64,000 bases of DNA. Source: Acidisphaera sp. S103 (GTDB lineage: Bacteria; Pseudomonadota; Alphaproteobacteria; Acetobacterales; Acetobacteraceae). The notes beneath the pieces were generated by a model. It was not told the DNA's origin, searched no databases, and saw only the letters and a program-made list of their open reading frames with translations. The position numbers and the translations under genes were made by a program. The stretch is from NCBI RefSeq assembly GCF_009765975.1, contig NZ_LMUJ01000108.1, forward strand, positions 58,952 through 122,951. The letters are read 5' to 3'. This document shows, piece after piece, positions 1-64,000 of this stretch. Every line of letters begins with the position of its first letter. Positions within the stretch are counted from its first letter, which is position 1.

Positions 1-836
1 TCGAAACCCAATTACCGATTGACGTGTCTCGGTGGAGTTCGATTCGAAGCTTCCTGATGGAGGGAGCGAGGATGTCGAATCTGTTCTGGTTGTCCGATCA
101 GCAACTTGCGGCAATCGAGGCGGCGCCTCCGAAAAAGCGGCGTGGGGTGAATCCACAGCGGAACCGTGAGGTGATCAGTGGTATCATCCACGTCCTGAAG
201 ATCGGTTGCCGCTGGGAGGATTGTCCGCTGGACTACGGCCGGCTCGCCACCGTCTACAATCGGTTCAATCGCTGGTCGAAGGCGGGGATCTGGTCCGCGA
301 TCCTGGCAAAGCTGGTGGTGTTCGATGCCACGGACATTCAATGCATCGACAGCACGACCGCCAAGGCTCATCGCTGCGCTGCCGGCGGAAAAGGGGGGCC
401 AAAAACAGGCCATTGAACGCAGCCGGGGCAGAACCACGAAAATCCACGCGGTTGTCGATGGCGGTGGCCGCATCGTCGGGTTCGAACTGACAGGTGGCAA
501 TCGTCACGACATCAAACCGGCGACCACTTTGATCGAACCGCTGCGGCCAGCAAAGTCATTGCTCGGCGACGCAGCCTACGACAGCGATGCCTTCCGCGCA
601 TTTCTCACCGATCGCGGAACCACCCCGGTGATCAAACAAAACCCGACCCGCAAGCATTTCCATCCGTTCGACAAGAATGCCTACAAGGGCCGCAACATCA
701 TCGAACGAGCGTTCTTACACCTCAAAGACTGGCGTCGGGTTGCCACCCGTTACGACAAACTTGCTAGAAATTTCTGCGCTACTGTAGTCCTGGCTTCCAT
801 CCTGCTGTGGTGGATTTAATTGAGTCCAGAGCCTAA
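1..836 (+). mobile_element. IS5-family insertion sequence, left end outside window
   Basis: The transposase frames fill 72-819 and the element seems to stop at the GAGTCCAGAGCC sequence just after the transposase stop. Immediately after it (from about 840) the sequence changes to a fragment of an unrelated ISKra4-type transposase, which suggests this element inserted into an older one. No matching left terminal inverted repeat is visible in bases 1-60, so the left end is probably outside the window. The exact right boundary is inferred. Confidence 0.7.
72..819 (+). CDS. IS5-family (IS427-like) transposase in two overlapping frames
   Basis: DDE transposase encoded in two frames. The first (72-416) carries the N-terminal IS5 DNA-binding region and the first catalytic Asp in CIDSTTAKAHR. 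The second (usable from about 385 to 819) carries the second Asp in LLGDAAYDSD and the Glu in NIIERAFLHLKDWRR, ending LLWWI. The frames join around the run AAAAGGGGGGCCAAAAAC at 389-406, and the join requires a net +1 (or -2) shift. Many IS5-family members express a fused transposase by programmed frameshifting at such a run, so this may be intact, but simple decay cannot be excluded. ATG 72 is chosen because a purine-rich GGAGGGAGCGAGG ribosome site lies just upstream. Confidence 0.8.
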
Positions 837-842
837 CAAGTT

Positions 843-990
843 GGGCTGACGCTGGCCGAGGGCAAAGACCTCCTTTCGGAACTTCAGCGCCTCGTGCTCC
901 AGACCCAGATGGAAGAATACATGATGTGTGCCCGCGTCTGCTCAGAGTGCCTGACGCTGCGGCGGCAGCGCGACTGTCGTACCCGGACGC
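843..990 (+). pseudogene. ISKra4-family transposase fragment
   Basis: In one frame the segment reads GLTLAEGKDLLSELQRLV, then a C-x2-C pair (CSEC), then RRQRDCRTRTLQ. This matches the usual N-terminal region of ISKra4 transposases, which have a zinc-knuckle Cys pair followed by an RxxxDYRTR-like stretch. About 50 residues survive. There is no start codon and nothing recognisable of the catalytic domain. The fragment begins right at the end of the IS5-family element, so it was probably truncated by that insertion. Confidence 0.55.
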
Positions 991-1019
991 TCCAGCCTCG
1001 CTTGATCAACGTTCAAGGC

Positions 1020-1190
1020 GTCGATCTTCACAAGCGACCGCCTCGCCATCCAGAAGCGCTTGTCCTTCGTCCGCCATTCGTCACTGTGGTCCGGGGTGAA
1101 GACAATCGTGTTCTCGTCAAGGCCAACGCCGTCCAATCCTGATTGCAGCGCCCCGATGCGTGAATCGTGCCCCAAAACCATCCAGGCAAG
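1020..1190 (-). pseudogene. Sulfatase-like fragment
   Basis: On the minus strand, one frame reads DSRIGALQSGLDGVGLDENT followed by IVFTPDHSDEW. This closely resembles the conserved stretch of arylsulfatases and alkaline-phosphatase-superfamily enzymes in which a helix (bxxLGLxENTxVxFTSDHG) leads to the metal-binding Asp-His. Only about 55 residues are recognisable, there is no start, and no sulfatase CxPSR motif is nearby. The call is a short remnant identified from one motif. Confidence 0.4.
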
Positions 1191-1473
1191 CAGCCCGTCA
1201 GGTTTCGCGCCCGGATATCTCCCTGCTCTATGCGACGGACAAATGACCGCGAGCAACGGCGGTGGTGCACCAATACCTGGCGCCGCTCCCCCCACTCTGC
1301 TCGGATTATTTGACCCAAACCGAGACCGGCGGCCGGCATCCAGACCATATGTCCACCAACACCGCGAAATGATTCGGCAGCGGCGTGTTTGATGATAGGT
1401 TAAAAACCGGTTTACGCGATGCCCATCCCGGCGATTCGCGGCCCCCGCGTGACGGAACGGATGGAGACCCAAG

Positions 1474-1734
1474 ATGCGCCTTCGGTACCTGGCCTGGCTA
1501 TGTCTGCCGCTGCTGCTGACCAACTGCGGGGGTGACAAGCCGGCATCGACCGTCTCCGTCACCTGCGGCGGCAGCAGCGCCCTGGTGGGTGCCCGTTCGG
1601 TCGACGTGCTGGGCGACCAGGTGAACGGCCAAACGGTCCTCAGCTTTCCCGACCCGGCGAATCGCGGGCAGACCGGCACGCTGGTGGTTCCGTCGCACGA
1701 CCGCTGCACGATCGGCCCGACGCCGACCAGTTGA
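1474..1734 (+). CDS. Small putative lipoprotein
   Basis: 86-residue protein with an Arg-containing N-terminus, a hydrophobic stretch and a lipobox-like LLTNC at about residues 14-18, so it is probably exported and lipidated. The mature part is polar (GGDKPASTVSV...) with two further Cys (about residues 31 and 78) that could form a disulfide in the periplasm. It resembles no family I recognise. A GGAGACC ribosome site precedes ATG 1474, and the next gene starts 15 bases after its stop, so the two are probably co-transcribed. Confidence 0.6.
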   Translation: MRLRYLAWLCLPLLLTNCGGDKPASTVSVTCGGSSALVGARSVDVLGDQVNGQTVLSFPDPANRGQTGTLVVPSHDRCTIGPTPTS

Positions 1735-1749
1735 CAGAAGGGGGCAGCG

Positions 1750-2232
1750 ATGACGGCTGGCATCGTGCCAGGGCTCGACGCGATGGACGGCGTGGACAGC
1801 ATCGCCCACATCGTCCAGGTGGCTTTGACCCCGGTGTTCCTGCTGTCGGGGATCGGGACGCTGCTGAACGTCTTCAACACCCGGCTGAGCCGCGTGTCCG
1901 ATCACCGGGCATACGTGACGACCCTGCTGCGCGGCGAGGCGGACCCCGACCAGCAGGTCTGGCTGCGAGCGCATCTGGTGCGACTGCGGCGCCGCACGGT
2001 GGTGCTGGATAGTTCGGTGGTCCTGGGCGCGATCGGCGGAGCGTCGACGTGCGGCGCAGCGTTCGTGCTGTTTCTCGGCAGCATGCGGGACACGGCGATC
2101 GCCAACTGGCTATATGTGCTGTTTGGTCTGGCGCTGGGCTGCACGGCGTGTGCGCTGGTCGCCTTCCTGGCCGACAGCGTGCTGGCCTGGCACGGCCTGC
2201 GCCGGGAAGGCTCGCTGCCTCACCCAAAATAG
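1750..2232 (+). CDS. DUF2721 family membrane protein
   Basis: 160-residue integral membrane protein. The N-terminal half shows IAHIVQVALTPVFLLSGIG followed by LLNVFNTRLSRVSDHRA, the characteristic pattern of DUF2721 proteins: a first membrane helix, then a charged cytoplasmic segment with an RL.R..D motif. Two further hydrophobic helices lie at about residues 85-105 and 118-140. The function of the family is unknown. GGGGGCAG precedes the ATG. It follows the small lipoprotein gene closely and is convergent with the FKBP gene. Confidence 0.75.
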   Translation: MTAGIVPGLDAMDGVDSIAHIVQVALTPVFLLSGIGTLLNVFNTRLSRVSDHRAYVTTLLRGEADPDQQVWLRAHLVRLRRRTVVLDSSVVLGAIGGASTCGAAFVLFLGSMRDTAIANWLYVLFGLALGCTACALVAFLADSVLAWHGLRREGSLPHPK

Positions 2233-2277
2233 CGGCGCCGGTTCGGGACGTCCGTTCCGACTCACCGCAATCGGATG

Positions 2278-2745
2278 CTAGCCCTTCACACCCAGCAGTT
2301 CGACCTCGAACAGCAGCGTCGCATTGGGCGGAATGACCCCGCCGGCCCCACGCGCACCATAGCCAAGGTCCGGCGGAATGATCAGCGTGCGCTTGCCGCC
2401 GACCTTCATCGTCGCGACACCCTCATCCCAGCCGCGGATGACGTGGCCCTGTCCGATCGGAAACTCGAACGGCTGTCCTCGGTCGAGCGAACTGTCGAAC
2501 TTGTTCCCCTTGGCGCCGTTTTCATACAGCCAGCCGGTGTAGTGCATGACGCAGATCTGCCCAGACTTGGGCGTGGCGCCGGTGCCGACGACAGTGTCCT
2601 CGTATTGCAGGCCCGATGGTGTCGTGATCATTTTGCCAACTTTCTGAGCCTGTGCGGCGGTGGGGGCGACGGCGATGAAACAGCCGATCGATGCGGTCAT
2701 GAGACCGGCCAGGGCCACGGCCCCGATCCATGAAACAGTCCGCAT
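2278..2745 (-). CDS. Exported FKBP-type peptidyl-prolyl cis-trans isomerase
   Basis: 155 residues: a signal peptide (residues 1 to about 33, ending AAQAQ) and a single FKBP domain. Family features are visible: TPSGLQYEDTVVGTGATPKS, the YTGWL strand, FDSS, the VIRGWDEGV helix with the conserved Trp of the active-site floor, IPPDLGYGARG, and the closing IPPNATLLFEVELL. It should catalyse proline isomerisation of exported proteins in the periplasm. AAGGAG lies just upstream of the ATG. It is monocistronic on the minus strand, divergent from the acyl-CoA dehydrogenase pair. Confidence 0.9.
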   Translation of the reverse strand: MRTVSWIGAVALAGLMTASIGCFIAVAPTAAQAQKVGKMITTPSGLQYEDTVVGTGATPKSGQICVMHYTGWLYENGAKGNKFDSSLDRGQPFEFPIGQGHVIRGWDEGVATMKVGGKRTLIIPPDLGYGARGAGGVIPPNATLLFEVELLGVKG

Positions 2746-2880
2746 CCGTCAACTCCTTGCAACCGCGCCGCGTGTGAACGAGCGGCTCTGTTAACCCATC
2801 CGTCCGGCCGCCGCTACCCGCCGGATTGCGCGCCCGGTTCGACCTGCGTAAGCTTACTCACCAGTAGGAGGGACACATCC

Positions 2881-4086
2881 ATGGATCTTCGCTTCACCCC
2901 GGAAGAACTGGCCTTCCGCGAGGAAGTCCGCACGTTCATTCGCGAAAACCTGCCCGCGGACACGCGTGACCGGATGAAACTGGGGCATCCGCCGCGCAAG
3001 GAAGACACCGTGCGGTGGCAGCGAATCCTGAACGCGAAGGGCTGGGCGGCGCTGTCCTGGCCGAAGGAATGGGGCGGCCCGGGCTGGACGGCGATCCAGA
3101 AGATGATCTTCCTGGAAGAGAACCTCATGGCCCCGGCGCCCGAGCTTCTCTCCTTCAACATCACAATGCTCGGCCCTGTCCTCCTGCAATTCGGCACCGA
3201 GGAACAGAAGAAGCGCTTCCTGCCGCGCGCCGCCAACCTGGACGATTGGTGGTGCCAGGGATTCTCGGAACCCGGTGCCGGGTCCGACCTGGCCTCGCTG
3301 AAGACCGCCGCGAAACTGGACGGCGATCATTACGTGGTGAACGGACAGAAGATTTGGACCTCCACAGCCCACAATGCCGACTGGTGCTTCCTTCTGGTCC
3401 GCACCGATCCGAACGCCCGCAAGCGGCAGGAGGGGATTTCGTTCCTGCTGGTGGATATGAAAACACCCGGCATCACGGTGCGCCCGATCATTTCGATCGA
3501 CGGCAGCCATCACCTGAACGAAGTGTTCTTCGACGACGTCAAGGTGCCGGTAGACCGCCGTATCCATGCCGAGAACAAAGGCTGGGACGTCGCCAAATAC
3601 CTGCTAGGCAACGAACGCACCGGCATCGCCCGCCTGGGCAAATCCCGCGAACGCGTCTCCTCAGCCGTTTCGATGGCACGCGAAGTCAATTTCGGCGGCA
3701 AACCGTTGATCGAGGACCCAATGTTCCGCCAGCGTGTCGCCCAGTTGCAGGTGGACATGAAGGCGCTGGAGATCACCCAGTACCGCGTCGTTTCGGCCTA
3801 TGACAAGGCGAAGGGTGCCGGCAAGCCCGACCCGCTATCCTCCGTGCTGAAGGTAAAAGGCACCGAACTGCTGCAAGCCACCTCGGAACTGACCGTCGAT
3901 GTCGCCGGCCCTTACGCGACGCCGATCTGGGCCCAGGAACTGGAAGCCATGAACGAGCCGGATGAACTGATGGAGGCCAGCAGCGCCGGCACCGGTGGCT
4001 ACCTGATGCTGCGCGCCGCCTCGATCTACGGCGGCACCAATGAAATCCAGAAGAATATCCTGACCAAAGCGGTATTGGGACTGTAA
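2881..4086 (+). CDS. Acyl-CoA dehydrogenase, large-subunit type (PimC-like)
   Basis: 401-residue FAD-dependent acyl-CoA dehydrogenase with the N-terminal helical domain, the middle strand domain (WWCQGFSEPGAGSDLASL, IWTSTAHNADW) and the C-terminal helical domain ending SIYGGTNEIQKNIL. It introduces the 2,3-double bond in an acyl-CoA thioester. Length and motifs match the large subunit of pimeloyl-CoA-type heteromeric dehydrogenases. The position that is Glu in YEGT of medium-chain enzymes is Gly here, as in several two-gene dehydrogenases, so the catalytic base must lie elsewhere or in the partner. AGGAGGG precedes the ATG. The partner gene starts 1 base after its stop. Confidence 0.85.
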   Translation: MDLRFTPEELAFREEVRTFIRENLPADTRDRMKLGHPPRKEDTVRWQRILNAKGWAALSWPKEWGGPGWTAIQKMIFLEENLMAPAPELLSFNITMLGPVLLQFGTEEQKKRFLPRAANLDDWWCQGFSEPGAGSDLASLKTAAKLDGDHYVVNGQKIWTSTAHNADWCFLLVRTDPNARKRQEGISFLLVDMKTPGITVRPIISIDGSHHLNEVFFDDVKVPVDRRIHAENKGWDVAKYLLGNERTGIARLGKSRERVSSAVSMAREVNFGGKPLIEDPMFRQRVAQLQVDMKALEITQYRVVSAYDKAKGAGKPDPLSSVLKVKGTELLQATSELTVDVAGPYATPIWAQELEAMNEPDELMEASSAGTGGYLMLRAASIYGGTNEIQKNILTKAVLGL

Positions 4087-4087
4087 A

Positions 4088-5224
4088 ATGGACTTCGAAC
4101 CCTCCGACGATCAGCGGCTACTGGTCGAAAGCGTCACGCGCATGCTGGGCGACACCTACAGTTTCGCTCAGCGCAAAACCTATATGGCCCTGCCGGAGGG
4201 CTATTCCCCCGCCATCTGGTCGCAGTTCGCCGAACAAGGCTTGTTGGGCCTGCCGTTCGCCGAGGAATACGGCGGCTTCGGCGGCGGCGCGCAGGAAGTC
4301 ATGCTGGTGATGCAGGCGTTCGGCCGTGTGCTGGTGCTGGAACCGTATTTCCCCACCATCGTGCTGGGTGGCACCGCAGTGAACGTCGCCGGATCGGCGG
4401 AACAGAAGCAGGCAATCCTGCCCGCGATCGCCGAGGGCAGTCTGAAACTGGCCTTCGCCCACAACGAACGGCAGGCCCGCTACGACCTGACCGACGTTGT
4501 AACAACCGCCAAACGCAACGGCTCCGGCTGGGTGTTGGACGGATCGAAAACGATCGTTTCGCATGGCGAGGCGGCCGACAAGATCATCGTCAGCGCCCGC
4601 ACCGGCGGCGACCGCTACGACGAAGACGGCATCACGCTGTTTCTGGTGGATGCCACCGCATCAGGCGTCGCCCGCCGCGGCTACCTCAGCCGGGACGATA
4701 CGCGTGCGGCCGACATCTCCCTGTCGAACGTTTCGGTATCCGCGGCCGACGTCCTGGGTGAGGTCGGCAAGGGCCTGCCCATCATCCAGCGCGTCATCGA
4801 GGCCGGCATCGCCGCCACCGCCGGGGAAACCGTCGGCGCGATGGAGGCAATGAACGAAATGACCCTCGAATACAGCAAAACCCGCGTTCAGTTCGGCAAC
4901 CCGATCGGCTCCTACCAAGTCGTGCAGCACCGTCTGGCGGACATGTTCATGACGCAGGAGCAAGGCCGTAGCATGGCCATGCTGGCCACCATGTCGATCG
5001 ACAATCCGGACCAGGCCGCTCGGGCGCACGACATCGCCTTGGCGAAGGTGGGGATCGGACAAGCCGGGCGCTACGTGTCACAAAGCGCGGTGCAGATGCA
5101 CGGCGGCATCGGCATGACCGAGGAATACGCGGTCGGGCACTATTTCCGCCGCTGCATGGTGATCGAGCGGCTGTTCGGCGATCCGGCTTACTATCTCGCG
5201 AGACTGGCGGCGGAGGTAGGGTAA
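4088..5224 (+). CDS. Acyl-CoA dehydrogenase, small-subunit type (PimD-like)
   Basis: 378-residue acyl-CoA dehydrogenase homologue that starts immediately after its partner. The N-terminal domain (MDFEPSDDQRLLVESVTRML), a middle domain, and the C-terminal RVQFGNPIGSYQVVQHRLAD and QMHGGIGMTEEYAVGHYFRR segments are all present. The YEGT-Ile-Gln segment at the extreme C-terminus is missing, as is usual for the shorter partner of paired dehydrogenases. The two gene products probably form a heteromer acting on an acyl- or dicarboxyl-CoA. The substrate cannot be read from sequence. The convergent Lrp-type gene follows after a hairpin. Confidence 0.85.
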   Translation: MDFEPSDDQRLLVESVTRMLGDTYSFAQRKTYMALPEGYSPAIWSQFAEQGLLGLPFAEEYGGFGGGAQEVMLVMQAFGRVLVLEPYFPTIVLGGTAVNVAGSAEQKQAILPAIAEGSLKLAFAHNERQARYDLTDVVTTAKRNGSGWVLDGSKTIVSHGEAADKIIVSARTGGDRYDEDGITLFLVDATASGVARRGYLSRDDTRAADISLSNVSVSAADVLGEVGKGLPIIQRVIEAGIAATAGETVGAMEAMNEMTLEYSKTRVQFGNPIGSYQVVQHRLADMFMTQEQGRSMAMLATMSIDNPDQAARAHDIALAKVGIGQAGRYVSQSAVQMHGGIGMTEEYAVGHYFRRCMVIERLFGDPAYYLARLAAEVG

Positions 5225-5232
5225 CGGCCCAT

Positions 5233-5265
5233 CCGTCATGGCCGAGCGTGTCCCGGCCATGACGG
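5233..5265. repeat. REP-like hairpin, possible bidirectional terminator
   Basis: A perfect 12-bp inverted repeat, CCGTCATGGCCG / CGGCCATGACGG, with a 9-base loop lies between two convergent genes. There is no T-run. The same core (GTCATGGCCGGGC and complement) recurs at 15178, 46898, 57651 and, more diverged, at 17983, so it looks like a dispersed REP-type element that may also stop transcription. Confidence 0.6.
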
Positions 5266-5300
5266 TGACAGCGTTCCGAACCATTGCACGGAAGTAAACC

Positions 5301-5786
5301 CTACCCGAACGGAACACCGGCCAGGCTGCGGCTGGTGCGGATCGTTTGCAGCGTCTGCACGCGGCTGACGGTAGGGGAGCCCGTCAGCTTCTGGGTCAAC
5401 TGGTTTTCATGCGCGGTATCCCTCGCCACCAGCTTCAGCAGGAAATCGCCGCCGCCACGGATCATGTGGCATTCCCGCACTTCGGACCAGCCGCCGACCA
5501 ACAGCTCGAACGCAGACAAGACCGCTTCTTTCTGGCTTTCCAATCCAACGATCGCGAAGAACGTGATCTCCCACCCCAGCTTCTGCGGATCGGTGTCGGC
5601 ATGGTAGCCACGAATGACGCCGGCTTCCTCCAGCGCGCGGACCCGGCGCAGGCATGGCGGCGCCGAGATGCCGGCCCGTTTCGACAGGTCGACGTTGGTC
5701 ATGCGCCCATCTTCCTGCAAGGAGGCGAGGATGCGACGGTCGATCGCATCCAGCAGAATTGGCGCATCTGAGTTGGGCGGCTTCAT
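5301..5786 (-). CDS. Lrp/AsnC family transcriptional regulator
   Basis: 161 residues: an N-terminal winged helix-turn-helix (LLDAIDRRILASLQEDGRMT, LSKRAGISAPPCLRRVRALE, then GVIRGYHA) and a C-terminal ligand-binding RAM domain (ITFFAIVGLES..., ECHMIRGGGDFLLKLVARDT). Members sense amino acids or related acids and usually regulate a neighbouring gene and themselves. It is divergent from the penicillin-acylase-type gene, with about 200 bases between, and convergent with the dehydrogenase pair. Which of these it controls is not evident. Confidence 0.88.
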   Translation of the reverse strand: MKPPNSDAPILLDAIDRRILASLQEDGRMTNVDLSKRAGISAPPCLRRVRALEEAGVIRGYHADTDPQKLGWEITFFAIVGLESQKEAVLSAFELLVGGWSEVRECHMIRGGGDFLLKLVARDTAHENQLTQKLTGSPTVSRVQTLQTIRTSRSLAGVPFG

Positions 5787-5986
5787 GTGATCTTGTTGAA
5801 CAGACGTTTCCTGGCCGCGACGAGACGTATAATCTTATTGCGTACCGCCAGTCTCGCAAGCTGAAAATATCGCCCTTTGTCAATATCCAGACGCTATCCA
5901 CAGATTTTCCATGAAAAACAGGGCCGAACCCGGTTTCACACTTTCGTCGCTTCCCAGCGCCCGTCCGCGCGATCACTTTGGTGCCC

Positions 5987-8290
5987 ATGACACCGTTCCT
6001 CCGACGAATCGCTCGTGTGCTGGCTGCGATTGGCGTTCTGGTCCTCCTGCTCGCGGCTCTGGTCGCCGGTGCGCTGTGGCTGACCATGCCGAACACGCAA
6101 CAGACGGTTTCGGTCCCCGGCCTGTCCGGCCCGGTCGATATCACCTACGACGCCGACTGGGTTCCCCGCATCCGCGCCGGATCGGAACAGGATGCGGCCA
6201 CGGCGCTGGGCTTCCTTCACGCACGCGACCGCATGTTCCAGATGGAGCTGATGCGGCGCGCGGCGTCGGGCCGGCTGTCGGAGATCGCCGGACCGGCGAC
6301 GCTGCCGATCGACCGGATGATGCGCACGCTGGGCCTGCGTCAGCACGCCGTGGCGGACTTCTCGACGTTGCCGGCCGACACGCAGGCGATCCTGCAGGCT
6401 TACGCGCGCGGCGTGAACGCCTGGATCGACCTGAAAGGCCGCTTCGCCGCCCCGGAATTCCTGCTGCTCGGTCCGCCAGAACATTGGGAGGCCCAGGACA
6501 GCCTGCTATGGGCGAAGACGATGGGGTTATGGCTGTCGATGAACTGGCGGGAGGAACTGGCGCGCCAGGCCCTGGCCGGCCACGTCTCGGCTTCTGACCT
6601 GGACCAACTCTGGCCGGCCCAGCCCGCCCTTCCCACCCCGGACGCGATGAATCGGCCACTGACGCGCTTTGCCGCGGCCGCCGGTCGCCTAGCCTCTGTC
6701 CTGCCACGCTTTCCGGCGCCCTACACCCTGCCCCAGACCGCGTCGAATGAGTGGGCCGTCGATGGGCGGCATACCGCGACGGGTGCCCCGTTGCTGGCCG
6801 GCGACCCACATCTGGCGTTCGGTTTTCCCGGCATCTGGTACCTGGCGCGCATCGACCTGCCAAACCAAGTGCTGGCGGGGGCGACCGCGCCCGGCGTGCC
6901 GTTCCTCGTGCTGGGGCACAACAGCAAGATCGCCTGGACGTTCACCTCCACCGGCGCCGACGTGCAGGACATTTTCATCGAGAAGCCAGCCGGAGCGGGC
7001 CAATACCAGACTCCGGACGGGCCGAAACCGTTCGTGGTGCGAGAGGAACGGATCAAGGTCCGCGGCCAGCCCGATGTGGTGCGGACGGTCCGGGAAACCC
7101 GGCATGGCCCGGTGATCAGCGATCTCGACAACCCGGCTGGGCCGATCATGGCGGTGGCGATGGGCAACCTGCAGCCCGGCGACACCGCGGCCGCCGGGTT
7201 GCTAGCGCTGAACCGAGCGACGTCGGTGCAGGCGGCTGGGGTCGCGGCGGCGCAGATCACCTCGCCGGTGCAGAATCTGCTGGTGGCGGATGCCAAGACC
7301 ATCGGGCTGTTCGTCACCGGGCGGGTGCCGATCCGCAAGGCCGGCGACGGGTCGGCGCCGGTACCGGGCGACGACGGGTCGCACGACTGGACCGGCTGGG
7401 CGTCTGGCGACCAGTTGCCGCACATTGTCTCGCCGGACAGCGGCCGGCTGGTGAATGGGAATGAGCCAGTGTGGCCGCCCGATTTCCCGGTTTTCATGGA
7501 TCGCGACACGTTCGACGATTGGCGAGCGAAACGGATCCGCGAAATGCTGGCCCAGTCGGATCGTCATACCCCAGCGGATTTCGCTGCCATGCAGACCGAC
7601 GTCGTCGATGGTTTCGCCCGCCAGGTGCTGCCGGTGCTGCTCGCGGTCAAGGACGCACCGAAAAACGCGCTGGACCTGTTGCGCGGCTGGGATGGGTCGG
7701 CGGTGATGAACTCCCCGGCGCCGCTGATCTTCAACGCCTGGATGGATGCATTTTACGCGGCGGTGCTGCGGCACGCCGGCCTGACGACGGGCCTCGGAGC
7801 GCCGGAGTCGGATTTCCTGGCCTCCGTCCTGTCGCCGGCGGGGGCGCATTGGTGCGACGGGGATTGCACACCGATGCTGCGCGACTCGCTGATCCAGGCC
7901 ATGAAGGACCTGACCACCCGCTTCGGTACCGATCCCTCGGCTTGGCGCTGGGGGGATGCGCATCCCGCGGTGTTCGCGCACCCCATTCTACGCTCGCTCC
8001 CCGTGCTCGGCTCATTGACCACCATCACCGTTCCCAGCCCGGGCGACGACAACACGGTCGATCGTGGCGGTCCGAATGCCGCGTTCCAGTCGGTGCATGG
8101 GGCGGCGTATCGCGGAGTCTACGACCTCGCCGATCTCGACCGCAGCCTGTTCATGATCACCCCCGGTCAATCGGGCAATCCGCTCAGTGCCCATGCGAGA
8201 GATTTTGCCATACGCTGGCGCGACGGTGCTACAATAACCCTGGGGCCGGCGGCGGCCAGCATCTCCGGAACGGTTAGATTGAATCCATGA
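5987..8290 (+). CDS. Penicillin acylase family (Ntn) amidohydrolase
   Basis: About 767 residues from ATG 5987; TTG 5978 and GTG 5981 are in-frame alternatives, and no strong ribosome site decides between them. An N-terminal hydrophobic segment (LAAIGVLVLLLAALVAGALW) exports or anchors the precursor. The family aminoacylase fold follows (YDADWVPRIRAGSEQDAATA, LGFLHARDRMFQMELMRRAA). The autocatalytic cleavage site is at about residue 253, where Ser starts SNEWAVDG and becomes the N-terminal nucleophile of the beta chain. Homologues cleave penicillins, cephalosporins or acyl-homoserine lactones; the substrate here is unknown. The stop overlaps the next start (ATGA), so it is translationally coupled to the RDD gene. 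Confidence 0.88.
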   Translation: MTPFLRRIARVLAAIGVLVLLLAALVAGALWLTMPNTQQTVSVPGLSGPVDITYDADWVPRIRAGSEQDAATALGFLHARDRMFQMELMRRAASGRLSEIAGPATLPIDRMMRTLGLRQHAVADFSTLPADTQAILQAYARGVNAWIDLKGRFAAPEFLLLGPPEHWEAQDSLLWAKTMGLWLSMNWREELARQALAGHVSASDLDQLWPAQPALPTPDAMNRPLTRFAAAAGRLASVLPRFPAPYTLPQTASNEWAVDGRHTATGAPLLAGDPHLAFGFPGIWYLARIDLPNQVLAGATAPGVPFLVLGHNSKIAWTFTSTGADVQDIFIEKPAGAGQYQTPDGPKPFVVREERIKVRGQPDVVRTVRETRHGPVISDLDNPAGPIMAVAMGNLQPGDTAAAGLLALNRATSVQAAGVAAAQITSPVQNLLVADAKTIGLFVTGRVPIRKAGDGSAPVPGDDGSHDWTGWASGDQLPHIVSPDSGRLVNGNEPVWPPDFPVFMDRDTFDDWRAKRIREMLAQSDRHTPADFAAMQTDVVDGFARQVLPVLLAVKDAPKNALDLLRGWDGSAVMNSPAPLIFNAWMDAFYAAVLRHAGLTTGLGAPESDFLASVLSPAGAHWCDGDCTPMLRDSLIQAMKDLTTRFGTDPSAWRWGDAHPAVFAHPILRSLPVLGSLTTITVPSPGDDNTVDRGGPNAAFQSVHGAAYRGVYDLADLDRSLFMITPGQSGNPLSAHARDFAIRWRDGATITLGPAAASISGTVRLNP

Positions 8291-8793
8291 GCTATGCCAA
8301 CCCCTATCTGGATGATGGTTTCCTGACCGGCGGCGTCATGTCGCGCCGCTGCGTGGCCTGGGTGTTCGATGTCTTCCTGATCGCCCTGCTGGTCTGGGTC
8401 CTGTGGTGGATCCTGGTGATGTTCGGGCTGCTGACCCTCGGCCTGGGCTTCGGAGCCATGAGCATCCTGCCATTCGTGCCGTTCTGTTATCATTTCCTCT
8501 CCCTGCTGGGATCGTCCAGTGCCACGCCCGGGCAGCAGATGACGGGACTGACAGTACGGCGCGATTACGACATGGGGCCGCCGACGGCGGTGCAGGCGTT
8601 GGTCTCGGTTCTCTTGTTCTACCTGACGCTGGCGACCTCGGGCCTGTTGCTGGTGGTGGCGCTATTCACCCGGCGGCACCGCACGCTGCACGACCTTGTG
8701 AGCGGGCTGGTCGTCGTGCGGGTCAGGGCCATGCGGACATTGACCGAACCGGGCGGAGGCTGGAACATGGGCGGTGGAACGTCCGCCCGATGA
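8287..8793 (+). CDS. RDD family membrane protein
   Basis: 168 residues. The RDD fold is recognisable: an N-terminal SRRCVAWVFDVFLIALLVW helix with the family Arg and Asp (the second D is replaced in part), a second hydrophobic helix at about 43-72, the cytosolic TPGQQMTGLTVRRD segment, a third helix (VLLFYLTLATSGLLLVVALF) and the closing RRHRTLHDLVSG. RDD proteins are integral inner-membrane proteins, some proposed as transporters. It overlaps the upstream hydrolase gene and the downstream bpt gene by 4 bases each. Confidence 0.85.
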   Translation: MSYANPYLDDGFLTGGVMSRRCVAWVFDVFLIALLVWVLWWILVMFGLLTLGLGFGAMSILPFVPFCYHFLSLLGSSSATPGQQMTGLTVRRDYDMGPPTAVQALVSVLLFYLTLATSGLLLVVALFTRRHRTLHDLVSGLVVVRVRAMRTLTEPGGGWNMGGGTSAR

Positions 8794-9572
8794 CCATGTA
8801 CAAACCACACCGCCGGCCGCAATTCTTCTACACGACGGCTCCCCTGCCCTGCCCGTATCTGGCGGGACGCACTGAACGCAAGGTGGTGACCGAGATCGTC
8901 GGCCCGGACGCCGAGGCGTTGCACGACCGGTTATCCCGAGCCGGATTCCGCCGCAGCCACAACATCGCCTACGCGCCAGTGTGCCCGTCGTGCCAGGCGT
9001 GCGTGCCGATTCGGATTCCGGTGAACGGGTTCCAGCCGGATCGCACGTTGCGCCGCATCGCCAAGGCGAATGCCGGCCTGGAAGGTTATCGCGTCCCCGC
9101 TCGGGCCACCGCCGAACAATACCAACTGTTCCAGCGTTACCAGCAGGTGCGTCACGGCGACGGCGACATGGCGAGCATGAGCTTCTACGACTATCGCGCG
9201 ATGGTCGAGGACACACCGATCGAAACATTCATCATCGAGTTCCGCGACGAGCAGGACCGGTTGTTGAGCGCCTGCCTTGCCGACAAACTGGGGGATGGGC
9301 TGTCGGCGGTGTACAGCTTCTTCGCCCCGGCGCTGGAAAAACGCTCGCTTGGCACATTCGCCGTTCTATGGCTGATCGCTCGGGCTCGGGCGTTGGGACT
9401 GCCATACGTCTATCTGGGCTACTGGGTGCCGGAGAGCCGCAAGATGGCCTACAAGGCCAGGTTCCGCCCCAGTGAGGTGCTGGTGAACGGAACGTGGCGG
9501 GTGCTGACGGATGGCGAAATCGCCGGTGAGGCCGCGACCGAGGTCGCAATGGTGTCGGAATCGGCGGATTGA
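8790..9572 (+). CDS. bpt: Bacterial arginyl/leucyl-tRNA-protein transferase (Bpt, Ate-like)
   Basis: 260 residues from ATG 8790, which overlaps the RDD stop as ATGA. Both domains are visible: the N-terminal Cys-containing domain (FFYTTAPLPCPYLAGRTERK, then HNIAYAPVCPSCQACVPIRI) and the C-terminal GNAT-like domain (MSFYDYRAMVEDTP, CLADKLGDGLSAVYSFFAP, YLGYWVPESRKMAYKARFRP). Bpt adds Leu from Leu-tRNA to proteins with N-terminal Asp or Glu, making them N-degron substrates for ClpS/ClpAP. The N-terminal four-Cys cluster may bind a metal or Fe-S cofactor, as reported for eukaryotic Ate1. Coupling to RDD and hydrolase genes gives no functional hint. Confidence 0.9.
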   Translation: MTMYKPHRRPQFFYTTAPLPCPYLAGRTERKVVTEIVGPDAEALHDRLSRAGFRRSHNIAYAPVCPSCQACVPIRIPVNGFQPDRTLRRIAKANAGLEGYRVPARATAEQYQLFQRYQQVRHGDGDMASMSFYDYRAMVEDTPIETFIIEFRDEQDRLLSACLADKLGDGLSAVYSFFAPALEKRSLGTFAVLWLIARARALGLPYVYLGYWVPESRKMAYKARFRPSEVLVNGTWRVLTDGEIAGEAATEVAMVSESAD

Positions 9573-9587
9573 ACCGTCCTGGCCGCC

Positions 9588-10217
9588 ATGCCCGACCCTG
9601 ATTGGCTAATTTGGGCGCGTGAGGTCCAGGCCATTGCGCAGACCGGCCTGACGTTCAGCAAAGACCCCTACGATCTGGATCGTTTCACCGCCCTGCGCCG
9701 CCTGGCCGCTCGGATCATGGCCGACCACACGGGCGCCGATCTGGGGCGGATCGAGGGATTGTTCGATACCGAAACAGGCTATGCCACCCCAAAAGTCGGC
9801 GTGCGTGCCGCGGTGTTCGATACGTCGGGGCGCATCCTGATGGTGCGCGAAACGGCCGACGAAAACCGTTGGACGCTCCCTGGCGGATGGGCGGATGTGA
9901 ACCAGACTCCGGCACAATCGGTGGTGCGGGAAGTCTTCGAGGAGTCCGGCTACGACGTCCGGGCGGTGAAACTGGCGGCGGTATGGGATCGTTCGCGTCA
10001 CACCCATCCTCCGACGGCGTTTTCCGTGGTGCGGCTGTTTTTCATCTGCGCGCTGGAAGGTGGCTCACCGCGCACCAGCCTGGAAACCAGCGAGGTGGCC
10101 TGGTTCCCCGAGACCGACGTGCCGGCAAACCTATCGCTGCGCCGAACGCTGCCCCATCACATCAGCCGAATGTTCGCGCATTGGCGAGACCCGGCATTGG
10201 CAACGGAATTCGACTAG
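9588..10217 (+). CDS. NUDIX hydrolase with N-terminal extension
   Basis: 209 residues. The first 65 form the helical N-domain often seen in YjhB-like NUDIX proteins. The NUDIX box spans about residues 102-124: GGWADVNQTPAQ then REVFEESGYDV, with the metal-binding REVxEE intact and Asn at the usual leading Glu position, as in that subfamily. It should hydrolyse a nucleoside diphosphate linked to another group, possibly ADP-ribose; the substrate is inferred. It starts 15 bases after bpt. Its TAG stop (10215-10217) lies inside the CTAG that begins the downstream MITE-like element. Confidence 0.88.
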   Translation: MPDPDWLIWAREVQAIAQTGLTFSKDPYDLDRFTALRRLAARIMADHTGADLGRIEGLFDTETGYATPKVGVRAAVFDTSGRILMVRETADENRWTLPGGWADVNQTPAQSVVREVFEESGYDVRAVKLAAVWDRSRHTHPPTAFSVVRLFFICALEGGSPRTSLETSEVAWFPETDVPANLSLRRTLPHHISRMFAHWRDPALATEFD

Positions 10218-10346
10218 TGTCCCGAATCTGAAGTTCGCCCGCTCTGGCGAACTTCAGATTCGGGACACTAGCTCTTTGTTTTCAGTGGCCTGCCGATCCC
10301 AGAAATACGTCGTAGAATGCAACGAATTTCTGGAGCAGGACACTAG
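10214..10346. mobile_element. MITE-like 133-bp element with CTAGTGTCC termini
   Basis: The element begins CTAGTGTCC and ends GGACACTAG, giving 9-bp terminal inverted repeats. The left part (10214-10271) is a perfect 26-bp inverted repeat around a 6-base loop, so this part has the same CTAGTGTCC end on both sides. No coding capacity. It lies exactly between convergent genes, and both genes take their TAG stop from its terminal CTAG. Terminal structure and size suggest a non-autonomous relative of a TA- or CTAG-targeting element such as the IS630 group. No transposase is present, so the family is inferred. Confidence 0.55.
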
Positions 10347-10450
10347 AGGGTGGTCGGATCCACGCCCGCCTGAAGGGCCGTCTGCGTCGCCATAACCGAC
10401 ACGATCACGGCACCGAGCATCAGCAGAAAGATGAGACTGAGTTTCGCCAT
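10343..10450 (-). CDS. 35-residue single-pass membrane peptide
   Basis: Short ORF: MAKLSLIFLLMLGAVIVSVM followed by ATQTALQAGVDPTTL. A single hydrophobic helix occupies residues 4-20, with a positive residue at position 3 and a polar tail, consistent with a small inner-membrane or exported protein. A purine-rich GGGGAACGCGG ribosome site sits just before the ATG. The TAG stop is supplied by the CTAG at the right end of the MITE-like element. I do not recognise the family. The ribosome site and composition support it as a real gene, but its size keeps confidence moderate. Confidence 0.5.
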   Translation of the reverse strand: MAKLSLIFLLMLGAVIVSVMATQTALQAGVDPTTL

Positions 10451-10535
10451 CCGCGTTCCCCTTTTTTCGAGAGACCGCCGGATTGATATCGTTGGCAACG
10501 TGATCAGGGCGTGACCGTCGCCGTTAGATATGCAA

Positions 10536-11519
10536 TCACGTTCGACTGACGGTCAGGGCGTCCGGATTGACGACGTTGGTGGGTTTTCCGGCGGCGTAGG
10601 CGTCGATTTGATCGAAGATGTCGGAGAACTGGGTCTGGTACTCCTCTCGCGTGACGTACCCGATGTGCGGGGTACAGATCACCCTATCCATAGTGAGTAG
10701 GGGATGGTTTCCGTTTGTGACAGGTTCTCTCTCGTAGACATCAATAGCCGCCATGCCAGGACGCCCATTCCGCAGCGCCCGCTCCAGCGCCCCCTCTTCA
10801 ATCAGCCCCGCTCGGCTGGTGTTGACCAGGATCGCGGTTGGTTTCATCTGAGCAAGATCTGTGGCCGTAACGATCCCGCGCGTCGGCGGGAACAGGCGCA
10901 GGTGCAACGACAGGACGTCGCTGTCTTCAAAGAACGCCTGCTTGGATGCAGCCGCGGTGTACCCATCCCGGCGAGCCCGTTCCAGCGACGTTTCGTTCGA
11001 CCAGACCAGCACGTTCATGCCGAACGCCCGCCCGTAACCGGCGACAGTCGCACCAATCCTTCCGTATCCGAAAATCCCCAGCGTCTTGTGACGCAGGGAG
11101 GTACCGACGCCGATCTGCCAGGTGCCGGCTTTCAGCGCAGCCATTTGCTGCGGCAACTGGCGCGCTGCAGCCAGGACCAGCGCCCAGGTCAGTTCGGCGG
11201 CGGCATAGGACGGGGTATCAGCATGTTGGCTGGAGGAGACGATAATGCCCTGCCGGGTGCAGGCATCGATGTCGATGTGAGGATAGACACTGCGCTGGCT
11301 GATCAGTTTCAGGTTGGGCAGACGCTCGATCAACGGTCGCTGAATCTTGGTTCGCTCCCGGATCAGCACCAGGGCTTCGGCGTCCTTCAGCCGTTCGGCG
11401 AGGATCGGCGTATCCTGGACGTGATCGTTCCAGATGGTGACGTCATGGCCTTGCAGCCTAGTGAAGCACAGCAAGGTGCGGACGGTGTCGAAATAATCGT
11501 CAAGGATGGTGATGTTCAT
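10536..11519 (-). CDS. D-2-hydroxyacid dehydrogenase family protein
   Basis: 327 residues with the two-lobed fold of D-isomer-specific dehydrogenases. Visible are the Rossmann [20 protein letters not shown] motif at about 148-167, the catalytic Arg in [13 protein letters not shown], the Glu in DVYEREPV and the catalytic His in TPHIGYVT. It should reduce a 2-keto acid with NAD(P)H or run in reverse. Phosphoglycerate dehydrogenase-like members look similar, but no serine-binding ACT domain is present. A second, diverged enzyme of the class is at 30099-31154. Confidence 0.85.
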
Positions 11520-11598
11520 TGTCCGACCCCGGCCTATTGAAGGAAGGCACGGACGACCGGTGCCGCGATGGCACCAGCCGTCCAGCCGAAACGAGGGC

Positions 11599-12081
11599 TT
11601 ACTTTTTGGTAGCAGGCATCGCCATGGCCTTACCCTTGGATTTGGCCGGCATCGCCATGGTGTCGGGTTTCACCTGGCCGCGGATTTCGCCGCCCGGATT
11701 CGCCGCGGTGTGGACGTTCACATACCACTTGCCGGCCTCCAGATCGGCGATCTGCGGGTCGGTCAGCGTGGCCTTGCCGGACACCGGACTGGTCGGCGCC
11801 TTGCCGATCGCCACCGCCACGCCAGCGTTCGCACCGGGCGCCGCCGGACCGTGGAAATGGGCGGCGGTGGCAGGACCGGTCAGGCCACCAAAAGTCAGCG
11901 TGTAGTTAAGGGTTTTCGTCGATGTATCGAGCGTGGCCAGCAAATCGCCATAGCCGGTGCTCTTGGTGGGCGGAACCTCCGTCTTCCCGTCAAGCGAGGC
12001 GGTGAAATGCAGCATTGCCGCCGAAGCGGCGGTTGCCAGACTAAGCGTAAGCGCGGTCGCCAGAAGTGAAGCACGCAGCAT
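11599..12081 (-). CDS. Exported CHRD-domain protein
   Basis: 160 residues from ATG 12081, chosen because GGGAGACATCA precedes it; an upstream extension of 24 residues has no such site. A signal peptide ([20 protein letters not shown], cleaved near ASA) is followed by a CHRD domain: [37 protein letters not shown], and the closing [23 protein letters not shown] domains occur in chordin and in many bacterial exported proteins of unknown role. The tail is Lys/Met/Ala-rich ([18 protein letters not shown]), which is unusual and may bind anionic surfaces or metal. Confidence 0.85.
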
Positions 12082-12186
12082 TGATGTCTCCCTTGGGTTT
12101 TTTCCCGCGCCGTCACGGAATGGCAGCAAATACAGTGCGCGGTTCGATATCATTCCAGACTGGCCACGATGCGTCCAGGGGGCGCG

Positions 12187-12420
12187 TTACCTTGGATGCT
12201 CGGCCAACAGGGCTTCGCCGCGCGGTGTCAGTTGAATGCGGACGGGGTGACCGGGGATGTGGACGCGGGTGATAAGATTGGCGTCGATCGCGTCCTCCCA
12301 CACCGTCAGGCGCGGGCAAGAGGTGCGCCACGCGTCCATGACGTCGACGTAGTCTCGGGGTTCGGCCGCGAGCCAGGCGAGGAAATCAAGGGTCAGCGGG
12401 GTCAGGATGTCGGAGGACAT
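12187..12420 (-). CDS. Small hypothetical protein, winged-helix-like
   Basis: 77 residues from ATG 12420 (an in-frame ATG 20 codons upstream is less likely, as that stretch is Cys/Pro-rich). The sequence (LTLDFLAWLAAEPRDYVDVM, AWRTSCPRLTVWEDAIDANL, then IQLTPRGEALLAEH) has a helix pattern and a C-terminal LTPRGEALL, a phrase common at the wing end of small winged-helix proteins. A regulatory or accessory role is possible. It lies between the CHRD gene and the deaminase on the same strand. No family assignment can be made. Confidence 0.5.
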   Translation of the reverse strand: MSSDILTPLTLDFLAWLAAEPRDYVDVMDAWRTSCPRLTVWEDAIDANLITRVHIPGHPVRIQLTPRGEALLAEHPR

Positions 12421-12534
12421 GGCAGGTTTCCATGCAAAACGGCACGGCCAGGATGCCGCCGGGCAGGGTGCGATGTCCAATGCATTCCGATGGATAGTTC
12501 AATACCTTCAGGGTATGGGGGCGATCGGCGGTCC

Positions 12535-13548
12535 TCACCGAAAATTCGCGACATAGGCATCGATTGCAGCCAGCGCACCGGCCACTTCATCGGGGGAGAT
12601 AAAGGCGGCCTTGAAGCTGTTGCGGGCAAGCGTAACAATGTCATCCCGCGACAAGTCCAGGGCGCGTTGGCATGCGATCAGGTTTTCGCTGACATAGCCG
12701 TCGAAATAAGGCGGGTCGTCGGAATTGACCGTGACGTGCACGCCCGCGTCCATTAATGCCTTGAGCGGATGTTGCGCCAGGGACGGAACGACCTTCAACC
12801 TGAAATTCGACAAAGGGCAGACCGTAAGCGGGATTTTCCGTTCGGCCAGATCGCGGACAAGGTCAGGATCACCCAGGCAAGAAATTCCGTGATCGATCCG
12901 ATCGACTCCCAGTTCCAACGCCTGCCGGACGTAAGTGGCAGGCCCCTCTTCGCCGGCGTGAATAGTGGTGCGGAACCCGCGATCCCGGCACGCCCTGAAG
13001 AAATTCTCGAACTTCGACGGCGGATTGCCAACCTCAGCACCGCCCATGCCGATTCCGACAACACGGTCACGCCAGGGCACGATCTGTTCAAGCAGTGCGA
13101 GGGCGTCCGCTTCACTTCGATGACGGTGGGCACTGACCAGAAGAGCGGCACTGATCCGGTGTTTTCGGGCACCATCATCGATCGCGCGCAGAATACCGTT
13201 CATCATTGTGGCAATACCGACGCCGCGTTCGGTAAAGCTTTGCGGGCCGAAGAAAATCTCCGCCCGCGTCACGCCATCCTGATGAGCCCGATCCAGGTAC
13301 GCCGCGGTAACATCGTAAAAATCTTGTTCGTGGATCAGCACCCGGCAACCTTCGAAATAGAGATCGAGAAACGATTGCAGATTGGTGAACTGATAGGCCG
13401 CGCGCAATGCGGCGGCGGTGTCCCAACGCAACTTCAGGCCGTTACGTTGAGCGAGATCCAGCATGAGTTGCGGCTCGATGCTGCCCTCCAGGTGCATGTG
13501 CAGTTCGGCTTTGGGTATGCCCCGGATGAACGCATCGAGGTCTGACAT
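12535..13548 (-). CDS. Adenosine/adenine deaminase
   Basis: 337 residues of the metal-dependent amidohydrolase superfamily. Zinc ligands and catalytic residues are visible: HMHLEGS (HxH), IHAGEEG (His and catalytic Glu), RIDHGISCLGD, and VNSDDPPYF (the Asp pair). The sequence as a whole, with FFGPQSFTERGVG and FENFFRACRDRGF, is closest to the adenine-deaminase (Aah1-like) branch, though databases often call it adenosine deaminase. It feeds purine salvage. The start MSDLD at 13548 gives the usual length; the open frame upstream is overlap with the DUF35 gene. It lies 8 bases after that gene. Confidence 0.85.
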   Translation of the reverse strand: MSDLDAFIRGIPKAELHMHLEGSIEPQLMLDLAQRNGLKLRWDTAAALRAAYQFTNLQSFLDLYFEGCRVLIHEQDFYDVTAAYLDRAHQDGVTRAEIFFGPQSFTERGVGIATMMNGILRAIDDGARKHRISAALLVSAHRHRSEADALALLEQIVPWRDRVVGIGMGGAEVGNPPSKFENFFRACRDRGFRTTIHAGEEGPATYVRQALELGVDRIDHGISCLGDPDLVRDLAERKIPLTVCPLSNFRLKVVPSLAQHPLKALMDAGVHVTVNSDDPPYFDGYVSENLIACQRALDLSRDDIVTLARNSFKAAFISPDEVAGALAAIDAYVANFR

Positions 13549-13556
13549 GTGGCGTC

Positions 13557-13958
13557 TCAAACCAGCGAGAACTTCGGCAGCGTCAGGTCTTCTGATACCG
13601 CATCGAACATCACCTTCACCGGGGCACCCATGCGCAGGTTCTCGGTCTTGTCCGTCAGGTTGCTGACCACGACCGGTCCTTCCTCCAGCCGCACCAGACA
13701 AACCCGATAGGGCAGATCGTCCTTGAACCCATCCCAATACGCCCGGTGCATGTCGATCCAGGATTCCAGCGTTCCCTTCCCCGAGGCTTCGATCCAGTCC
13801 TGATCCCCCGCCAGGCATTTCGGGCAGACCGGTCCCGGCGGAAATCGCGTGTCCCCGCATGAGGGACAATGTTGCAAAAGCAACTTCCCCTCTTTTGCCG
13901 CCGCCCAGAACGGCTTGTTCAACGTATCCAGACGCGGCAGTGGCTTGTTGTAGGTCAT
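13557..13958 (-). CDS. Zn-ribbon OB-fold (DUF35) acyl-CoA-binding protein
   Basis: 133 residues. An N-terminal helix (LNKPFWAAAKEGKLLLQHCP) is followed by a rubredoxin-like zinc ribbon with two CxxC pairs (CPSC and CPKC at about residues 31-49) and an OB-fold domain. DUF35 proteins commonly form obligate complexes with thiolase-like proteins. The partner here is the gene at 13974-15104, which lies 15 bases upstream in the same operon. In the steroid-degradation pair Ltp2-ChsH2 the DUF35 domain is needed for retro-aldol activity, and a similar role is plausible here. Confidence 0.85.
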   Translation of the reverse strand: MTYNKPLPRLDTLNKPFWAAAKEGKLLLQHCPSCGDTRFPPGPVCPKCLAGDQDWIEASGKGTLESWIDMHRAYWDGFKDDLPYRVCLVRLEEGPVVVSNLTDKTENLRMGAPVKVMFDAVSEDLTLPKFSLV

Positions 13959-13973
13959 CGGCTCGTTCCTCCT

Positions 13974-15104
13974 TCAGCCGCGCGTATAGATGATGGACCG
14001 TGTGCAAGGCGTGGACTGCACATATTGCACAACCTCACAGTCGGGAATCTGTCGGGCGCCACACTCACCGCGAAGCTGCCGCACCGCCTCAACGTTCAAG
14101 GCCCATCCTTGCATGTAGGAGTTCGACAGATGCCCGCCATCGGTGTTCACCGGCAGTCGCCCGCCCAGACTCAAAGCCCCATCCTCCACGAACGCACCTG
14201 ACTCGCCCTGCCCGCAAAAACCCAGCCCCTCCAGGCTGAACAACACGGTCGGCGAGAAATTGTCGTAGCACATCAGCGCATCGACATCCTTGTGCGTCAC
14301 CCCGGCCATCTCATACGCCTGTTTGCCGGCGGCACTGATCGCGGGATACCAGAAATCCATGTCGAAATTGGCGATCGACGACGGGCTATAGGTGTCCTGC
14401 GCACCCCAGCCGGAGATCAGAACAGGCGGTTTGGCAAAATCTTTCGCGCGTTCCTTGGACGTCAGGATCAGGCAGACGGCGCCGTCGTTGATCAGGCAGT
14501 AATCCAGCAGCCGCAACGGTGCGGTGATAAAACGGGCGCTCTCGTGATCCTCGATGGTAATGGGATTGCGCATCACCGCGTCGGGATTCAGGCACGCGTG
14601 ATAGCGGATCGACACCGAAACCTCCGCCAGTTGCCGCGTGGTGGTGCCATACATCTCCATATGCCGGCGGAACGCCATCGCATGCGCCGCGCCCGGTGAG
14701 GTGAACCCCCACGGGTCCCAGGTACCCGGGCTCTCGTCGCCGCCATAGTTCACCCGCCGGGACCGCCCGATATTCGCATAAAGCAGCGCCGCATAATCGC
14801 ACTGGCCGGAGGCGATCGCCGCGGCGGCCTCGATGATGCCCATGCCGGACATGCGGCCGTGGCCGGGCAGCGTGATGGTCCAGCGCGGGTTGATGCCCAG
14901 AACCTCCCCCATGCGCGCATAATACGGAATACGCGATACAAGTAGGCCGTCGACCTTGTTCTTGTCGATCCCGCAATCGTTCACCGCGTTACGGAACGCG
15001 TGTGCGGCCAGGCCATAATCGTCGATCTCGGGGAAGTTGCCATACTTCGTGTTGCCAACGCCGATAACGGCGATTTTGTCCTTAAGTTCGTTCAGGTCGT
15101 ACAT
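13974..15104 (-). CDS. Thiolase-superfamily protein lacking the catalytic Cys/His, DUF35 partner
   Basis: 376 residues from ATG 15104. The thiolase fold is recognisable (IAVIGVGNTKYG, EAAAAIASGQCDYAALLY, DYCLINDGAVCLILTSKERA, ALMCYDNFSPTVLFSLEGLG, LPVNTDGGHLSNSY). The nucleophile loop that should contain a reactive Cys reads HGRMSGMGI. The usual GHPxGA His motif reads NSYMQG. So it probably does not cleave beta-ketoacyl-CoA like a thiolase. Loss of these residues with a DUF35 partner is the arrangement of Ltp2-type acyl-CoA retro-aldolases, so an acyl-CoA lyase role is the best guess. It may also be a non-catalytic carrier. AGGAACC precedes the start. Confidence 0.75.
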   Translation of the reverse strand: MYDLNELKDKIAVIGVGNTKYGNFPEIDDYGLAAHAFRNAVNDCGIDKNKVDGLLVSRIPYYARMGEVLGINPRWTITLPGHGRMSGMGIIEAAAAIASGQCDYAALLYANIGRSRRVNYGGDESPGTWDPWGFTSPGAAHAMAFRRHMEMYGTTTRQLAEVSVSIRYHACLNPDAVMRNPITIEDHESARFITAPLRLLDYCLINDGAVCLILTSKERAKDFAKPPVLISGWGAQDTYSPSSIANFDMDFWYPAISAAGKQAYEMAGVTHKDVDALMCYDNFSPTVLFSLEGLGFCGQGESGAFVEDGALSLGGRLPVNTDGGHLSNSYMQGWALNVEAVRQLRGECGARQIPDCEVVQYVQSTPCTRSIIYTRG

Positions 15105-15177
15105 GCGGTTCCTCCGTGGGAGGGATGATACAGGGGGTGGAGGTTGGGGCCAAATGGGGAAGCACAGCCGCGCGGGG

Positions 15178-15201
15178 ATGGCCGGGGCTTTGCCCGGCCA
15201 T
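15178..15201. repeat. REP-like hairpin
   Basis: ATGGCCGGG / CCCGGCCAT, 9-bp perfect arms with a 6-base loop, flanked by GACGAT. It has the same core as the element at 5233 and 57651. It lies between the BKACE gene and the thiolase-like gene, so it could attenuate read-through. Confidence 0.6.
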
Positions 15202-15247
15202 GACGATAGGGTAACGGTGTGGTCGCCGCGACAGGCCGCTTGAGCGG

Positions 15248-16174
15248 TCAGAAGCCGACGCGGTCGCCGCCTTTCAGGTTCAGCATTTCGCGGGCCTCGG
15301 CGGGGGTGGCGATTTCCAGGCTGAGGTCTTCGAGGATGCGGCGGATTTTGGCGACTTGTTCGGCGTTGCTTTTCGCGAGTTGGCCTTTGCCGATGTAGAG
15401 ACTGTCCTCCAGCCCGACGCGGACGTTGCCGCCGTGGATGCCGGCCATGGTGGTGAAGGCCATCTGGTGGCGGCCGGCGGCGAGGACGGACCAGACGTAT
15501 TGGTCGCCGAACAGGCGGTCGGCGGTTTCCTTGGCAAACAGCAGGTTGCGTGGGTCGGCGCCGATGCCGCCGGTGATGCCGAAGATGGACTGGACGAACA
15601 GCGGTGGCTCGACGATGCCGTGATCGAGGCAGTAGGCCAGGTTGTAGAGGTGGCCGATGTCGTAACATTCGTATTCAAATTTGGTGCCGTGGCCTTTACC
15701 GAGCCGTTCGACGATGCCGGCTATGTCTTTGAAGGTGTTGCGGAAGATGAAGTTGTCGGTGGCGTCCAGGTAGGGTTTTTCCCACGGGAACTTCCACTGC
15801 TTGATGCGGTTGCCGGCCTGGGAGATGTTGAAGTTCATGCTGCCCATGTTGAGGCTGCACATCTCCGGCTTGGCGACCAGCGGGGCGGCGAGGCGTTCGT
15901 CCAGCGTCATGGTCAGGCCGCCGCCGGTGGTGATGTTGATCACCGCGTCGGTACTCTGCTTGATGGTGGGCAGGAACTGCATGAACACGGCCGGATCGGG
16001 GGTCGGCGAGCCGTCGACCGGGTTGCGGGCGTGCAGGTGGATGATGGCGGCGCCGGCCTCGGCGGCCTCGATGGAGGAGCGGGCGATTTCCTCCGGCGTG
16101 ATCGGCAGGTACTCCGACATGCTGGGGGTGTGGATGGCACCGGTGACGGCGCAACTGATGATGATCTTGGCCAT
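15248..16174 (-). CDS. BKACE (3-keto-5-aminohexanoate cleavage) enzyme
   Basis: 308 residues from ATG 16174 (TTTCCTCCGCGG complement gives a GGAGGAAA site just upstream; the longer open frame adds 43 Pro-rich residues and is rejected). Family residues are clear: ISCAVTGAIHTPSMS, the metal-binding HLHARNP (HxH), INITTGGG, NMGSMNF, FGITGGIGADPRNL and GNVRVGLEDSLY. Members condense a beta-keto acid with acetyl-CoA to give acetoacetate and a new CoA thioester. The keto-acid substrate varies by subgroup. The gene leads the same-strand catabolic group with the thiolase-like/DUF35 pair. Confidence 0.9.
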   Translation of the reverse strand: MAKIIISCAVTGAIHTPSMSEYLPITPEEIARSSIEAAEAGAAIIHLHARNPVDGSPTPDPAVFMQFLPTIKQSTDAVINITTGGGLTMTLDERLAAPLVAKPEMCSLNMGSMNFNISQAGNRIKQWKFPWEKPYLDATDNFIFRNTFKDIAGIVERLGKGHGTKFEYECYDIGHLYNLAYCLDHGIVEPPLFVQSIFGITGGIGADPRNLLFAKETADRLFGDQYVWSVLAAGRHQMAFTTMAGIHGGNVRVGLEDSLYIGKGQLAKSNAEQVAKIRRILEDLSLEIATPAEAREMLNLKGGDRVGF

Positions 16175-16366
16175 GGCGTTTCCTCCGCGGATTCGGTGCG
16201 GCGGACTTTGCCGCAGGCGGGGCGGGAGGGCCAGGGGGTGGGGTTGGGGTGCGTCAGGTTGGAATTCTGGCGGACGCGATGGGCTGTAGGTGAGTTGAGG
16301 CACCGACCTTCTGGTAATTGCGCGCGACCTGTAGCGTGCGGGGCTGGCTTGCGCTCATTGGCTGAG

Positions 16367-16632
16367 CCAGTCGTTGACACTACGTCCGACTTTGCCGAGC
16401 TGATGCTCGCCTTGTCTGGTGTAGTCGCCAAGCTTCAACTCCACCGCGTCATGGACGTACCGCGCGCAGCCGGGTCGATGCGAAGACCAGGGGTGTGAAG
16501 TTTGGGCGCAAGCCGATTCTGACCCCGCACCAGCAGAAGGAGGCGCGCAAGCGGGTCGAAACAGGCGAGTCGCGGCGCAGTGTTGCCCGCGGCTACAATG
16601 TCAGCCAAACCACGATCTCGAGACTGCGATAG
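16367..16632 (+). pseudogene. Resolvase/invertase fragment with frameshift
   Basis: Two frames together give the C-terminal half of a serine recombinase: DTTSDFAELMLALSGVVAKL (end of the catalytic domain and the long helix), then after a shift near 16465-16475 RVDAKTRGVKFGRKPILTPH, QQKEARKRVETGES and the helix-turn-helix RRSVARGYNVSQTTISRLR. The N-terminal domain with the catalytic Ser is missing. This resembles the Tn3/Hin resolvase group. It is not functional and marks a former mobile element. Confidence 0.7.
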
Positions 16633-16637
16633 GACTG

Positions 16638-17036
16638 ATGGAATTGGGACTCATGGAGATGAAGCGACCATCGTCTGGCAAAGTTGGATTTCTCCGGCGC
16701 GCCGCTGGCGCACTCATGGGTATCAGCCTCGGAAGTGTCGGGATGGTGCTCTGGTTCAGCTTTTATTTCCCCATGAGCAGACCGGAGCAGCCTAACCCCA
16801 CCAAGGGCTTCGCGTATCTACTTAACGAACATAAATAATACTTCTATGTTACGCACTCAGAGTATTTAGCGTCGACTGTCGCGACGTGGGGTTTTCATGG
16901 CGGAATCATTTTTCTCTTAGCTATGTTCTGGAAATTTAAAGACCTCAAAATGAGTCGTCCCTGTCTAAGCGACATTTTGACTATGGCTACAGCCGCAATC
17001 ATGTCGATCGGTTTGATCGCTTGGATCGGTATATAG
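16638..17036 (+). pseudogene. Small membrane protein gene interrupted by an in-frame TAA
   Basis: One frame runs from ATG 16638 through FLRRAAGALMGISLGSVGMV (membrane helix 1) to NEHK, then TAA at 16836-16838. It continues without another stop through YFYVTHSEYLASTV, GFHGGIIFLLAMFWKF (helix 2) and LTMATAAIMSIGLIAWIGI (helix 3) to TAG at 17034. The second part has the composition of a real protein and joins naturally, so a nonsense mutation (or a sequencing error) in a roughly 132-codon gene is the likely explanation. Lower GC than neighbours suggests it came with the mobile DNA. Function unknown. Confidence 0.5.
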
Positions 17037-17110
17037 GGGGCGCAAGCTTGGAGGACCTTCGGAAGCGCACCTCAACTCGCATTCTATGCGGATGGCGCAA
17101 TACGTGCCTC

Positions 17111-17521
17111 CTATATTCTATTATTGATAACAGATTTCATCAATAAAAGGCTATAACTGTGACGTATTGACCTCCGTATGCCTTCCCCTGCGTCCCCGCC
17201 GGGGGGCTTTACGTCCGTGTCGAGACTATCGAGGCCGGAGATGGTAACCGGCTTGCGGTTGGGGAACTCGGCAATCAGGCGTAATTGCCCGCCCATGGCT
17301 TCGACATAGGAGCGGAGCGTCGACAGCAGGAAGTCGCTGCGCTTTTCGATTCGCGAGACCCCATCTTGCGAAATATGGAGGGCTGCGGCCATTCTCGTCT
17401 GGGTGAGTTCGTGTGCCTTGCGCAAATCGCGCAGCGTCATCTCGTCCTCGATCAGTTGAGCAGCCTTCGCCGCGATGTCCTGCTGCTGGTCGGCCGGCAG
17501 CCCGGCAATGACTTCATCCAA
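17111..17521 (-). CDS. XRE/HTH-type antitoxin, start codon altered
   Basis: 136 residues as read from TTG 17521. The helix-turn-helix is LRDLRKAHELTQTRMAAALH, then ISQDGVSRIEKRSDFLLSTL, the usual signature of HTH antitoxins paired with RelE/HigB-like toxins. The likely true start is 12 bases upstream (17531-17533): an AGGAG site lies 7 bases before that codon, and the usual ATG-Ala-Arg-Thr-Leu-Asp start reads ATC here. The antitoxin may therefore be poorly translated. The C-terminal tail after GLDSLDT runs into non-family sequence. The toxin gene lies directly upstream. Confidence 0.7.
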   Translation of the reverse strand: MDEVIAGLPADQQQDIAAKAAQLIEDEMTLRDLRKAHELTQTRMAAALHISQDGVSRIEKRSDFLLSTLRSYVEAMGGQLRLIAEFPNRKPVTISGLDSLDTDVKPPGGDAGEGIRRSIRHSYSLLLMKSVINNRI

Positions 17522-17557
17522 TGTCCTTGCGATATCAATCTCCTGTTTTCCGGCGTG

Positions 17558-17893
17558 TCAGATGGTCGTCGAACCGCTTGTCGGCGGTTGCGATGAGATT
17601 GCGGTAAACCGAGCCTCGACGCTGCCCGACTTGTCGCCGGCGACTGGAACGATGGCCTGTCGAGCAACATCGAAGGCAAAAGCGACGCGCCACACGCCGT
17701 CAGCGGCATCGAAACGAAGCTCCTTCATGTTGCCGTGTCTCGAGTTCTTGAGTGTGTCCACATGCGGGCGTCCCAGCATCGGCCCTATGCTCTCGAGCAA
17801 GCGCGCCTTTGCCGCCAGCATCGTCTGCACCTCACGGGGCAATTCAAGAAACTCGGCGTCGAATGCCTCGTGAAAAATCACTGCCCAGGCCAT
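17558..17893 (-). CDS. RelE/HigB-type toxin, frameshifted at the C-terminus
   Basis: 111 residues from ATG 17893. Gp49/HigB-like core: AWAVIFHEAFDAEFLELPRE, GPMLGRPHVDTLKNSRHGNM, KELRFDAADGVWRVAFAFDV, then IVPVAGDKSG. After that the family would read a segment like RFYRNLIATADKRFDDHLTRR. That exact segment is present in another frame of the next 60 bases, ending at TGA 17535. A single-base deletion near 17605-17612 therefore replaced the last 20 or so residues. Toxins of this class cut ribosome-bound mRNA and the C-terminal helix usually matters, so it may be inactive. Confidence 0.75.
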   Translation of the reverse strand: MAWAVIFHEAFDAEFLELPREVQTMLAAKARLLESIGPMLGRPHVDTLKNSRHGNMKELRFDAADGVWRVAFAFDVARQAIVPVAGDKSGSVEARFTAISSQPPTSGSTTI

Positions 17894-17910
17894 CGGCTCG
17901 CTATTGCAGA

Positions 17911-17938
17911 ACAATATATGTTTTTAAAGACATATTGT
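17911..17938. promoter_or_regulatory. Palindrome upstream of the toxin-antitoxin pair
   Basis: ACAATATATG-TTTTTAAA-GACATATTGT: imperfect inverted repeat (ACAATAT ... ATATTGT) 17 bases upstream of the toxin ATG. An AT-rich palindrome at this place is what one expects for autoregulation by an antitoxin HTH dimer. Binding is inferred from position only. Confidence 0.4.
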
Positions 17939-17980
17939 AGCAGCCACCGTTGACGTTAACCTCTGGCATTGCCTAACAAC

Positions 17981-18062
17981 CGTCATGGTGGGTGCAGGCC
18001 GCCATCTACGCCTTTGTTTTAGCGAGAAAAGGCGTGGACGCCGATCTTCATCGGCGTGACGG
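17981..18062. repeat. 80-bp composite dispersed repeat, copy 1
   Basis: CGTCATGGTGGGTGCAGGCC starts a segment that recurs at 46895-46975 with about three quarters of the bases matching. It contains a REP-like hairpin (ATGGTGGG...GGCCGCCAT, imperfect) and a second, cleaner hairpin at 18038-18057: ACGCCGAT / ATCGGCGT around a CTTC loop. Non-coding; the rest of 17940-18216 shows nothing recognisable. Confidence 0.6.
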
Positions 18063-18216
18063 GCGGACGATGGCTGTCAAAGAGTCAACTTTAGCGATCG
18101 CTGGTGTTATTTCCCTACCGCCGGCCTGCGTGTGAGAGCGCTTCATTCTTGAGAGGTGCAGGTTGTGGGCCATGGAGGTGTCAGCAAGCCCTGACCCAAC
18201 GGTCAGAATCAGCCGT

Positions 18217-19701
18217 TCACACCTTCAGCGACGCCATTGTCGCAAGCTGTTCACGCGGCAGGTCGATCCGCAGCACGCGGCCGCCCCAGCCGCGGACCAG
18301 GTCGGCATCGACGGCGTCGTCAGCCGCGTCATTGGCGCGCTTGATCAGGACGTCGGGGCGCAGGGCCTCGATCAAAGATTCCGGGGAGTCCTCCTCGAAC
18401 AGGCACACCATGTCGACGCAGGCGAAGCTCGCCAGGACGGCGGCGCGCGCGGCCTCGGGCTGGACCGGATGGGGGCTGCCTTTCTGGCGGCGGACGCTGG
18501 TGTCGGCGTTCAGGCCGACGATCAGGCGGTCGCAAGAGGCGCGGGCTTGCTCCAGTAGCGCGATGTGCCCCTGGTGCAGCAGGTCGAAATGGCCGTTGGT
18601 GAAACCGACCCGCCAGCCACGGTGACGCCAGCGTTCGGCCTGCTCCACCGCTTCCTCACGGGTGACGATTTTCCGTAGTGCGCTGTGCTGCGGGGTCAGC
18701 GCGGACAGCAGATCGGCTTCCCGCACCACTGACGCGCCGACCTTGCCGACGGAGATGCCGGCGGCGAGGTTGGCCAGCCGCACGGCGACCGGCAGGTCCA
18801 GTTGGGCGGCCAGCGCCGCGCCCAGGGCAGCGAGGGCCGTGTCCCCTGCCCCCGATGTGTCGAAGACGTCCGCCGCCTCGGCCGGGAAATGCTGGGACCC
18901 GGTGGCGTCCACCAGCGTCATGCCGTCGTTGCCGCGGGTCACCACGACGGCGCCGAAGCCATGTTGGGCGCGCAGATGCTGGCCGGCGGCGACGATCTGC
19001 GCCTCGGTGTCCACCGGCATGTGGGTGGCGGCAGCGAGTTCCTGGCGGTTCGGCATCACCACGTCGGCGCCGGCGTAGCGGGAGAAATCGCTGCCGCGCG
19101 GATCGACGATCAGCTTGCGGCCGGTGGTGCGTGCGGCCTCCACCAGTTTCGCCGGCACGTCGGCGGACAGCACGCCCTTGCCGTAGTCGGACAGCACGGT
19201 GACGCTGGTGGCGGCCATGGCGTCCATTGCGATGCGCAGCAGGCGTTCGGCGAGCTTCGGGTGGATCGGGTCGGTCTGCTCGCGGTCGGCGCGCAGCAAT
19301 TGTTGGCCGGCGGCGATCAGGCGGGTTTTCAGCGTGGTGGTACGGCCGCCTTGGACCAGCAGCCAGGGTTCGACGTTCGGCTGGCCGCCGACCAGGCCGG
19401 TCAGGTCCGATCCGGCCTGGTCATCGCCGACGACGGAGATGAAGGCGGTGGCCACCCCCAGGGCGGTGAGGTTGCGCACCACATTGCCGGCGCCGCCGGG
19501 CAGCGCGACCTCCCGCTCGATCGCCAGGATGGGGACCGGCGCTTCCAGGCTGATGCGGCTGACCTCGCCGAAGGTGTAGCGGTCCAGCATCACGTCGCCG
19601 ATAACCAGTACGTTGGTATGCGCGAGACGGCGGACCGCGGCGGCGAGATCCGGTTGCGGTTCATCCGGGCGCGGCACGGAACCTAGCGTTATTTGGTTCA
19701 T
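18217..19701 (-). CDS. hldE: HldE: bifunctional heptose-7-phosphate kinase / heptose-1-phosphate adenylyltransferase
   Basis: 494 residues in two domains. Residues 1 to about 340 are a PfkB-type sugar kinase (VIGDVMLDRYTFGEVSRISL, LPGGAGNVVRNLTALG, and FDTSGAGDTALAALGAAL with the catalytic Asp). The rest is a cytidylyltransferase-like adenylyltransferase (GFTNGHFDLLHQGHIALLEQ, HxGH motif, VGLNADTSVRR). It phosphorylates D-glycero-D-manno-heptose 7-phosphate and later activates heptose 1-phosphate with ATP, giving ADP-heptose for lipopolysaccharide core. The C-terminus differs from the textbook ending (LPREQLATMASLKV) but the length is normal. Confidence 0.92.
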   Translation of the reverse strand: MNQITLGSVPRPDEPQPDLAAAVRRLAHTNVLVIGDVMLDRYTFGEVSRISLEAPVPILAIEREVALPGGAGNVVRNLTALGVATAFISVVGDDQAGSDLTGLVGGQPNVEPWLLVQGGRTTTLKTRLIAAGQQLLRADREQTDPIHPKLAERLLRIAMDAMAATSVTVLSDYGKGVLSADVPAKLVEAARTTGRKLIVDPRGSDFSRYAGADVVMPNRQELAAATHMPVDTEAQIVAAGQHLRAQHGFGAVVVTRGNDGMTLVDATGSQHFPAEAADVFDTSGAGDTALAALGAALAAQLDLPVAVRLANLAAGISVGKVGASVVREADLLSALTPQHSALRKIVTREEAVEQAERWRHRGWRVGFTNGHFDLLHQGHIALLEQARASCDRLIVGLNADTSVRRQKGSPHPVQPEAARAAVLASFACVDMVCLFEEDSPESLIEALRPDVLIKRANDAADDAVDADLVRGWGGRVLRIDLPREQLATMASLKV

Positions 19702-20000
19702 TCAACCTGCTGTCATAGGAGCGTCGCGACGATGCAACTTATCTTCGCGTGTGGCCGCGACAAGAAGCAAGCATCGTGATCGCGCAATCGTGGAAAACTT
19801 AAGTATGAGGGTATCACGAGATACTAGACAGTCTAGCCACATTTTTATGCAAGATTTAGGGATATCGCGCCACAAGTTTAGCCTATTTCCTCGGCGTTGC
19901 CCCTCATCGGCGAAAGCGACTGGAACCAGCATCGCAATCTTCGTCGTCTACCGCTGGATACAGCGCAAACGAACCACGCGCCGCTGCGGCACGCTCCCAA
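19702..20000. other. Intergenic gap without a recognised gene
   Basis: About 300 bases between hldE and the phosphatase gene, both on the minus strand, so hldE probably has its own promoter here. It is more AT-rich than the flanks near 19790-19890 and contains a short palindrome CTAGAC-A-GTCTAG at 19824-19836, a possible operator. Open frames here are short and look like noise. Confidence 0.4.
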
Positions 20001-20717
20001 TCAGCTTTGCAGGAAGCCCAGCCGGTCCTCCTCCAGCACCACGCAGGTCAGCGCCCCGCCCAGCACCGCGCCGGTATCGATCGCGATGCGGTTCGGCTGG
20101 ACGACCGGCTCCCGCTTCGGGGTATGTCCATGCACGATGACCGCACCGTGATTGGCGCGCGAGGACAGGAACGGCTCCCGGATCCACATCATGTCCTGGC
20201 GCGACTGCTTGTGCAACGGCACACCGGGCCGGATTCCGGCATGCACGAACAGATACGGGCCGATGTGATGGCTGATCTCAAGATCCCGCAGAAACAGCAA
20301 ATGCTGGCGTGGAATGCGGCTGGCCCACTCTGTCGGCGGTACGGTGCGGGAAATACCCCAACTCAGCAGCGAGTCCGCACCGCCGTTCGTCATCCAGTGG
20401 CTCGGCGCCTCCTTGTCGACACCGGCCAGCGCGGACAACATCATGAACTCATGGTTGCCCATCACGTTGACGCTGGCGTCGGCGGGCACCGGCGGCTGGT
20501 TGATCAGCCAGTCGATCACCTGGGCACTGTCGGCACCGCGATCCACATAGTCGCCCAGATGCACCAGGGTGGTATGGGCGACCGGCCGAACCGCCATGTC
20601 CTCGGCGATCATCTCGTGCAGGGCCACCAGGCGGTCGAGGCAGCCATGAATATCGCCCACGGCATAGACGCGCTGTCCGGCTGGCAGGGTCGCGGGGGCG
20701 GCGGTGAGTTCGATCAT
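20001..20717 (-). CDS. PPP-family metallophosphoesterase (serine/threonine protein phosphatase type)
   Basis: 238 residues from ATG 20717. The metal-binding motifs are in order: YAVGDIHGCLDRL (GDIHG), VHLGDYVDRGADS (GDYVDRG) and VMGNHEFMML (GNHE), then VHAGIRPG, HGHTPKR and a closing DTGAVLGG. This is the signature of bacterial phage-lambda-PPase-like phosphoesterases, which remove phosphate from proteins or small molecules such as diadenosine tetraphosphate. The longer frame upstream crosses the inverted repeat at 20741-20791 and lacks family residues, so it is rejected. The ABC genes are divergent. Confidence 0.87.
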   Translation of the reverse strand: MIELTAAPATLPAGQRVYAVGDIHGCLDRLVALHEMIAEDMAVRPVAHTTLVHLGDYVDRGADSAQVIDWLINQPPVPADASVNVMGNHEFMMLSALAGVDKEAPSHWMTNGGADSLLSWGISRTVPPTEWASRIPRQHLLFLRDLEISHHIGPYLFVHAGIRPGVPLHKQSRQDMMWIREPFLSSRANHGAVIVHGHTPKREPVVQPNRIAIDTGAVLGGALTCVVLEEDRLGFLQS

Positions 20718-20740
20718 GGGCACGCAAGTTACAGCCGACA

Positions 20741-20791
20741 GCGGGCATCCGCCAACCGCCTCTTGGCAATCGTCTCTTGGCGGATGCCCGC
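20741..20791. promoter_or_regulatory. Perfect 15-bp inverted repeat between divergent genes
   Basis: GCGGGCATCCGCCAA (20741-20755) and its complement TTGGCGGATGCCCGC (20777-20791) flank a 21-base loop that itself repeats CTCTTGG. It lies between the phosphatase start (20717) and the ABC ATP-binding start (20813), so it could be an operator or a 5'-leader hairpin of the ABC mRNA. Confidence 0.5.
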
Positions 20792-20812
20792 AAGCGCCGT
20801 ATCCGGACGCCC

Positions 20813-21553
20813 ATGGACGCGATTCAGGTCGAGAACCTCTCAAAACGATACGGCGCGGTTCTGGCGGTGGACGACATCAGCTTCGCCGCGCCGACGGGGG
20901 CCACGGTCGGGCTGCTGGGTGGCAACGGCGCCGGCAAGACCACCACCATCGCCATGCTGCTGGGCCTGCTGGTTCCCACCTCCGGCCGGATCACCGTGCT
21001 TGGGCACGACATGGCGAAAGACCGATTCGCGGCGCTGGCCCGAATGAATTTTTCCTCGCCCTATGTCGCCCTGCCGTCGCGGCTGACAGTGCGGGAGAAC
21101 ATGCGAGTGTATGGCCACCTCTACGATGTGGCCCGTGTCGACGACCGGATCGCCGTGTTGGCCCGGGAACTCGACCTGGGGCCGATCCTGGATCGCCCGG
21201 CGGGCCAGTTGTCCGCCGGCCAGAAAACCCGGGTGGCGCTGGCCAAGGCCCTGATCAACCGTCCGGAACTGCTGCTGCTGGACGAACCGACGGCCAGCCT
21301 GGACCCGGATACCGGCGACCTGGTCCGCACCTGGCTGGAACAATACCGCACCGAGAGCGGCTGCACGATCCTGCTCGCCAGCCACAACATGGCGGAGGTC
21401 GAGCGACTGTGCTCGCACGTCGTGATGCTGAAACAGGGCAAGGTGGTCGACCGCGGCAGCCCGGACGAGCTGCTGACGCGCTACGGCCGGCACGATCTGG
21501 AGGCGGTGTTCCTGGACATCGCCCGCGATCGCCGGCAGGCAATCCCCGCATGA
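20813..21553 (+). CDS. ABC transporter ATP-binding protein
   Basis: 246 residues from ATG 20813. Walker A is GLLGGNGAGKTTTIA. The signature is LSAGQKTRVALAKAL (Ala where most have Gly), Walker B is LLLLDEPTASLDP, and the H-loop is LLASHNMAEVE. It is a DrrA/ABC-2-type exporter ATPase. It overlaps the permease start by 4 bases (ATGA), so the two form one transporter. ABC-2 pumps of this kind export drugs, glycans or lipids. The downstream phosphatase gene is also overlapped, but gives no clear substrate clue. Confidence 0.9.
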   Translation: MDAIQVENLSKRYGAVLAVDDISFAAPTGATVGLLGGNGAGKTTTIAMLLGLLVPTSGRITVLGHDMAKDRFAALARMNFSSPYVALPSRLTVRENMRVYGHLYDVARVDDRIAVLARELDLGPILDRPAGQLSAGQKTRVALAKALINRPELLLLDEPTASLDPDTGDLVRTWLEQYRTESGCTILLASHNMAEVERLCSHVVMLKQGKVVDRGSPDELLTRYGRHDLEAVFLDIARDRRQAIPA

Positions 21554-22365
21554 GACCCCCCAACTTAAAACCCATGTTCCGCCGCATTTGGGGCCTGATG
21601 TACCGCCACCTCGCGCTGTACCGCCGGTCGTGGCCGCGCATGCTGGAACTGGCCTACTGGCCGATCCTGCAGATGTGCATCTGGGGCTTCACCGCCCGCT
21701 TCCTGGCCGCCCGGCTGGGCAATCCGGGGCTGATCGCGGGCGCCACGCTGCTGGGCGGCGTGTTGCTGTGGGAAGTGACGCTCCGCAGCCAGATGGGCAT
21801 GTCGATCTCCTTCCTGGAGGAAATCTGGTCGCGCAACCTGGGTCATGTCTTCGTCAGCCCCCTGCGTCCGTTCGAGCTGATCGCAGCGCTGATCGGCATG
21901 TCGATCATCCGCATGCTGCTCGGCGTGGTACCGGCGATCCTGCTGGCCTGGGGGCTGTACGCGTTCAACCTGTTCACCCTGGGACCGGTGCTGATCCTGT
22001 TCTTCATCAACCTGATGATCATGGGTTGGGCGGTGGCGCTGGGTGTCGTCTCGCTGATCCTGCGGCACGGCGCCGGAGCCGAACCACTGGCATGGGGCGT
22101 GCTGTTCGGGCTGGCGCCGTTCTCGGCTGTATTCTACCCGGTCTCCGTATTGCCGGCGTTCGTCCGGCCACTGTCCTATGCACTGCCCACAACCCATGTG
22201 TTCGAAGGCATGCGAGGCGCGCTGCTGCACGGTGAGGTACTGTGGGGCCACCTGGCCGCCGCGTTCGGGCTGAATTTGATCTGGATCGCCGGTGCCGCGT
22301 GGCTGTTCACGCGGCAATTCCATGCGGCCCGTGTGAGCGGTGCCCTGATAAACATTGGTGAATGA
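21550..22365 (+). CDS. ABC-2-type transporter permease
   Basis: 271 residues with six predicted membrane helices: among them AYWPILQMCIWGFTARFLAA, VVPAILLAWGLYAFNLF, VLILFFINLMIMGWAVALGV and LNLIWIAGAAWLFTR. A cytoplasmic N-terminus (RRIWGLMYRHLALYRRSWPR) and the ABC-2 helix between the second and third segments (EEIWSRNLGHVFVSPLRPFE) fit a DrrB-like permease. It pairs with the ATPase just upstream. A further 4-base overlap couples it to the histidine phosphatase. Confidence 0.88.
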   Translation: MRPPNLKPMFRRIWGLMYRHLALYRRSWPRMLELAYWPILQMCIWGFTARFLAARLGNPGLIAGATLLGGVLLWEVTLRSQMGMSISFLEEIWSRNLGHVFVSPLRPFELIAALIGMSIIRMLLGVVPAILLAWGLYAFNLFTLGPVLILFFINLMIMGWAVALGVVSLILRHGAGAEPLAWGVLFGLAPFSAVFYPVSVLPAFVRPLSYALPTTHVFEGMRGALLHGEVLWGHLAAAFGLNLIWIAGAAWLFTRQFHAARVSGALINIGE

Positions 22366-22982
22366 TGGAGACCTCTTTCTGGCTGATCCGCCACGCGCTG
22401 GTGTCGGAAAACGCCCGCGGCTTCCTGTACGGCGTGATGGACGTGCCGCTATGCGAGCCAACCCTGCTGGAGCAGGCACCGATGTATCGCTCGCTGGCCG
22501 CTCGGTTGCCACGTTCGGCCGACTGGCTGGTAACACCGCTGTCGCGCACCCGGCGCACCGCGGAGACGATCTTCGCCCACGGCTATCCCCAGACCCAACT
22601 TGGCGTGGAACCGGACCTCATCGAGCAGTCCCTGGGCGAGTGGCAAGGCCTGCCGCACGCCGAACTGCCAGCAAAGCTGCTGCACCCCGCGCACGCGTTC
22701 TGGCCGCTGGCCGGCAGCGAGAAGCCGCCCGGCGGCGAAAGCATGGCCGAGGTCATCACCCGCGTTGGCGCGGCGATGGAGCGCCTGGCCGAGACGCACG
22801 CCGGGCGGGACGTGGTGATCGTCAGCCACGGCGGGGCAATCCGTGGCGCGATCGCCCATGCGCTGCGGATCGAGGCGGACAACGCGCTGCACATGTCGGT
22901 GCAGAACCTGTCGTTGACCCGGTTGCAGCGGACGGTAGATGGGTGGCGGGTGCAGTGTGTGAATGAGTTGCCGGGGTATTGA
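22362..22982 (+). CDS. Histidine phosphatase family protein
   Basis: 206 residues of the phosphoglycerate-mutase superfamily. The catalytic N-terminal motif reads FWLIRHALVSEN (RHA where mutases have RHG). PLSRTRRTAETIF is the second Arg, SLGEWQGL holds the acid Glu, and VIVSHGGAIRG is the second catalytic His. Such enzymes dephosphorylate small molecules, for example alpha-ribazole phosphate or sugar phosphates. It starts inside the permease stop (ATGATGA). Why it is coupled to an exporter is unclear. Confidence 0.85.
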   Translation: MMETSFWLIRHALVSENARGFLYGVMDVPLCEPTLLEQAPMYRSLAARLPRSADWLVTPLSRTRRTAETIFAHGYPQTQLGVEPDLIEQSLGEWQGLPHAELPAKLLHPAHAFWPLAGSEKPPGGESMAEVITRVGAAMERLAETHAGRDVVIVSHGGAIRGAIAHALRIEADNALHMSVQNLSLTRLQRTVDGWRVQCVNELPGY

Positions 22983-23312
22983 TTCCACCTAGTGAACGCC
23001 GGAATCCCGTTCAGTCAGGGTAATCGGGCGAATGCGTAAGGTGATGATCAGTTGGAACGTAGGGCCTGTACCGGTTGGCCGGGAAATATCGGGGTTCTGC
23101 GGTGTTCCTGTCGCCGTGTCTGTCGGTTTGAGAATCACAGGGGTTGCAGTTGGAGGATTTGTAGGCAACGAAATTATAGATGAAACACCCTCGAAACTCG
23201 CGCAGCAAGACTCAGAATGTAGGGCAACACAGCCAACCCTCAAAGATCGTCGATAACGCTGACAATCCATCCGCCCCAAAACAATCAGACCGGACTGCGT
23301 TCGAGCCCACGA
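22983..23312. other. Gap without a convincing gene
   Basis: A 330-base stretch downstream of the histidine phosphatase. A short frame beginning at ATG 23180 (MKHPRNSRSKTQNVGQHSQP...) runs through a low-complexity, charged tail and may be the original N-terminus of the next gene, joined by a frameshift near 23310. Other frames are noise. GC is lower here than in the neighbours. Confidence 0.35.
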
Positions 23313-23993
23313 TTGCTATCCCACGACCAAGAGCACCACGCCCACGAGCGTCGATTCTGGAATCGGCAAATCCTGGTAGCCAAGTGGCTTAATGGAATAA
23401 CTTTGGGAGGTTCTATCGCCGCGTGTCTTGGACTGATCGCCCTCTATGTAAGTATATTAGGCGCCAATGACTCCACGATGAGAGCCAATCGAGCGTGGCT
23501 TTCACCGTCCTTCATGGTGCTCAATCGCCCTCTTGAGAACGGTAGCACCATTGGCTTTCAAATTCACGTGGAGAACGTTGGCCGGGAACCTGCCACCAAC
23601 GGGGTCTACACATTCAACTATTTTCTCGCGCCCTACATTACCGAAGGCAACGGCCCCGACGTCTTTCAGGAAAACACGACTTGCAGAGGCCTAAAGCCTG
23701 TCCCGCACAGCGGCATCACGATATATCCAGGCACAGTCAAATTTTGGATCCCATACAGCTTTGAAGATAAGAAAATGATTGCTGACATTTTGGAGCGGAA
23801 AGGGTCTCTTGTTATCGAGGGGTGTATCGCTTTTTTGACTTTTGGGCAAAGACATACAAGCGAATTCCGGTTCTTTTTGAGAGATACGCTTGGCCCTAGC
23901 TGTTGGGCTGCCAAAGAGGGCATTACCACGCCCCAGGGCGTCATGCAGTGTTGGAATTTCAATGGAATGCTCAGGGGTAGCGGATCCGATTGA
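23313..23993 (+). CDS. Hypothetical protein with one N-terminal membrane helix
   Basis: 226 residues as read from TTG 23313. Charged start (DQEHHAHERRFWNRQILVAK), one membrane helix (LNGITLGGSIAACLGLIALY), then a soluble domain that begins RANRAWLSPSF, VLNRPLENGSTIGFQIHVEN and VGREPATNG. This layout (charged HERRFW stretch, helix, beta-rich domain starting with RAW) is common in small membrane-anchored hypothetical proteins of alphaproteobacteria. No ATG or GTG start exists in this frame. Either TTG is used or a frameshift separates it from an upstream ATG at 23180. Its AT-richer DNA suggests acquisition. No function can be assigned. Confidence 0.55.
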   Translation: MLSHDQEHHAHERRFWNRQILVAKWLNGITLGGSIAACLGLIALYVSILGANDSTMRANRAWLSPSFMVLNRPLENGSTIGFQIHVENVGREPATNGVYTFNYFLAPYITEGNGPDVFQENTTCRGLKPVPHSGITIYPGTVKFWIPYSFEDKKMIADILERKGSLVIEGCIAFLTFGQRHTSEFRFFLRDTLGPSCWAAKEGITTPQGVMQCWNFNGMLRGSGSD

Positions 23994-24044
23994 CACGATG
24001 CAGTCCCTTGGTCGGGCTATCTCCCAATCCATTCACACCTCCGC

Positions 24045-24088
24045 CATCCGCGTGCATCTGCGTTCATCTCTTGTTCATCTGCGTAAGG
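24045..24088. repeat. Short tandem CATCTGCGTT-type repeats
   Basis: Four tandem 10-13 bp units: CATCCGCGTG, CATCTGCGTT, CATCTCTTGTT and CATCTGCGTAAGG. They lie in the non-coding interval before the zinc-finger gene and have a periodic non-coding look. Similar CATCTGCGTT arrays occur near GxxExxY-type elements in many genomes, and such a remnant is also present at 48316-48653. The link is inferred. Confidence 0.4.
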
Positions 24089-24239
24089 CGCCTTCCTTGC
24101 TAAAATCCTCACCACCCGGCCCAGTTCGACCTCCACCGACCGCCTAACCCGATTTCTCGGCCCGTTCACCGAACCAAGGTTGAAAGCATCCGCCGCATCG
24201 CTATCATCGCGCACCCTTCCGACCACCCAAAGGAACCTC

Positions 24240-24440
24240 ATGCTCGACGGTGCTGCCTCGGCGATCACGCCGACCGAGATCATCCACGTAGAGTCACGCA
24301 CCGTGGCCTGTGACGGCGGCGATGGCGCCCTGGGTCATCCCAGGGTCTTCCTGCGCATCGCCGATGAACAGGTGATGTGCCCGTACTGCTCGCGTCTCTA
24401 TGTCCTGAACCCGGGAGCCGATCACGCCAGCGGACATTGA
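24240..24440 (+). CDS. zf-CHCC zinc-finger domain protein
   Basis: 66 residues from ATG 24240 with AAAGGAACC upstream. Ligands of the CHCC zinc finger are visible: VACDGG (Cys), GHPRVFL (His), and VMCPYCSRLYVL (Cys, Cys). The bacterial domain is related to NDUFS6, a complex I assembly subunit, and small bacterial versions like this one have an unknown role. Its TGA stop (24438-24440) overlaps the probable start region of polA, so the two are probably coupled. Confidence 0.82.
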   Translation: MLDGAASAITPTEIIHVESRTVACDGGDGALGHPRVFLRIADEQVMCPYCSRLYVLNPGADHASGH

Positions 24441-27228
24441 CATCGCCGGTGAGATCCCGGTCGAGGCGGAGGTCACCGCCAAGAAGCTGCACCTGATCCT
24501 GATCGACGGATCGGGGTTCATTTTCCGCGCCTTCCACGCCTTGCCGCCGATGACACGGCCGGACGGCACGCCGGTGAACGCGGTGTTCGGCTTCACCAAC
24601 ATGCTGGCGAAGTTGTTGAAGGAGCATGTCGGGACCCATATCGCGGTGATCTTCGACGCCGGGCGGCTGACGTTCCGCAATCGGCTGTACGATGCGTACA
24701 AGGCGCAGCGGCCGCCGCCGCCCGAGGAACTGATCCCTCAGTTCGCGCTTATCCGCGAGGCGACCGAGGCGTTCGGCGTGCCAGCGATCGAGCTGGCGGA
24801 CTGGGAGGCCGACGACCTGATCGCCGCCTATGCGCTGTCGGCGACCAATGACGGCGGCCAGGTGACCATCGTGTCCTCGGACAAGGACCTGATGCAGTTG
24901 ATCCGGCCGGGCGTGGAGATGTTGGACCCGATCAAGCAGAAGCCGATCGGTCCGGCCGAGGTGATGGAGAAGTTCGGCGTCACCCCCGACAAGATGGTGG
25001 AGGTGCAGGCGCTGATCGGCGATTCCGTCGATAACGTGCCGGGCGTGCCGGGGATCGGGCCGAAGGGCGCGGCGCAATTGATCAACGAATTCGGCGACGT
25101 GGAGGCGGTGTTGGCCGCGGCGCCTGGCATGAAGCCGTCGAAGCGGCGGGACATGCTGATCGAGCATGCCGACAAGGCGCGTATTTCCCGCACGCTGGTG
25201 CTGCTGCGGGAGGATACGCCGCTGCCGGTGCCGGTCTCCGAGTTGGGCCAGCGGGACGCGGACCGGGAGAAGCTGACGGCATGGCTGACGTCGCAGGGGT
25301 TTCGCAGCACGATCAGTCGCCTGGGGCTGGATGGGCCGGCGCCCGCGCCGGTTCAGGCGAACGCCCCGCTGCAGAGGGTGGTGCAGCCTGACCTGGGGCT
25401 GGTGCCGCCGCCGCCCGAACACGGGTTCGGGCCGTATGAGAGTGTGACCTCGGCCGAGGCGCTGCGAGCCTGGGTGGCCGAAGCGACGGCGATCGGCCGG
25501 GTGGCGATGGATACCGAAACCGACGGGCTGGACGCGATGCGCGCGCGTTTGATCGGGTTTTCGCTGGCCACCGCGGCGGGACGCGCCTGCTATGTGCCGG
25601 TGGCACATGAGGTGCTGGGCGAGCAGTTGAAGCTGGCCGACGCGATCGAGGTGCTGGGGCCGCTGCTGACCGATCCGTCTGTGCTGAAAATCTTCCAGAA
25701 CGCCAAGTTCGACATGATGATCTTGTCGCGCGCCGGCTTCCCGATGCCGGCGCCGGTGGAAGACACCATGCTGATCTCCTACGCGCAGGAGGCCGGCATG
25801 CACGGACATGGCCTGGACGAGCTGTCGCAGTTGCATCTGGGACATACCCCGATCAGCTATGACGCGGTTACCGGCACCGGGCGCAATCGGGTGCCGTTCT
25901 CCCAGGTGCAGATCGATCGTGCCACGGCCTATGCGGCGGAGGACGCCGATGTCGCGCTGCGGCTGTGGGACACGCTGAAGCCCCGGCTGCGACTGAACGG
26001 CGGGCTGGCGCTGTATGAGCAGGTGGAACGCCGCCTGCTGCCGATCCTGCTGGACATGGAACGCGCCGGGGTGAAGGTCGATGCCGATGACCTGCGCCGC
26101 ATGTCGGTCGATTTCGCCGAACGCATGGCGGTGATGGAGCAGGATTGCCATCACCTCGCCGGTCATCCGTTCAACGTCGGCAGCCCCAAGCAACTCGGGG
26201 AAGTGCTGTTCGACGAACAGAAGCTGCCGGGCGGCAAACGGATGAAGACCGGTGCGTGGGGGACCGATTCCTCCGTGCTGCAAGCCCTGGCGGACCAGGG
26301 CCACGACCTGCCGAACCGCATCCTGGAATGGCGGCAGTTGCAGAAGTTGAAATCCACCTACGCCGACGCCCTGGTGACCGACATCAATCCGGAAACCGGC
26401 CGCGTGCATACATCCTTCGCGATGGCGATCGCCTCCACCGGGCGGCTGTCGTCGACCGACCCGAATTTGCAGAACATCCCGATCCGGACGGAGGAAGGCA
26501 GCCGTATCCGCCACGCGTTCATCGCCGAACCGCGGCATGTGCTTGTCAGCGCGGACTACTCGCAGATCGAGTTGCGGCTGCTGGCCCATGTCGCCGACCT
26601 GCCCGTGCTGAAGGACAGTTTCGCCAACGGCGAAGACATCCATGCCCGCACCGCCAGCGAGGTCTTCGGCATCCCGATGGCGGGCATGGACCCGATGACC
26701 CGGCGGCGCGCAAAAGCGATCAACTTCGGCATCATCTACGGCATTTCGGGGTTCGGGCTGGCCCGGCAGTTGGGGATCACGCCGGGTGAGGCGCGTGGAT
26801 ACATCGGTCGTTACTTCGAGCGTTATCCGGGTATCCTGGAGTACATGGAGCAGACGAAGAAAACGGCGCGCGAAAACGGCTACGTGGTGTCGCCCTTTGG
26901 CCGCCGCTGCTGGGTACCCGGAATCGCCGACAAGAACGGCGCACGGCGAGCGTATGCGGAGCGGCAGGCCATCAACGCGCCGCTGCAAGGCGGCGCGGCC
27001 GATATCATCAAGCGTGCGATGGTCCGGCTGCCCGCGGTGCTGAAGGCCGAGGGCCTGCGCTCCCGCCTTCTGTTGCAGGTGCATGACGAACTTTTGTTCG
27101 AAGCCCCGGAGGACGAAGCCGACGCTCTGGCCGGTGTGGCCAAGCGCGTGATGGAAGCCGCCGCCGTACTGTCGGTACCGCTGGTGGTGGAGACCGGTTC
27201 GGGCCGGACATGGGCAGCAGCGCACTGA
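24436..27228 (+). CDS. polA: DNA polymerase I
   Basis: About 930 residues if counted from ATT 24436. It has a 5'-nuclease domain (LILIDGSGFIFRAFHALPP, GDSVDNVPGVPGIGPKGAAQ), a 3'-5' exonuclease (AMDTETDGLDAMRARLIGF with the DxE pair) and a polymerase domain (motif A SADYSQIELRLLAH, motif B RRRAKAINFGIIYGISGFG, motif C QVHDELLF). It fills gaps after Okazaki fragment removal and in repair. The frame is open only from 24409. No ATG, GTG or TTG occurs before TTG 24541, which would cut off the essential Asp of DGSGFIF. ATT 24436, which overlaps the upstream stop, is one candidate; ATC 24421, ATC 24442 and CTG 24487 are others. Confidence 0.9.
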   Translation: MDIAGEIPVEAEVTAKKLHLILIDGSGFIFRAFHALPPMTRPDGTPVNAVFGFTNMLAKLLKEHVGTHIAVIFDAGRLTFRNRLYDAYKAQRPPPPEELIPQFALIREATEAFGVPAIELADWEADDLIAAYALSATNDGGQVTIVSSDKDLMQLIRPGVEMLDPIKQKPIGPAEVMEKFGVTPDKMVEVQALIGDSVDNVPGVPGIGPKGAAQLINEFGDVEAVLAAAPGMKPSKRRDMLIEHADKARISRTLVLLREDTPLPVPVSELGQRDADREKLTAWLTSQGFRSTISRLGLDGPAPAPVQANAPLQRVVQPDLGLVPPPPEHGFGPYESVTSAEALRAWVAEATAIGRVAMDTETDGLDAMRARLIGFSLATAAGRACYVPVAHEVLGEQLKLADAIEVLGPLLTDPSVLKIFQNAKFDMMILSRAGFPMPAPVEDTMLISYAQEAGMHGHGLDELSQLHLGHTPISYDAVTGTGRNRVPFSQVQIDRATAYAAEDADVALRLWDTLKPRLRLNGGLALYEQVERRLLPILLDMERAGVKVDADDLRRMSVDFAERMAVMEQDCHHLAGHPFNVGSPKQLGEVLFDEQKLPGGKRMKTGAWGTDSSVLQALADQGHDLPNRILEWRQLQKLKSTYADALVTDINPETGRVHTSFAMAIASTGRLSSTDPNLQNIPIRTEEGSRIRHAFIAEPRHVLVSADYSQIELRLLAHVADLPVLKDSFANGEDIHARTASEVFGIPMAGMDPMTRRRAKAINFGIIYGISGFGLARQLGITPGEARGYIGRYFERYPGILEYMEQTKKTARENGYVVSPFGRRCWVPGIADKNGARRAYAERQAINAPLQGGAADIIKRAMVRLPAVLKAEGLRSRLLLQVHDELLFEAPEDEADALAGVAKRVMEAAAVLSVPLVVETGSGRTWAAAH

Positions 27229-27336
27229 TCGGCTTCGCCGGCGACCCCTGTATGGTTACAAGGTTGGCCTTGCGCCGGACCGGGTGGTTGCGCATGTTGC
27301 AAGGAAGCGGCGGAAGAAGGCAGGCGGAGCAAGGTT

Positions 27337-28143
27337 ATGGACGGCGGAGCAGACTCAAGGCGCATCACGATACACGCGCCAGGCGATTTTGCCGGAATGC
27401 GGGCGGCAGGAAGGCTCGCCGCCCAGACCTTGGACATGATCGCGCCGCATGTGAAGCCGGGCGTGTCCACGGCGATGCTGGACAAATTGTGCGACGATTT
27501 CATCCTTGATAATGGCGCGATTTCCGCCTGCCTGAACTATCGCGGCTATCCGAAGTCGATCTGCACCTCCATCAACCATGTCGTCTGCCACGGTATCCCC
27601 AGCGACCGGAAGCTGGAGAACGGCGACATCCTCAACATCGACGTCACGGTCATCCTGGACGGCTGGCACGGCGATTCGTCGCGGATGTATGCCGCCGGAA
27701 CACCGAACACACGAGCACGGAACCTGATCGACGTGACGTACGAGTCGCTGATGCGCGGCCTGAAGATGGTGAAGCCGGGGGCGACGCTGGGCGATGTCGG
27801 CCATGCGATCCAGACATACGTCGAGGCCAACCGCTTCAGCGTCGTCCGCGACTTCTGCGGCCATGGCATCGGCCGGCGCTTCCATGAACCGCCGAACGTG
27901 CTGCATTTTGGCCGTATCGGTGAGGGTCCGATCCTGCGCACCGGCATGTTCTTCACCATAGAGCCGATGGTGAATGCCGGCCGGCCGGAGGTGAAGGTGC
28001 TCGACGACGGCTGGACCGCGGTAACGCGGGACCGCAGCCTGTCCGCCCAGTTCGAGCACATGATCGGCGTCACCGATACCGGCTGTGAGATCTTCACCCT
28101 GTCCCCCACCGGATTGGACAGGCCGCCGCTCGGCGTTAGCTGA
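27337..28143 (+). CDS. map: Type I methionine aminopeptidase
   Basis: 268 residues. The five metal ligands are present: Asp in NIDVTVILDGW and Asp in HGDSSRMY, His in CGHGIGRRFHEPP, Glu in FTIEPM and Glu in FEHMIGVT; the substrate His is in HEPP. It removes the initiator Met co-translationally. The ATG at 27337 follows GCAAGG. No lid or extra domain, consistent with a type I enzyme. Confidence 0.93.
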   Translation: MDGGADSRRITIHAPGDFAGMRAAGRLAAQTLDMIAPHVKPGVSTAMLDKLCDDFILDNGAISACLNYRGYPKSICTSINHVVCHGIPSDRKLENGDILNIDVTVILDGWHGDSSRMYAAGTPNTRARNLIDVTYESLMRGLKMVKPGATLGDVGHAIQTYVEANRFSVVRDFCGHGIGRRFHEPPNVLHFGRIGEGPILRTGMFFTIEPMVNAGRPEVKVLDDGWTAVTRDRSLSAQFEHMIGVTDTGCEIFTLSPTGLDRPPLGVS

Positions 28144-28195
28144 TTGGCAACATTTGGCGGTTAGGGTCCGCGGCGATCGTTTTGCCGCGAGCCCC

Positions 28196-28951
28196 ATGTC
28201 CAAAGAGCCCAAGCCGGCCGGTATGGCCGAATTTTCGTTCCTGCCCGATCTGGTGCCCCAGCCGATGGAGCCTTCCACCCCGGTTGGCGCCGAAGGCCAT
28301 CGGCTGCGCATGCGCCAGCGGCTGTTGAAGGCCGGGCCGGATGCGCTGGCGGATTACGAGATGCTGGAGATGATCCTCTTCATCGCCCTGCCCCGGCGGG
28401 ACACGAAGCCTCTGGCACGCGCACTTCTGGCTCGATTTCGAACCTTCGGCGGCGTCCTGGGCGCCCCGCCAACCGAGTTGATGGGCGTCGACGGAATCGG
28501 CGAGGCAGGTGCGGCGGCATTGAAGCTGGTCCAGGCCGCGGCACTGCGGATGATGCGGCAGGACATCGCGGCACAGCCGGTCCTGTCGACTTGGGAACGG
28601 CTGACGGACTACCTGATGGCGGCGATGGGTCACGAACGCGTCGAACAGTTTCGCGTGTTGTTCCTGGACGGCAAAAACAAGCTGATCGCCGATGAGGTGC
28701 AGGGAACCGGCACGATCAATCACGCCCCGGCATATCCGCGGGAGGTGGTGCGGCGGTGCCTGGAACTGCACGCCAGCGCGGTGATCCTGGCGCACAACCA
28801 CCCCAGCGGCGAGCCGGCACCCTCGCGAGAGGATGTGGTGCTGACGACGGATATCGTGCGTGCGGCGGCGACAATGGGGATCGCCGTGCATGACCACATC
28901 ATCATCGGGCGAGGAAAGTGGCTGAGCTTTCGGGCGGAGAAGCTGTTCTGA
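28196..28951 (+). CDS. radC: RadC family (JAB/MPN) protein
   Basis: 251 residues from ATG 28196. An N-terminal helix-hairpin-helix region (LADYEMLEMILFIALPRRDT, GVDGIGEAGAAALKL) precedes a JAB domain with metal motif HNHPSGEPAPSREDV (HxH...S...D) and the late D.IIIG segment. Called DNA repair RadC, but its role in repair is disputed and its peptidase activity unproven. It starts 52 bases after map, same strand. An in-frame upstream start overlapping map is less likely. Confidence 0.88.
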   Translation: MSKEPKPAGMAEFSFLPDLVPQPMEPSTPVGAEGHRLRMRQRLLKAGPDALADYEMLEMILFIALPRRDTKPLARALLARFRTFGGVLGAPPTELMGVDGIGEAGAAALKLVQAAALRMMRQDIAAQPVLSTWERLTDYLMAAMGHERVEQFRVLFLDGKNKLIADEVQGTGTINHAPAYPREVVRRCLELHASAVILAHNHPSGEPAPSREDVVLTTDIVRAAATMGIAVHDHIIIGRGKWLSFRAEKLF

Positions 28952-29054
28952 ACAACCCAGCCCAGGCCCGCCGGGCAGGCCGGAACCGACCTTCCCCCCG
29001 GTCGGCACCCCGCAACTTGTCGGGAATGCTCGCACGTGGCAGCGTCCCGCAATC

Positions 29055-29975
29055 ATGAGCAACCGGAAATCAATTTCTGCCGCGGCATCCCGCATATCTG
29101 CGTATGTTCGACATACACCTGTACTGCGCGTGAGCTTGGGCACAGGTTCACCTGTCGCGTTAAAGTTGGAGCTGCTGCAACACGCTGGCAGCTTCAAGCC
29201 GCGCGGCGCGTTCAACCGGCTGCTGTCGGCGGATCGTCCGGCGGGGGGCGTCATCGCGGCGTCCGGCGGCAATCACGGCGCGGCGGTCGCCTACGCGGCA
29301 CGCAGCCTGGGAATAAGCGCGGAGATCTTCGTTCCGTCCGCCACACCCGCGGCCAAGGTGGCGCGCATCGCTAGCTATGGCGCGCACGTGGTGCAAGGCG
29401 GCGAAACCTATGCCGAGGCCCTGGTCGCCTCCCGCCGCCGGCAGGCCGAAACGGGCGCGCTGGAGGTCCACGCCTACGACCATGCCGACGTGCTGGCCGG
29501 TCAGGGAACGGTCGGGCGGGAATTCGAGCAGGATGCCCCCGACCTGACCCACATCCTGGTCGCGGCCGGCGGCGGCGGGCTGATCGGCGGCGTCGCCGCG
29601 TGGTACGCCGGCAGCGCCGAGATCATCGGCGTCGAGCCAGAAGGCTGCCCCGCCCTGCACGACGCCCTGCGCGCCGGAAAACCGGTCGATGCCCCCGTGG
29701 GCGGGCTCGCGTCCGACAGCCTGGGCGCGCGTCAGGTCGGCGCGCTGATGTTTCCGATCGCCCAACGCTTCGTCAGCCAAGCGGTGCTGGTGACCGATGA
29801 GGCAATTCTTGCCGCGCAACGCCTGCTGTGGGACCAGTTCCGGCTGGTCGTCGAACCGGGCGGCGCGACCGCCGCCGCCGCACTGTTATCGGGACGTTTC
29901 GTTCCGCCGGATGGCGCTCGGGTTGGCGTGGTGGTCTGCGGGGCGAACACCGATCCAGCAAAGATCAGCGGCTGA
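29055..29975 (+). CDS. PLP-dependent threonine/serine dehydratase-type enzyme
   Basis: 306 residues of the fold-type II PLP family. The Schiff-base Lys is in HAGSFKPRGAFN (about residue 50). The phosphate-binding and substrate loop is ASGGNHGAAVAYAA, and the glycine loop GGGGLIGG binds the PLP phosphate. Such enzymes deaminate L-Thr or L-Ser to the 2-keto acid. No regulatory ACT domain, so a catabolic rather than IlvA-type enzyme is likely. It ends in NTDPAKISG. A related gene is at 59541-60506 but is only moderately similar. Confidence 0.85.
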   Translation: MSNRKSISAAASRISAYVRHTPVLRVSLGTGSPVALKLELLQHAGSFKPRGAFNRLLSADRPAGGVIAASGGNHGAAVAYAARSLGISAEIFVPSATPAAKVARIASYGAHVVQGGETYAEALVASRRRQAETGALEVHAYDHADVLAGQGTVGREFEQDAPDLTHILVAAGGGGLIGGVAAWYAGSAEIIGVEPEGCPALHDALRAGKPVDAPVGGLASDSLGARQVGALMFPIAQRFVSQAVLVTDEAILAAQRLLWDQFRLVVEPGGATAAAALLSGRFVPPDGARVGVVVCGANTDPAKISG

Positions 29976-30098
29976 TCGGCGCTAAGGACGCCTGGGCCGA
30001 AATGTTGGACGATTTGTGCTGAATAAAAACCGAAGCGTCGGAAGCGGACGGCTTCCGGGCCCCAGGCGATCACGCTCTACCGCGGCCGCAGTAACACA

Positions 30099-31154
30099 CT
30101 AATACCCCCGTTCCCAGTCGATCACGTTCCGCATCGGCCGTCCGTCGATCCAGGCGCCTAGATTGTCACAGAACAGATCTGTGCCGCCATGCCGCTCCTC
30201 ATCGCTGGCACCCGAGATGTGCGGTGTGATCAGCACCCGCGGATCGGACCAAAGCGAGGCGATCGGGGGACGCTCGAACTCACCGACATAGACATCCAGC
30301 GCCGCGCCCCGCAGATGATCGCGGGCCAGCGCATCGGCCAATGCGTCCTCGTCAATGATCTCGCCACGAGCGACATTGACCAGGATGCTGCCCGGCTTCA
30401 TCGCAGCGAAACGATCCTTGTTGAACAGGCGTTCGGTTTCCGGCGTCCACTGGCAGCAGATGACCACGACATCGCTGTCCGGCAGAAGCCGATCAAGGTC
30501 CGCGGCGCCCCCGACATAGGAAAATCCCGCCGGCAACGGTTCGGTTGGCGGATGGCGGCGGGTGCCCACGACCCGCATGCCCAGCGCGGCGCACAGACGG
30601 CCGACCTGCCCGCCAATGCCGCCGGCACCGACGATGCACGCGGTCTTGCCGTCCAGCAGCAGCGGCCGGTAGGCCCGAGCGGCGAATGTTTCCGCATCCC
30701 GATCGATGGCGGCGCGATGCAGGCCCTTGGCAATAAACGTGATCCCCGCCACCGCGTATTCGGCGATCGCCAGCGCGTTGGCCGCCCCGCGGGATGTCGT
30801 TACGATCACATCACTGCCCCACAGATCACCGCGCAAGAGGTTGCTGGCGCCCGCCGGGCGTTGATGCAGCCATTTCAGCCGCGGCGCTCGCGCCCGCAAA
30901 TCGAGCGGAAACGGCCATCCGCCAATGACAATGTCCGCCTCGGCGAGCAGCCGGTCGCGTTCCTCCCGCGTTCCCCGGCCGGTGGTGCCCGGCTTGAGGT
31001 AGCGTTCCGCGGTGAAGGCCGGCCAGGTCTCGCGATACTCGCCGTCGAACCAGCCGCCGGCGTCGGTCAGCCGCACCGCCGGATCAACAGCCTGGATCTG
31101 CGCTTTGTCCGCCGCACCGAGATGCGTAAGGCTAAGAATGTTGACGGTTTGCAT
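30099..31154 (-). CDS. D-2-hydroxyacid dehydrogenase, second type
   Basis: 351 residues from ATG 31154. Rossmann motif CIVGAGGIGGQVGRLCAALG at about 187-206. Catalytic Arg in NVARGEIIDEDAL, Glu in DVYVGEF and His in TPHISGAS. The N-terminal domain (LSLTHLGAADKAQIQAVDPA) is the CtBP/glyoxylate-reductase-like type rather than phosphoglycerate dehydrogenase. Reaction: 2-keto acid to D-2-hydroxy acid. It lies on the strand opposite to the acyl-CoA ligase, 144 bases away, so both could be controlled from the shared region. Confidence 0.85.
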   Translation of the reverse strand: MQTVNILSLTHLGAADKAQIQAVDPAVRLTDAGGWFDGEYRETWPAFTAERYLKPGTTGRGTREERDRLLAEADIVIGGWPFPLDLRARAPRLKWLHQRPAGASNLLRGDLWGSDVIVTTSRGAANALAIAEYAVAGITFIAKGLHRAAIDRDAETFAARAYRPLLLDGKTACIVGAGGIGGQVGRLCAALGMRVVGTRRHPPTEPLPAGFSYVGGAADLDRLLPDSDVVVICCQWTPETERLFNKDRFAAMKPGSILVNVARGEIIDEDALADALARDHLRGAALDVYVGEFERPPIASLWSDPRVLITPHISGASDEERHGGTDLFCDNLGAWIDGRPMRNVIDWERGY

Positions 31155-31298
31155 GGATGCTTGCCCGATCACAGAGGAACCGCCGGACCTTAGACCACGA
31201 TCGGTTGCGGCCAAAGACAGTGGTCCTTTCGCTCCCACGGTCCGTCGTGCAACAATCGCCCCTACAAAAAACACGAAGGCGCTTCAGGGAGCGACACG

Positions 31299-32951
31299 AT
31301 GCTTGGCCTCATGCAGCAGAAGAACCTGCTTCTGTCCTCAATCATCCAGCATGCCGCGCGCTGGCACCCCAACGCGGAAATCGTCTCCCGCATCAGCGAG
31401 ACGCAGATCCATCGCTCCGATTACGCCACCATCGAACGGCGCTCCCGCCGGCTCGCCAACGTGCTGCGCCGCCTGGGCGTGAACCAGGGCGACCGCGTCG
31501 CCACCATGGCCTGGAACGGTTACCGGCATCTGGAGCTTTACTGGGCGATCTCCGGCATGGGTGCGGTTTGCCACACGATCAATCCTCGGCTGGCATCCGA
31601 CGACATCAGCTACATCATCACCCATGCGGGCGATTCCGTCCTGTTCGCCGACCTGTCTTTCGTGCCGCTGATCGCCGCGATCGCACCCGACCTGACCGGC
31701 TGTGTCCGCCACGTCGTGCTGCTGGCCGATTCGGCCGAGATGCCCGACCTGGCATTGCCCGCCGGCATGACATTGCATGGCTACGAAGACCTGATGGCGC
31801 AGTCCGATGAGACGTTCGACTGGCCGGACTTCGACGAAAACACCGCCAGCGCGCTCTGCTACACCTCCGGCACCACCGGCCGGCCGAAAGGCGTTCTCTA
31901 CAGTCACCGCTCCGCCGTGTTGCACGCCCTGGCCGCCAACGCCGCCGACAACTACGCCTTCCGGGCGATGGACCGCATTTTCGTGGCAACGTCGATGTTC
32001 CATGCTGCCGCCTGGGCATGGCCCTACGCCGCGGGCATGAGCGGGTCCGCACTGGTGCTGCCGGGACGCTGGCTGGACGGCCAGACCGTCCTGAACACAC
32101 TGAACGAAGAACGCATCACCTATTCCGGGGGCGTGCCCACCATCTGGCTGGGCGTGCTAGACGCGTTGCGCTCGTCCGGATCCACCCTGCCCTACCTGAA
32201 ACGCCTGATGGTCGCCGGCTCCGCCTGCCCGCGCGTCCTGATCGAGGGCTTCGGTGCCTACGGCGTCGACGTCTATCAAGCGTGGGGCATGACCGAGACC
32301 AGCCCGATCGTCACCCACCACGCCACCGTCCCGGCCACCGCCGGCCTGGACACGGAAGCGGCGACACGGTTACGCCTGAAACAAGGCCGCCCGATCTACG
32401 GCGCCGACATCAAAATCGTCGATGCCGGCGGCAACGCGTTGCCGCACGATGGCGTGGCGTTCGGCGACCTGCTGACCCGCGGCCCCTGGGTCTGCCGGGA
32501 ATACCTCTACCGCGGCAGCGAAGGCGCGGCAGCCGAGGACGGCTGGTTCGCCACCGGCGACGTCGCCACCATCGACCCGGACGGCCATGTCGAGCTGGTG
32601 GATCGTTCCAAGGATGTGATCAAATCCGGCGGCGAATGGATCAGCTCGATCATGCTGGAGAACATCGCCGTCTCCCATCCTGACGTGGCGGAGGCGGCGG
32701 TCATCAATGCTCGGCATGAACGTTGGCAGGAACGTCCGCTGCTGCTGGTCGTCCCACGCAGCGGGCACTCGATCAACACGGATGATCTGATGAAGCTGTA
32801 TGACGGTGCCGTGGCGAAATGGTGGCATCCGGATGCCGTGGTGGTGGTCGATTCACTGCCGCATGGCGCGACGGGGAAGCTGAACAAGCTGGCACTCCGG
32901 CAGGCATACCAGAACTATCTGATCGACAACCCTACCGCCGCCGGCCGGTGA
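31299..32951 (+). CDS. Long-chain/medium-chain acyl-CoA synthetase (AMP-forming)
   Basis: 550-residue ANL-superfamily adenylate-forming enzyme. Motif A3 is LCYTSGTTGRPKGVLYSHRS, the A5 region is YQAWGMTETSPIVT, and ATGDVATIDPDGHVELVDRS with KDVIKSGGEWIS cover A7-A8. The C-terminal lysine of the adenylation step lies in GATGKLNKLALR. It activates a carboxylic acid as an acyl-AMP and then a CoA thioester. Chain length and substrate cannot be read. Divergent from the hydroxyacid dehydrogenase; the cupin gene follows 38 bases later. Confidence 0.88.
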   Translation: MLGLMQQKNLLLSSIIQHAARWHPNAEIVSRISETQIHRSDYATIERRSRRLANVLRRLGVNQGDRVATMAWNGYRHLELYWAISGMGAVCHTINPRLASDDISYIITHAGDSVLFADLSFVPLIAAIAPDLTGCVRHVVLLADSAEMPDLALPAGMTLHGYEDLMAQSDETFDWPDFDENTASALCYTSGTTGRPKGVLYSHRSAVLHALAANAADNYAFRAMDRIFVATSMFHAAAWAWPYAAGMSGSALVLPGRWLDGQTVLNTLNEERITYSGGVPTIWLGVLDALRSSGSTLPYLKRLMVAGSACPRVLIEGFGAYGVDVYQAWGMTETSPIVTHHATVPATAGLDTEAATRLRLKQGRPIYGADIKIVDAGGNALPHDGVAFGDLLTRGPWVCREYLYRGSEGAAAEDGWFATGDVATIDPDGHVELVDRSKDVIKSGGEWISSIMLENIAVSHPDVAEAAVINARHERWQERPLLLVVPRSGHSINTDDLMKLYDGAVAKWWHPDAVVVVDSLPHGATGKLNKLALRQAYQNYLIDNPTAAGR

Positions 32952-32989
32952 TATGCGATAAGACGGACCTGAAACCGAGGACAACCACT

Positions 32990-33430
32990 ATGCAGCCACG
33001 TATCACCTCGCTGGATCAGGCCACCGCCATCCGGCCATTCGGTATCGATATGAAGATCATGCTGGGCGCCGAACACACCGGCGGAACGTTCTCGGCGATC
33101 GTCGCCGACGTCGCCCCGGGTGAGGGCCCGCCGCCGCACCTGCATCAGGACCGGGAAGAATATTTCTACGTCCTGGACGGCACCTATTCGCTGACGGTCG
33201 ATGGTGTGGAATCCACCATCGGACCCAACACGCTGGTGTTCGTGCCGCGCGGCACGGTACACACCTTCACCAATATCGCCAGCACGCCCGGCCGGTTGCT
33301 GGAATGGACCATTCCGGGCAGCAACGGCGACTACTTCCAGGCGGTGGACAAGATGCAGGCCGAAGGTGGTTTCGACCCGGAGAAATTCGCTGCGATAAAC
33401 AAGCAATTTTCGACCGAGTTTGTTGGTTAG
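32990..33430 (+). CDS. Cupin-domain protein
   Basis: 146 residues from ATG 32990, with a single cupin barrel. Motif 1 is PPPHLHQDREEYFYVLDGTY (HxH...E metal site) and motif 2 PNTLVFVPRGTVHTFTN. It binds a metal, but the enzymatic role is unknown. A degenerate second copy of the C-terminal half lies at 34645-34827, so the gene has been partly duplicated. The downstream gene is convergent. Confidence 0.83.
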   Translation: MQPRITSLDQATAIRPFGIDMKIMLGAEHTGGTFSAIVADVAPGEGPPPHLHQDREEYFYVLDGTYSLTVDGVESTIGPNTLVFVPRGTVHTFTNIASTPGRLLEWTIPGSNGDYFQAVDKMQAEGGFDPEKFAAINKQFSTEFVG

Positions 33431-33482
33431 GGTCTGATCGCGCAAGCGGACCGTCGTGGAGAGCGGCTTACGCTTGCCCATT

Positions 33483-34427
33483 CTATGCCGGCGGGATCCG
33501 GAATCCGATACGGCCCGCCGTTGCATCGTAGAGGTAATCAGCACCTGCCAACACGTTTCTGCCTGTATTGATGCCGCTCCCGACGCGCCACTCCACCTGT
33601 GATGGCGCCGAGACTTCATTGTTATCACCGGTGACGAATGAATATTGCAGCGACGGTTCATTCGCCATATCCGCTGGCGGCGCCGATATGGTCACCGAGA
33701 TACCGGGGGGGAACGCGGTATCGTTCGGCAAGTTGGGGGGCACGGACTCGGCGCGGACCCATAGAATCATTGCACTGATGCCAGTATCCATCAGAAAGGG
33801 CAGATCAGCGTAATACTCGTCGGGACTGAAATCGCCCGATAGACCGACACTGCCTGAAGGCTGCATCCAATCCCTTCCAGAGGCATCGCCGGAGAGTTTC
33901 ATGAACGAGAAGCCTTCCATATTGCTTGCGGCCAGGCCGACATCGAGGCCCTGCGTGCTGATGATGTAGCCATGACGAAGATGCGTGCCCTGGTGGCGTA
34001 AATGCAGTAGCGGGTTGCGGGCTGGCCCTCCGTCGGCCAGCCCACCAATCCCGAAACCGATACCGAACACGCCGCCGGTGAAATCGGCCGGCTGGTCCAC
34101 CGCGAAAACCTCAATGTAGGCAACCGGATAGTCGCCCGTCCCGTCCCACGCAGCCGGCACGCCGATCACGACCGGCACTTTGACCCACTGGCCCTGGTAG
34201 GTCTTGCCGCTGCTGATATAGCCGAATGCGATGTCCTGAGACGGATCGAACGCCTGATAGTCGGGGCCAAGGACGGTTCGAGGCACCAATATCCCGACCG
34301 ATCCCGTATCGACCAGAAAAGCGTGCGACGCCCCGCCCCCCAGCGCAGCACTGACATGCAAACCGTTCACCAGGTTCGAGTTCGCGGTGAATGGCACATG
34401 ATAATGCATCTGATTCGACTGACTCAT
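33483..34427 (-). CDS. Putative pepsin-like aspartic protease with two DTG motifs
   Basis: 314 residues from ATG 34427, with AGGAGG 5 bases before it. Two aspartyl-protease signatures sit one in each half: FLVDTGSVGILVP (about residues 37-49) and FLMDTGISAMILW (about 213-225). Each has the hydrophobic-Asp-Thr-Gly pattern of a pepsin lobe. Between them are a pepsin-like strand pattern (FGYISSGKTYQGQ) and GVFGIGFGIG, which matches the DGILGLGF of A1 pepsins. There is no obvious signal peptide, so it may act in the cytoplasm, or another route is used. Bacterial A1-like proteases are uncommon. It could equally be a non-peptidase homologue. Confidence 0.6.
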   Translation of the reverse strand: MSQSNQMHYHVPFTANSNLVNGLHVSAALGGGASHAFLVDTGSVGILVPRTVLGPDYQAFDPSQDIAFGYISSGKTYQGQWVKVPVVIGVPAAWDGTGDYPVAYIEVFAVDQPADFTGGVFGIGFGIGGLADGGPARNPLLHLRHQGTHLRHGYIISTQGLDVGLAASNMEGFSFMKLSGDASGRDWMQPSGSVGLSGDFSPDEYYADLPFLMDTGISAMILWVRAESVPPNLPNDTAFPPGISVTISAPPADMANEPSLQYSFVTGDNNEVSAPSQVEWRVGSGINTGRNVLAGADYLYDATAGRIGFRIPPA

Positions 34428-34644
34428 CCATGCCTCCTGTTTCGGCGCTTGTGACCTGCATAAATCGGCTGGTGGCGTCCTTCGGATCGGGTCACGCTGC
34501 AGTAAAACCACGGCTTCCGCGCAATCGACCTGCCCCTATTGTCGGGTGGCCGTCTATTCTTGGGGTTGGAAGAATTCAAACTGTTCTTTCGATATCTTAA
34601 ATGACGGCCCGCCCTGCTTCAACATCAAATTGGAGGTTCGCTGT

Positions 34645-34827
34645 CCCGTCGATGGCCAGGAGCAAACGATCAGACCCAACACGCTGGTGTCCGTACCCGG
34701 TGGTACAGTGCCAGCACACCGGGGGCGACTGCTGGAGTGGACCATTCCAGGCAGCAACGGCGATTATTTCCAGGCGACGGAGACGTTCGCCGCGATCAAC
34801 AAGCGGTTTTCGATTGAGTTCGTGGGT
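34645..34827 (+). pseudogene. Degenerate duplicate of the cupin gene
   Basis: The frame here reads VDGQEQTIRPNTLVSVPGGT, RLLEWTIPGSNGDYFQA and FAAINKRFSIEFVG. These match the cupin at 32990-33430 almost residue for residue over its C-terminal half, with a deletion of the HTFTN segment and of KMQAEGGFDPEK. No start codon and no N-terminal half. It overlaps the stop of the enolase-superfamily gene. Confidence 0.7.
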
Positions 34828-35933
34828 CAGATCTCCACACGCCGAGCAGCGAGGGCTTCCTCGTTCATTGTCAGGCCGAGACCGGGGCCAGTGGGCAAAT
34901 GGAATAACCCGTCGATCGGTAGCGGCGGGTTGTCGAACACAGCGTGGGTGCGGGTTGAGGGATCGTTCCACTCGGCTGGCTTGGTCCCTTGCAGCAGCGA
35001 GGCCACGACGTGCAGGTTTGCCACGTGGCCGATCATCGGCTGGGTCTGGTGCGGCACCAGTTCCACGCCGTGCGCATGCGCCAGGGCGGCACAGCGTAGC
35101 AGGCCGGTGATGCCGCCCATCTTGACGATGTCGGGCTGGACCATGCGCACGCCGGCGTCTATCAGGTCGGCCAGTCCCGCCAGCGTGTAGGTTTGCTCAC
35201 CGGCCGATACCGTAATGTCCAGCTTGCGCGCCACCTCGCCCATCACATGAATATGGTAGTGCTGGACTGGTTCTTCGAACCACCAGAACTCCAATTCCTC
35301 CAGCGCTCGGCCGACGCGGATCGCGCCGCCGGACGTGTAACAATTATTGGCATCGAAGGCCAACGGAAAGCCGTCGCCGACCAGCTTTCGCACCGCCCGC
35401 GCTTTGGCGATATCACCTGGAATATCGGCATCCAGAGTGGTTCGATTGTTATCGAACCGGATCTTCACCGCCGCCGGCCTGTCGCGTAACCGAGCCTCGA
35501 CAACGCGAACGACAGCGTCGATATCGCGGTCGCCGTTGCCGCCGATCGAGGCGTAGAATGGCAGCGCCGTCTTCCAGGCACCGCCGATCAGCTTGTAGAT
35601 CGGCAATCCGGTCAGCTTGCCCTTCAGATCCCATAACGCGATATCCAGCGCCGCCATCGCGCCGGTCAGCGCACCCTCTGGCCCCAGTTTCACCAGCGTG
35701 TGCATGGCCTGATCCAGCAGCACGGCATGATCCAGCGGGTCGCGTCCCACCAGCATTGGCGCGATGTCGTGCACCACCATGCCCAGCGACGCTCGGCCGC
35801 CTTGCATGGGGGATGCCTCGCCGATGCCGATCAGACCGTCATCGGTATGAATGCGGACGAAGGCACTGCGCTGTGATGGCTTGTCGGTGGCGGCCCAGGC
35901 GACCTGGAAGGCCTCGATTCGAGTGATCTTCAT
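34827..35933 (-). CDS. Mandelate racemase/muconate lactonizing enzyme family protein
   Basis: 368 residues of the enolase superfamily. The N-terminal cap is MKITRIEAFQVAWAA. The barrel supplies the base in AVKIRFDNN (KxR), metal ligands Asp in LAFDANNCY, Glu in WFEEPVQH and Glu in SAGEQT, a VQPDIVKMGG Asp and the PHQTQP His. This His-Asp pair is as in mandelate racemases and acid-sugar dehydratases. The substrate is a carboxylate, exact identity unknown. It starts 1 base after the stop of the binding-protein gene, so transport and metabolism are probably linked. Confidence 0.87.
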   Translation of the reverse strand: MKITRIEAFQVAWAATDKPSQRSAFVRIHTDDGLIGIGEASPMQGGRASLGMVVHDIAPMLVGRDPLDHAVLLDQAMHTLVKLGPEGALTGAMAALDIALWDLKGKLTGLPIYKLIGGAWKTALPFYASIGGNGDRDIDAVVRVVEARLRDRPAAVKIRFDNNRTTLDADIPGDIAKARAVRKLVGDGFPLAFDANNCYTSGGAIRVGRALEELEFWWFEEPVQHYHIHVMGEVARKLDITVSAGEQTYTLAGLADLIDAGVRMVQPDIVKMGGITGLLRCAALAHAHGVELVPHQTQPMIGHVANLHVVASLLQGTKPAEWNDPSTRTHAVFDNPPLPIDGLFHLPTGPGLGLTMNEEALAARRVEI

Positions 35934-35934
35934 G

Positions 35935-36945
35935 TCAGCTTCCCTCCACGTCCTGGCTTTCCTCGAAGAACATATCCTTCCAACTGTCCGGCTGGCGCTT
36001 CAACCGCCCGACCTTGTGCATGAAGACGGCGAAGTCCATGACCTTCATCGGGACAGTCGTATAGACGACATCCGGATCGGCCACCCAGCCGGCCATCTGC
36101 TCGACGCTGGCGTGTTTGTCGCCGGTCAGTTCCAGATAGATCTGCGCCGTCGGCCGAGGATTCGAACGAATGAAATCATTCGCCTCCTGCTGCGCCGCCA
36201 GCACTGCGGCACAGACTTTCGGATTGGAGTCGTGATAGGCCTTGGAGGTCAGCATGACGCCATTCGTGTGCATGCCCCCGGTGATGTCGTACGACTTGAA
36301 CACCCGATGCACACCCGGAGCGGCCTGTTCGTAGTAATAGAACGGCGAACTCGCCAGATGGCAGTCGATCTCCGACCGTCCGCCCAGCAGTTCGGCCATC
36401 GCATCCGGATGCGCCAAGGTGACGGTCAGGCTGTCCAACCGGTCGTACGCGGAAAATCCCCACTGATTGGCGGCGGCCATCTCCAGAGTCAGGGCATGGC
36501 CGGTGATCTTGACACCGGGCAGCGCGATCTTGTCGTGTTCGGTCAGATCGGTGATGGAATGGACAGCCGGATTGCGGGTCATCAGCACGAACGGCATCGA
36601 CTGCAAGGCCGACAGCGCCTTGATATCCCGCCCGGTGCCGGCGGTCTTGTCCCACAACGTCGCCAGCGTGGTCGAACCTGGCCCGATGAAGCCGACCTGC
36701 CCGGCCAACAGCGCGTCGATCTGTGGCCCCGGGCCGCCCAGCACGGACCACTCGGTGCGCAGGTTCGGCAACCCGACCTTGGCGGCATGGCGTTCGACCA
36801 GATGCTCGTGCTCCATGACCATCATCGACATGTAGCCGAGGCCGTATTGCTTGGAGATGCGGACGATCGAATCCTCCGCCCGCACGCGCCGGCTGACGAA
36901 CGGGCTGGCGAGCAGCGCCAGTCCCAGGCTACGGCGGTTCAGCAT
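35935..36945 (-). CDS. ABC transporter substrate-binding protein, NrtA/SsuA-like
   Basis: 336 residues from ATG 36945. A Tat-like or Sec signal (MLNRRSLGLALLASPFVSRR) leads into a periplasmic binding fold (RISKQYGLGYMSMMVMEHEH, LRTEWSVLGGPGPQIDALLA, GQVGFIGPGSTTLATLW). Relatives bind nitrate, sulfonates or taurine for ABC uptake. No permease or ATPase gene is nearby, so it must pair with distant components or act as a sensor. Its stop is 1 base from the start of the enolase-superfamily gene. The MFS gene lies just upstream. Confidence 0.82.
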   Translation of the reverse strand: MLNRRSLGLALLASPFVSRRVRAEDSIVRISKQYGLGYMSMMVMEHEHLVERHAAKVGLPNLRTEWSVLGGPGPQIDALLAGQVGFIGPGSTTLATLWDKTAGTGRDIKALSALQSMPFVLMTRNPAVHSITDLTEHDKIALPGVKITGHALTLEMAAANQWGFSAYDRLDSLTVTLAHPDAMAELLGGRSEIDCHLASSPFYYYEQAAPGVHRVFKSYDITGGMHTNGVMLTSKAYHDSNPKVCAAVLAAQQEANDFIRSNPRPTAQIYLELTGDKHASVEQMAGWVADPDVVYTTVPMKVMDFAVFMHKVGRLKRQPDSWKDMFFEESQDVEGS

Positions 36946-37061
36946 GCGGTCGTTCCCCTCCCCTTGCATTGGGGAGAAGACGAATGCGGTTCAGTCTGCC
37001 CGTCAAGCCCGCCGAACCGGGGTGGCCAAAACAAAAGGCCACCCCGTCCCGTCCGGCGCGG

Positions 37062-38345
37062 TTACTCGGCCGGCAGGATCTCCATGTCGGCGACCAGCAC
37101 CTTGCCCTTGGTTTCCGGCCCTGCCAGCAGTGAGCAGACGAAGCTGATCAACGCCAGTGACGTCAGCACCAGCATGGGCATCGCGAAACCGAAGCCCTCG
37201 TTGACCGCGATATAAGTCAACACCGGCGCGACAAGTCCGGCGAAGATCGCCCCCTGGTGGTAGCAGAACGCCACCGCGGTGGCCCGCACCTCGGTGGGGA
37301 AGCGTTCACTCAGATAGCTGGGGTTCTGTCCGTAGATCGCGCCCGCGCAGGCCCCCTGCAGGGTGAACGCGATCACGATGGTCGTGTAGTCGGCGGTGAG
37401 CAAATAGATCGGCGTAAGGCAAAAGCCCAGGATCGCCGGAATGATCATCGCCCAGCGGCGGCCGATCTTGTCGGACAAACCGCCCCACAGGAAGCTGGCG
37501 ACGAACGTTGCCGCGTTGGTGAACACCAGCGGCCACCCGACCGCCGACGGCGACATATGCAGGTCGCGCGTCAGATAGGTCGCGAACAGGCCAAACACCG
37601 AGTAGTAAACGATGAAACCACTCGCCATCCACCAGCAGGCGGTGATGGTGTTGAGGATCATGCTGCGCCGGAAGATCGCGATCAGCGGCGCCTTCACTTC
37701 GGCTTTCTTCGCTTTCTGGATTTTCTGATTCTCCACCCAGACCTCGGGTTCCTTCACGTAGAAGCGGATCCAGACCACTGCGAGGGCCGGCAGAACGCCC
37801 ATCCACAGCATGCCGCGCCAGCCGATATACTGGAATATCGTAGCATACAGCAGTGCCGACAGCAGGTATCCCAACGCCCAGGACCCTTGCAGGATACTGG
37901 ACATCAGCCCGCGGGAGCGAGGCGGCCAGGTTTCCATCGCCAACGCGCAACCGGCCGGCCACTCCGCGCCCATGCCCAGACCCAGTAAGGTCCGCGCCAC
38001 CAGCAGGAAGACGAAGCTGGGGGAAAATCCGGCGGCGAAGTTGCACAGCGAGTACCACAGGATGGAGATCATCAGGGGTGCCTTGCGACCCATTCGGTCG
38101 GCCATCCAGCCCGCCACGACCGCCCCGAACAGCCGGAACCAGAGGGTCAGCGTAAAGACGATTGTGACGGCAGTCAGCGGCTCATGGAACTCCTTGGCGA
38201 TGGCGACCATGATGACCAGGAAGACGGTGAAATCGAAGGCATCCAAGGTCCAGCCGAGCCAGGCGGCGATGAAGGCGTACCATTGGTCTTTGGTGGGTTC
38301 CCGCCACCATGGTACAGCATCTCCCGCTTTCGAAACATAAGACAT
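37062..38345 (-). CDS. MFS transporter, metabolite:H+ symporter type
   Basis: 427 residues with about 12 membrane helices. The first loop has the MFS signature GWMADRMGRKAPL and the second DKIGRRW. Features of the family: WLGWTLDAFDFTVFLVIM, GMGAEWPAGCALAMETWPPR, SYLSERFPTEVRATAV. The pattern matches aromatic-acid/sialate:proton symporters. TTG 38360 is a possible earlier start, but GGGAG sits 8 bases before ATG 38345. The gene precedes the binding-protein and enolase-superfamily genes on one strand, suggesting uptake and use of an acid. Confidence 0.88.
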   Translation of the reverse strand: MSYVSKAGDAVPWWREPTKDQWYAFIAAWLGWTLDAFDFTVFLVIMVAIAKEFHEPLTAVTIVFTLTLWFRLFGAVVAGWMADRMGRKAPLMISILWYSLCNFAAGFSPSFVFLLVARTLLGLGMGAEWPAGCALAMETWPPRSRGLMSSILQGSWALGYLLSALLYATIFQYIGWRGMLWMGVLPALAVVWIRFYVKEPEVWVENQKIQKAKKAEVKAPLIAIFRRSMILNTITACWWMASGFIVYYSVFGLFATYLTRDLHMSPSAVGWPLVFTNAATFVASFLWGGLSDKIGRRWAMIIPAILGFCLTPIYLLTADYTTIVIAFTLQGACAGAIYGQNPSYLSERFPTEVRATAVAFCYHQGAIFAGLVAPVLTYIAVNEGFGFAMPMLVLTSLALISFVCSLLAGPETKGKVLVADMEILPAE

Positions 38346-38539
38346 ATTGAAGACTCCCAAGTTTTTGTTTTGTTATCGTAATGGAATGTCGGGATGTAGT
38401 CCCGCCTCCGTTAGGTAGTGTGCCTGAAGACAAAGGCCGCTCCAACCGGTTTTCATCGGGTTTCCGGGCGCCGGTGGTTAATCTTGCGCCATCATTGCCC
38501 AGGCCACACATTAGGGACCAACAAAAGAGGACTACCCGC

Positions 38540-39907
38540 ATGGACTTCGATCTGTTTGTCATCGGCGGCGGTTCGGCCGGCGTTCGCTGTGCCCGCATAT
38601 CCGCCGGCCACGGCGCCAGCGTCGGCATCGCTGAGGAACGCCATTGGGGCGGCACCTGCGTCAACATCGGCTGCGTGCCGAAGAAGCTTCTGGTGCAGGC
38701 CGGCGAGTATGGCGGCTGGGCCGAGGACGCGGCCGGCTTCGGCTGGACCATCACCAAGGGACCGCATGACTGGGGCAAGCTGATCGCCGCCAAGGATCGG
38801 GAAATCACCCGGCTGGAAGGCATCTACCGCAAGCTGCTGTCGGGTGCCGGGGCCACGATATTCGACGGACGCGCGGTGCTGGTCGATCCCCACACCGTGG
38901 AGGTCGCGGGCAAGCGGGTGACCGCCAAGAATATCGTCGTCGCCACCGGCGGCTATCCCGAACGCCCGGACATCCCGGGGGCGGACCTGGGCATCATTTC
39001 CGACGACGCGTTCTACCTGAAGACCATGCCCCGGCACATCGTCATGGTCGGGTCCGGCTACATCGCCGTCGAATTCGCCGGCATTTTCCGGGCGCTCGGG
39101 GCCGAGGTGCACCTGGTGTATCGCCAGCCGCTGCCACTGCGCGGGTTCGACCAGGACGTCAGGGAATCGATGGAGGAGGCGCTGGCGGCGCAAGGCATCA
39201 TCTTGCATCCCAACAGCACGCCCGCGAAGGTGGAGGCGGACGGCGACCGCCGCATCCTGGCGCTGGGCGACGGGCGGACGCTGACCACCGACATGGTGTT
39301 CTTCGCCACCGGCCGGCGGGCCAACGTCAAGGGGCTCGGCCTGGAGGCGGCCGGGGTCGAACTGAATTCCAAGCACGCGATCAAGGTCGACGACCAGTTG
39401 CGCACCACGCAGCCGCATATCTACGCCATGGGCGACGTGACCGATCGGGTGAACCTGACCCCCGTCGCGACAGCCGAGGGCCATGCGCTAGCGGATTCGC
39501 TGTTCGGCGGCCATCCGCGAACGGTTTCGTTACGGAATATTCCGTCCGCGGTGTTCACCACCCCGCCGGTCGCCACGGTGGGTCTGACCGAGGACCAGGC
39601 CGCCGCGCTGTGGCCGGTAGACGTCTATGTGACCCGCTTCACGCCCATGCGGCACAACCTGTCGGGACGGGCGCGCAAGACGATGATGAAGCTGGTGGTG
39701 GACAAAGCCACGCAGAAGGTCGTCGGCGCGCATATGCTGGGCGAGGACGCGGCGGAGATCATCCAGGGCATCGCCATCGCCGTCGTGATGGGCGCGACCA
39801 AGGCGGATTTCGACCGCACCATCGGGATTCACCCGACGGCAGCGGAGGAATTCGTGACGCTGCGCACCCGAACCCGGACAACGGATCTGGCGAAGGCGGC
39901 GGAGTAA
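38540..39907 (+). CDS. gor: Glutathione-disulfide reductase
   Basis: 455 residues from ATG 38540. FAD motif DLFVIGGGSAGVRCARISAG, redox-active pair in GGTCVNIGCVPKKLL (CxxxxC), NAD(P) motif VMVGSGYIAVEFAGIFRALG, and the C-terminal HPTAAEE with the base His. The second motif's following residues (VYRQPLPLRGFDQD) fit NADPH specificity. It keeps glutathione reduced. Divergent from the MFS gene, and followed by a hairpin terminator. Confidence 0.9.
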   Translation: MDFDLFVIGGGSAGVRCARISAGHGASVGIAEERHWGGTCVNIGCVPKKLLVQAGEYGGWAEDAAGFGWTITKGPHDWGKLIAAKDREITRLEGIYRKLLSGAGATIFDGRAVLVDPHTVEVAGKRVTAKNIVVATGGYPERPDIPGADLGIISDDAFYLKTMPRHIVMVGSGYIAVEFAGIFRALGAEVHLVYRQPLPLRGFDQDVRESMEEALAAQGIILHPNSTPAKVEADGDRRILALGDGRTLTTDMVFFATGRRANVKGLGLEAAGVELNSKHAIKVDDQLRTTQPHIYAMGDVTDRVNLTPVATAEGHALADSLFGGHPRTVSLRNIPSAVFTTPPVATVGLTEDQAAALWPVDVYVTRFTPMRHNLSGRARKTMMKLVVDKATQKVVGAHMLGEDAAEIIQGIAIAVVMGATKADFDRTIGIHPTAAEEFVTLRTRTRTTDLAKAAE

Positions 39908-39945
39908 AAACCCCACATCGACTGACAACAACCTAATATTACTGG

Positions 39946-39981
39946 CATCACGAAGAACTCCGACCGGGTTTCTTCGTGATG
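39946..39981 (+). terminator. Hairpin after gor
   Basis: CATCACGAAGA (39946-39956) pairs perfectly with TCTTCGTGATG (39971-39981) around a 14-base loop, 39 bases after the gor stop and 50 bases before the next start. There is no long T-run, so termination efficiency is uncertain. Confidence 0.5.
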
Positions 39982-40030
39982 CCCACGATCAACGACAAAA
40001 AGTTCGGCAAAGACCGAACCGGAGGAAACG

Positions 40031-41605
40031 ATGAAAAGACGCACATTCCTGGCTGCCGCCACGGCGTTGACGGCACTGGCCCGCCCCGCCATCGCCGCCG
40101 GCACCAAGCCACTGATTTTTGTGCCGCAGGCCAATCTGACCAGCCTCGACCCGGTCTGGACCACCGCCACGGTCACCCGCAATTTCGCGCTGATGGTCTA
40201 CGACATGCTGTATGGCCGCGATCAGGCCTTCGTCCCGCGTCCGCAGATGGTCGAGGGCCACGTGATCGACGACGACGGCAAGCGCTGGACGATGAAGCTG
40301 CGTGAAGGCCTGATGTGGCATGACGGCACACCGGTGCTCGCGCGTGATTGCCTCGCCAGTCTGCAGCGCTGGATGAAACGCGATGCCGTCGGCGTCACCA
40401 TCAACCTGCGCGTCGACGCGATCGAGGCACTCGACGACCGCACCCTGGTCTGGCGGCTGCGCAAGCCGTTCCCGCTGCTGGCGCATTTCCTGTCGAAGGT
40501 GCAACCGCAACCGGTGATGATGCCGGCCCGCCTGGCCGCCACCGATCCGTACAAGCAAGTGACCGAGATCGTCGGAAGCGGGCCGTTCCGGTTTCTGGAG
40601 AAGGAATACGTCTCCGGCAGTACGGCGGCGTTCGCGAAGTTCGACCGCTATGTCCCCCGCAACGAACCCGCCTCCTACACCGCCGGCGGCCATCACGTAC
40701 TTCTGGATCGGGTGGAATGGCGCGTCATCCCCGACAGCGCCACCGCCGCCAATGCGCTGGCGGCGGGTGAGGTGGACTGGGTGGAACTGCCCCAGCCCGA
40801 CCTGATCCCCATGCTGAAGGGAAAATCGGGCATCACCACCGGCCTGCTCGACCTCTACGGCACGGTCGCCATCCTGCGGCCCAATCACCTGAACGCGCCC
40901 ACCAGCAACGTCGGGGTGCGGCGCGCCATGTTCGCCGCCGTCGACCAGAAGGAAGCCATGCTGGCAACGATGGGCGACGACCCGACGACGTGGCGCGCGC
41001 CGATGGGCTACTTCCTGCCGACGTCGCCGTGCGCCAACGACGCCGGCATGGACTTCGTCCGCAAGCGGCACAGCATCGATGAGGTGAAGCGCATGCTCGA
41101 CGCGGCCAAATACGGCGGCGAGAAGATCGTCTTCATGCACCCCACCGACCAGATTGCCTACAACGCGTTCAGCACGGTGGTGGTGGACGCGTTCCACAAG
41201 GCCGGCCTGAACGTGGACGAGCAGATGACCGACTGGGGCACCATCGTGCAACGGCGCCCCTCGAAGGAACCACTCGACAAAGGCGGCTGGTCGATGTTCC
41301 CCGCCGGCGCGCCGGGTCCCGAATATGTCGATCCCCTGCTGGCCAACACGCTGCGCAGCAACGGATCGAAGGCATGGTTCGGCTGGCCCGACGATCCGGC
41401 GCTGGAGGCCGCCTACGAGGCATGGATAGACGCCCCGAACGACGCCGAACGCCGCAAGCAGGAAATCGCATTCCAGGCCGCGGCGTTCACCTCGGTGCCC
41501 AGCATACCGTTGGGGCAATATCTGCCGCACGCCGCATGGCGGTCGAACGTGACGGGATTGGTGAAAGGATCGGCACCGGTGTTCTGGGGAGCAAAGAAAG
41601 CGTAG
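40031..41605 (+). CDS. ABC transporter substrate-binding protein, peptide/nickel type (SBP_bac_5)
   Basis: 524 residues. Signal peptide with twin Arg (MKRRTFLAAATALTALARPA), then the family pattern: FVPQANLTSLDPVWTT, LREGLMWHDGTPVLARDC, VGSGPFRFLEKEYVSGS, and RRAMFAAVDQKEAML. These bind oligopeptides, nickel or dicarboxylates for ABC uptake. No permease genes adjoin. The MFS gene follows 109 bases later. AACCGGAGGAAACG before ATG 40031 is a strong ribosome site. Confidence 0.88.
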   Translation: MKRRTFLAAATALTALARPAIAAGTKPLIFVPQANLTSLDPVWTTATVTRNFALMVYDMLYGRDQAFVPRPQMVEGHVIDDDGKRWTMKLREGLMWHDGTPVLARDCLASLQRWMKRDAVGVTINLRVDAIEALDDRTLVWRLRKPFPLLAHFLSKVQPQPVMMPARLAATDPYKQVTEIVGSGPFRFLEKEYVSGSTAAFAKFDRYVPRNEPASYTAGGHHVLLDRVEWRVIPDSATAANALAAGEVDWVELPQPDLIPMLKGKSGITTGLLDLYGTVAILRPNHLNAPTSNVGVRRAMFAAVDQKEAMLATMGDDPTTWRAPMGYFLPTSPCANDAGMDFVRKRHSIDEVKRMLDAAKYGGEKIVFMHPTDQIAYNAFSTVVVDAFHKAGLNVDEQMTDWGTIVQRRPSKEPLDKGGWSMFPAGAPGPEYVDPLLANTLRSNGSKAWFGWPDDPALEAAYEAWIDAPNDAERRKQEIAFQAAAFTSVPSIPLGQYLPHAAWRSNVTGLVKGSAPVFWGAKKA

Positions 41606-41714
41606 TCACAAATGTCGGACCTTGGCCTTGACTTCACCAAAGGCGGCAAATAACGCTTGACGATCAAGGACGACCGGCAAACCAACGCCGACAACAGGAT
41701 CAGGGGAAACGACA

Positions 41715-43004
41715 ATGATGGGCTTGCGCATGCGCTGGGTACTCGGCGCGCTGATGTTCCTGGCCGGCATGATCAACTATCTCGATCGGTCGGCACTCGG
41801 TGTCGCCGCCCCCCTGGTGCGAGCCGACCTCCACCTCGACGCCGCGCAGCTTGGCATCGTGTTCAGCAGCTTCTCGTTCGGCTACGCAATATTCTGCTTC
41901 GTCGGCGGCTACGCGTCAGACCACTACGGCCCCCGCCGCGTGCTCGGCGTCTCCATGGTGCTGTGGTCGGTATTCTGCGGCTTCACCGCGGGCGCCTGGA
42001 ACCTGACCTCGCTGCTGATCGCCCGCATCCTGTTCGGCATGGGTGAGGGCCCGATCGGCTCGACCTTCAACAAGACCGTCCGCAACTGGTTCCCCCACGG
42101 CCAGCAGGCCACCGCCGTCAGCGTCGGCAACGCCGGCACACCACTGGGGGCGGCGGTATCAGGACCAGTGGTCGGGCTGCTGGCACTGAATTTCGGCTGG
42201 CGCGTCGCGTTCGTCATCATCACCCTGATCGGCCTCGTCTGGACGATCGCCTGGTTCGCCATCGCCACCGACCATCCATCCGAAAACCCCCGCGTCAGCC
42301 CCGAGGAACTCGCTGAATTCGAGGCCGGCCAGAAGACCCAGCCGCCGCCAAGCGGCACCCGCAAGCCACTCGGCGAATTCCTGATGCGGCCGGCGATCCT
42401 GGCCACCGCGTTCGCGTTCTTCGGCTATTCCTGCATCCTGTTCTTCTTCCTGACCTGGTTCCCCACCTATCTGGTCTCGGCGCGCCATCTGAGCCTCGCC
42501 AGCATGAGCTTCGCCACCATGATCCCCTGGCTGGTCGGCTTCGTCGGGCTGCTCGTCGGCGGCCCGGTCTGCGACCTGATCTTCCGTCTCACCGGCAATG
42601 CGATCCTGGCCCGCAAGCTGGTCCTGGTGGTGTGCCTACTGGTCGCCGCCGCCGGCATCGCGATGGCCGGAACCGTCGAAACCGTGACCGCCGCGATCAC
42701 CCTGATGACCGTGTCGGTGTTCTTCATGTACATGACCGGCAACACCTACTGGGCGATCGTCCTCGACACGGTGGAGCAGGATCGGGTCGGCGGCGTGTCC
42801 GGCTTCGTCCACTTCATCGCCAACTGCGGCGGCATCGTCGCCCCGCTGGTCACCGGCTTCATCGTCCAGGCGACCGGGTCCTTCTACGCCGCCTTCATGC
42901 TGATCGGCGCGGTGGCGGTGCTGGGCGCGGCAGGCGTGGCGGTGTTCGTCAGGGCACCGGCGTCCGACCCAATCAGGCCGATGCTGCGTCCAGCCGGAGG
43001 CTGA
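41715..43004 (+). CDS. MFS transporter, anion:cation symporter (ACS) type
   Basis: 429 residues from ATG 41715. The first helix holds FLAGMINYLDRSALGVAAPL, a very characteristic ACS-family start. Then the MFS loop GGYASDHYGPRRVLG, GMGEGPIGSTFNKTVRNWFP and a central loop with EFEAGQKTQPPPSGT. Twelve membrane helices. ACS carriers take up hexuronates, galactonate or 4-hydroxyphenylacetate. It follows the peptide-type binding protein but no linked catabolic enzyme is adjacent. Confidence 0.88.
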   Translation: MMGLRMRWVLGALMFLAGMINYLDRSALGVAAPLVRADLHLDAAQLGIVFSSFSFGYAIFCFVGGYASDHYGPRRVLGVSMVLWSVFCGFTAGAWNLTSLLIARILFGMGEGPIGSTFNKTVRNWFPHGQQATAVSVGNAGTPLGAAVSGPVVGLLALNFGWRVAFVIITLIGLVWTIAWFAIATDHPSENPRVSPEELAEFEAGQKTQPPPSGTRKPLGEFLMRPAILATAFAFFGYSCILFFFLTWFPTYLVSARHLSLASMSFATMIPWLVGFVGLLVGGPVCDLIFRLTGNAILARKLVLVVCLLVAAAGIAMAGTVETVTAAITLMTVSVFFMYMTGNTYWAIVLDTVEQDRVGGVSGFVHFIANCGGIVAPLVTGFIVQATGSFYAAFMLIGAVAVLGAAGVAVFVRAPASDPIRPMLRPAGG

Positions 43005-43116
43005 CCCGGTCCCCGGAACGATCATCGGGAAGGCGTGAACGTAGACGCGGGCACTTTCCATACGGTGGCGTAACTGTTTAGTGCGGTTGTGTCCTTCTCG
43101 ACTGTAGAGGTTCCCG

Positions 43117-44886
43117 ATGTCCGGTACGACGTTGACTTCCACTGGCATAATCCAAACCTACACGGTCGCGGCAACCGGTACCTACGACATCACAGCCTTC
43201 GGCGGCCAAGGTGGCCAGGGCGGCAATGGCGGCGCCGGTGGGCTCGGTGCGGAAATCGGCGGTAGCTTCAGCCTCACGCAAGGCGAGGTGCTACAGGTCG
43301 TCGTCGGCGATACCGGCGGTAGTGGCGGTGCCGGCGCCGGTGGTGGTGGCGGTGGCACCTTCGTCATCGAGACGTTCGACGGCAGCAGCGCTGTCGATAT
43401 TCCGCTGGTGATCGCCGGCGGCGGCGGCGGCAGCGCATTCAATAAAACTTTGCCGGGCTTCCTGGGCGGCGGCGGCCAGACCGGCGGTTCCGGGCAAACC
43501 GGCAATTACAGCGGTGGTGCCGGTGGTGTCGGCGGCAGTGGCGGCGGTAACGGCGGCAAATATGGCGGCGGTGGTGGTGGATACAGTGGCGGGAACGGAT
43601 CCACCAGCAAGTCAACCAGCATCCTCCCCACCAATGGCAACGCCCGAGGCAGCGGATACAGCGGTGGCGTCGGCAACTACGGCGCCGGTGGATTCGGCGG
43701 CGGTGGCGCCGGCGGTTACGACGGCGGCGGCAGCGGCGGCGGTTTCAGCGGTGGCGGCGGCGGCGGCTACGCCCGCTTCGGCTACTACGGCGGCGGCGGC
43801 GGTGGTTCGTTGGACAACGGTACGAGCCAGACGCTGGTCGCGGCCGAGAATTCCGGCAGCGGTTTGGTCACCATCGACCTTGAACCGCCCTGCTTTCTGC
43901 GCGGCACACATATCCTGACGCCGGCCGGCGAGGTGCCGGTGGAGACGCTGCGGCCTGGTGACCTGGTCACCACTGTTTCCGGCGCACACCGCCCGCTGCG
44001 CTGGGTCGGATTCGGTCGCACGCTGGTCACCCCCCGCAACCGCGACCGAGCGACCCCGGTGGTGATCCTCCGCCACGCGCTGGGTGAGTTCCGGCCGCAC
44101 CGCGACCTCTACATCACGCGCGGGCACAGCCTGTATCTGCAGGGCGTACTGATCCCCGTCGAAGAACTGATCAATCACCGCTCGATCGCCTGGGTCGAGG
44201 AAGCACAGGTGGTGGAATATTACCACCTGGAGTTGGACAGCCACGACGTGGTGGTGGCCGAGCGCGTCGCCGCGGAGAGTTACCGCGAGGACGGCAACAG
44301 CGCGCAGTTTCAAAATGCCGCGACCCGTCCGCTGGTCCCGCCGATGCCACCATATGCGCCGGTGCTGCACGATCATCCGACGGTCGGACGGATCTGGCGC
44401 CAACTGTCCGATCGCGCCGGCCCACCTGATCTGGCACTGACCGACGATCCCGACCTGCATCTGCTCGCCGACGGCGTACGGCTGGACGCCGAACAGACCG
44501 AAGCCGGAATCTGGCGTTTCCGCCTGCCGAATCCGGTCGCCGATCTGCGCATCGTCTCACGCAGCGCCATCCCGTCGATGCTCGGCATCGCCCAGGATCA
44601 GCGCCGGCTCGGTGTCGCCTTGCGAGGCATCGTGCTGGCGCAGCAAGGCCTGCGGCTAGAGGTGGGATGGGACGACGAGAGCCTCGGCGCCGGCTTCCAC
44701 GGGCCTGAGCCAGCGGAACGCCATCGTTGGACCAACGGCGAAGCGGTATTGCCGCCGGCGCTGCTGTCGACGTGGCGCGCCGGTGCGACCGTGGAGCTGA
44801 CAGTCAACGGCCTGCTCCGCTATCCGATGCCCGTCGATCAGGCGGCGTACGCTTCTCCGGTTGACGCAGGACGCACCGCGGCCTGA
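43117..44886 (+). CDS. Glycine-rich protein with C-terminal Hint module
   Basis: 589 residues. Residues 1-250 have long stretches of Gly alternating with Ser/Tyr/Asn (YDITAFGGQGGQGGNGGAGG, SGGGGGGYARFGYYGGGGGG), as in surface glycine-rich domains. A Hint domain starts at Cys259 (CFLRGTHILTPAGEVPVETL), has block B at TRGH (Thr334, His337) and ends without the His-Asn of splicing inteins. The rest to the C-terminus (DLHLLADGVRLDAEQ, VSRSAIPSMLGIAQDQRRLG) is a domain shared with the protein at 49671-53279. No signal peptide. It could be secreted by a type I or V system, but no such genes adjoin. Confidence 0.8.
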   Translation: MSGTTLTSTGIIQTYTVAATGTYDITAFGGQGGQGGNGGAGGLGAEIGGSFSLTQGEVLQVVVGDTGGSGGAGAGGGGGGTFVIETFDGSSAVDIPLVIAGGGGGSAFNKTLPGFLGGGGQTGGSGQTGNYSGGAGGVGGSGGGNGGKYGGGGGGYSGGNGSTSKSTSILPTNGNARGSGYSGGVGNYGAGGFGGGGAGGYDGGGSGGGFSGGGGGGYARFGYYGGGGGGSLDNGTSQTLVAAENSGSGLVTIDLEPPCFLRGTHILTPAGEVPVETLRPGDLVTTVSGAHRPLRWVGFGRTLVTPRNRDRATPVVILRHALGEFRPHRDLYITRGHSLYLQGVLIPVEELINHRSIAWVEEAQVVEYYHLELDSHDVVVAERVAAESYREDGNSAQFQNAATRPLVPPMPPYAPVLHDHPTVGRIWRQLSDRAGPPDLALTDDPDLHLLADGVRLDAEQTEAGIWRFRLPNPVADLRIVSRSAIPSMLGIAQDQRRLGVALRGIVLAQQGLRLEVGWDDESLGAGFHGPEPAERHRWTNGEAVLPPALLSTWRAGATVELTVNGLLRYPMPVDQAAYASPVDAGRTAA

Positions 44887-44946
44887 GCCGCAAATTGGTA
44901 TCGCCCCACCCTGGCCTTTCCCGCCGTCACACGCCATGTTGTTCCT

Positions 44947-45648
44947 GTGTGTACCGTCGTCGTCCTCGTCCGCCCCGACCAGATCCTCCTCGCCGCCAAT
45001 CGTGATGAACGGATGGACCGCCCCTGGGACCCGCCCGCCGCCTGGTGGCCCGACCGACCCGGCATCATCGCCGGCCGGGACCGCACCGCAGGCGGCACCT
45101 GGATGGGCATCAACCGCCACGGAGTCGTCGCCACCGTATTGAACCGGCCCGGCACCCTGGGTCCCGCCATCGGCAAGCGCAGCCGGGGCGACCTGCCGCT
45201 GATGGCGCTGGAACACCCCACGGCCACCGCCGCCGCCGCGGCACTCACCAGCCTGGACGCCAGCCTGTGGCGAGGCTTCAACATGGTCCTCGCGGACCGC
45301 TCGGGCGCCTGGTTCGTCCGAGGTGTCGGTTACGGCTACCCCAGCGCCGAACGCCTGCCGCCAGGCGTCTCCATGGTCACCGCACTCGATCCAAACGACA
45401 TGGACAGCCCGCGGACCGCCGCCCACCTGCCCCGCTTCCAGGCGGCGGAACCCGACTGGGAGACCTGGAAGGCCATCCTGTCGGACCAGAGCGGCGGGCC
45501 GGCGGAACAATTGAACGTGGAGCCCCGCGGCGGATTCGGCACCGTAAGCTCCTCTTTCATCGCGCTTCCGGCCGAAGGCGACCCAATATGGCTGTTCGCG
45601 GCAGGCCCGCCGCACCAGGCGCCATTCCTGCCTGTCACACTGCCGTAG
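44947..45648 (+). CDS. NRDE (TANGO2) family protein
   Basis: 233 residues from GTG 44947. The start [20 protein letters not shown] carries the invariant Cys2 of the Ntn-like fold and the NRDE motif ([12 protein letters not shown]). [20 protein letters not shown] and the late [10 protein letters not shown] are also conserved. TANGO2 homologues in eukaryotes affect Golgi/mitochondrial haem metabolism; the role in bacteria is unknown. It lies between the glycine-rich Hint gene and purC on the same strand. Confidence 0.85.
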
Positions 45649-45711
45649 CAGCCCGGCCTTTTGCGTCCGCGATACCGCTGCTATACCCGCCCCGCCGCTC
45701 GATAGCCTCCA

Positions 45712-45780
45712 ACGTGCCCCGGCACGATCAACGCCCACGTGCCTCCGCACGATAAACGCCCACGTGCCCCGGCACGATCA
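45712..45780 (+). promoter_or_regulatory. Three tandem 25-bp repeats with palindromic cores before purC
   Basis: Units at 45712, 45737 and 45762 share ACGTGCC(C/T)C(C/G)GCACGAT. Cores of the first and third are CGTGCC-CC-GGCACG palindromes. The array ends 50 bases before the purC start, between it and the NRDE stop. Spacing and symmetry suggest repeated binding sites for a regulator or a structured leader; a role in purine control is inferred. Confidence 0.5.
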
Positions 45781-45829
45781 TGACAACCGCGCCGCAGCGC
45801 GACGCGGTGACCACCAAAGGAACCTCGCG

Positions 45830-46594
45830 ATGGCCCGCCGCCGACAACTCTATGAGGGCAAAGCCAAGATCCTGTTCGAGGGTCCTGAACCCGGCACGCT
45901 GGTGCAGTATTTCAAGGACGACGCCACCGCCGGCAACGGCGCCAAGAAGGGCATCATCACCGGCAAGGGCGTGTTGAACAACCGCATCAGCGAATATCTG
46001 ATGATGCGCCTGCACGACATCGGCGTGCCCACCCATTTCGTCCGCCGCCTGAACATGCGCGAGCAACTGATCCGCGAGGTCGAGATCATCCCGCTGGAGG
46101 TCGTCGTCCGCAACGTCGCCGCCGGCAGCCTGGCGACCCGCCTCGGCATCGCCGAGGGCACCCGCCTGCCCCGCTCCATCATCGAATACTACTACAAGAA
46201 CGACGCCCTGAACGACCCGATGGTGTCGGAGGAGCACATCACCTGCTTCGGCTGGGCCAACACTGCCGACCTCGACGACATCGTCGCGCTGACCCTGCGG
46301 ATCAACGACTTCCTGTCCGGCCTGTTGCTGGGCGTCGGCATCACCCTGGTCGACTTCAAGCTGGAATTCGGCCGTCTGTGGGAAAATGAGGAGATGCGGA
46401 TCATCCTCGCCGACGAAATCAGCCCCGACAACTGCCGCCTGTGGGACAGCAAGACGAACGAGAAAATGGACAAGGACCGCTTCCGCCGCGACCTCGGCAA
46501 GGTCGAGGAAGGCTACCAGGAAGTCGCCCGCCGCCTGGGCATCCTGCCGGAAGCCGGCACCCGAGACCTCAAAGGCCCGGAGTTGATGCAGTGA
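45830..46594 (+). CDS. purC: Phosphoribosylaminoimidazole-succinocarboxamide synthase
   Basis: 254 residues from ATG 45830 (AAAGGAACC upstream). SAICAR synthetase signature: [34 protein letters not shown], then [20 protein letters not shown], and [10 protein letters not shown]. It joins aspartate to CAIR with ATP, step 8 of purine synthesis. Longer than the GAR ligase fusions; a normal single-domain bacterial enzyme. The stop overlaps the purS start (GTGA), so the two are coupled. Confidence 0.93.
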
Positions 46595-46833
46595 AAGCGA
46601 CCGTCACGGTGATGCTGAAATCCGGCGTCCTGGATCCCCAGGGCAAAGCCATCGCCCACGCCCTCGGCACCCTCGGCTTCACCGGCGTCAACGACGTCCG
46701 TGCCGGCAAGGTCCTCGAAATCGAATTGTCCGAAACCGATCCCGAGAAAGCCAAAGCCACCGCCGAGGAAATGGCGCGCAAACTACTGGCCAACACGGTG
46801 ATCGAAAGCTTCCAGGTATCGGTCGCGGGATAA
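46591..46833 (+). CDS. purS: Phosphoribosylformylglycinamidine synthase subunit PurS
   Basis: 80 residues from GTG 46591, which overlaps the purC TGA. Conserved: [38 protein letters not shown]. PurS with PurQ and PurL makes FGAM synthase in bacteria lacking the fused large enzyme. In this genome purQ and purL are not adjacent but lie about 7 kb downstream, an interruption of the usual order. Confidence 0.93.
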
Positions 46834-46894
46834 GCGGGTGGCATGTTCGCCCCCATCGGCGTTGTCCTCGACTCGCCGGCACCGTCGTACCCCC

Positions 46895-46975
46895 GTCATG
46901 GTGGGCGGAGGCCCGCCATCCACGCCTGTGTTTTCGAATGCAGAAGGCATGGAAGCCGATCTTCATCAGCATGGC
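46895..46975. repeat. 80-bp composite dispersed repeat, copy 2
   Basis: Begins with a REP hairpin (ATGGTGGGC / GCCCGCCAT, one G-T pair) at 46898-46919 and continues CACGCCTGTGTTTTCG and CCGATCTTCATCAGC in the same order as the copy at 17981-18062. It lies directly after purS, at the junction with the accessory block. The rest of the gap to 47048 contains no recognised gene. Confidence 0.6.
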
Positions 46976-47047
46976 ATACCGGGCCAACCGCTGGGTCGGC
47001 ATCAACGTCACCTCACATTACTAGTCCCCCGTCCGTAGGCAGCCCGA

Positions 47048-47752
47048 GTGGCACCCGCTCCCGCCCCCGCCGTGATGAATTTCACCGGCTTCCCCACCGA
47101 GGGGCTGCAATTCCTGCGCAACCTTGCCGCCAACAACGATCCCGCCTGGTTCAAGCCCCGCCGCGACGACTACGAATCACTGGTGCGTGGCCCGATGCTG
47201 GCCCTGGTCGCGGACCTGCTGACACTCGCCGCCGCCCGCAAACTGCCCCTGACCGGCGATCCGGCAAAGGCCGTATTCCGCGTCCACCGAGACGTCCGTT
47301 TCGCCAAGGACAAACGACCCTACAAGACCCACTGCGGCGCCTCGCTCAGCCGGACCGGAGCCAAACTGGCGTTCGGCCTGTTCTACATCCACATCGAGCC
47401 CGGCGGCTGCTTCACCGCCGCCGGATTCTGGCACCCGGAACCACCCCAACTCGACCGCCTGCGCCAGCGGATCATCGCCGACCCCAAACGGTTCCTGAAC
47501 GTAGTGCGAGCGCTCGACGCCAAAGCCATGCCGCTTGATCCGGACGAAGAAAGCACCAAACGCCTGCCACGCGGCTGCGAGGCCGCCAAAGGCACACCCA
47601 TCGAGCCATTCCTGAAACGCCGGAACCTGGTCGCCCGCCACGCGCTGACCGACGCCGACGTCCTCGCCTCGTCCTTGCCGACGCTCCTGCTCGATCGGTT
47701 CACCGCCGTTCGGCCGCTACTGGATTTCGGTTGGCAAGCAGTCGACGGATGA
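47048..47752 (+). CDS. DUF2461 family protein
   Basis: 234 residues from GTG 47048 (ATG 47075 is an alternative; upstream AGG is better placed for the GTG). Typical order of the family: TGFPTEGLQFLRNLAANNDP, AWFKPRRDDYE, VFRVHRDVRFAKDKRPYKTH and YIHIEPGGCFTAAGFWHPEP. The fold is unknown and function unassigned. It starts the accessory block between purS and purQ. Confidence 0.82.
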   Translation: MAPAPAPAVMNFTGFPTEGLQFLRNLAANNDPAWFKPRRDDYESLVRGPMLALVADLLTLAAARKLPLTGDPAKAVFRVHRDVRFAKDKRPYKTHCGASLSRTGAKLAFGLFYIHIEPGGCFTAAGFWHPEPPQLDRLRQRIIADPKRFLNVVRALDAKAMPLDPDEESTKRLPRGCEAAKGTPIEPFLKRRNLVARHALTDADVLASSLPTLLLDRFTAVRPLLDFGWQAVDG

Positions 47753-47831
47753 TAGTTCGGCACAGTATGTAACAAGCAAAAACAGCCGAACCGATTAGTC
47801 TCCACGAAATAAGCGATCAGGAGACCGTCCG

Positions 47832-48206
47832 ATGCTGAAACCAGCCATTCCGAACGTCTTCGTCAAAGATTTCCCCGCCGCCCTCGCCTATTACACCGGC
47901 CCGCTCGGTTTTCACCCGCTCTTCGTCTACGGCGACGTCCCGTTCTACGCCCATATCGCCCGCGACGAGGCGATCCTGGCCCTCCGTTGCGTCACCAAAC
48001 CCGTCATCGACCACACCGCCGGCGAGGATCTCCTCAGCGCCTTCATCGAAGTCACCGACGTCAATGCCCTGCACCAGCAATTGCATTCCGCCGGCGCCAA
48101 CATCCGCCAGCCGCCGCGCGACGAGCCCTGGGCCATGCGCAGCCTGATCGTCAGCGACCTCGACGGCAACCTGATCTGCTTCGCCTCCAATCTCGCCCGA
48201 GCCTAA
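47832..48206 (+). CDS. VOC/glyoxalase-superfamily protein
   Basis: 124 residues. One VOC module: LKPAIPNVFVKDFPAALAYY, with metal-type positions in the middle (FYAHIARDEAILAL) and the closing LIVSDLDGNLICFASNL. Members act in glyoxal or drug detoxification, or as dioxygenases. The missing early His/Glu pair means metal binding is uncertain. AGGAGACCGTCCG precedes the ATG. Confidence 0.75.
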   Translation: MLKPAIPNVFVKDFPAALAYYTGPLGFHPLFVYGDVPFYAHIARDEAILALRCVTKPVIDHTAGEDLLSAFIEVTDVNALHQQLHSAGANIRQPPRDEPWAMRSLIVSDLDGNLICFASNLARA

Positions 48207-48315
48207 ATCGAAACGCTCCACGGGTTGTCCGTGTTCGTAGGGCTTCACGGTGCGTTAGTATAAGCGGCGTAAGGCCTTTGCGCCCCTCCAGATGTCGATA
48301 CGGACGTCAAGACAA

Positions 48316-48653
48316 TTTTTATAAGGCAGATTAGCGGGATGTAGATGGATAAAGGGGATGTACGGTTGTAGGCGCCGGTGACCGAGCAGGCCATTGGGTG
48401 AGCTTTTCGGCTTGCCAATGGGTTCGTTGAGACGGTCTATGAGAATGCCCTTGCGCACGAGATACGAAAGTCCGGGCTGAGCGACGTGCACGTGCCGCAA
48501 CCCGAAACTATCCACGAGCGACCGACAAATTGTTGCGTATACAGATCAATTTCGGTCAGCCCAAAATCGGAATCCGCCGCATCACCGCCCAAGCCAGATC
48601 GCGAAGACAATCCCCTTTCATCCCCCCTTATCCCGCTTAATCCGCCTTAAAAA
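48316..48653. repeat. Inverted-repeat-flanked GxxExxY-type remnant
   Basis: Left arm AAGGCAGATTAGCGGGAT... (48316-48360) and right arm ...ATCCCGCTTAATCCGCCTT (48610-48653) are long, imperfect inverted copies. Between them lies a GxxExxY-type coding fragment. GxxExxY genes in many bacteria are bordered by this kind of AATCCGCCTT-like repeats. It is a decayed copy; the mobile nature is inferred. Confidence 0.5.
48414..48510 (+). pseudogene. GxxExxY protein fragment
   Basis: The frame reads ANGFVETVYENALAHEIRKS then GLSDVHVPQPETIHE. The GFVExVYENALAxELRKxGL pattern is the hallmark of the GxxExxY family. Only about 33 residues survive, without start or catalytic-looking remainder. The rest of 48207-48701 has no gene. 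Confidence 0.65.
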
Positions 48654-48701
48654 TGAGAAGCCGTGGCCGCCCCCTCCCGCCGGTCGGACTGCCGGCGGAA
48701 A

Positions 48702-49535
48702 CTAATACGTCCCGACACGTTCCTTCTGGGCCGGAGCCTTCGTCGCGCCACCCTCCAGCATCGCCCGCATCCCCTCGCCGTTCACCCGCCACCACTCGTG
48801 CAAAATCCGCACATCCCAGCCGATGCAGAAATGCTTCACGCCCATCTCCAGATACGGCGCCGCGTCCTTGATGTTGGCGAGTTCGATCCGCGGATGCAGC
48901 CCCTTCTTCAGCGCCATCTCGATCGTCTTCCGCTCCGCCGATTTCACGTCCGGATGGTTCCGCTGCCCCGTCAGCCCCAGGCTCATCGAGTAATCGGAAC
49001 TCCCGAACTGCACCATGTCGATACCTTTGACCGACAGGATGTTGTCCAGGTCCTCCACGCATTCCCGCTTCTCGACCATGATCGCGATCACGACGTCATT
49101 CAGCGCCTCGACATAGGCCGGAGACCCGCCTTCCATCACCGTGCCCACATCACGCCGCATGCCGACGCCCAGCCGCCCGCCGGTGCCCGGCGTTTCGGCC
49201 CGCACCGCCGCCACGCAGGCATGCGCGTCCTCGACCGTGCGCAGGTCAGCGAACAGGATACTCTGGAACCCCGACCCGATCGCCCGCATGGCCTGATGGG
49301 TCCACTGCGTCTGCTCGATCTTGATCATCCCCGTCAGGTTCTTCAGTTCCAGCGCCCGCCCCAGGTTGTCCAGGTCGGCCATGCCGAACGGCGCATATTC
49401 AGCGGTGAACTCGACATAATCATACGCCCCGGCGAACCCCACCAGTTCCACCAGCGTCGGCCAGGTCGACAGCAAATGGGTGCCCAGCGTCGGCTGGTCG
49501 GCATTCAGCAAGGCGCGGAGACGGTTCGGACGCAT
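48702..49535 (-). CDS. HpcH/HpaI aldolase family protein
   Basis: 277 residues from ATG 49535. TIM-barrel aldolase with LGTHLLSTWPTLVELVGFAG, YVEFTAEYAPF, and metal or substrate residues in MIKIEQTQ, MVEKRECVED, and GSSDYSMSLGLTG. Members split 2-keto-3-deoxy acids or malyl-type substrates. The next upstream gene is the large Hint protein on the same strand. The reaction is not clear from context. Confidence 0.83.
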   Translation of the reverse strand: MRPNRLRALLNADQPTLGTHLLSTWPTLVELVGFAGAYDYVEFTAEYAPFGMADLDNLGRALELKNLTGMIKIEQTQWTHQAMRAIGSGFQSILFADLRTVEDAHACVAAVRAETPGTGGRLGVGMRRDVGTVMEGGSPAYVEALNDVVIAIMVEKRECVEDLDNILSVKGIDMVQFGSSDYSMSLGLTGQRNHPDVKSAERKTIEMALKKGLHPRIELANIKDAAPYLEMGVKHFCIGWDVRILHEWWRVNGEGMRAMLEGGATKAPAQKERVGTY

Positions 49536-49670
49536 GGCAGCATTCCCTTTGCGGGTTGAGGTCCGTGACATGGTCGGGGTTTCCCGACGGGTACGCAAGT
49601 GCTGGACCAGGTTGAAACCGCCGCGCCATATCTCCGACGTAAAACATGACGCAGAACCCCGCGATCGCCC

Positions 49671-52600
49671 TCAGGCCGCGCGTGACCCACACACCCCAAC
49701 CGGATAACGCGTCACCCCGCCCAGCGTCAGCGTGATCTGCAACGGTCCCGGCCACCCCTCCAACAACGCGGCCGGCAACGCCGCGTCGCCACAGGTCCAG
49801 CGACACCAGTTTTCCGGCTCGAAATCGTGGAAGCCCTCGTTAAACCGAGGATCATCCGCCTCGGTCACCAACAGTTCGGCACCCCATCCCACCGACACGC
49901 GCCGCAGCGCCACACCGAGGCAGCGTGGATCACGGGCAAAACCCAAAACCTGCGGCACAGCGGCGCGCGATACGATCCGCACCGAACCGGGCAGCGTCCG
50001 AAGCGTGAAGAGATACGCCTGCCCGCTCACCCGCGTGGGGTTCAGCCGGTGTCCGTCAACCAGCAAATGCAGATCCGGTTCCTCGGTCAGCGGCCCCACC
50101 ACAAGCTGACCGCAACGGTCCAGCAACCGCCGCCACACCGCGTCCACCGCCGGACCACCCGTCAGCACCGGCGCGCACGGCGCCTGCGCCGGCAGTTCCC
50201 AACCCGAACGAGCGTTCTGGAACAGCCAGCGGTTGCCGTCATCGCGGTAACTCTCCGTGGCCGCCCCATTCGCCAGCAGCACATCGTGCGTCGCCAGTTC
50301 CACGTGATAGAGCGACACCTCCTGTGCCCGATCGTCCCACAGAATCGACCGATGATTGACCAGGAATTCCACCGGGATCAGCAGTCCATCGAACCACAGC
50401 GCGTGCCCCTTGGTCACGCGCAGATCGGTATGCGGCATATCTGGCCCCAACGCCCCTTTGCGCACGATCACCGGCGTCGCCGCGTTGCGCCGCCCGTGGG
50501 TCGCCAGCACCTTGCCGATGCCGATCCAGACGATCGGCCGCACGCTGCCGTCGTATGTGACGACCCGGTCGCCGGCGACAAGATCCTGCACCGGGCGCTC
50601 CCCGCCTTCGGTCAGGATAAAAGTGTCGGTACAGAAACAAAGCACCGTGACATCGGACCCGTCGGCGCTGGCGAACCCGGCCAATGGAACCTCAGGCGAG
50701 GCCGCGAGCGCGATCGAGCCGCCGCTGGTGCCGAAACTCAGCCGGCCCGCGGCATAGGCGACCGTCGCCGGCGCCACGCCTGCCAGGTCGATCGTTTCTC
50801 CCGCCGCGAAATTGACGATACTGCCGGAGAAGCTGTCTGGCGCACGCACATGCAGGTAAGCGCCGGCGCCCCCGAACACGATCGTTTCGCCGCTCGCGAC
50901 CGTACCCTGCACATCCAGCGTGCCACCAGCCGCGATCGTGACCGTACCGCTCCCGTCAAGGCTCGCAACAGTCATCGTGCTCGGGTCCAGGACGATCCCG
51001 CCATTGTTGACCACGGCGTCGGCGGTCAGCGTGGCATCCAACAGGGTCAGCGTTCCGGCGTTGCTCAGCGTCGCGCCGACGGGAAGCGTGTTCGATCCAG
51101 CCAATGTCCACGACGCCCCTTCATCCACCAGGACCTGGCTGAAATCGACGAACTGTGTGCCCAACTGCGACAGCGTGCCGGCCGAGGCGGCAGACGCAAG
51201 TTCCAGCGTCGCCGCATTGACCAGGTTGAGGCCGGTCACCGTTCCGACAAAAACCGCATTCGGGTCGATAATCAGGCGGCTCGCGGTACCGCTGCGGAAA
51301 ATCACGGCGTCCTTGGTGCCGATAATGGTGCCGGCATTGGTGATGGTCACACCGCTCGCCGACCCTGCCAGGATCCCGTCATATCCGCTGATGGTGCCCT
51401 GGCTCTGGTTGGTGAGGCTCAGGCTGGCATTGGTGAACCGAACGCCCCTGCCGTTCGGCGCTGTCGTGTTGCCTGTGATCAGGCCGTCGTTCACCACGAT
51501 TGTTCCGCCGAAGACGCCGTAATAGCCGCCGATCGTCCCATTGCTCTGGTTGGTGACGCTGCCGCGCACTGCAACGCTCACGCCGCTGGCGCCGGCAAGC
51601 GTCGCATTTCCCAGGATGCTGCCGCTGTTCACGATGGAGGCGTAGGCACCGCCGGCCAAGATCCCGGTGCGCCCGATGATCGTGCCGGACGAGTCGTTGA
51701 TGACACTGCCGTCGTCCTGGAGGTAAACGCCCACGCCGCGCGACGCCGCTGTGTTCCCTTCGATGTAACCGGAATTCACCACCGTCGGGTCGCTGGAGAG
51801 TTCGCCCAAAATCCCCCAAAATCCGTTGATCGTGCCACTATCCTGGTTGGTGACGCTCCCGGTTCCGATGATAATGCCCGCGGCACCCGTGACATTCTGG
51901 TTGCCGTCAATACGGCCCGCGTTCGATACGGTTATGGTACCGCTGCCGAAAAGACCGTAAAATCCGTTCACCGAACCGGATTGCTGATTGTCGATGCTGC
52001 CGCCACCGAGTCTGATTCCGTTGCCACCCAGCGATGCGTTCCCGGCGATGGTGCCAGCATTCACCACCGTTATGACTCCCCCATCGCGGCCATACAAGCC
52101 GTCAAACCCGATGATCGAACCGGTGTTGGTGACTGTGCCGTCCTGCAAAACGATGCCGCGGTTGAACCGGGACGTCATATCGCCGGCCACGAGTCCGGCA
52201 TTCACCACGGTCACAGCGCCCCCGGCGCCGCCAAAAATCGCGTAATTCCCGCTGATCGAGCCAAGTTGTTGGTTGGTGATGTTGCCGCCATCGTCGAAGC
52301 TGACGCCTCTGCCGCCGTACTTTGTCGCGTAGCCCATGATCAGCCCGTCATTCACGATCGTCGCGCCGCTGTGGCCGCTATAGACCCCCACATGTCCGCT
52401 GATGGTGCCGCCGTAAGCATTGGTGAGGACGCCACCGATCATGAACGTCACGCCGCTGCCGTGGGTGGCGGTCGTGTTCCCGGCGATGCGCCCCAGGTTC
52501 GCCACCGTCATGGCGCCGCCAAGGACATAAATCCCGTCATACCCGCTGATCACGCCGAGACTTTGATTGGTGACAACGCCGCCGGCACCGAGAAGAATGC

Positions 52601-53279
52601 CTTTGCCGCCGGACACAGTCGCATTCCCCGCGATGCTGCCGGAATTCTCCACGGTCACCGTGTCGACAAGTTCGCTGTCGATTCCGTCATACCCGCCGAT
52701 CACGCCGAAAATTTCATTGGCGACACGGCCGCCTGCATTGAGGGTGATGCCGTTGCCGCCGGACGCAGTCGCGTTCCCCGTGATGCTACCGAAATTCTCC
52801 ACGGTCACCGGGTCGACGGACCCGCCATCGATCCCGTCATACCCGCCGATCACACCGGACGATTCATTGGTGACGCCACCGCCCGCGTCGAGGACGATGC
52901 CCCGCCCGAACCGCCCCACCGTGCCGCCCGTGATGCGGCCCGTATTCTGGACGTTCGCGGCACCCAGGCGGGCTTGAATGCCATAGAGTCCGCTGATCAG
53001 GCCGAAGTTGATGACCCCGCCGCCCGCGAAAAGGTAAATCCCCGGACTGGCCGTCGGGGCTCCGGCGATATCGCCGATATTCAGCACCGTGCCGGCGCTC
53101 CTTAGCGTGGCGCCGAGGCCAAGGATGGTGCCGGCGTTGGTGATGGACCAGACCGCGGCGAGGCTCGAGGCGTAGAGGCCGGCGTTGAGCAGACCGTTCG
53201 CGGTTATCGTCGCCGGGTCGTCAGCCGCTCCGGACAGGGTGACGAGGCCGGAATAAGTACCCGATATCGAGACGGTCAT
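49671..53279 (-). CDS. Large repeat protein with C-terminal Hint module
   Basis: 1202 residues. Residues about 45-660 contain about twelve units of roughly 49 residues of the form VxNxGxIxGNxxxxxGxGI...GGxVTNxxxGxIxGxxGI. This is a beta-helix-like, autotransporter-passenger-type repeat. After a further beta-rich part come the Hint domain at Cys881 (CFCTDTFILTEGGERPVQDL), block B TKGH, and a shared C-terminal region (VSRAAVPQVLGFARDPRCLG) like that of the protein at 43117. There is no C-terminal His-Asn, so self-cleavage at the Cys without splicing is possible. No outer-membrane beta-barrel or obvious signal peptide. Confidence 0.82.
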   Translation of the reverse strand: MTVSISGTYSGLVTLSGAADDPATITANGLLNAGLYASSLAAVWSITNAGTILGLGATLRSAGTVLNIGDIAGAPTASPGIYLFAGGGVINFGLISGLYGIQARLGAANVQNTGRITGGTVGRFGRGIVLDAGGGVTNESSGVIGGYDGIDGGSVDPVTVENFGSITGNATASGGNGITLNAGGRVANEIFGVIGGYDGIDSELVDTVTVENSGSIAGNATVSGGKGILLGAGGVVTNQSLGVISGYDGIYVLGGAMTVANLGRIAGNTTATHGSGVTFMIGGVLTNAYGGTISGHVGVYSGHSGATIVNDGLIMGYATKYGGRGVSFDDGGNITNQQLGSISGNYAIFGGAGGAVTVVNAGLVAGDMTSRFNRGIVLQDGTVTNTGSIIGFDGLYGRDGGVITVVNAGTIAGNASLGGNGIRLGGGSIDNQQSGSVNGFYGLFGSGTITVSNAGRIDGNQNVTGAAGIIIGTGSVTNQDSGTINGFWGILGELSSDPTVVNSGYIEGNTAASRGVGVYLQDDGSVINDSSGTIIGRTGILAGGAYASIVNSGSILGNATLAGASGVSVAVRGSVTNQSNGTIGGYYGVFGGTIVVNDGLITGNTTAPNGRGVRFTNASLSLTNQSQGTISGYDGILAGSASGVTITNAGTIIGTKDAVIFRSGTASRLIIDPNAVFVGTVTGLNLVNAATLELASAASAGTLSQLGTQFVDFSQVLVDEGASWTLAGSNTLPVGATLSNAGTLTLLDATLTADAVVNNGGIVLDPSTMTVASLDGSGTVTIAAGGTLDVQGTVASGETIVFGGAGAYLHVRAPDSFSGSIVNFAAGETIDLAGVAPATVAYAAGRLSFGTSGGSIALAASPEVPLAGFASADGSDVTVLCFCTDTFILTEGGERPVQDLVAGDRVVTYDGSVRPIVWIGIGKVLATHGRRNAATPVIVRKGALGPDMPHTDLRVTKGHALWFDGLLIPVEFLVNHRSILWDDRAQEVSLYHVELATHDVLLANGAATESYRDDGNRWLFQNARSGWELPAQAPCAPVLTGGPAVDAVWRRLLDRCGQLVVGPLTEEPDLHLLVDGHRLNPTRVSGQAYLFTLRTLPGSVRIVSRAAVPQVLGFARDPRCLGVALRRVSVGWGAELLVTEADDPRFNEGFHDFEPENWCRWTCGDAALPAALLEGWPGPLQITLTLGGVTRYPVGVCGSRAA

Positions 53280-54086
53280 CAGTCAGTTCCATTTGCTCGA
53301 CCACCTCGTTACAGCACAGTGGGTACTGTGCCCATCCGAATTGTCCGGGCCCTTGTCATGGGCTCCGTCAGCGTTCGCGCCACCGCCCCTGTTCGATTGC
53401 TGTCTGGTGCGGCGATAAGCCGCGACGAGGAGGCCGAGCAGATGATGGAATGTACCGCGTGCGGATCAGTGGTCAGTTCTGGCGCTTTGGTTTTCTGTTT
53501 CGATCCACAAAGTATATCTTATTGATTCTACATAATTTAGTTATTCTGATATAGCTATATATCGCGCTTTGAGACAGAGCCGTTTTCTTCGCCCCTCGTT
53601 CTCGTATGCGCTGGTCGGGCTGGTCCACAGTAGGACTCCAAAACCACAAGCGGATCGGGCCGCCACTTCTTTACGTCATGGCCCTCCACCGACTTGATTG
53701 GGGAAGGATCCCGGCCAGCTGTTCCCGCACCTGCCGCACCGGGTGGCTCCAACACGCCGGGCCATGACGGCCGGATAGGGCCAACGGCCTGAAGCGTTAT
53801 TGTTGCGCATCGCCTGGCCTTTCATCCGTGCCGGTTCATGCCTTGGCCACACGTCGGGCAATGACCACGCGGAATAACAGCCTCGGTGGGATGTGACCCA
53901 CCTGATGGCGACGACGTTGAGCGTCTGCCCCGACTCACTAAAAACGGCCGTTATGCGGTTCTCCCCATGCCGCATTGGCCCAATATATGATCATTTGACA
54001 CCACCTCACTGTTCTCCACCCCCCCCTTCATTGTCCCTCCCGCCAAACAACGCTAATACCCCGCCAGCACCACCATCACGGGTCCC
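53280..54086. other. 800-base gap with no recognised gene
   Basis: Between the large Hint gene (minus strand) and purQ (plus strand). An AT-rich core at 53505-53575 (AAAGTATATCTTATTGATTC and the following ATATAGCTATATA) is a likely promoter region for either gene. Open frames here are short and give no family match. The rest is GC-normal and may be decayed coding sequence. Confidence 0.45.
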
Positions 54087-54770
54087 ATGAAAGCTGGCAT
54101 CGTCATCTTCCCCGGCATCAACCGCGAGCGCGACATGGCGATCGCCCTGGAGGCCTCCTTCGGCACCAAGCCCAGGATGCTCTGGCACAAGGACACCGAC
54201 ATCGCCGGCGTCGACCTGATCGTCATCCCCGGCGGTTTCAGCTTCGGCGACTACCTCCGCTGCGGCGCCATGGCCGCCCAGTCCCCCATCATGCAGGCCG
54301 TCAAGGCCCACGCCGACAAAGGCGGCTACGTCCTGGGCGTCTGCAACGGCTTCCAGATCCTGGCCGAGGCCGGCATCCTGCCCGGCGCCCTGCTCCGCAA
54401 CGCCTCGCTGCGCTTCCTGTCGATGAACTGCCACCTGCGGGTGGAACGCGCCGACACCATCTTCACCGGCCGCTACCAGACCGGCCAGACCTTCCAGGCG
54501 ATCATGGCCCACGGCGACGGCAACTATTTTGCGGACGACGCCACCCTTGACCGCCTCGAATCCGAAAACCTCGTCGCCCTCCGCTACGCCGACAGAACCG
54601 GCGCCGTCACGCCGGAAGCCAACCTGAACGGCAGCGCCCGCTCCATCGCCGGCATCCTCAGCCCCAACCTGCGCGTCCTCGGCCTGATGCCCCACCCCGA
54701 GGACCTGGTGGACCCGCTAATGGGCGGCACCGACGGAAAGCCGCTATTCGACGCCCTCGCGGCAGCGTAA
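54087..54770 (+). CDS. purQ: Phosphoribosylformylglycinamidine synthase subunit PurQ
   Basis: 227 residues, class I glutamine amidotransferase. The nucleophile Cys is in [29 protein letters not shown] and the catalytic His-Glu in [10 protein letters not shown] are present. It supplies ammonia to PurL. Start ATG follows a gap that breaks the usual purS-purQ order. purL starts 9 bases after its stop. Confidence 0.93.
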
Positions 54771-54779
54771 ACCGGCCGC

Positions 54780-56978
54780 ATGACCCAGGACGTCAACGAA
54801 TCCCTCGCCCGCAGCTTCGGCCTCAGCGCCGAAGAATACGGCCGCGTGCTCGCCATCATGGGCCGCACCCCCAGCTTCACCGAACTCGGCGTCTTCAGCG
54901 TCATGTGGTCGGAGCATTGCAGCTACAAATCCAGCCGAGTCTGGCTGAAACAGCTCCCCACCAAAGCCCCCTGGGTCATCCACGGCCCGGGTGAGAACGC
55001 CGGCGTTGTGGATATCGGCGACGGCCTGGCCGCCATCTTCAAGATGGAAAGCCACAACCACCCCAGCTTTATCGAGCCCTACCAGGGTGCCGCCACCGGC
55101 GTCGGCGGCATCCTCCGCGACGTCTTCACCATGGGCGCCCGTCCGATCGCCAACCTGAACGCCCTCCGCTTCGGCAGCCCGACAAACCCGCGCACCAAGC
55201 GCGTCGTCGACGGCGTCGTCCGTGGCATCGGCGGCTACGGCAACTGCGTCGGCGTCCCCACCGTCGGCGGCGAGATCAACTTCCACCCGTCCTACGACGG
55301 CAACCCACTGGTCAACGCCATGACCGTCGGCATCGCCCGCAAGGACAAAATCTTCCTCTCCGCCGCCGCCGGCATCGGCAACCCCGTCGTCTACGTCGGA
55401 TCGAAAACCGGCCGAGACGGCATCCACGGCGCCACCATGGCCTCCGCCGAATTCGCCGCCGATTCCGAGGACAAGCGCCCCACCGTCCAGGTCGGCGACC
55501 CATTTACGGAAAAACTGCTGATCGAAGCCTGCCTCGAACTGATGGCCACCGACGCCATCGTCGCCATCCAGGACATGGGCGCCGCCGGCCTGACCAGCAG
55601 CGCCGTCGAAATGGCCGGCAAAGGCGGCGTCGGCATCGAACTCGATCTCGACCACGTGCCCGCGCGCGAGACCGGCATGACCGCCTACGAATTCATGCTG
55701 TCCGAAAGCCAGGAACGCATGCTGATGGTCCTGCGCCCCGATCGCGAGCAGCTCGCCCGCGACATCTTCACCAAGTGGGACCTGGATTTCTCCATCATCG
55801 GCCGCATCACCGACACCGGCCGCATCGTCGTCCGCCACCACGGCCAAACCGAGGCCGACATCCCCCTGGCGCCGCTAAACGACCAAGCCCCGCTCTACAC
55901 AAGACCGACCGTCGACACCCCCAAACCCGAAAAGCTGAACCCCGCCCGCATCGAAGACCGCTTCGGCCTGACCGGCGCCCTGGTGAAGCTGATCGCCTGC
56001 CCTGACCTGTGCTCCCGAGCCTGGGTCTGGGACCAGTATGACAGCACCGTCGGCGGCCAGACCGTCAAACGCCCCGGCGCTGCCGACGCCGCCGTGGTGA
56101 AGCTCGAAGGCCTGAAACGCGCCCTAGCCCTCACCACCGACTGCACCCCGAGATACTGCCTGGCCGACCCGGAAACCGGCGGCGCCCAGGCCGTCGCCGA
56201 AGCCTGGCGCAACCTCACCGCCGTCGGCGCCCGCCCGCTGGCCATCACCGACAACATGAACTTCGGCAACCCGGAAAAGCCGGAGATCATGGGCCAATTC
56301 GCTGCCGCCATCCGCGGCATGGCCGCCGCCTGCGAGGCGCTGGACTTCCCCGTCGTCTCCGGCAACGTCAGCCTCTACAACGAAACCGAGGGCAAAGGCA
56401 TCCTGCCCACCCCCGCCATCGGCGGCCTCGGCGTCCTGGATGACGCCGCACAAGCCGTCGGCCTCGCCCTGCCCCCCTGGCTCGACATCGTCCTCATCGG
56501 CTCCACCACCGGCTGGCTCGGCCAATCCCTCTGGCTGCGCGAAATCTCTGGCCGAGAAGACGGCGCGCCCCCGCCGGTCGATCTCGCCGTGGAAAAGATG
56601 AACGGCGACTTCGTCCGCACCCACATCCTGAACGGCACAATCCGCGCCTGCCACGACGTCTCCGACGGCGGCATCCTGGTTGCCCTCGCCGAGATGGCCA
56701 TGGCCAGCGGCACCGGCGCCCGCATGTCCGCCCACCCACGCGATATTCCCGGCCATGCCTTCTGGTTCGGCGAGGACCAGGCGCGTTACATCGTCGCCGT
56801 CCCGAACCATGCCGATTTCACCCGCCTCGCCGAGGCCGCCGGCATCCCCGCTATGCGCCTCGGCACCTCCGGCGGTCAGGACCTCACACTCCCGGACGGC
56901 GGCTCCATATCCATCGCCGCCCTGCGCCAGGCGCACGAACGCTTCTTCCCCGCCTGGATGGACGGCACCACCAGCTAA
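54780..56978 (+). CDS. purL: Phosphoribosylformylglycinamidine synthase subunit PurL
   Basis: 732 residues of the short PurL type that needs PurS and PurQ. It uses ATP to convert FGAR to FGAM. Features: [60 protein letters not shown], and [18 protein letters not shown]. The bolA gene starts 13 bases after its stop, a common neighbourhood in alphaproteobacteria. Confidence 0.94.
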
Positions 56979-56991
56979 AAGGACACCACCC

Positions 56992-57225
56992 ATGGCAATG
57001 GCGGCCAACGAGATCGAGGCCCTGATCAAAGCGGCGCTCCCCGACGCCCGCATCACCGTGGAGGACCTCGCCGGCGACGGCGACCACTACGCCGCCACCG
57101 TCGTCAGCGAGACATTCCGCGGCATTTCCCGCGTCAAACAGCACCAGATCGTCTATGCTGCACTCAGAGGACGCATGGGCGGCGAACTTCACGCCCTTGC
57201 ATTACAGACCTCCGCACCCGAATAA
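56992..57225 (+). CDS. BolA family protein
   Basis: 77 residues from ATG 56992. BolA fold: IEALIKAALPDARITVEDLA, GDGDHYAATVVSETFRGISR, VKQHQIVYAAL. It binds the Grx4-type glutaredoxin through a shared Fe-S cluster, and the Grx gene follows 40 bases later. That pair is expected to sense or traffic iron-sulfur clusters. Confidence 0.92.
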   Translation: MAMAANEIEALIKAALPDARITVEDLAGDGDHYAATVVSETFRGISRVKQHQIVYAALRGRMGGELHALALQTSAPE

Positions 57226-57265
57226 TCAGGGTAAGCCAAATTTCTGGCCACAAGGAGTCTACAGC

Positions 57266-57598
57266 ATGGCCGACGCGGTCGCACAGCGCATCCAGAACGA
57301 CATCACTTCGAATGATGTGATGCTCTACATGAAGGGCACCCCGATGTTCCCGCAATGCGGGTTCTCGGCGCGAGTCATCCAGATCCTCACCCACATGGGC
57401 GTCCCGTTCCAGTCCGCCAACGTGCTGGAAGACCCCGAATTGCGCGAAGGCATCAAGGCGTTCTCGCAGTGGCCGACCGTGCCCCAACTCTACGTCAAGG
57501 GCGAGTTCGTCGGCGGCTGCGATATCGTCACCGAGATGTTCCAGGACGGCGAACTGGAGACGCTGCTGAAGGAACACGGCGTCCCGGTCAAGGCGTAA
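57266..57598 (+). CDS. grxD: Monothiol glutaredoxin, Grx4 type
   Basis: 110 residues from ATG 57266 (AAGGAG upstream). The active site CGFS is in PQCGFSARVIQIL, preceded by MLYMKGTPMF, and followed by the TVPQLYVKGEFVGGCDIV glutathione-binding part. It carries a [2Fe-2S] cluster with glutathione and works with BolA. Length is normal for single-domain Grx4. Confidence 0.94.
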   Translation: MADAVAQRIQNDITSNDVMLYMKGTPMFPQCGFSARVIQILTHMGVPFQSANVLEDPELREGIKAFSQWPTVPQLYVKGEFVGGCDIVTEMFQDGELETLLKEHGVPVKA

Positions 57599-57650
57599 CC
57601 ACTCCCGCACAACAGCGTCGTGGTGGGCATCGGCCTACCCCCTTTGTGTC

Positions 57651-57673
57651 ATGGCCGGGCTTGGCCCGGCCAT
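57651..57673. repeat. REP-like hairpin
   Basis: ATGGCCGGGC (57651-57660) pairs with GCCCGGCCAT (57664-57673) around TTG. The surrounding GTGTC...CCACGAC agrees with the composite repeats. A weaker related hairpin (CGTCGTGGTGGGC...) starts nearby at 57616, so this gap (57599-57884) holds at least two; it has no gene. Confidence 0.6.
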
Positions 57674-57884
57674 CCACGACTTTGCCAGATCTCGCGCAGA
57701 AAATCGTGAGTTACCGGGCCTGACCCGGTGATGGCACCAGGAACTGGCCGGCCCTCAATTCCTTATCTCAGCGTCGTGGCGGGCGCCGGCCCACCTTTAT
57801 CGCAGCTACCAGCCTGCGTAGCGTTAACCGGTTGTTCACCCCGCCGGGATAAAACTCTGCCTCTCGGTTTGGAGGGGAGTCGCG

Positions 57885-58808
57885 GTGCGGATCGCCATCA
57901 TCATACCCGCATTCAACGTCGCCCCGTTCCTGGGCGAGGCGATCCGGTCGGCGCTGGCGCAGACCCACACAAACTGGTCGCTGATGGTTGTCGATGACGG
58001 TTCCACCGACGCGACCGCCACGGTCGCCGCCAGTTTCCAAGACAAGCGTATACACCTGATCCAGCAGGATAACGCCGGCGTCTCAGCGGCACGAAACCGC
58101 GGCATCCGTCATGCCGAAGCCACAGCCCCCGACGCCTTTCTGTTCCTCGATGGCGACGACTGGCTCGCCCCAAACGCACTGGAACGGCTGGCGGACGCGT
58201 TCGACTCCGCCCCGTGGGCCGTCGCCGCCTGCGGACGCTGCGCCCGTGTCACCGCGGACGGCACCACCCACCTGTCGCCGGCGCCCCACGACGGTTGCCT
58301 GCTGGAGCGGCTGCTAATCCGCAACCTGTTCGCAAACGGCGGCCATCTGCTGATCCGGCGGCAGGCGGTCCACGCCGCCGGCGACTTTCGCTCCGATCTG
58401 TCGTACGGCGAGGACTGGGAATACTGGACCCGCTTGGCCCTGCTGGGCGAATTCGTCTCCGTCCGATCGCGGACCCCAGTCCTGTTTGTCCGCGAACGCG
58501 CCGGCAGCGCCATGCTTACCAAGGCGATGGACCCCGCCGCGTATCGCCCGGCCCTCGACGCAATCCATCGCAACCCCGCCATCGCAACCCGGCTGGGTGG
58601 GTCCCGACTGCCACATCTCCGGCGCCGCGCGGACGCCGAGATGGCATGGGCGGTGGGCCGCGAACTCATCCGCCACGGCCAGCAGCGAGCCGGGCAGCGT
58701 TGGCTCGGGCGTTCCATCGCCGGCGCCCCCAGCATCAGGCGCATGATGTTGATCGGTCTGTCATGGCTGCGGATCGGGCCATTCCGCCCCTACCGGACGG
58801 CGGCTTGA
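57885..58808 (+). CDS. Family 2 glycosyltransferase
   Basis: 307 residues from GTG 57885, with GGGGAGTC upstream. GT-A fold: RIAIIIPAFNVAPFLGEAIR, VVDDGSTDATATV and the DxD-like FLDGDDWLA; the acceptor loop has YGEDWEYWTRLALLG with the ED motif. It transfers a sugar from a nucleotide donor, probably for a surface polysaccharide or lipid; the donor is unknown. No transport or polymerisation genes adjoin. Confidence 0.87.
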   Translation: MRIAIIIPAFNVAPFLGEAIRSALAQTHTNWSLMVVDDGSTDATATVAASFQDKRIHLIQQDNAGVSAARNRGIRHAEATAPDAFLFLDGDDWLAPNALERLADAFDSAPWAVAACGRCARVTADGTTHLSPAPHDGCLLERLLIRNLFANGGHLLIRRQAVHAAGDFRSDLSYGEDWEYWTRLALLGEFVSVRSRTPVLFVRERAGSAMLTKAMDPAAYRPALDAIHRNPAIATRLGGSRLPHLRRRADAEMAWAVGRELIRHGQQRAGQRWLGRSIAGAPSIRRMMLIGLSWLRIGPFRPYRTAA

Positions 58809-58837
58809 CAGCCGTTTTTTCGCCGCTATCGCCGCGA

Positions 58838-58871
58838 TTGACATCGATCGTGGATTCTGCGTCAACTATCC
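58838..58871 (+). promoter_or_regulatory. Possible promoter of the first cold-shock gene
   Basis: TTGACA (58838-58843) is followed by weak -10-like CAACTAT about 19 bases on. A second TTGACA at 58805 overlaps the preceding stop. A 5' leader of about 130 bases would result, a length typical of cold-shock mRNAs with structured leaders. No structure was tested. Confidence 0.35.
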
Positions 58872-58998
58872 CGTGCAATCGTATTTTGGCTTGCCTTTCT
58901 GCGCTTCCGTCTTCGGCTGCTTCAGGAGGTCCAAAGACCCGGTTGTCTTTAGCATCGCGTGATGTTGCACGGTGCGTGGACGGAGAGAGAGCGCAGTT

Positions 58999-59202
58999 AT
59001 GGCTACCGGTACAGTCAAGTGGTTTAACACCACAAAAGGTTATGGTTTCATCATGCCGCAGGATGGCGGCAAGGATGTCTTCGTCCACATCACCGCTGTG
59101 CAGGCCGCTGGCCTTCGCGGGCTGGACGAAGGACAGAAAGTCACATTCGACGTCGCGATGGAGCGTGGCAAGTCCACGGCGACAAACCTGAAGCCAGCCT
59201 AA
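58999..59202 (+). CDS. Cold-shock protein, CspA family, copy 1
   Basis: 67 residues from ATG 58999. RNA-binding motifs RNP1 (KGYGFIMP) and RNP2 (VFVHITAV) are intact: [20 protein letters not shown] then [15 protein letters not shown]. An RNA chaperone, and a paralogue follows 70 bases downstream. It is likely cold or stationary-phase regulated, as usual. Confidence 0.92.
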
Positions 59203-59272
59203 GCTTCGGGCGAATTCGGCTAAGCGGCCGGCTGAAGGGGCAGCCGGTCGTCATTCGGAGGAGGATAAGACC

Positions 59273-59476
59273 ATGGCCGTCGGAACGGTTAAATGGTTCA
59301 ACGCGACCAAAGGCTACGGCTTCATCATGCCGCAGGACGGCGGCAAGGATGTCTTCGTACACATCACCGCGGTCCAGGCCGCCGGCCTCAAGGGGCTGAA
59401 TGATGGCCAAAAGGTCAGCTACGAAGTGGCGATGGAGCGTGGCAAGGCCGCTGCCACAAATTTGAAACTGGCCTGA
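59273..59476 (+). CDS. Cold-shock protein, CspA family, copy 2
   Basis: 67 residues, identical to copy 1 at most positions (differences near 3, 11, 39-52 and 58-66). GGAGGAGG lies 8 bases before the ATG. The pair is a tandem duplication; the 70-base gap between has its own strong ribosome site. RNP motifs KGYGFIMP and VFVHITAV are intact, so both copies look functional. Confidence 0.92.
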   Translation: MAVGTVKWFNATKGYGFIMPQDGGKDVFVHITAVQAAGLKGLNDGQKVSYEVAMERGKAAATNLKLA

Positions 59477-59540
59477 CCGCCGGATTCCTCCTGACGGCAG
59501 GGTTCACTGGCCCCGCTCCGGGCGGCACCAGGCGTTCGGC

Positions 59541-60506
59541 ATGACCTCGGGTCACCCTATGTTTTCCCTGCCGGACCTTCAGCGCGCTGCCGATCTGGTT
59601 CACGCCCATCTGCCCGCCTCACCACAAATCGCCTGGCCGCTACTGCAGCGGCGAACCGGTGCCGAGGTCTGGGTCAAACACGAAAATCATCTGCCCACCG
59701 GTGCCTTCAAGGTGCGCGGCGGAGTCGTGTTCGCCGAACGGCAGTCGCGCGAAAACCCCGGCTGTGGCCTGATCTCCGCCACCCGTGGCAATCATGGCCA
59801 ATCCCTGGCCTGGGCGGGCAGCCGCTTCGGCCTGCCGGTCACCATCGTCGTCCCATTTGGCAACAGCGCGGAAAAGAACGCCGCGATGCAGGCCCTGGGC
59901 GCCACGCTGATCGAACACGGTTCGGACTTCGAGGAAGCCCGCGAAGAAGCGCACCGCCGAGCGGCATCCGAGGGCCTGTTGTTCGTGCCGTCCTTTGGAT
60001 CCGACCTCGTCATGGGCGTCGCGACTTATGCGCTGGAACTGTTCCAGTCGGTGCCTGACCTCGACGCGGTGTACGTCCCGATCGGCCTGGGCTCCGGCAT
60101 CTGCGGCACCATCATGGCGCGCGACCTGCTGGGCCTTGCCACGCGGGTAATCGGCGTCCAAAGCACCGGCGCCGATTGTTACGCGCGATCGTTCGCCGCC
60201 GGCCATGTCGTCGCCGTCAATCGGGCGGACACCAAGGCCGACGGAATCGCGGTGCGCCAGCCGGACCCGGACGCGCTGCGGATCATCCTGGGCGGCGCCG
60301 AACGGATCGTTACCGTCGAGGACCAACAGATCGCCGCCGCCATCGGCGCCTACTGGACCGACACCCACAACCTGATCGAGGGCGCCGGCGCGGCCCCGCT
60401 CGCCGCGTTGATTCAGGACGCCGGCGCGATGCACGGCAAGCGGGTCGCGGTGATCGCCAGTGGCGGCAATATCGACCTGTCGCTGTTCCGGTCATGGGTT
60501 GGCTGA
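59541..60506 (+). CDS. Threonine dehydratase-type PLP enzyme
   Basis: 321 residues from ATG 59541 (ATG 59559 is an alternative). Fold-type II: PLP Lys in HLPTGAFKVRGGVVFAER, ATRGNHGQSLAWAG and IGLGSGICG. It deaminates Thr or Ser. It differs from the gene at 29055 in the PLP motif (TGAFK versus GSFKP) and in length, so it is a separate subtype. No ACT domain, thus not the allosteric IlvA. Confidence 0.85.
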   Translation: MTSGHPMFSLPDLQRAADLVHAHLPASPQIAWPLLQRRTGAEVWVKHENHLPTGAFKVRGGVVFAERQSRENPGCGLISATRGNHGQSLAWAGSRFGLPVTIVVPFGNSAEKNAAMQALGATLIEHGSDFEEAREEAHRRAASEGLLFVPSFGSDLVMGVATYALELFQSVPDLDAVYVPIGLGSGICGTIMARDLLGLATRVIGVQSTGADCYARSFAAGHVVAVNRADTKADGIAVRQPDPDALRIILGGAERIVTVEDQQIAAAIGAYWTDTHNLIEGAGAAPLAALIQDAGAMHGKRVAVIASGGNIDLSLFRSWVG

Positions 60507-60653
60507 AATCGCCGGCGGCGACGTGCCCGTTATCCGAATCCCCTCGCTTTTATCTATGTTCACACTATGTTACGTGACGGAGACAGACCGCGATCTAGAT
60601 AGTCGTCTGGCACGCAAAACCCTCTCGCATATCGTTTTCGGGGAACCTGGTAC

Positions 60654-61250
60654 ATGACACGCGCGATTCCCGCCCTCGGGGTTGTATCGATCCTGGCACT
60701 CAGCGCCTGCGCGGTCGCACCGCCGCAGGGCCCCACCGTCATGGCCTTGCCGCAACAGGGCAAACCGTTCGAGGTGTTCCAGCAGGACGACGCCACCTGT
60801 CGCGGCTACGCCACGCAACAGACCGGCGGCGCCTCGGCGGCGCAGGCCGCCAACAACAGCGCTGTGGGCAGCGCCGTCGTCGGCACCGCGCTGGGCGCCG
60901 CGGCCGGTGCGGCCCTCGGTTCGGTTGGCGGAGCGGTCGGCGCGGGCGCGGCGATCGGTGGCGCGACGGGCCTGCTCGCCGGCAGCGCGATTGGTGCGAA
61001 CAACGCGGCGGCGGCCGGGGGCGACGTGCAGGCGCGCTATGACACCGCCTACACCCAGTGCATGTATTCCAAGGGCAACACCGTGCGGAGCGCCCCCAGC
61101 GGATATGCCGCGGGCTATGGCTATCCCGCGTACGGATATGGCTATCCGGGTCCCTATTACGGCCCGGGCTATTACGGTCCGGCGGTCGTGGTCGGCGGCG
61201 GCTGGGGCTGGGGCGGCGGCTGGGGTGGCGGCTGGCATCGGCACTGGTAG
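60654..61250 (+). CDS. Glycine-zipper lipoprotein
   Basis: 198 residues. Lipobox LSAC at residues 16-19. Middle part contains a glycine-zipper motif (AVVGTALGAAAGAALGSVGG AVGAGAAIGG, with the GxxxGxxxG spacing), then DVQARYDTAYTQCMYSKG and a Tyr-Gly-Pro-rich tail ending GGGWHRHW. Such proteins associate with the outer membrane. The aromatic/Gly/His tail may be exposed. The threonine dehydratase gene lies upstream, a glycosyltransferase downstream. Confidence 0.85.
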   Translation: MTRAIPALGVVSILALSACAVAPPQGPTVMALPQQGKPFEVFQQDDATCRGYATQQTGGASAAQAANNSAVGSAVVGTALGAAAGAALGSVGGAVGAGAAIGGATGLLAGSAIGANNAAAAGGDVQARYDTAYTQCMYSKGNTVRSAPSGYAAGYGYPAYGYGYPGPYYGPGYYGPAVVVGGGWGWGGGWGGGWHRHW

Positions 61251-61286
61251 ATCGGGGCATGAGCCCGCGCGGGTGACCCGGCACGC

Positions 61287-62513
61287 GTGACCGCGCTGCC
61301 TGTCCTGTCGATTAACCCACCCGACGGCCGCCAGCCGCTGGTGTTCGCTTGGGGAGTCTCCAGTTTTTTCGGCTGGGGCCTGTACGGCCTCAATCTGGCG
61401 ATCAGCCTGGCCAACCATCCGGTGTTCAGCCCGGTCGCGGCGATGGAGTTCGGCCCCGGAGACCTGGTGCTGGACCCGCTGCGCGAGCACCTCATTCAAA
61501 CCGTCGGTGGCCTGTCCGCCGAACTCTGGGCCTCATTGGCGGCACTGCCCCAGCCCGAGGCACGCATCGACGCGCCATTGCTGATAGGCCTCGGCAAGGA
61601 CTTGCACGCCGTGACCGCCGCCGGCGGCAAATTCCTGACCGGGCAGCCATCCATCGGCGTGACCTTCATCGAGCACAGCACACTCAGCGACGTCGGACGT
61701 CAGCGAGCAGACCAGTTCGCGCTGATCGTCGCCGGGTCGAGTTGGAACGAATCGGTCCTGCGCGCCAACGGCATCGTTGCCACCACGACCGTGTTGCAGG
61801 GCATCGATACCAGCCTGTTCCACCCGGCCCCGAGCACCGGCCGGTTCCGCGACCGGTTCGTGGTGTTCTCCGGCGGCAAGCTGGAATACCGAAAGGGCCA
61901 GGACTTGGTGGTAAAGGCGTTCCGAACCTTCCAGCAACGACACCCGGAGGCGTTGTTGCTGACCGCATGGCACACACCCTGGCAGTGGCATGACCCTTAC
62001 ATGGCGGCCGGCACTAACACCGTCCCGGCCAGTTCCGACGCGGACGGCTGGGTGGACACCGCCGGCTGGGCGATCGCCAACGGCGTCCCCCCGCACGCAC
62101 TGATCGCCCTCGGCAAAGTCCCCAACATCGCCATGCCGCATGTGATGCGGGAAGCGAATGTCGCGCTATTCCCAAACCGGTGCGAGGGCGGCACGAACCT
62201 GGTGGCGATGGAGTGCATGGCCTGCGGCATTCCGACGATCCTGTCAGCGAACACCGGCCACCTCGATCTGCTGGCGCGCGAGGATGTCGCCTACCGGCTG
62301 GACCGGCAGGGCACCGCATCCTGCGAAGGCTACGAAACCCAGGACTGGGGTGAGAGCGACGTCGAGGAAATCCTGGAGAAACTGGAAACGGTATGGCGCG
62401 ACCGGCAAGTAGCCGCCTCGGTCGGCCAACGCGGCGCAGCGTTCATCGCCCCGATGACGTGGGAACGCCAGACCGCACTGCTGCTGCGAGCGATCGAACC
62501 GCTGCTGCCGTAA
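61287..62513 (+). CDS. Family 4-type (GT-B) glycosyltransferase
   Basis: 408 residues from GTG 61287. The N-terminal domain starts GWGLYGLNLAISLANH, and the C-terminal donor domain shows FSGGKLEYRKGQDLVVKAF, then ALFPNRCEGGTNLVAMECMA with the E(x7)E motif and CGIPTILSANTGHLDLL. It transfers a hexose from a nucleotide sugar, perhaps to a cell-surface acceptor. Another GT is at 57885, but no polysaccharide operon is evident. Confidence 0.87.
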   Translation: MTALPVLSINPPDGRQPLVFAWGVSSFFGWGLYGLNLAISLANHPVFSPVAAMEFGPGDLVLDPLREHLIQTVGGLSAELWASLAALPQPEARIDAPLLIGLGKDLHAVTAAGGKFLTGQPSIGVTFIEHSTLSDVGRQRADQFALIVAGSSWNESVLRANGIVATTTVLQGIDTSLFHPAPSTGRFRDRFVVFSGGKLEYRKGQDLVVKAFRTFQQRHPEALLLTAWHTPWQWHDPYMAAGTNTVPASSDADGWVDTAGWAIANGVPPHALIALGKVPNIAMPHVMREANVALFPNRCEGGTNLVAMECMACGIPTILSANTGHLDLLAREDVAYRLDRQGTASCEGYETQDWGESDVEEILEKLETVWRDRQVAASVGQRGAAFIAPMTWERQTALLLRAIEPLLP

Positions 62514-62636
62514 AACGCTTGCGCCAACGAACCGATGTTCGTCGGTTGTAACTGATATGCAAGGATTCCACGGCTAGGCACGCGCCATTGCCACGGCAAT
62601 GGCCGGACGCGCTCGGTCGGCCCATTGGAGAACACG

Positions 62637-63374
62637 ATGCGAGGTCATTCCACGCTCAGCCTGATGGCGCTGTGCCTGCTCAGCGCCTGCAACCAACCCG
62701 CCGTGACGCCGAAGGCCCCGGCATTCCAGAGCAGCGAGAACACGATCCGCGACTGGGACAACGTCGCGCACGAGATCGCCGACGATATGGCGTCCCACGC
62801 CCTGCTGCCGCCCACCCCGCCGATGCCCGCACCGCAGGGATATTCGACGAAACCGGTGTTCGTGCGGGTGCAGGCACCGGGCTCCGCGTTCGTGCGTGAG
62901 GTCGCCGGCGAACTGGAAGCAGACATCCTGTCCAGGGGCGGGTCCGTGTCACGCACCCCGACTGGCGCGACCGTGGTGAATCTGGACGTCGATTTCGTGG
63001 CATGGAGTCCCCGCGACAAACCGCCTGGCCTGGTCGGCACAATGGCCGGGCTCGCCTCGCTGCAGGGGACCCTCATTGGTGCATCGGTGCCGATGTCCCG
63101 ATGGACCGCCGCCGACGCAGCCGCCTTCTCCGCCATTGGGGTTGGCGCGGCCGCCGATATGGTTGTTGCGCTGACGCCAACCAGTAATACCGAAGCGATC
63201 TGGCAAGCATCGGTCGTCACCAGCGACCAGGTTGTCATGCGGCTGCAAGAACCAGTCTATGTGCGAAATCGTGACATTCCGCTTTACGCAAAAACCGCGA
63301 ACCTGATGCCCGTCGCCTCATGGAGCGCCGGGGACGCCACCTTGGCACCGCGTCTTCTCCATCTTGACCCCTGA
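62637..63374 (+). CDS. Putative outer-membrane lipoprotein
   Basis: 245 residues from ATG 62637 (TTGGAG upstream). Lipobox LLSAC at residues 14-18. Mature part: AHEIADDMASHALLPPTPPM, FVRVQAPGSAFVREVAGELE and MVVALTPTSNTEAIWQASVV. Resembles small lipoproteins near FlgO. The stop overlaps the non-coding part before the next gene, so both are probably co-transcribed. Confidence 0.7.
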   Translation: MRGHSTLSLMALCLLSACNQPAVTPKAPAFQSSENTIRDWDNVAHEIADDMASHALLPPTPPMPAPQGYSTKPVFVRVQAPGSAFVREVAGELEADILSRGGSVSRTPTGATVVNLDVDFVAWSPRDKPPGLVGTMAGLASLQGTLIGASVPMSRWTAADAAAFSAIGVGAAADMVVALTPTSNTEAIWQASVVTSDQVVMRLQEPVYVRNRDIPLYAKTANLMPVASWSAGDATLAPRLLHLDP

Positions 63375-63393
63375 CCGTAGATTAGGACGCGAC

Positions 63394-63963
63394 ATGAACC
63401 GCACGATACGCAGGCTGGCGATGGTCATGCCCCTCTGCCTGGCGGCGGCCGGATGCGTGGCCGATCCCGACCAGGCGGCCAGCAGCTCCAGCGACCCGGC
63501 CATCCCCGCCGACCAGCAAGCCGACCTGAGTACGCTGACATATCGGGCGGTCGATCTGATCCTCGCCGCCGCGCCCCAGGTCACCGACAGCACGCCCCTG
63601 GTCGTGACGTCCCTGTCGAACACCAAGGACCTGGAACGGAGTTCAGCCCTGGGCAATATCGTCGCGGATATGATTCGCACCCGCCTCGCCCAGACCGGCC
63701 ACAGAACATCCGAAATTCGTCTGCGGAGCGCGGTAAGCCTGAAGCAGGGCGATGGGGAATTCCTGCTTTCGCGGAACCGACGCGCCCTGAGGTCAGACCC
63801 CGCCGCGGCGGCTGTGATGACCGGGACCTATGCCACCAGCGATGAGAAGGCTTACGTCAGCCTGAAGCTGATTTCCACGGCCGATGCGCATATTATCTCG
63901 GGTGCGGACTTCGTCGTCCCGCTGGACGACGTCCTCGGTCTGGTCAACGCGCAGGGAAAATAA
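63394..63963 (+). CDS. FlgO-family outer-membrane protein
   Basis: 189 residues from ATG 63394 (AGGACGCGAC upstream; an in-frame TTG at 63364 overlaps the previous gene). Lipobox LAAAGC at about 17-22. The FlgO domain: PLVVTSLSNTKDLERSSALG, NIVADMIRTRLAQTGH, SLKQGDGEFLLSRNRRAL, MTGTYATSDEKAYVSLKLIS. In Vibrio, FlgO supports flagellar motility; many relatives have unrelated or unknown roles. No flagellar genes are in this window. Confidence 0.8.
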   Translation: MNRTIRRLAMVMPLCLAAAGCVADPDQAASSSSDPAIPADQQADLSTLTYRAVDLILAAAPQVTDSTPLVVTSLSNTKDLERSSALGNIVADMIRTRLAQTGHRTSEIRLRSAVSLKQGDGEFLLSRNRRALRSDPAAAAVMTGTYATSDEKAYVSLKLISTADAHIISGADFVVPLDDVLGLVNAQGK

Positions 63964-64000
63964 CGCGTACTGCACATAGACACGAAAGGCGGCCCCGGTC

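Follow-up and report, generated by a model that had tools for sequence, protein, structure and literature searches.

A recurrent Hint-plus-tail module of Acetobacteraceae with the appearance of a C-terminal export-and-processing tag

Inteins, BIL domains and the Hog region of Hedgehog proteins are the described systems with which the proteins presented here can be compared, together with the Pfam family Hint_2 (PF13403) itself and the substrates of type I secretion. Inteins carry a terminal Asn (or Gln, Asp or Glu) followed by Cys, Ser or Thr at the +1 position (PMC4031507, in its accessible part), and the modules described here differ from them in having neither the terminal Asn nor the +1 nucleophile. 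BIL domains likewise have no +1 nucleophile and are expected to cleave rather than splice (PMC7664689, in the text available), a feature that the modules share. The tail that follows the Hint domain here sets the modules apart from BIL domains. We take BIL domains to keep the terminal Asn (the titles of BIL2 structure entries name N143A); in the modules this residue is Ser or Thr, and intein-type C-side cleavage is therefore not expected. The Hedgehog Hog region resembles the modules in its HINT fold, its Cys1 and TxxH motif, its lack of a terminal Asn and a second domain that reaches the C-terminus, and the position of Hedgehog Cys400 is occupied by Ser or Thr in the modules when placed from the ends of the alignment ranges. 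In Hedgehog, however, this second domain is a sterol recognition region, proposed to be a helix-loop-helix in the available portion of PMC9163320, whereas here it is a predicted beta sandwich; Hedgehog also has one passenger where the modules have many, and D303 has no clear equivalent here. The module Hint domains score far above the cut-off of PF13403, whose family entry states 'Hint domain' only and covers neither tail, passengers nor function, and nine Hint_2 members examined from another alphaproteobacterial family end in a short tail of another kind (46-53 aa). Type I secretion substrates are similar in lacking a signal peptide and in having a constrained C-terminal end, but an RTX-type Pfam match (M10 C-terminus) was found in only 1 of 99 scanned passengers, and the exporter proposed below is a candidate.

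The window, a stretch of 64,000 nucleotides from Acidisphaera sp. S103, encodes two such proteins. The larger, of 1202 aa, was defined by its open reading frame and translation (ATG start; 49671..53279, minus strand) and begins with a passenger of residues 1-880 (50640..53279, minus strand) that contains no Cys and three Lys and whose start is not signal-peptide-like. Self-comparison and an anchor pattern revealed twelve repeats of 47-50 residues at about residues 93-676 (51252..53003, minus strand). The anchor G.[IV].G..[GA][IVL], which was composed after inspection of the sequence, occurs 12 times with a spacing of 47-50 and a mean of 48.6 (residues 93, 142, 192, 242, 291, 340, 387, 435, 482, 532, 581 and 628), compared to a mean of 0.44 and a maximum of 4 in 2000 shuffles of the repeat region, and comparison of the protein with itself gave offset peaks at 50 and 49. 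The twelve repeats of about 49 residues that the original prediction had placed ahead of the Hint domain are thus borne out, and the sequence can fairly be read as beta-helix-like, the description given there to this passenger. The Hint_2 domain, supported by PF13403 and a fold match, extends from Cys881 to Ser1010, which occupies the intein terminal-Asn position, with TxxH starting at Thr956 (50250..50639, minus strand). It is followed by a tail of residues 1011-1202 (49674..50249, minus strand), divided by predicted models and conservation into a helix-bearing linker, a beta sandwich at about residues 1066-1192 (49704..50084, minus strand; a part with a DUF7024-type relation) and a free end ...GSRAA. 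The second protein, glycine-rich and 589 aa long, carries the same Hint and tail by open reading frame, Pfam and BLASTP (43117..44886, plus strand), with its Hint domain from Cys259 to Ser388 (43891-44280, plus strand). Pfam assigned Hint_2 to both, at E 2.7e-37 in the 1202-aa protein and 3e-39 in the glycine-rich one (128.8 and 135.2 bits, cut-off 28.4), and matched neither the repeats nor the tail of either. A single strong BLASTP match joins residues 876-1196 of the former with 254-573 of the latter (46% identity, 330 columns, E 4e-87), confirming that the C-terminal ~320 residues are common to both; the other BLASTP pieces between the two are chance.

This module is repeated throughout the genome and the family. 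Hint_2 was located at 39 places in the genome of the window, 38 of them over the Pfam cut-off, and Hint and tail stand in one frame in 33 copies. In a sample of 100 genomes from the same family the tail was present in 70 and Hint_2 in 79, with copy counts per genome that are lower bounds, as candidates were partly scored (34 in the own genome by this count, 38 over the cut-off); in the class-wide tail search 17 candidates at most were scored per genome, and absence there is not proof. The in-frame copies, the differing passengers and the spread through the family together establish the modular and widespread family that had been proposed. The tail, which could have been a domain already described, has no Pfam or NCBIfam match. 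Collected genome-wide and tabulated with their neighbors, as originally suggested, the passengers are not all alike and no neighbor family recurs: among the best 25 of 119 families, each accounts for at most 3 of 68 neighbors (68 of the 69 nearest genes, the other being itself a Hint gene).

The exchange of passengers is visible even between closely similar modules, as 29 of the 60 own-genome module pairs at least 65% identical carry passengers that have no BLASTP match to each other at E 1e-3. Passenger scans covered all 33 own copies and 66 of 79 related ones, the other 13 being incomplete, short or set aside for size. The own passengers include AIDA, PATR, Ig/cadherin-like and S8 (subtilase) matches, and the related ones include GH113, GH114, DUF4347 and M10/M12B-type matches, among others; judged by these sequence matches the passengers look like outside-type proteins, many of them adhesin-like. 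The best explanation of these patterns is that the C-terminal ~320 residues are a transferable cassette carried by dozens of otherwise different outside-type proteins, and in its sequence and predicted models the cassette looks like a general export-and-processing tag.

Conservation within the Hint domain was counted over 103 distinct modules, 72 from an alignment of 70 of 79 related loci with the two window modules (A3) and 31 from an alignment of 33 of the 39 own Hint places (A2, without h01, h08, h30, h37, h38 and h39); a further alignment, A4, holds 72 of the 79 plus two. Cys1 is present in 102 of the 103, across many genera, and the sole module without it, h09, has no passenger. Block B retains its His in 103/103, together with Thr (92) or Ser (11), and two further His and two Glu are kept in every module. 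With positions placed from the ends of the alignment ranges, the intein terminal-Asn position is Ser (93) or Thr (10) and the penultimate-His position is Glu; the +1 position is Tyr (99) or Phe (4). Intein-type C-cleavage and splicing are not expected with these replacements, and intein or BIL splicing is rejected in view of the residues at the terminal-Asn and +1 positions in 103/103. The predicted module model (pLDDT 91.8) finds its best solved-structure matches among BIL domains (2lwy, Z 13.5, 117 aligned, rmsd 2.2), and it also superposes on Hedgehog 1at0 (Z 11.4, 115 aligned, rmsd 2.6). Columns 42-53, where sequence alone would place D303, the general base of Hedgehog, hold no conserved Asp. 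The residue pattern suggests a chemistry that is Hedgehog-like rather than splicing.

The tail of ~190 aa is predicted to form a beta sandwich. It aligns with four units of a glycosyltransferase of the same genome that match DUF7024 (PF22895), best in a circularly permuted register; it differs from DUF7024 in this permutation, in its position after Hint and in being missed by the Pfam model, which hit none of 33 tails at E<=1. At one place, h08, Hint is fused to GT4 in place of the tail. Searches of the PDB gave no Foldseek match to the tail at E<=0.001 and a best sequence E of 0.73. The top VIA match was Hikeshi (Z 5.2, 85 aligned, rmsd 3.0), followed by a circularly permuted glucanase (Z 4.9) and CBM6/CBM35 near 4, and these matches are too weak to name a relative.

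Both ends of the proteins are informative. By a simple rule, signal-peptide-like starts were found in 0 of 114 Hint genes compared to 103 of 888 others (Fisher p 3.8e-6), and none appeared in 99 frames when every ATG within their first 200 codons was considered as a start. At the other end, [AV]A terminates 25 of the 35 Hint genes of the own genome (24 of 347 other genes) and 59 of the 79 related ones (44 of 541 other genes); the p values for both ends overstate the difference, as the counts cover related sequences. The preceding linker varies from 2 to 33 residues in the own copies, and the end is still constrained. The intact N-cleavage residues, the lack of signal peptides and the conserved C-terminal end favor both self-processing and secretion, as far as sequence can indicate.

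A Sel1- and glycosyltransferase-bearing operon with a type I ABC protein, HlyD, a Sel1-repeat protein and glycosyltransferases is a candidate route for the Hint proteins, for which the data are only suggestive. Among the 100 genomes, 9 bear the tail without the ABC protein and 11 the ABC protein without the tail. Despite this strong raw association the link was demoted for reasons of ancestry, as the ABC state switches about 5 times in a tree of rpoB from 94 genomes; tail agrees with ABC in 5/5 of the tree contrasts (p 0.0625) and Hint copy number in 4/5 (p 0.375). Several sequences in this tree are partial, including that of the own genome, and it omits G010, G015, G035, G059 and G074, which gave no match at threshold, and G098, which gave a short piece. 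Among nine genomes found by way of their module loci, the ABC protein was full-length in 7, two of which are not independent as their contig coordinates equal those of G070 and G016 in the 100-genome sample; one had fragments only (77% over 148 residues), and the ninth, a module-bearing Caulobacter, had no ABC above 34%. TIGR01842 is uninformative, as every ABC matches it, and HlyD TIGR01843 is found in 96 of 100 genomes and is therefore non-discriminating. The exporter loci examined, 20 hand-picked stretches (G041, not an exporter locus, was unused), contain no Hint gene.

We propose, with moderate confidence from sequence and models, that the module tags proteins for export from the C-terminus and then undergoes self-release or self-ligation. 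The proteins are made without an N-terminal signal peptide, as seen in their sequences, and the sandwich and constrained [AV]A free end of the tail would form the export or recognition end, used most likely by the type I ABC-HlyD exporter of the Sel1/glycosyltransferase operon, a pairing to which the present associations lend weak support. Cys1 would then attack the preceding peptide bond in a TxxH-assisted N-S acyl shift, giving a passenger-Hint thioester. As no intein-type C-terminal cleavage or splicing would follow, this thioester would be resolved from outside, as in Hedgehog, either by water, which would release the passenger, or by a nucleophile of something held by the tail, plausibly a glycan hydroxyl, which would attach it. 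With either fate, many unrelated proteins, whether surface-bound or secreted, would be delivered and matured by means of a single tag.

The two fates can be weighed separately. Release alone, with Hint hydrolyzing off after export and the tail serving as export signal and folding partner to which no acceptor is attached, is a serious contender that we nevertheless regard as somewhat doubtful. A Hint thioester would most simply be hydrolyzed, hydrolase passengers would act when free, and the lack of a clear D303 counterpart by sequence placement recalls D303A Hedgehog, which keeps DTT cleavage with incomplete cholesterol uptake (PMC9163320, from its accessible text). A conserved sandwich of ~180 residues with kinship to glycosyltransferase-borne repeats, however, exceeds the needs of a signal, and the many adhesin-like passengers need anchoring. 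Self-ligation, a transfer of the thioester to a surface molecule (probably a glycan) that the tail would hold, in the manner in which the Hedgehog signal domain is joined to cholesterol, accommodates the kinship of the tail, the Hint-GT4 fusion, the glycosyltransferases of the candidate operon and the Hedgehog-like residues and layout of Hint followed by a second domain to the C-terminus, and published Hedgehog chemistry provides a precedent (PMC9163320 and PMC7664689, as far as available). It is unlikely, given that no D303 counterpart is seen by sequence placement, that the carbohydrate-binding modules matched by the tail score weakly (Z about 4) and that glycosyltransferases occur commonly and may have nothing to do with any acceptor. 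A more ambitious form, sortase-free self-catalyzed anchoring, in which the Hedgehog-like Hint would place dozens of exported passengers onto a tail-held surface glycan and the glycosyltransferases of the exporter operon would make the acceptor, is speculative.

Three further explanations were weighed. If the Hint domain were inactive, Hint and tail would act as a passive domain for export or anchoring at the C-terminus; no member has demonstrated activity in the literature examined, but the near-invariant Cys1 and invariant block-B His across many genera, with an exception that lacks a passenger, make this improbable. The -VAA and -AAA ends resemble tmRNA-type degradation tags, and, instead of directing export, the [AV]A end may mark precursors that were not exported, or Hint-tail pieces left over after use, for clearance by a protease, a reading with which the constraint of the end behind linkers of varying length agrees; we give it little credence, as outside-type proteins without signal peptides require an export signal, best placed at the C-terminus, and the sandwich would be left unexplained. 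Polymorphic toxins combine a long repeat protein for delivery, a pretoxin Hint near the C-terminus that frees a variable toxin after it and an adjacent immunity gene, and while the long repeat protein with Hint near its C-terminus recalls this arrangement, it is very improbable here because the passenger varies and not the tail, the C-side cleavage residues are gone and no immunity-like family recurs among the 68 neighbors (best 25 of 119 families).

The original prediction that this family is not well described agrees with the literature search, which found no study of the Hint-plus-tail module; in the available parts of the literature examined, PF13403 appears as a list entry only (PMC12487129, PMC4189754) and DUF7024 was not found. 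If the proposed model is true, the sorting and maturation of many surface or secreted proteins across a large bacterial family are the work of one self-acting C-terminal tag, with neither a sortase nor a signal peptide, and Hint_2, present in most sampled genomes of the family, gains a working hypothesis, along with a first lead on DUF7024-like sandwiches. The module would also be a bacterial Hint layout confined to the Hedgehog half-reaction with a different recognition domain, and the origin of that half-reaction would therefore become testable in an easy organism. The lost C-cleavage residues, the kinship of the tail to glycosyltransferase-associated sandwiches and the candidate exporter operon were unforeseen in the original prediction.

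A cassette made of a Hint_2 domain (PF13403) and a C-terminal sandwich tail is widespread and is carried on diverse passengers, the passenger being everything N-terminal of Hint; it keeps the residues of N-cleavage, has lost those of intein-type C-cleavage, comes without signal peptides and has a constrained C-terminus. Reading-frame, BLASTP and Pfam analyses bear out the original prediction that two window proteins have a common C-terminal module and that one carries twelve repeats in front of it. The repeat protein (49671-53279, minus strand) is an ORF of 1202 residues, with twelve repeats of 47-50 residues each between residues 93 and ~676, a Pfam Hint_2 domain at residues 881-1010 and a tail without annotation at residues 1011-1202. 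The glycine-rich protein (43117-44886, plus strand) has the same Hint and tail, and the two proteins are 46% identical by BLASTP over 330 columns spanning this module, with no further significant match between them. A description of the cassette was not found in the literature searched; the founding papers on bacterial intein-like (BIL) domains (Amitai 2003, Dassa 2004) may touch on Hint_2 relatives, and the bacterial Hint group described in Burglin 2008 differs from it.

The own genome (8.37 Mb, 116 contigs) holds 39 Hint_2 places, 38 of them over the cut-off. When all were extended to full reading frames, 33 had Hint and tail in a single frame, including h09, which is without passenger and ends just short of the usual tail end, and h23 and h31, whose passengers are interrupted by runs of unknown residues. 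Among the remaining places, h01 has lost most of its tail, h30 leaves its frame inside the tail, h38 is incomplete, and the remnant h39 falls under the cut-off; h37 (L040; G000:C56:3067-3465) is a divergent match of 100 bits whose C-terminal part is not alignable with the tail. In h08 (L038:7921-11619, minus strand) one frame runs from a repeat passenger through Hint into an additional domain and then a GT4 glycosyltransferase, these last two standing where the tail would usually be. A tail profile found 40 places; apart from the Hint genes, these are a handful of short remnants and a single glycosyltransferase that lacks Hint. Tail remnants without an intact Hint (G000:C113:8411-8698, C92:310383-310589, C43:21671-21787 and C49:219520-219639) suggest that cassette copies decay in this genome.

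Genome-wide tabulation of passengers upheld the expectation that the module is modular. Among 60 pairs of own-genome modules at least 65% identical, 29 had passengers without BLASTP similarity (E 1e-3), and this, together with the variety of Pfam domains, argues that Hint and tail behave as a cassette attached to differing passengers. The 33 own passengers include AIDA stalks in three and PATR, Ig-like, cadherin-like, CBM_4_9 and subtilase domains in one each, while the 66 related ones include DUF4347 in four, GH113 and PATR in two each, and GH114, Calx-beta, an M10 C-terminus, an M12B-type protease, an Hcp-like domain and others in one each. Single scans confirmed GH113 in loci L124 and L168, GH114 in L138 and an S8 match in h24; six more passengers scanned alongside gave zero matches. 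The upstream frames of these 99 passengers run from 2 to 3315 residues, with zero cysteines in 55 and at most one in 80. Several own passengers of differing length (e.g. h05, h16, h18, h32 and h22, the window repeat protein) begin with a recurrent M(S/T)xxI..TY...VTL....PTTI.S.G start, which could cap the repeat fold or act as a second signal.

Residues were counted over 103 distinct aligned modules. The N-cleavage nucleophile Cys1 is present in 102, the exception being h09, where it may merely be displaced by the alignment; the block-B Thr/Ser and His, two further His and two Glu occur in all 103. The window module, modeled with pLDDT 91.8, matches BIL domain 2lwy (Z 13.5) and Hedgehog Hint 1at0 (Z 11.4). 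Judged by the ends of the aligned ranges, model Ser137 corresponds to the last residue of several inteins and to Hedgehog Cys400 if the last few residues are gap-free. This position is Ser or Thr, preceded by Glu and followed by Tyr or Phe, in 103/103 modules, which argues that the final intein steps would be unavailable; the module retains what the first step, the N-S acyl shift, requires. Hedgehog uses this step plus an outside nucleophile and nothing more (PMC7664689, PMC9163320). We infer that Hint cleaves itself, the passenger then being either released or attached to an acceptor. Hedgehog's D303 has no clear counterpart in the module at the columns predicted by sequence placement. In Hedgehog, D303A keeps DTT cleavage with incomplete cholesterol transfer (PMC9163320), so that this lack would fit cleavage and speak mildly against ligation by Hedgehog's mechanism.

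The tail gave nothing convincing in Pfam or NCBIfam. Modeled alone by AlphaFold (pLDDT 89.6), it is predicted to start with a helix-containing linker that leads into a beta sandwich. An own-genome GT4-like glycosyltransferase (G000:C92, L086:4376-8386, plus strand) is followed in the same protein by four tandem DUF7024-type sandwich units, and is the only own-genome protein with DUF7024, a Pfam model that also scores over cut-off in an E. coli control genome. Since the tail profile aligns across the borders of these units, and units cut in permuted register match the tail better (94.7% over 107 columns) than native ones (80.4% over 71), the tail appears to be related to DUF7024-type sandwiches by circular permutation.

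A simple rule identified N-terminal signal peptides in 0/114 Hint genes versus 103/888 other genes of the same loci, and trying any ATG within the first 200 codons of 99 Hint frames still yielded none. Among Hint genes, 25/35 own and 59/79 related ones encode proteins ending in [AV]A, compared with 24/347 and 44/541 other genes. Because the Hint sequences are related rather than independent, the significance of both contrasts is overstated, and the better argument for a constrained end is the variable linker after the last conserved Tyr (2-33 residues in own copies, 4-24 in the related-locus alignment, which includes the two window modules). A rival reading takes the [AV]A end as a degradation tag; the constrained end would fit an export signal.

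The export route is an inference, with an operon of ABC, HlyD, Sel1 and glycosyltransferase genes as a good candidate for the exporter. The best own-genome HlyD (contig C31) adjoins an ABC protein, a Sel1-repeat protein, a GT2-GT4 fusion and a GT4; the intervening domain of h08 bears a weak likeness to a domain within this operon's glycosyltransferase (pairwise E 6e-5). Among loci chosen by hand, 15 (14 genomes, own among them) have the ABC at ≥57% identity, with a Sel1 gene close by in 14 and a GT2-GT4 gene inside the stretch in 10, and four loci of tail-negative genomes have an ABC at just 26-37% and neither gene. With an ABC threshold of ≥50% identity, 61 of 100 genomes have ABC and tail, 9 the tail alone, 11 the ABC alone and 19 neither, and at least three Hint copies are present in 51/72 ABC-positive versus 3/28 ABC-negative genomes. 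When 94 of the genomes are placed on an rpoB tree, these associations rest on ~5 changes; contrasts agree in 5/5 for the tail (p 0.0625) and 4/5 for Hint copies (p 0.375), one partner (G004) being an incomplete assembly (90%, 480 contigs). No such ABC was found in a search of the module-bearing Caulobacter.

The suggestion that the module is widespread in Acetobacteraceae held: of 100 genomes sampled, 79 have Hint_2 and 70 have the tail. Across 192 genomes sampled from the whole class, for which a portion of candidates was scored, Hint_2 occurs in at least 8 (6 over the cut-off) and the tail in at least 3, all from the own family. A search for related loci kept at least 79, with titles mostly of Acetobacteraceae, Rhodopila and unplaced Proteobacteria MAGs; some Rhodospirillales loci and one Caulobacter are among the matches listed. 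Two genomes of another alphaproteobacterial family have 17 and 13 Hint_2 matches, and nine of that family's proteins examined have a differing tail of 46-53 residues, with RTX-like repeats N-terminal of Hint, judged by eye, in at least one. Hint and RTX domains are reported to be over-represented in fast-responding Rhodobacteraceae (PMC12487129). The short tail of these other-family loci (L175-L181) is a second type of post-Hint tail, with a pattern AR..L...EA..L and an -AA end in 5/9.
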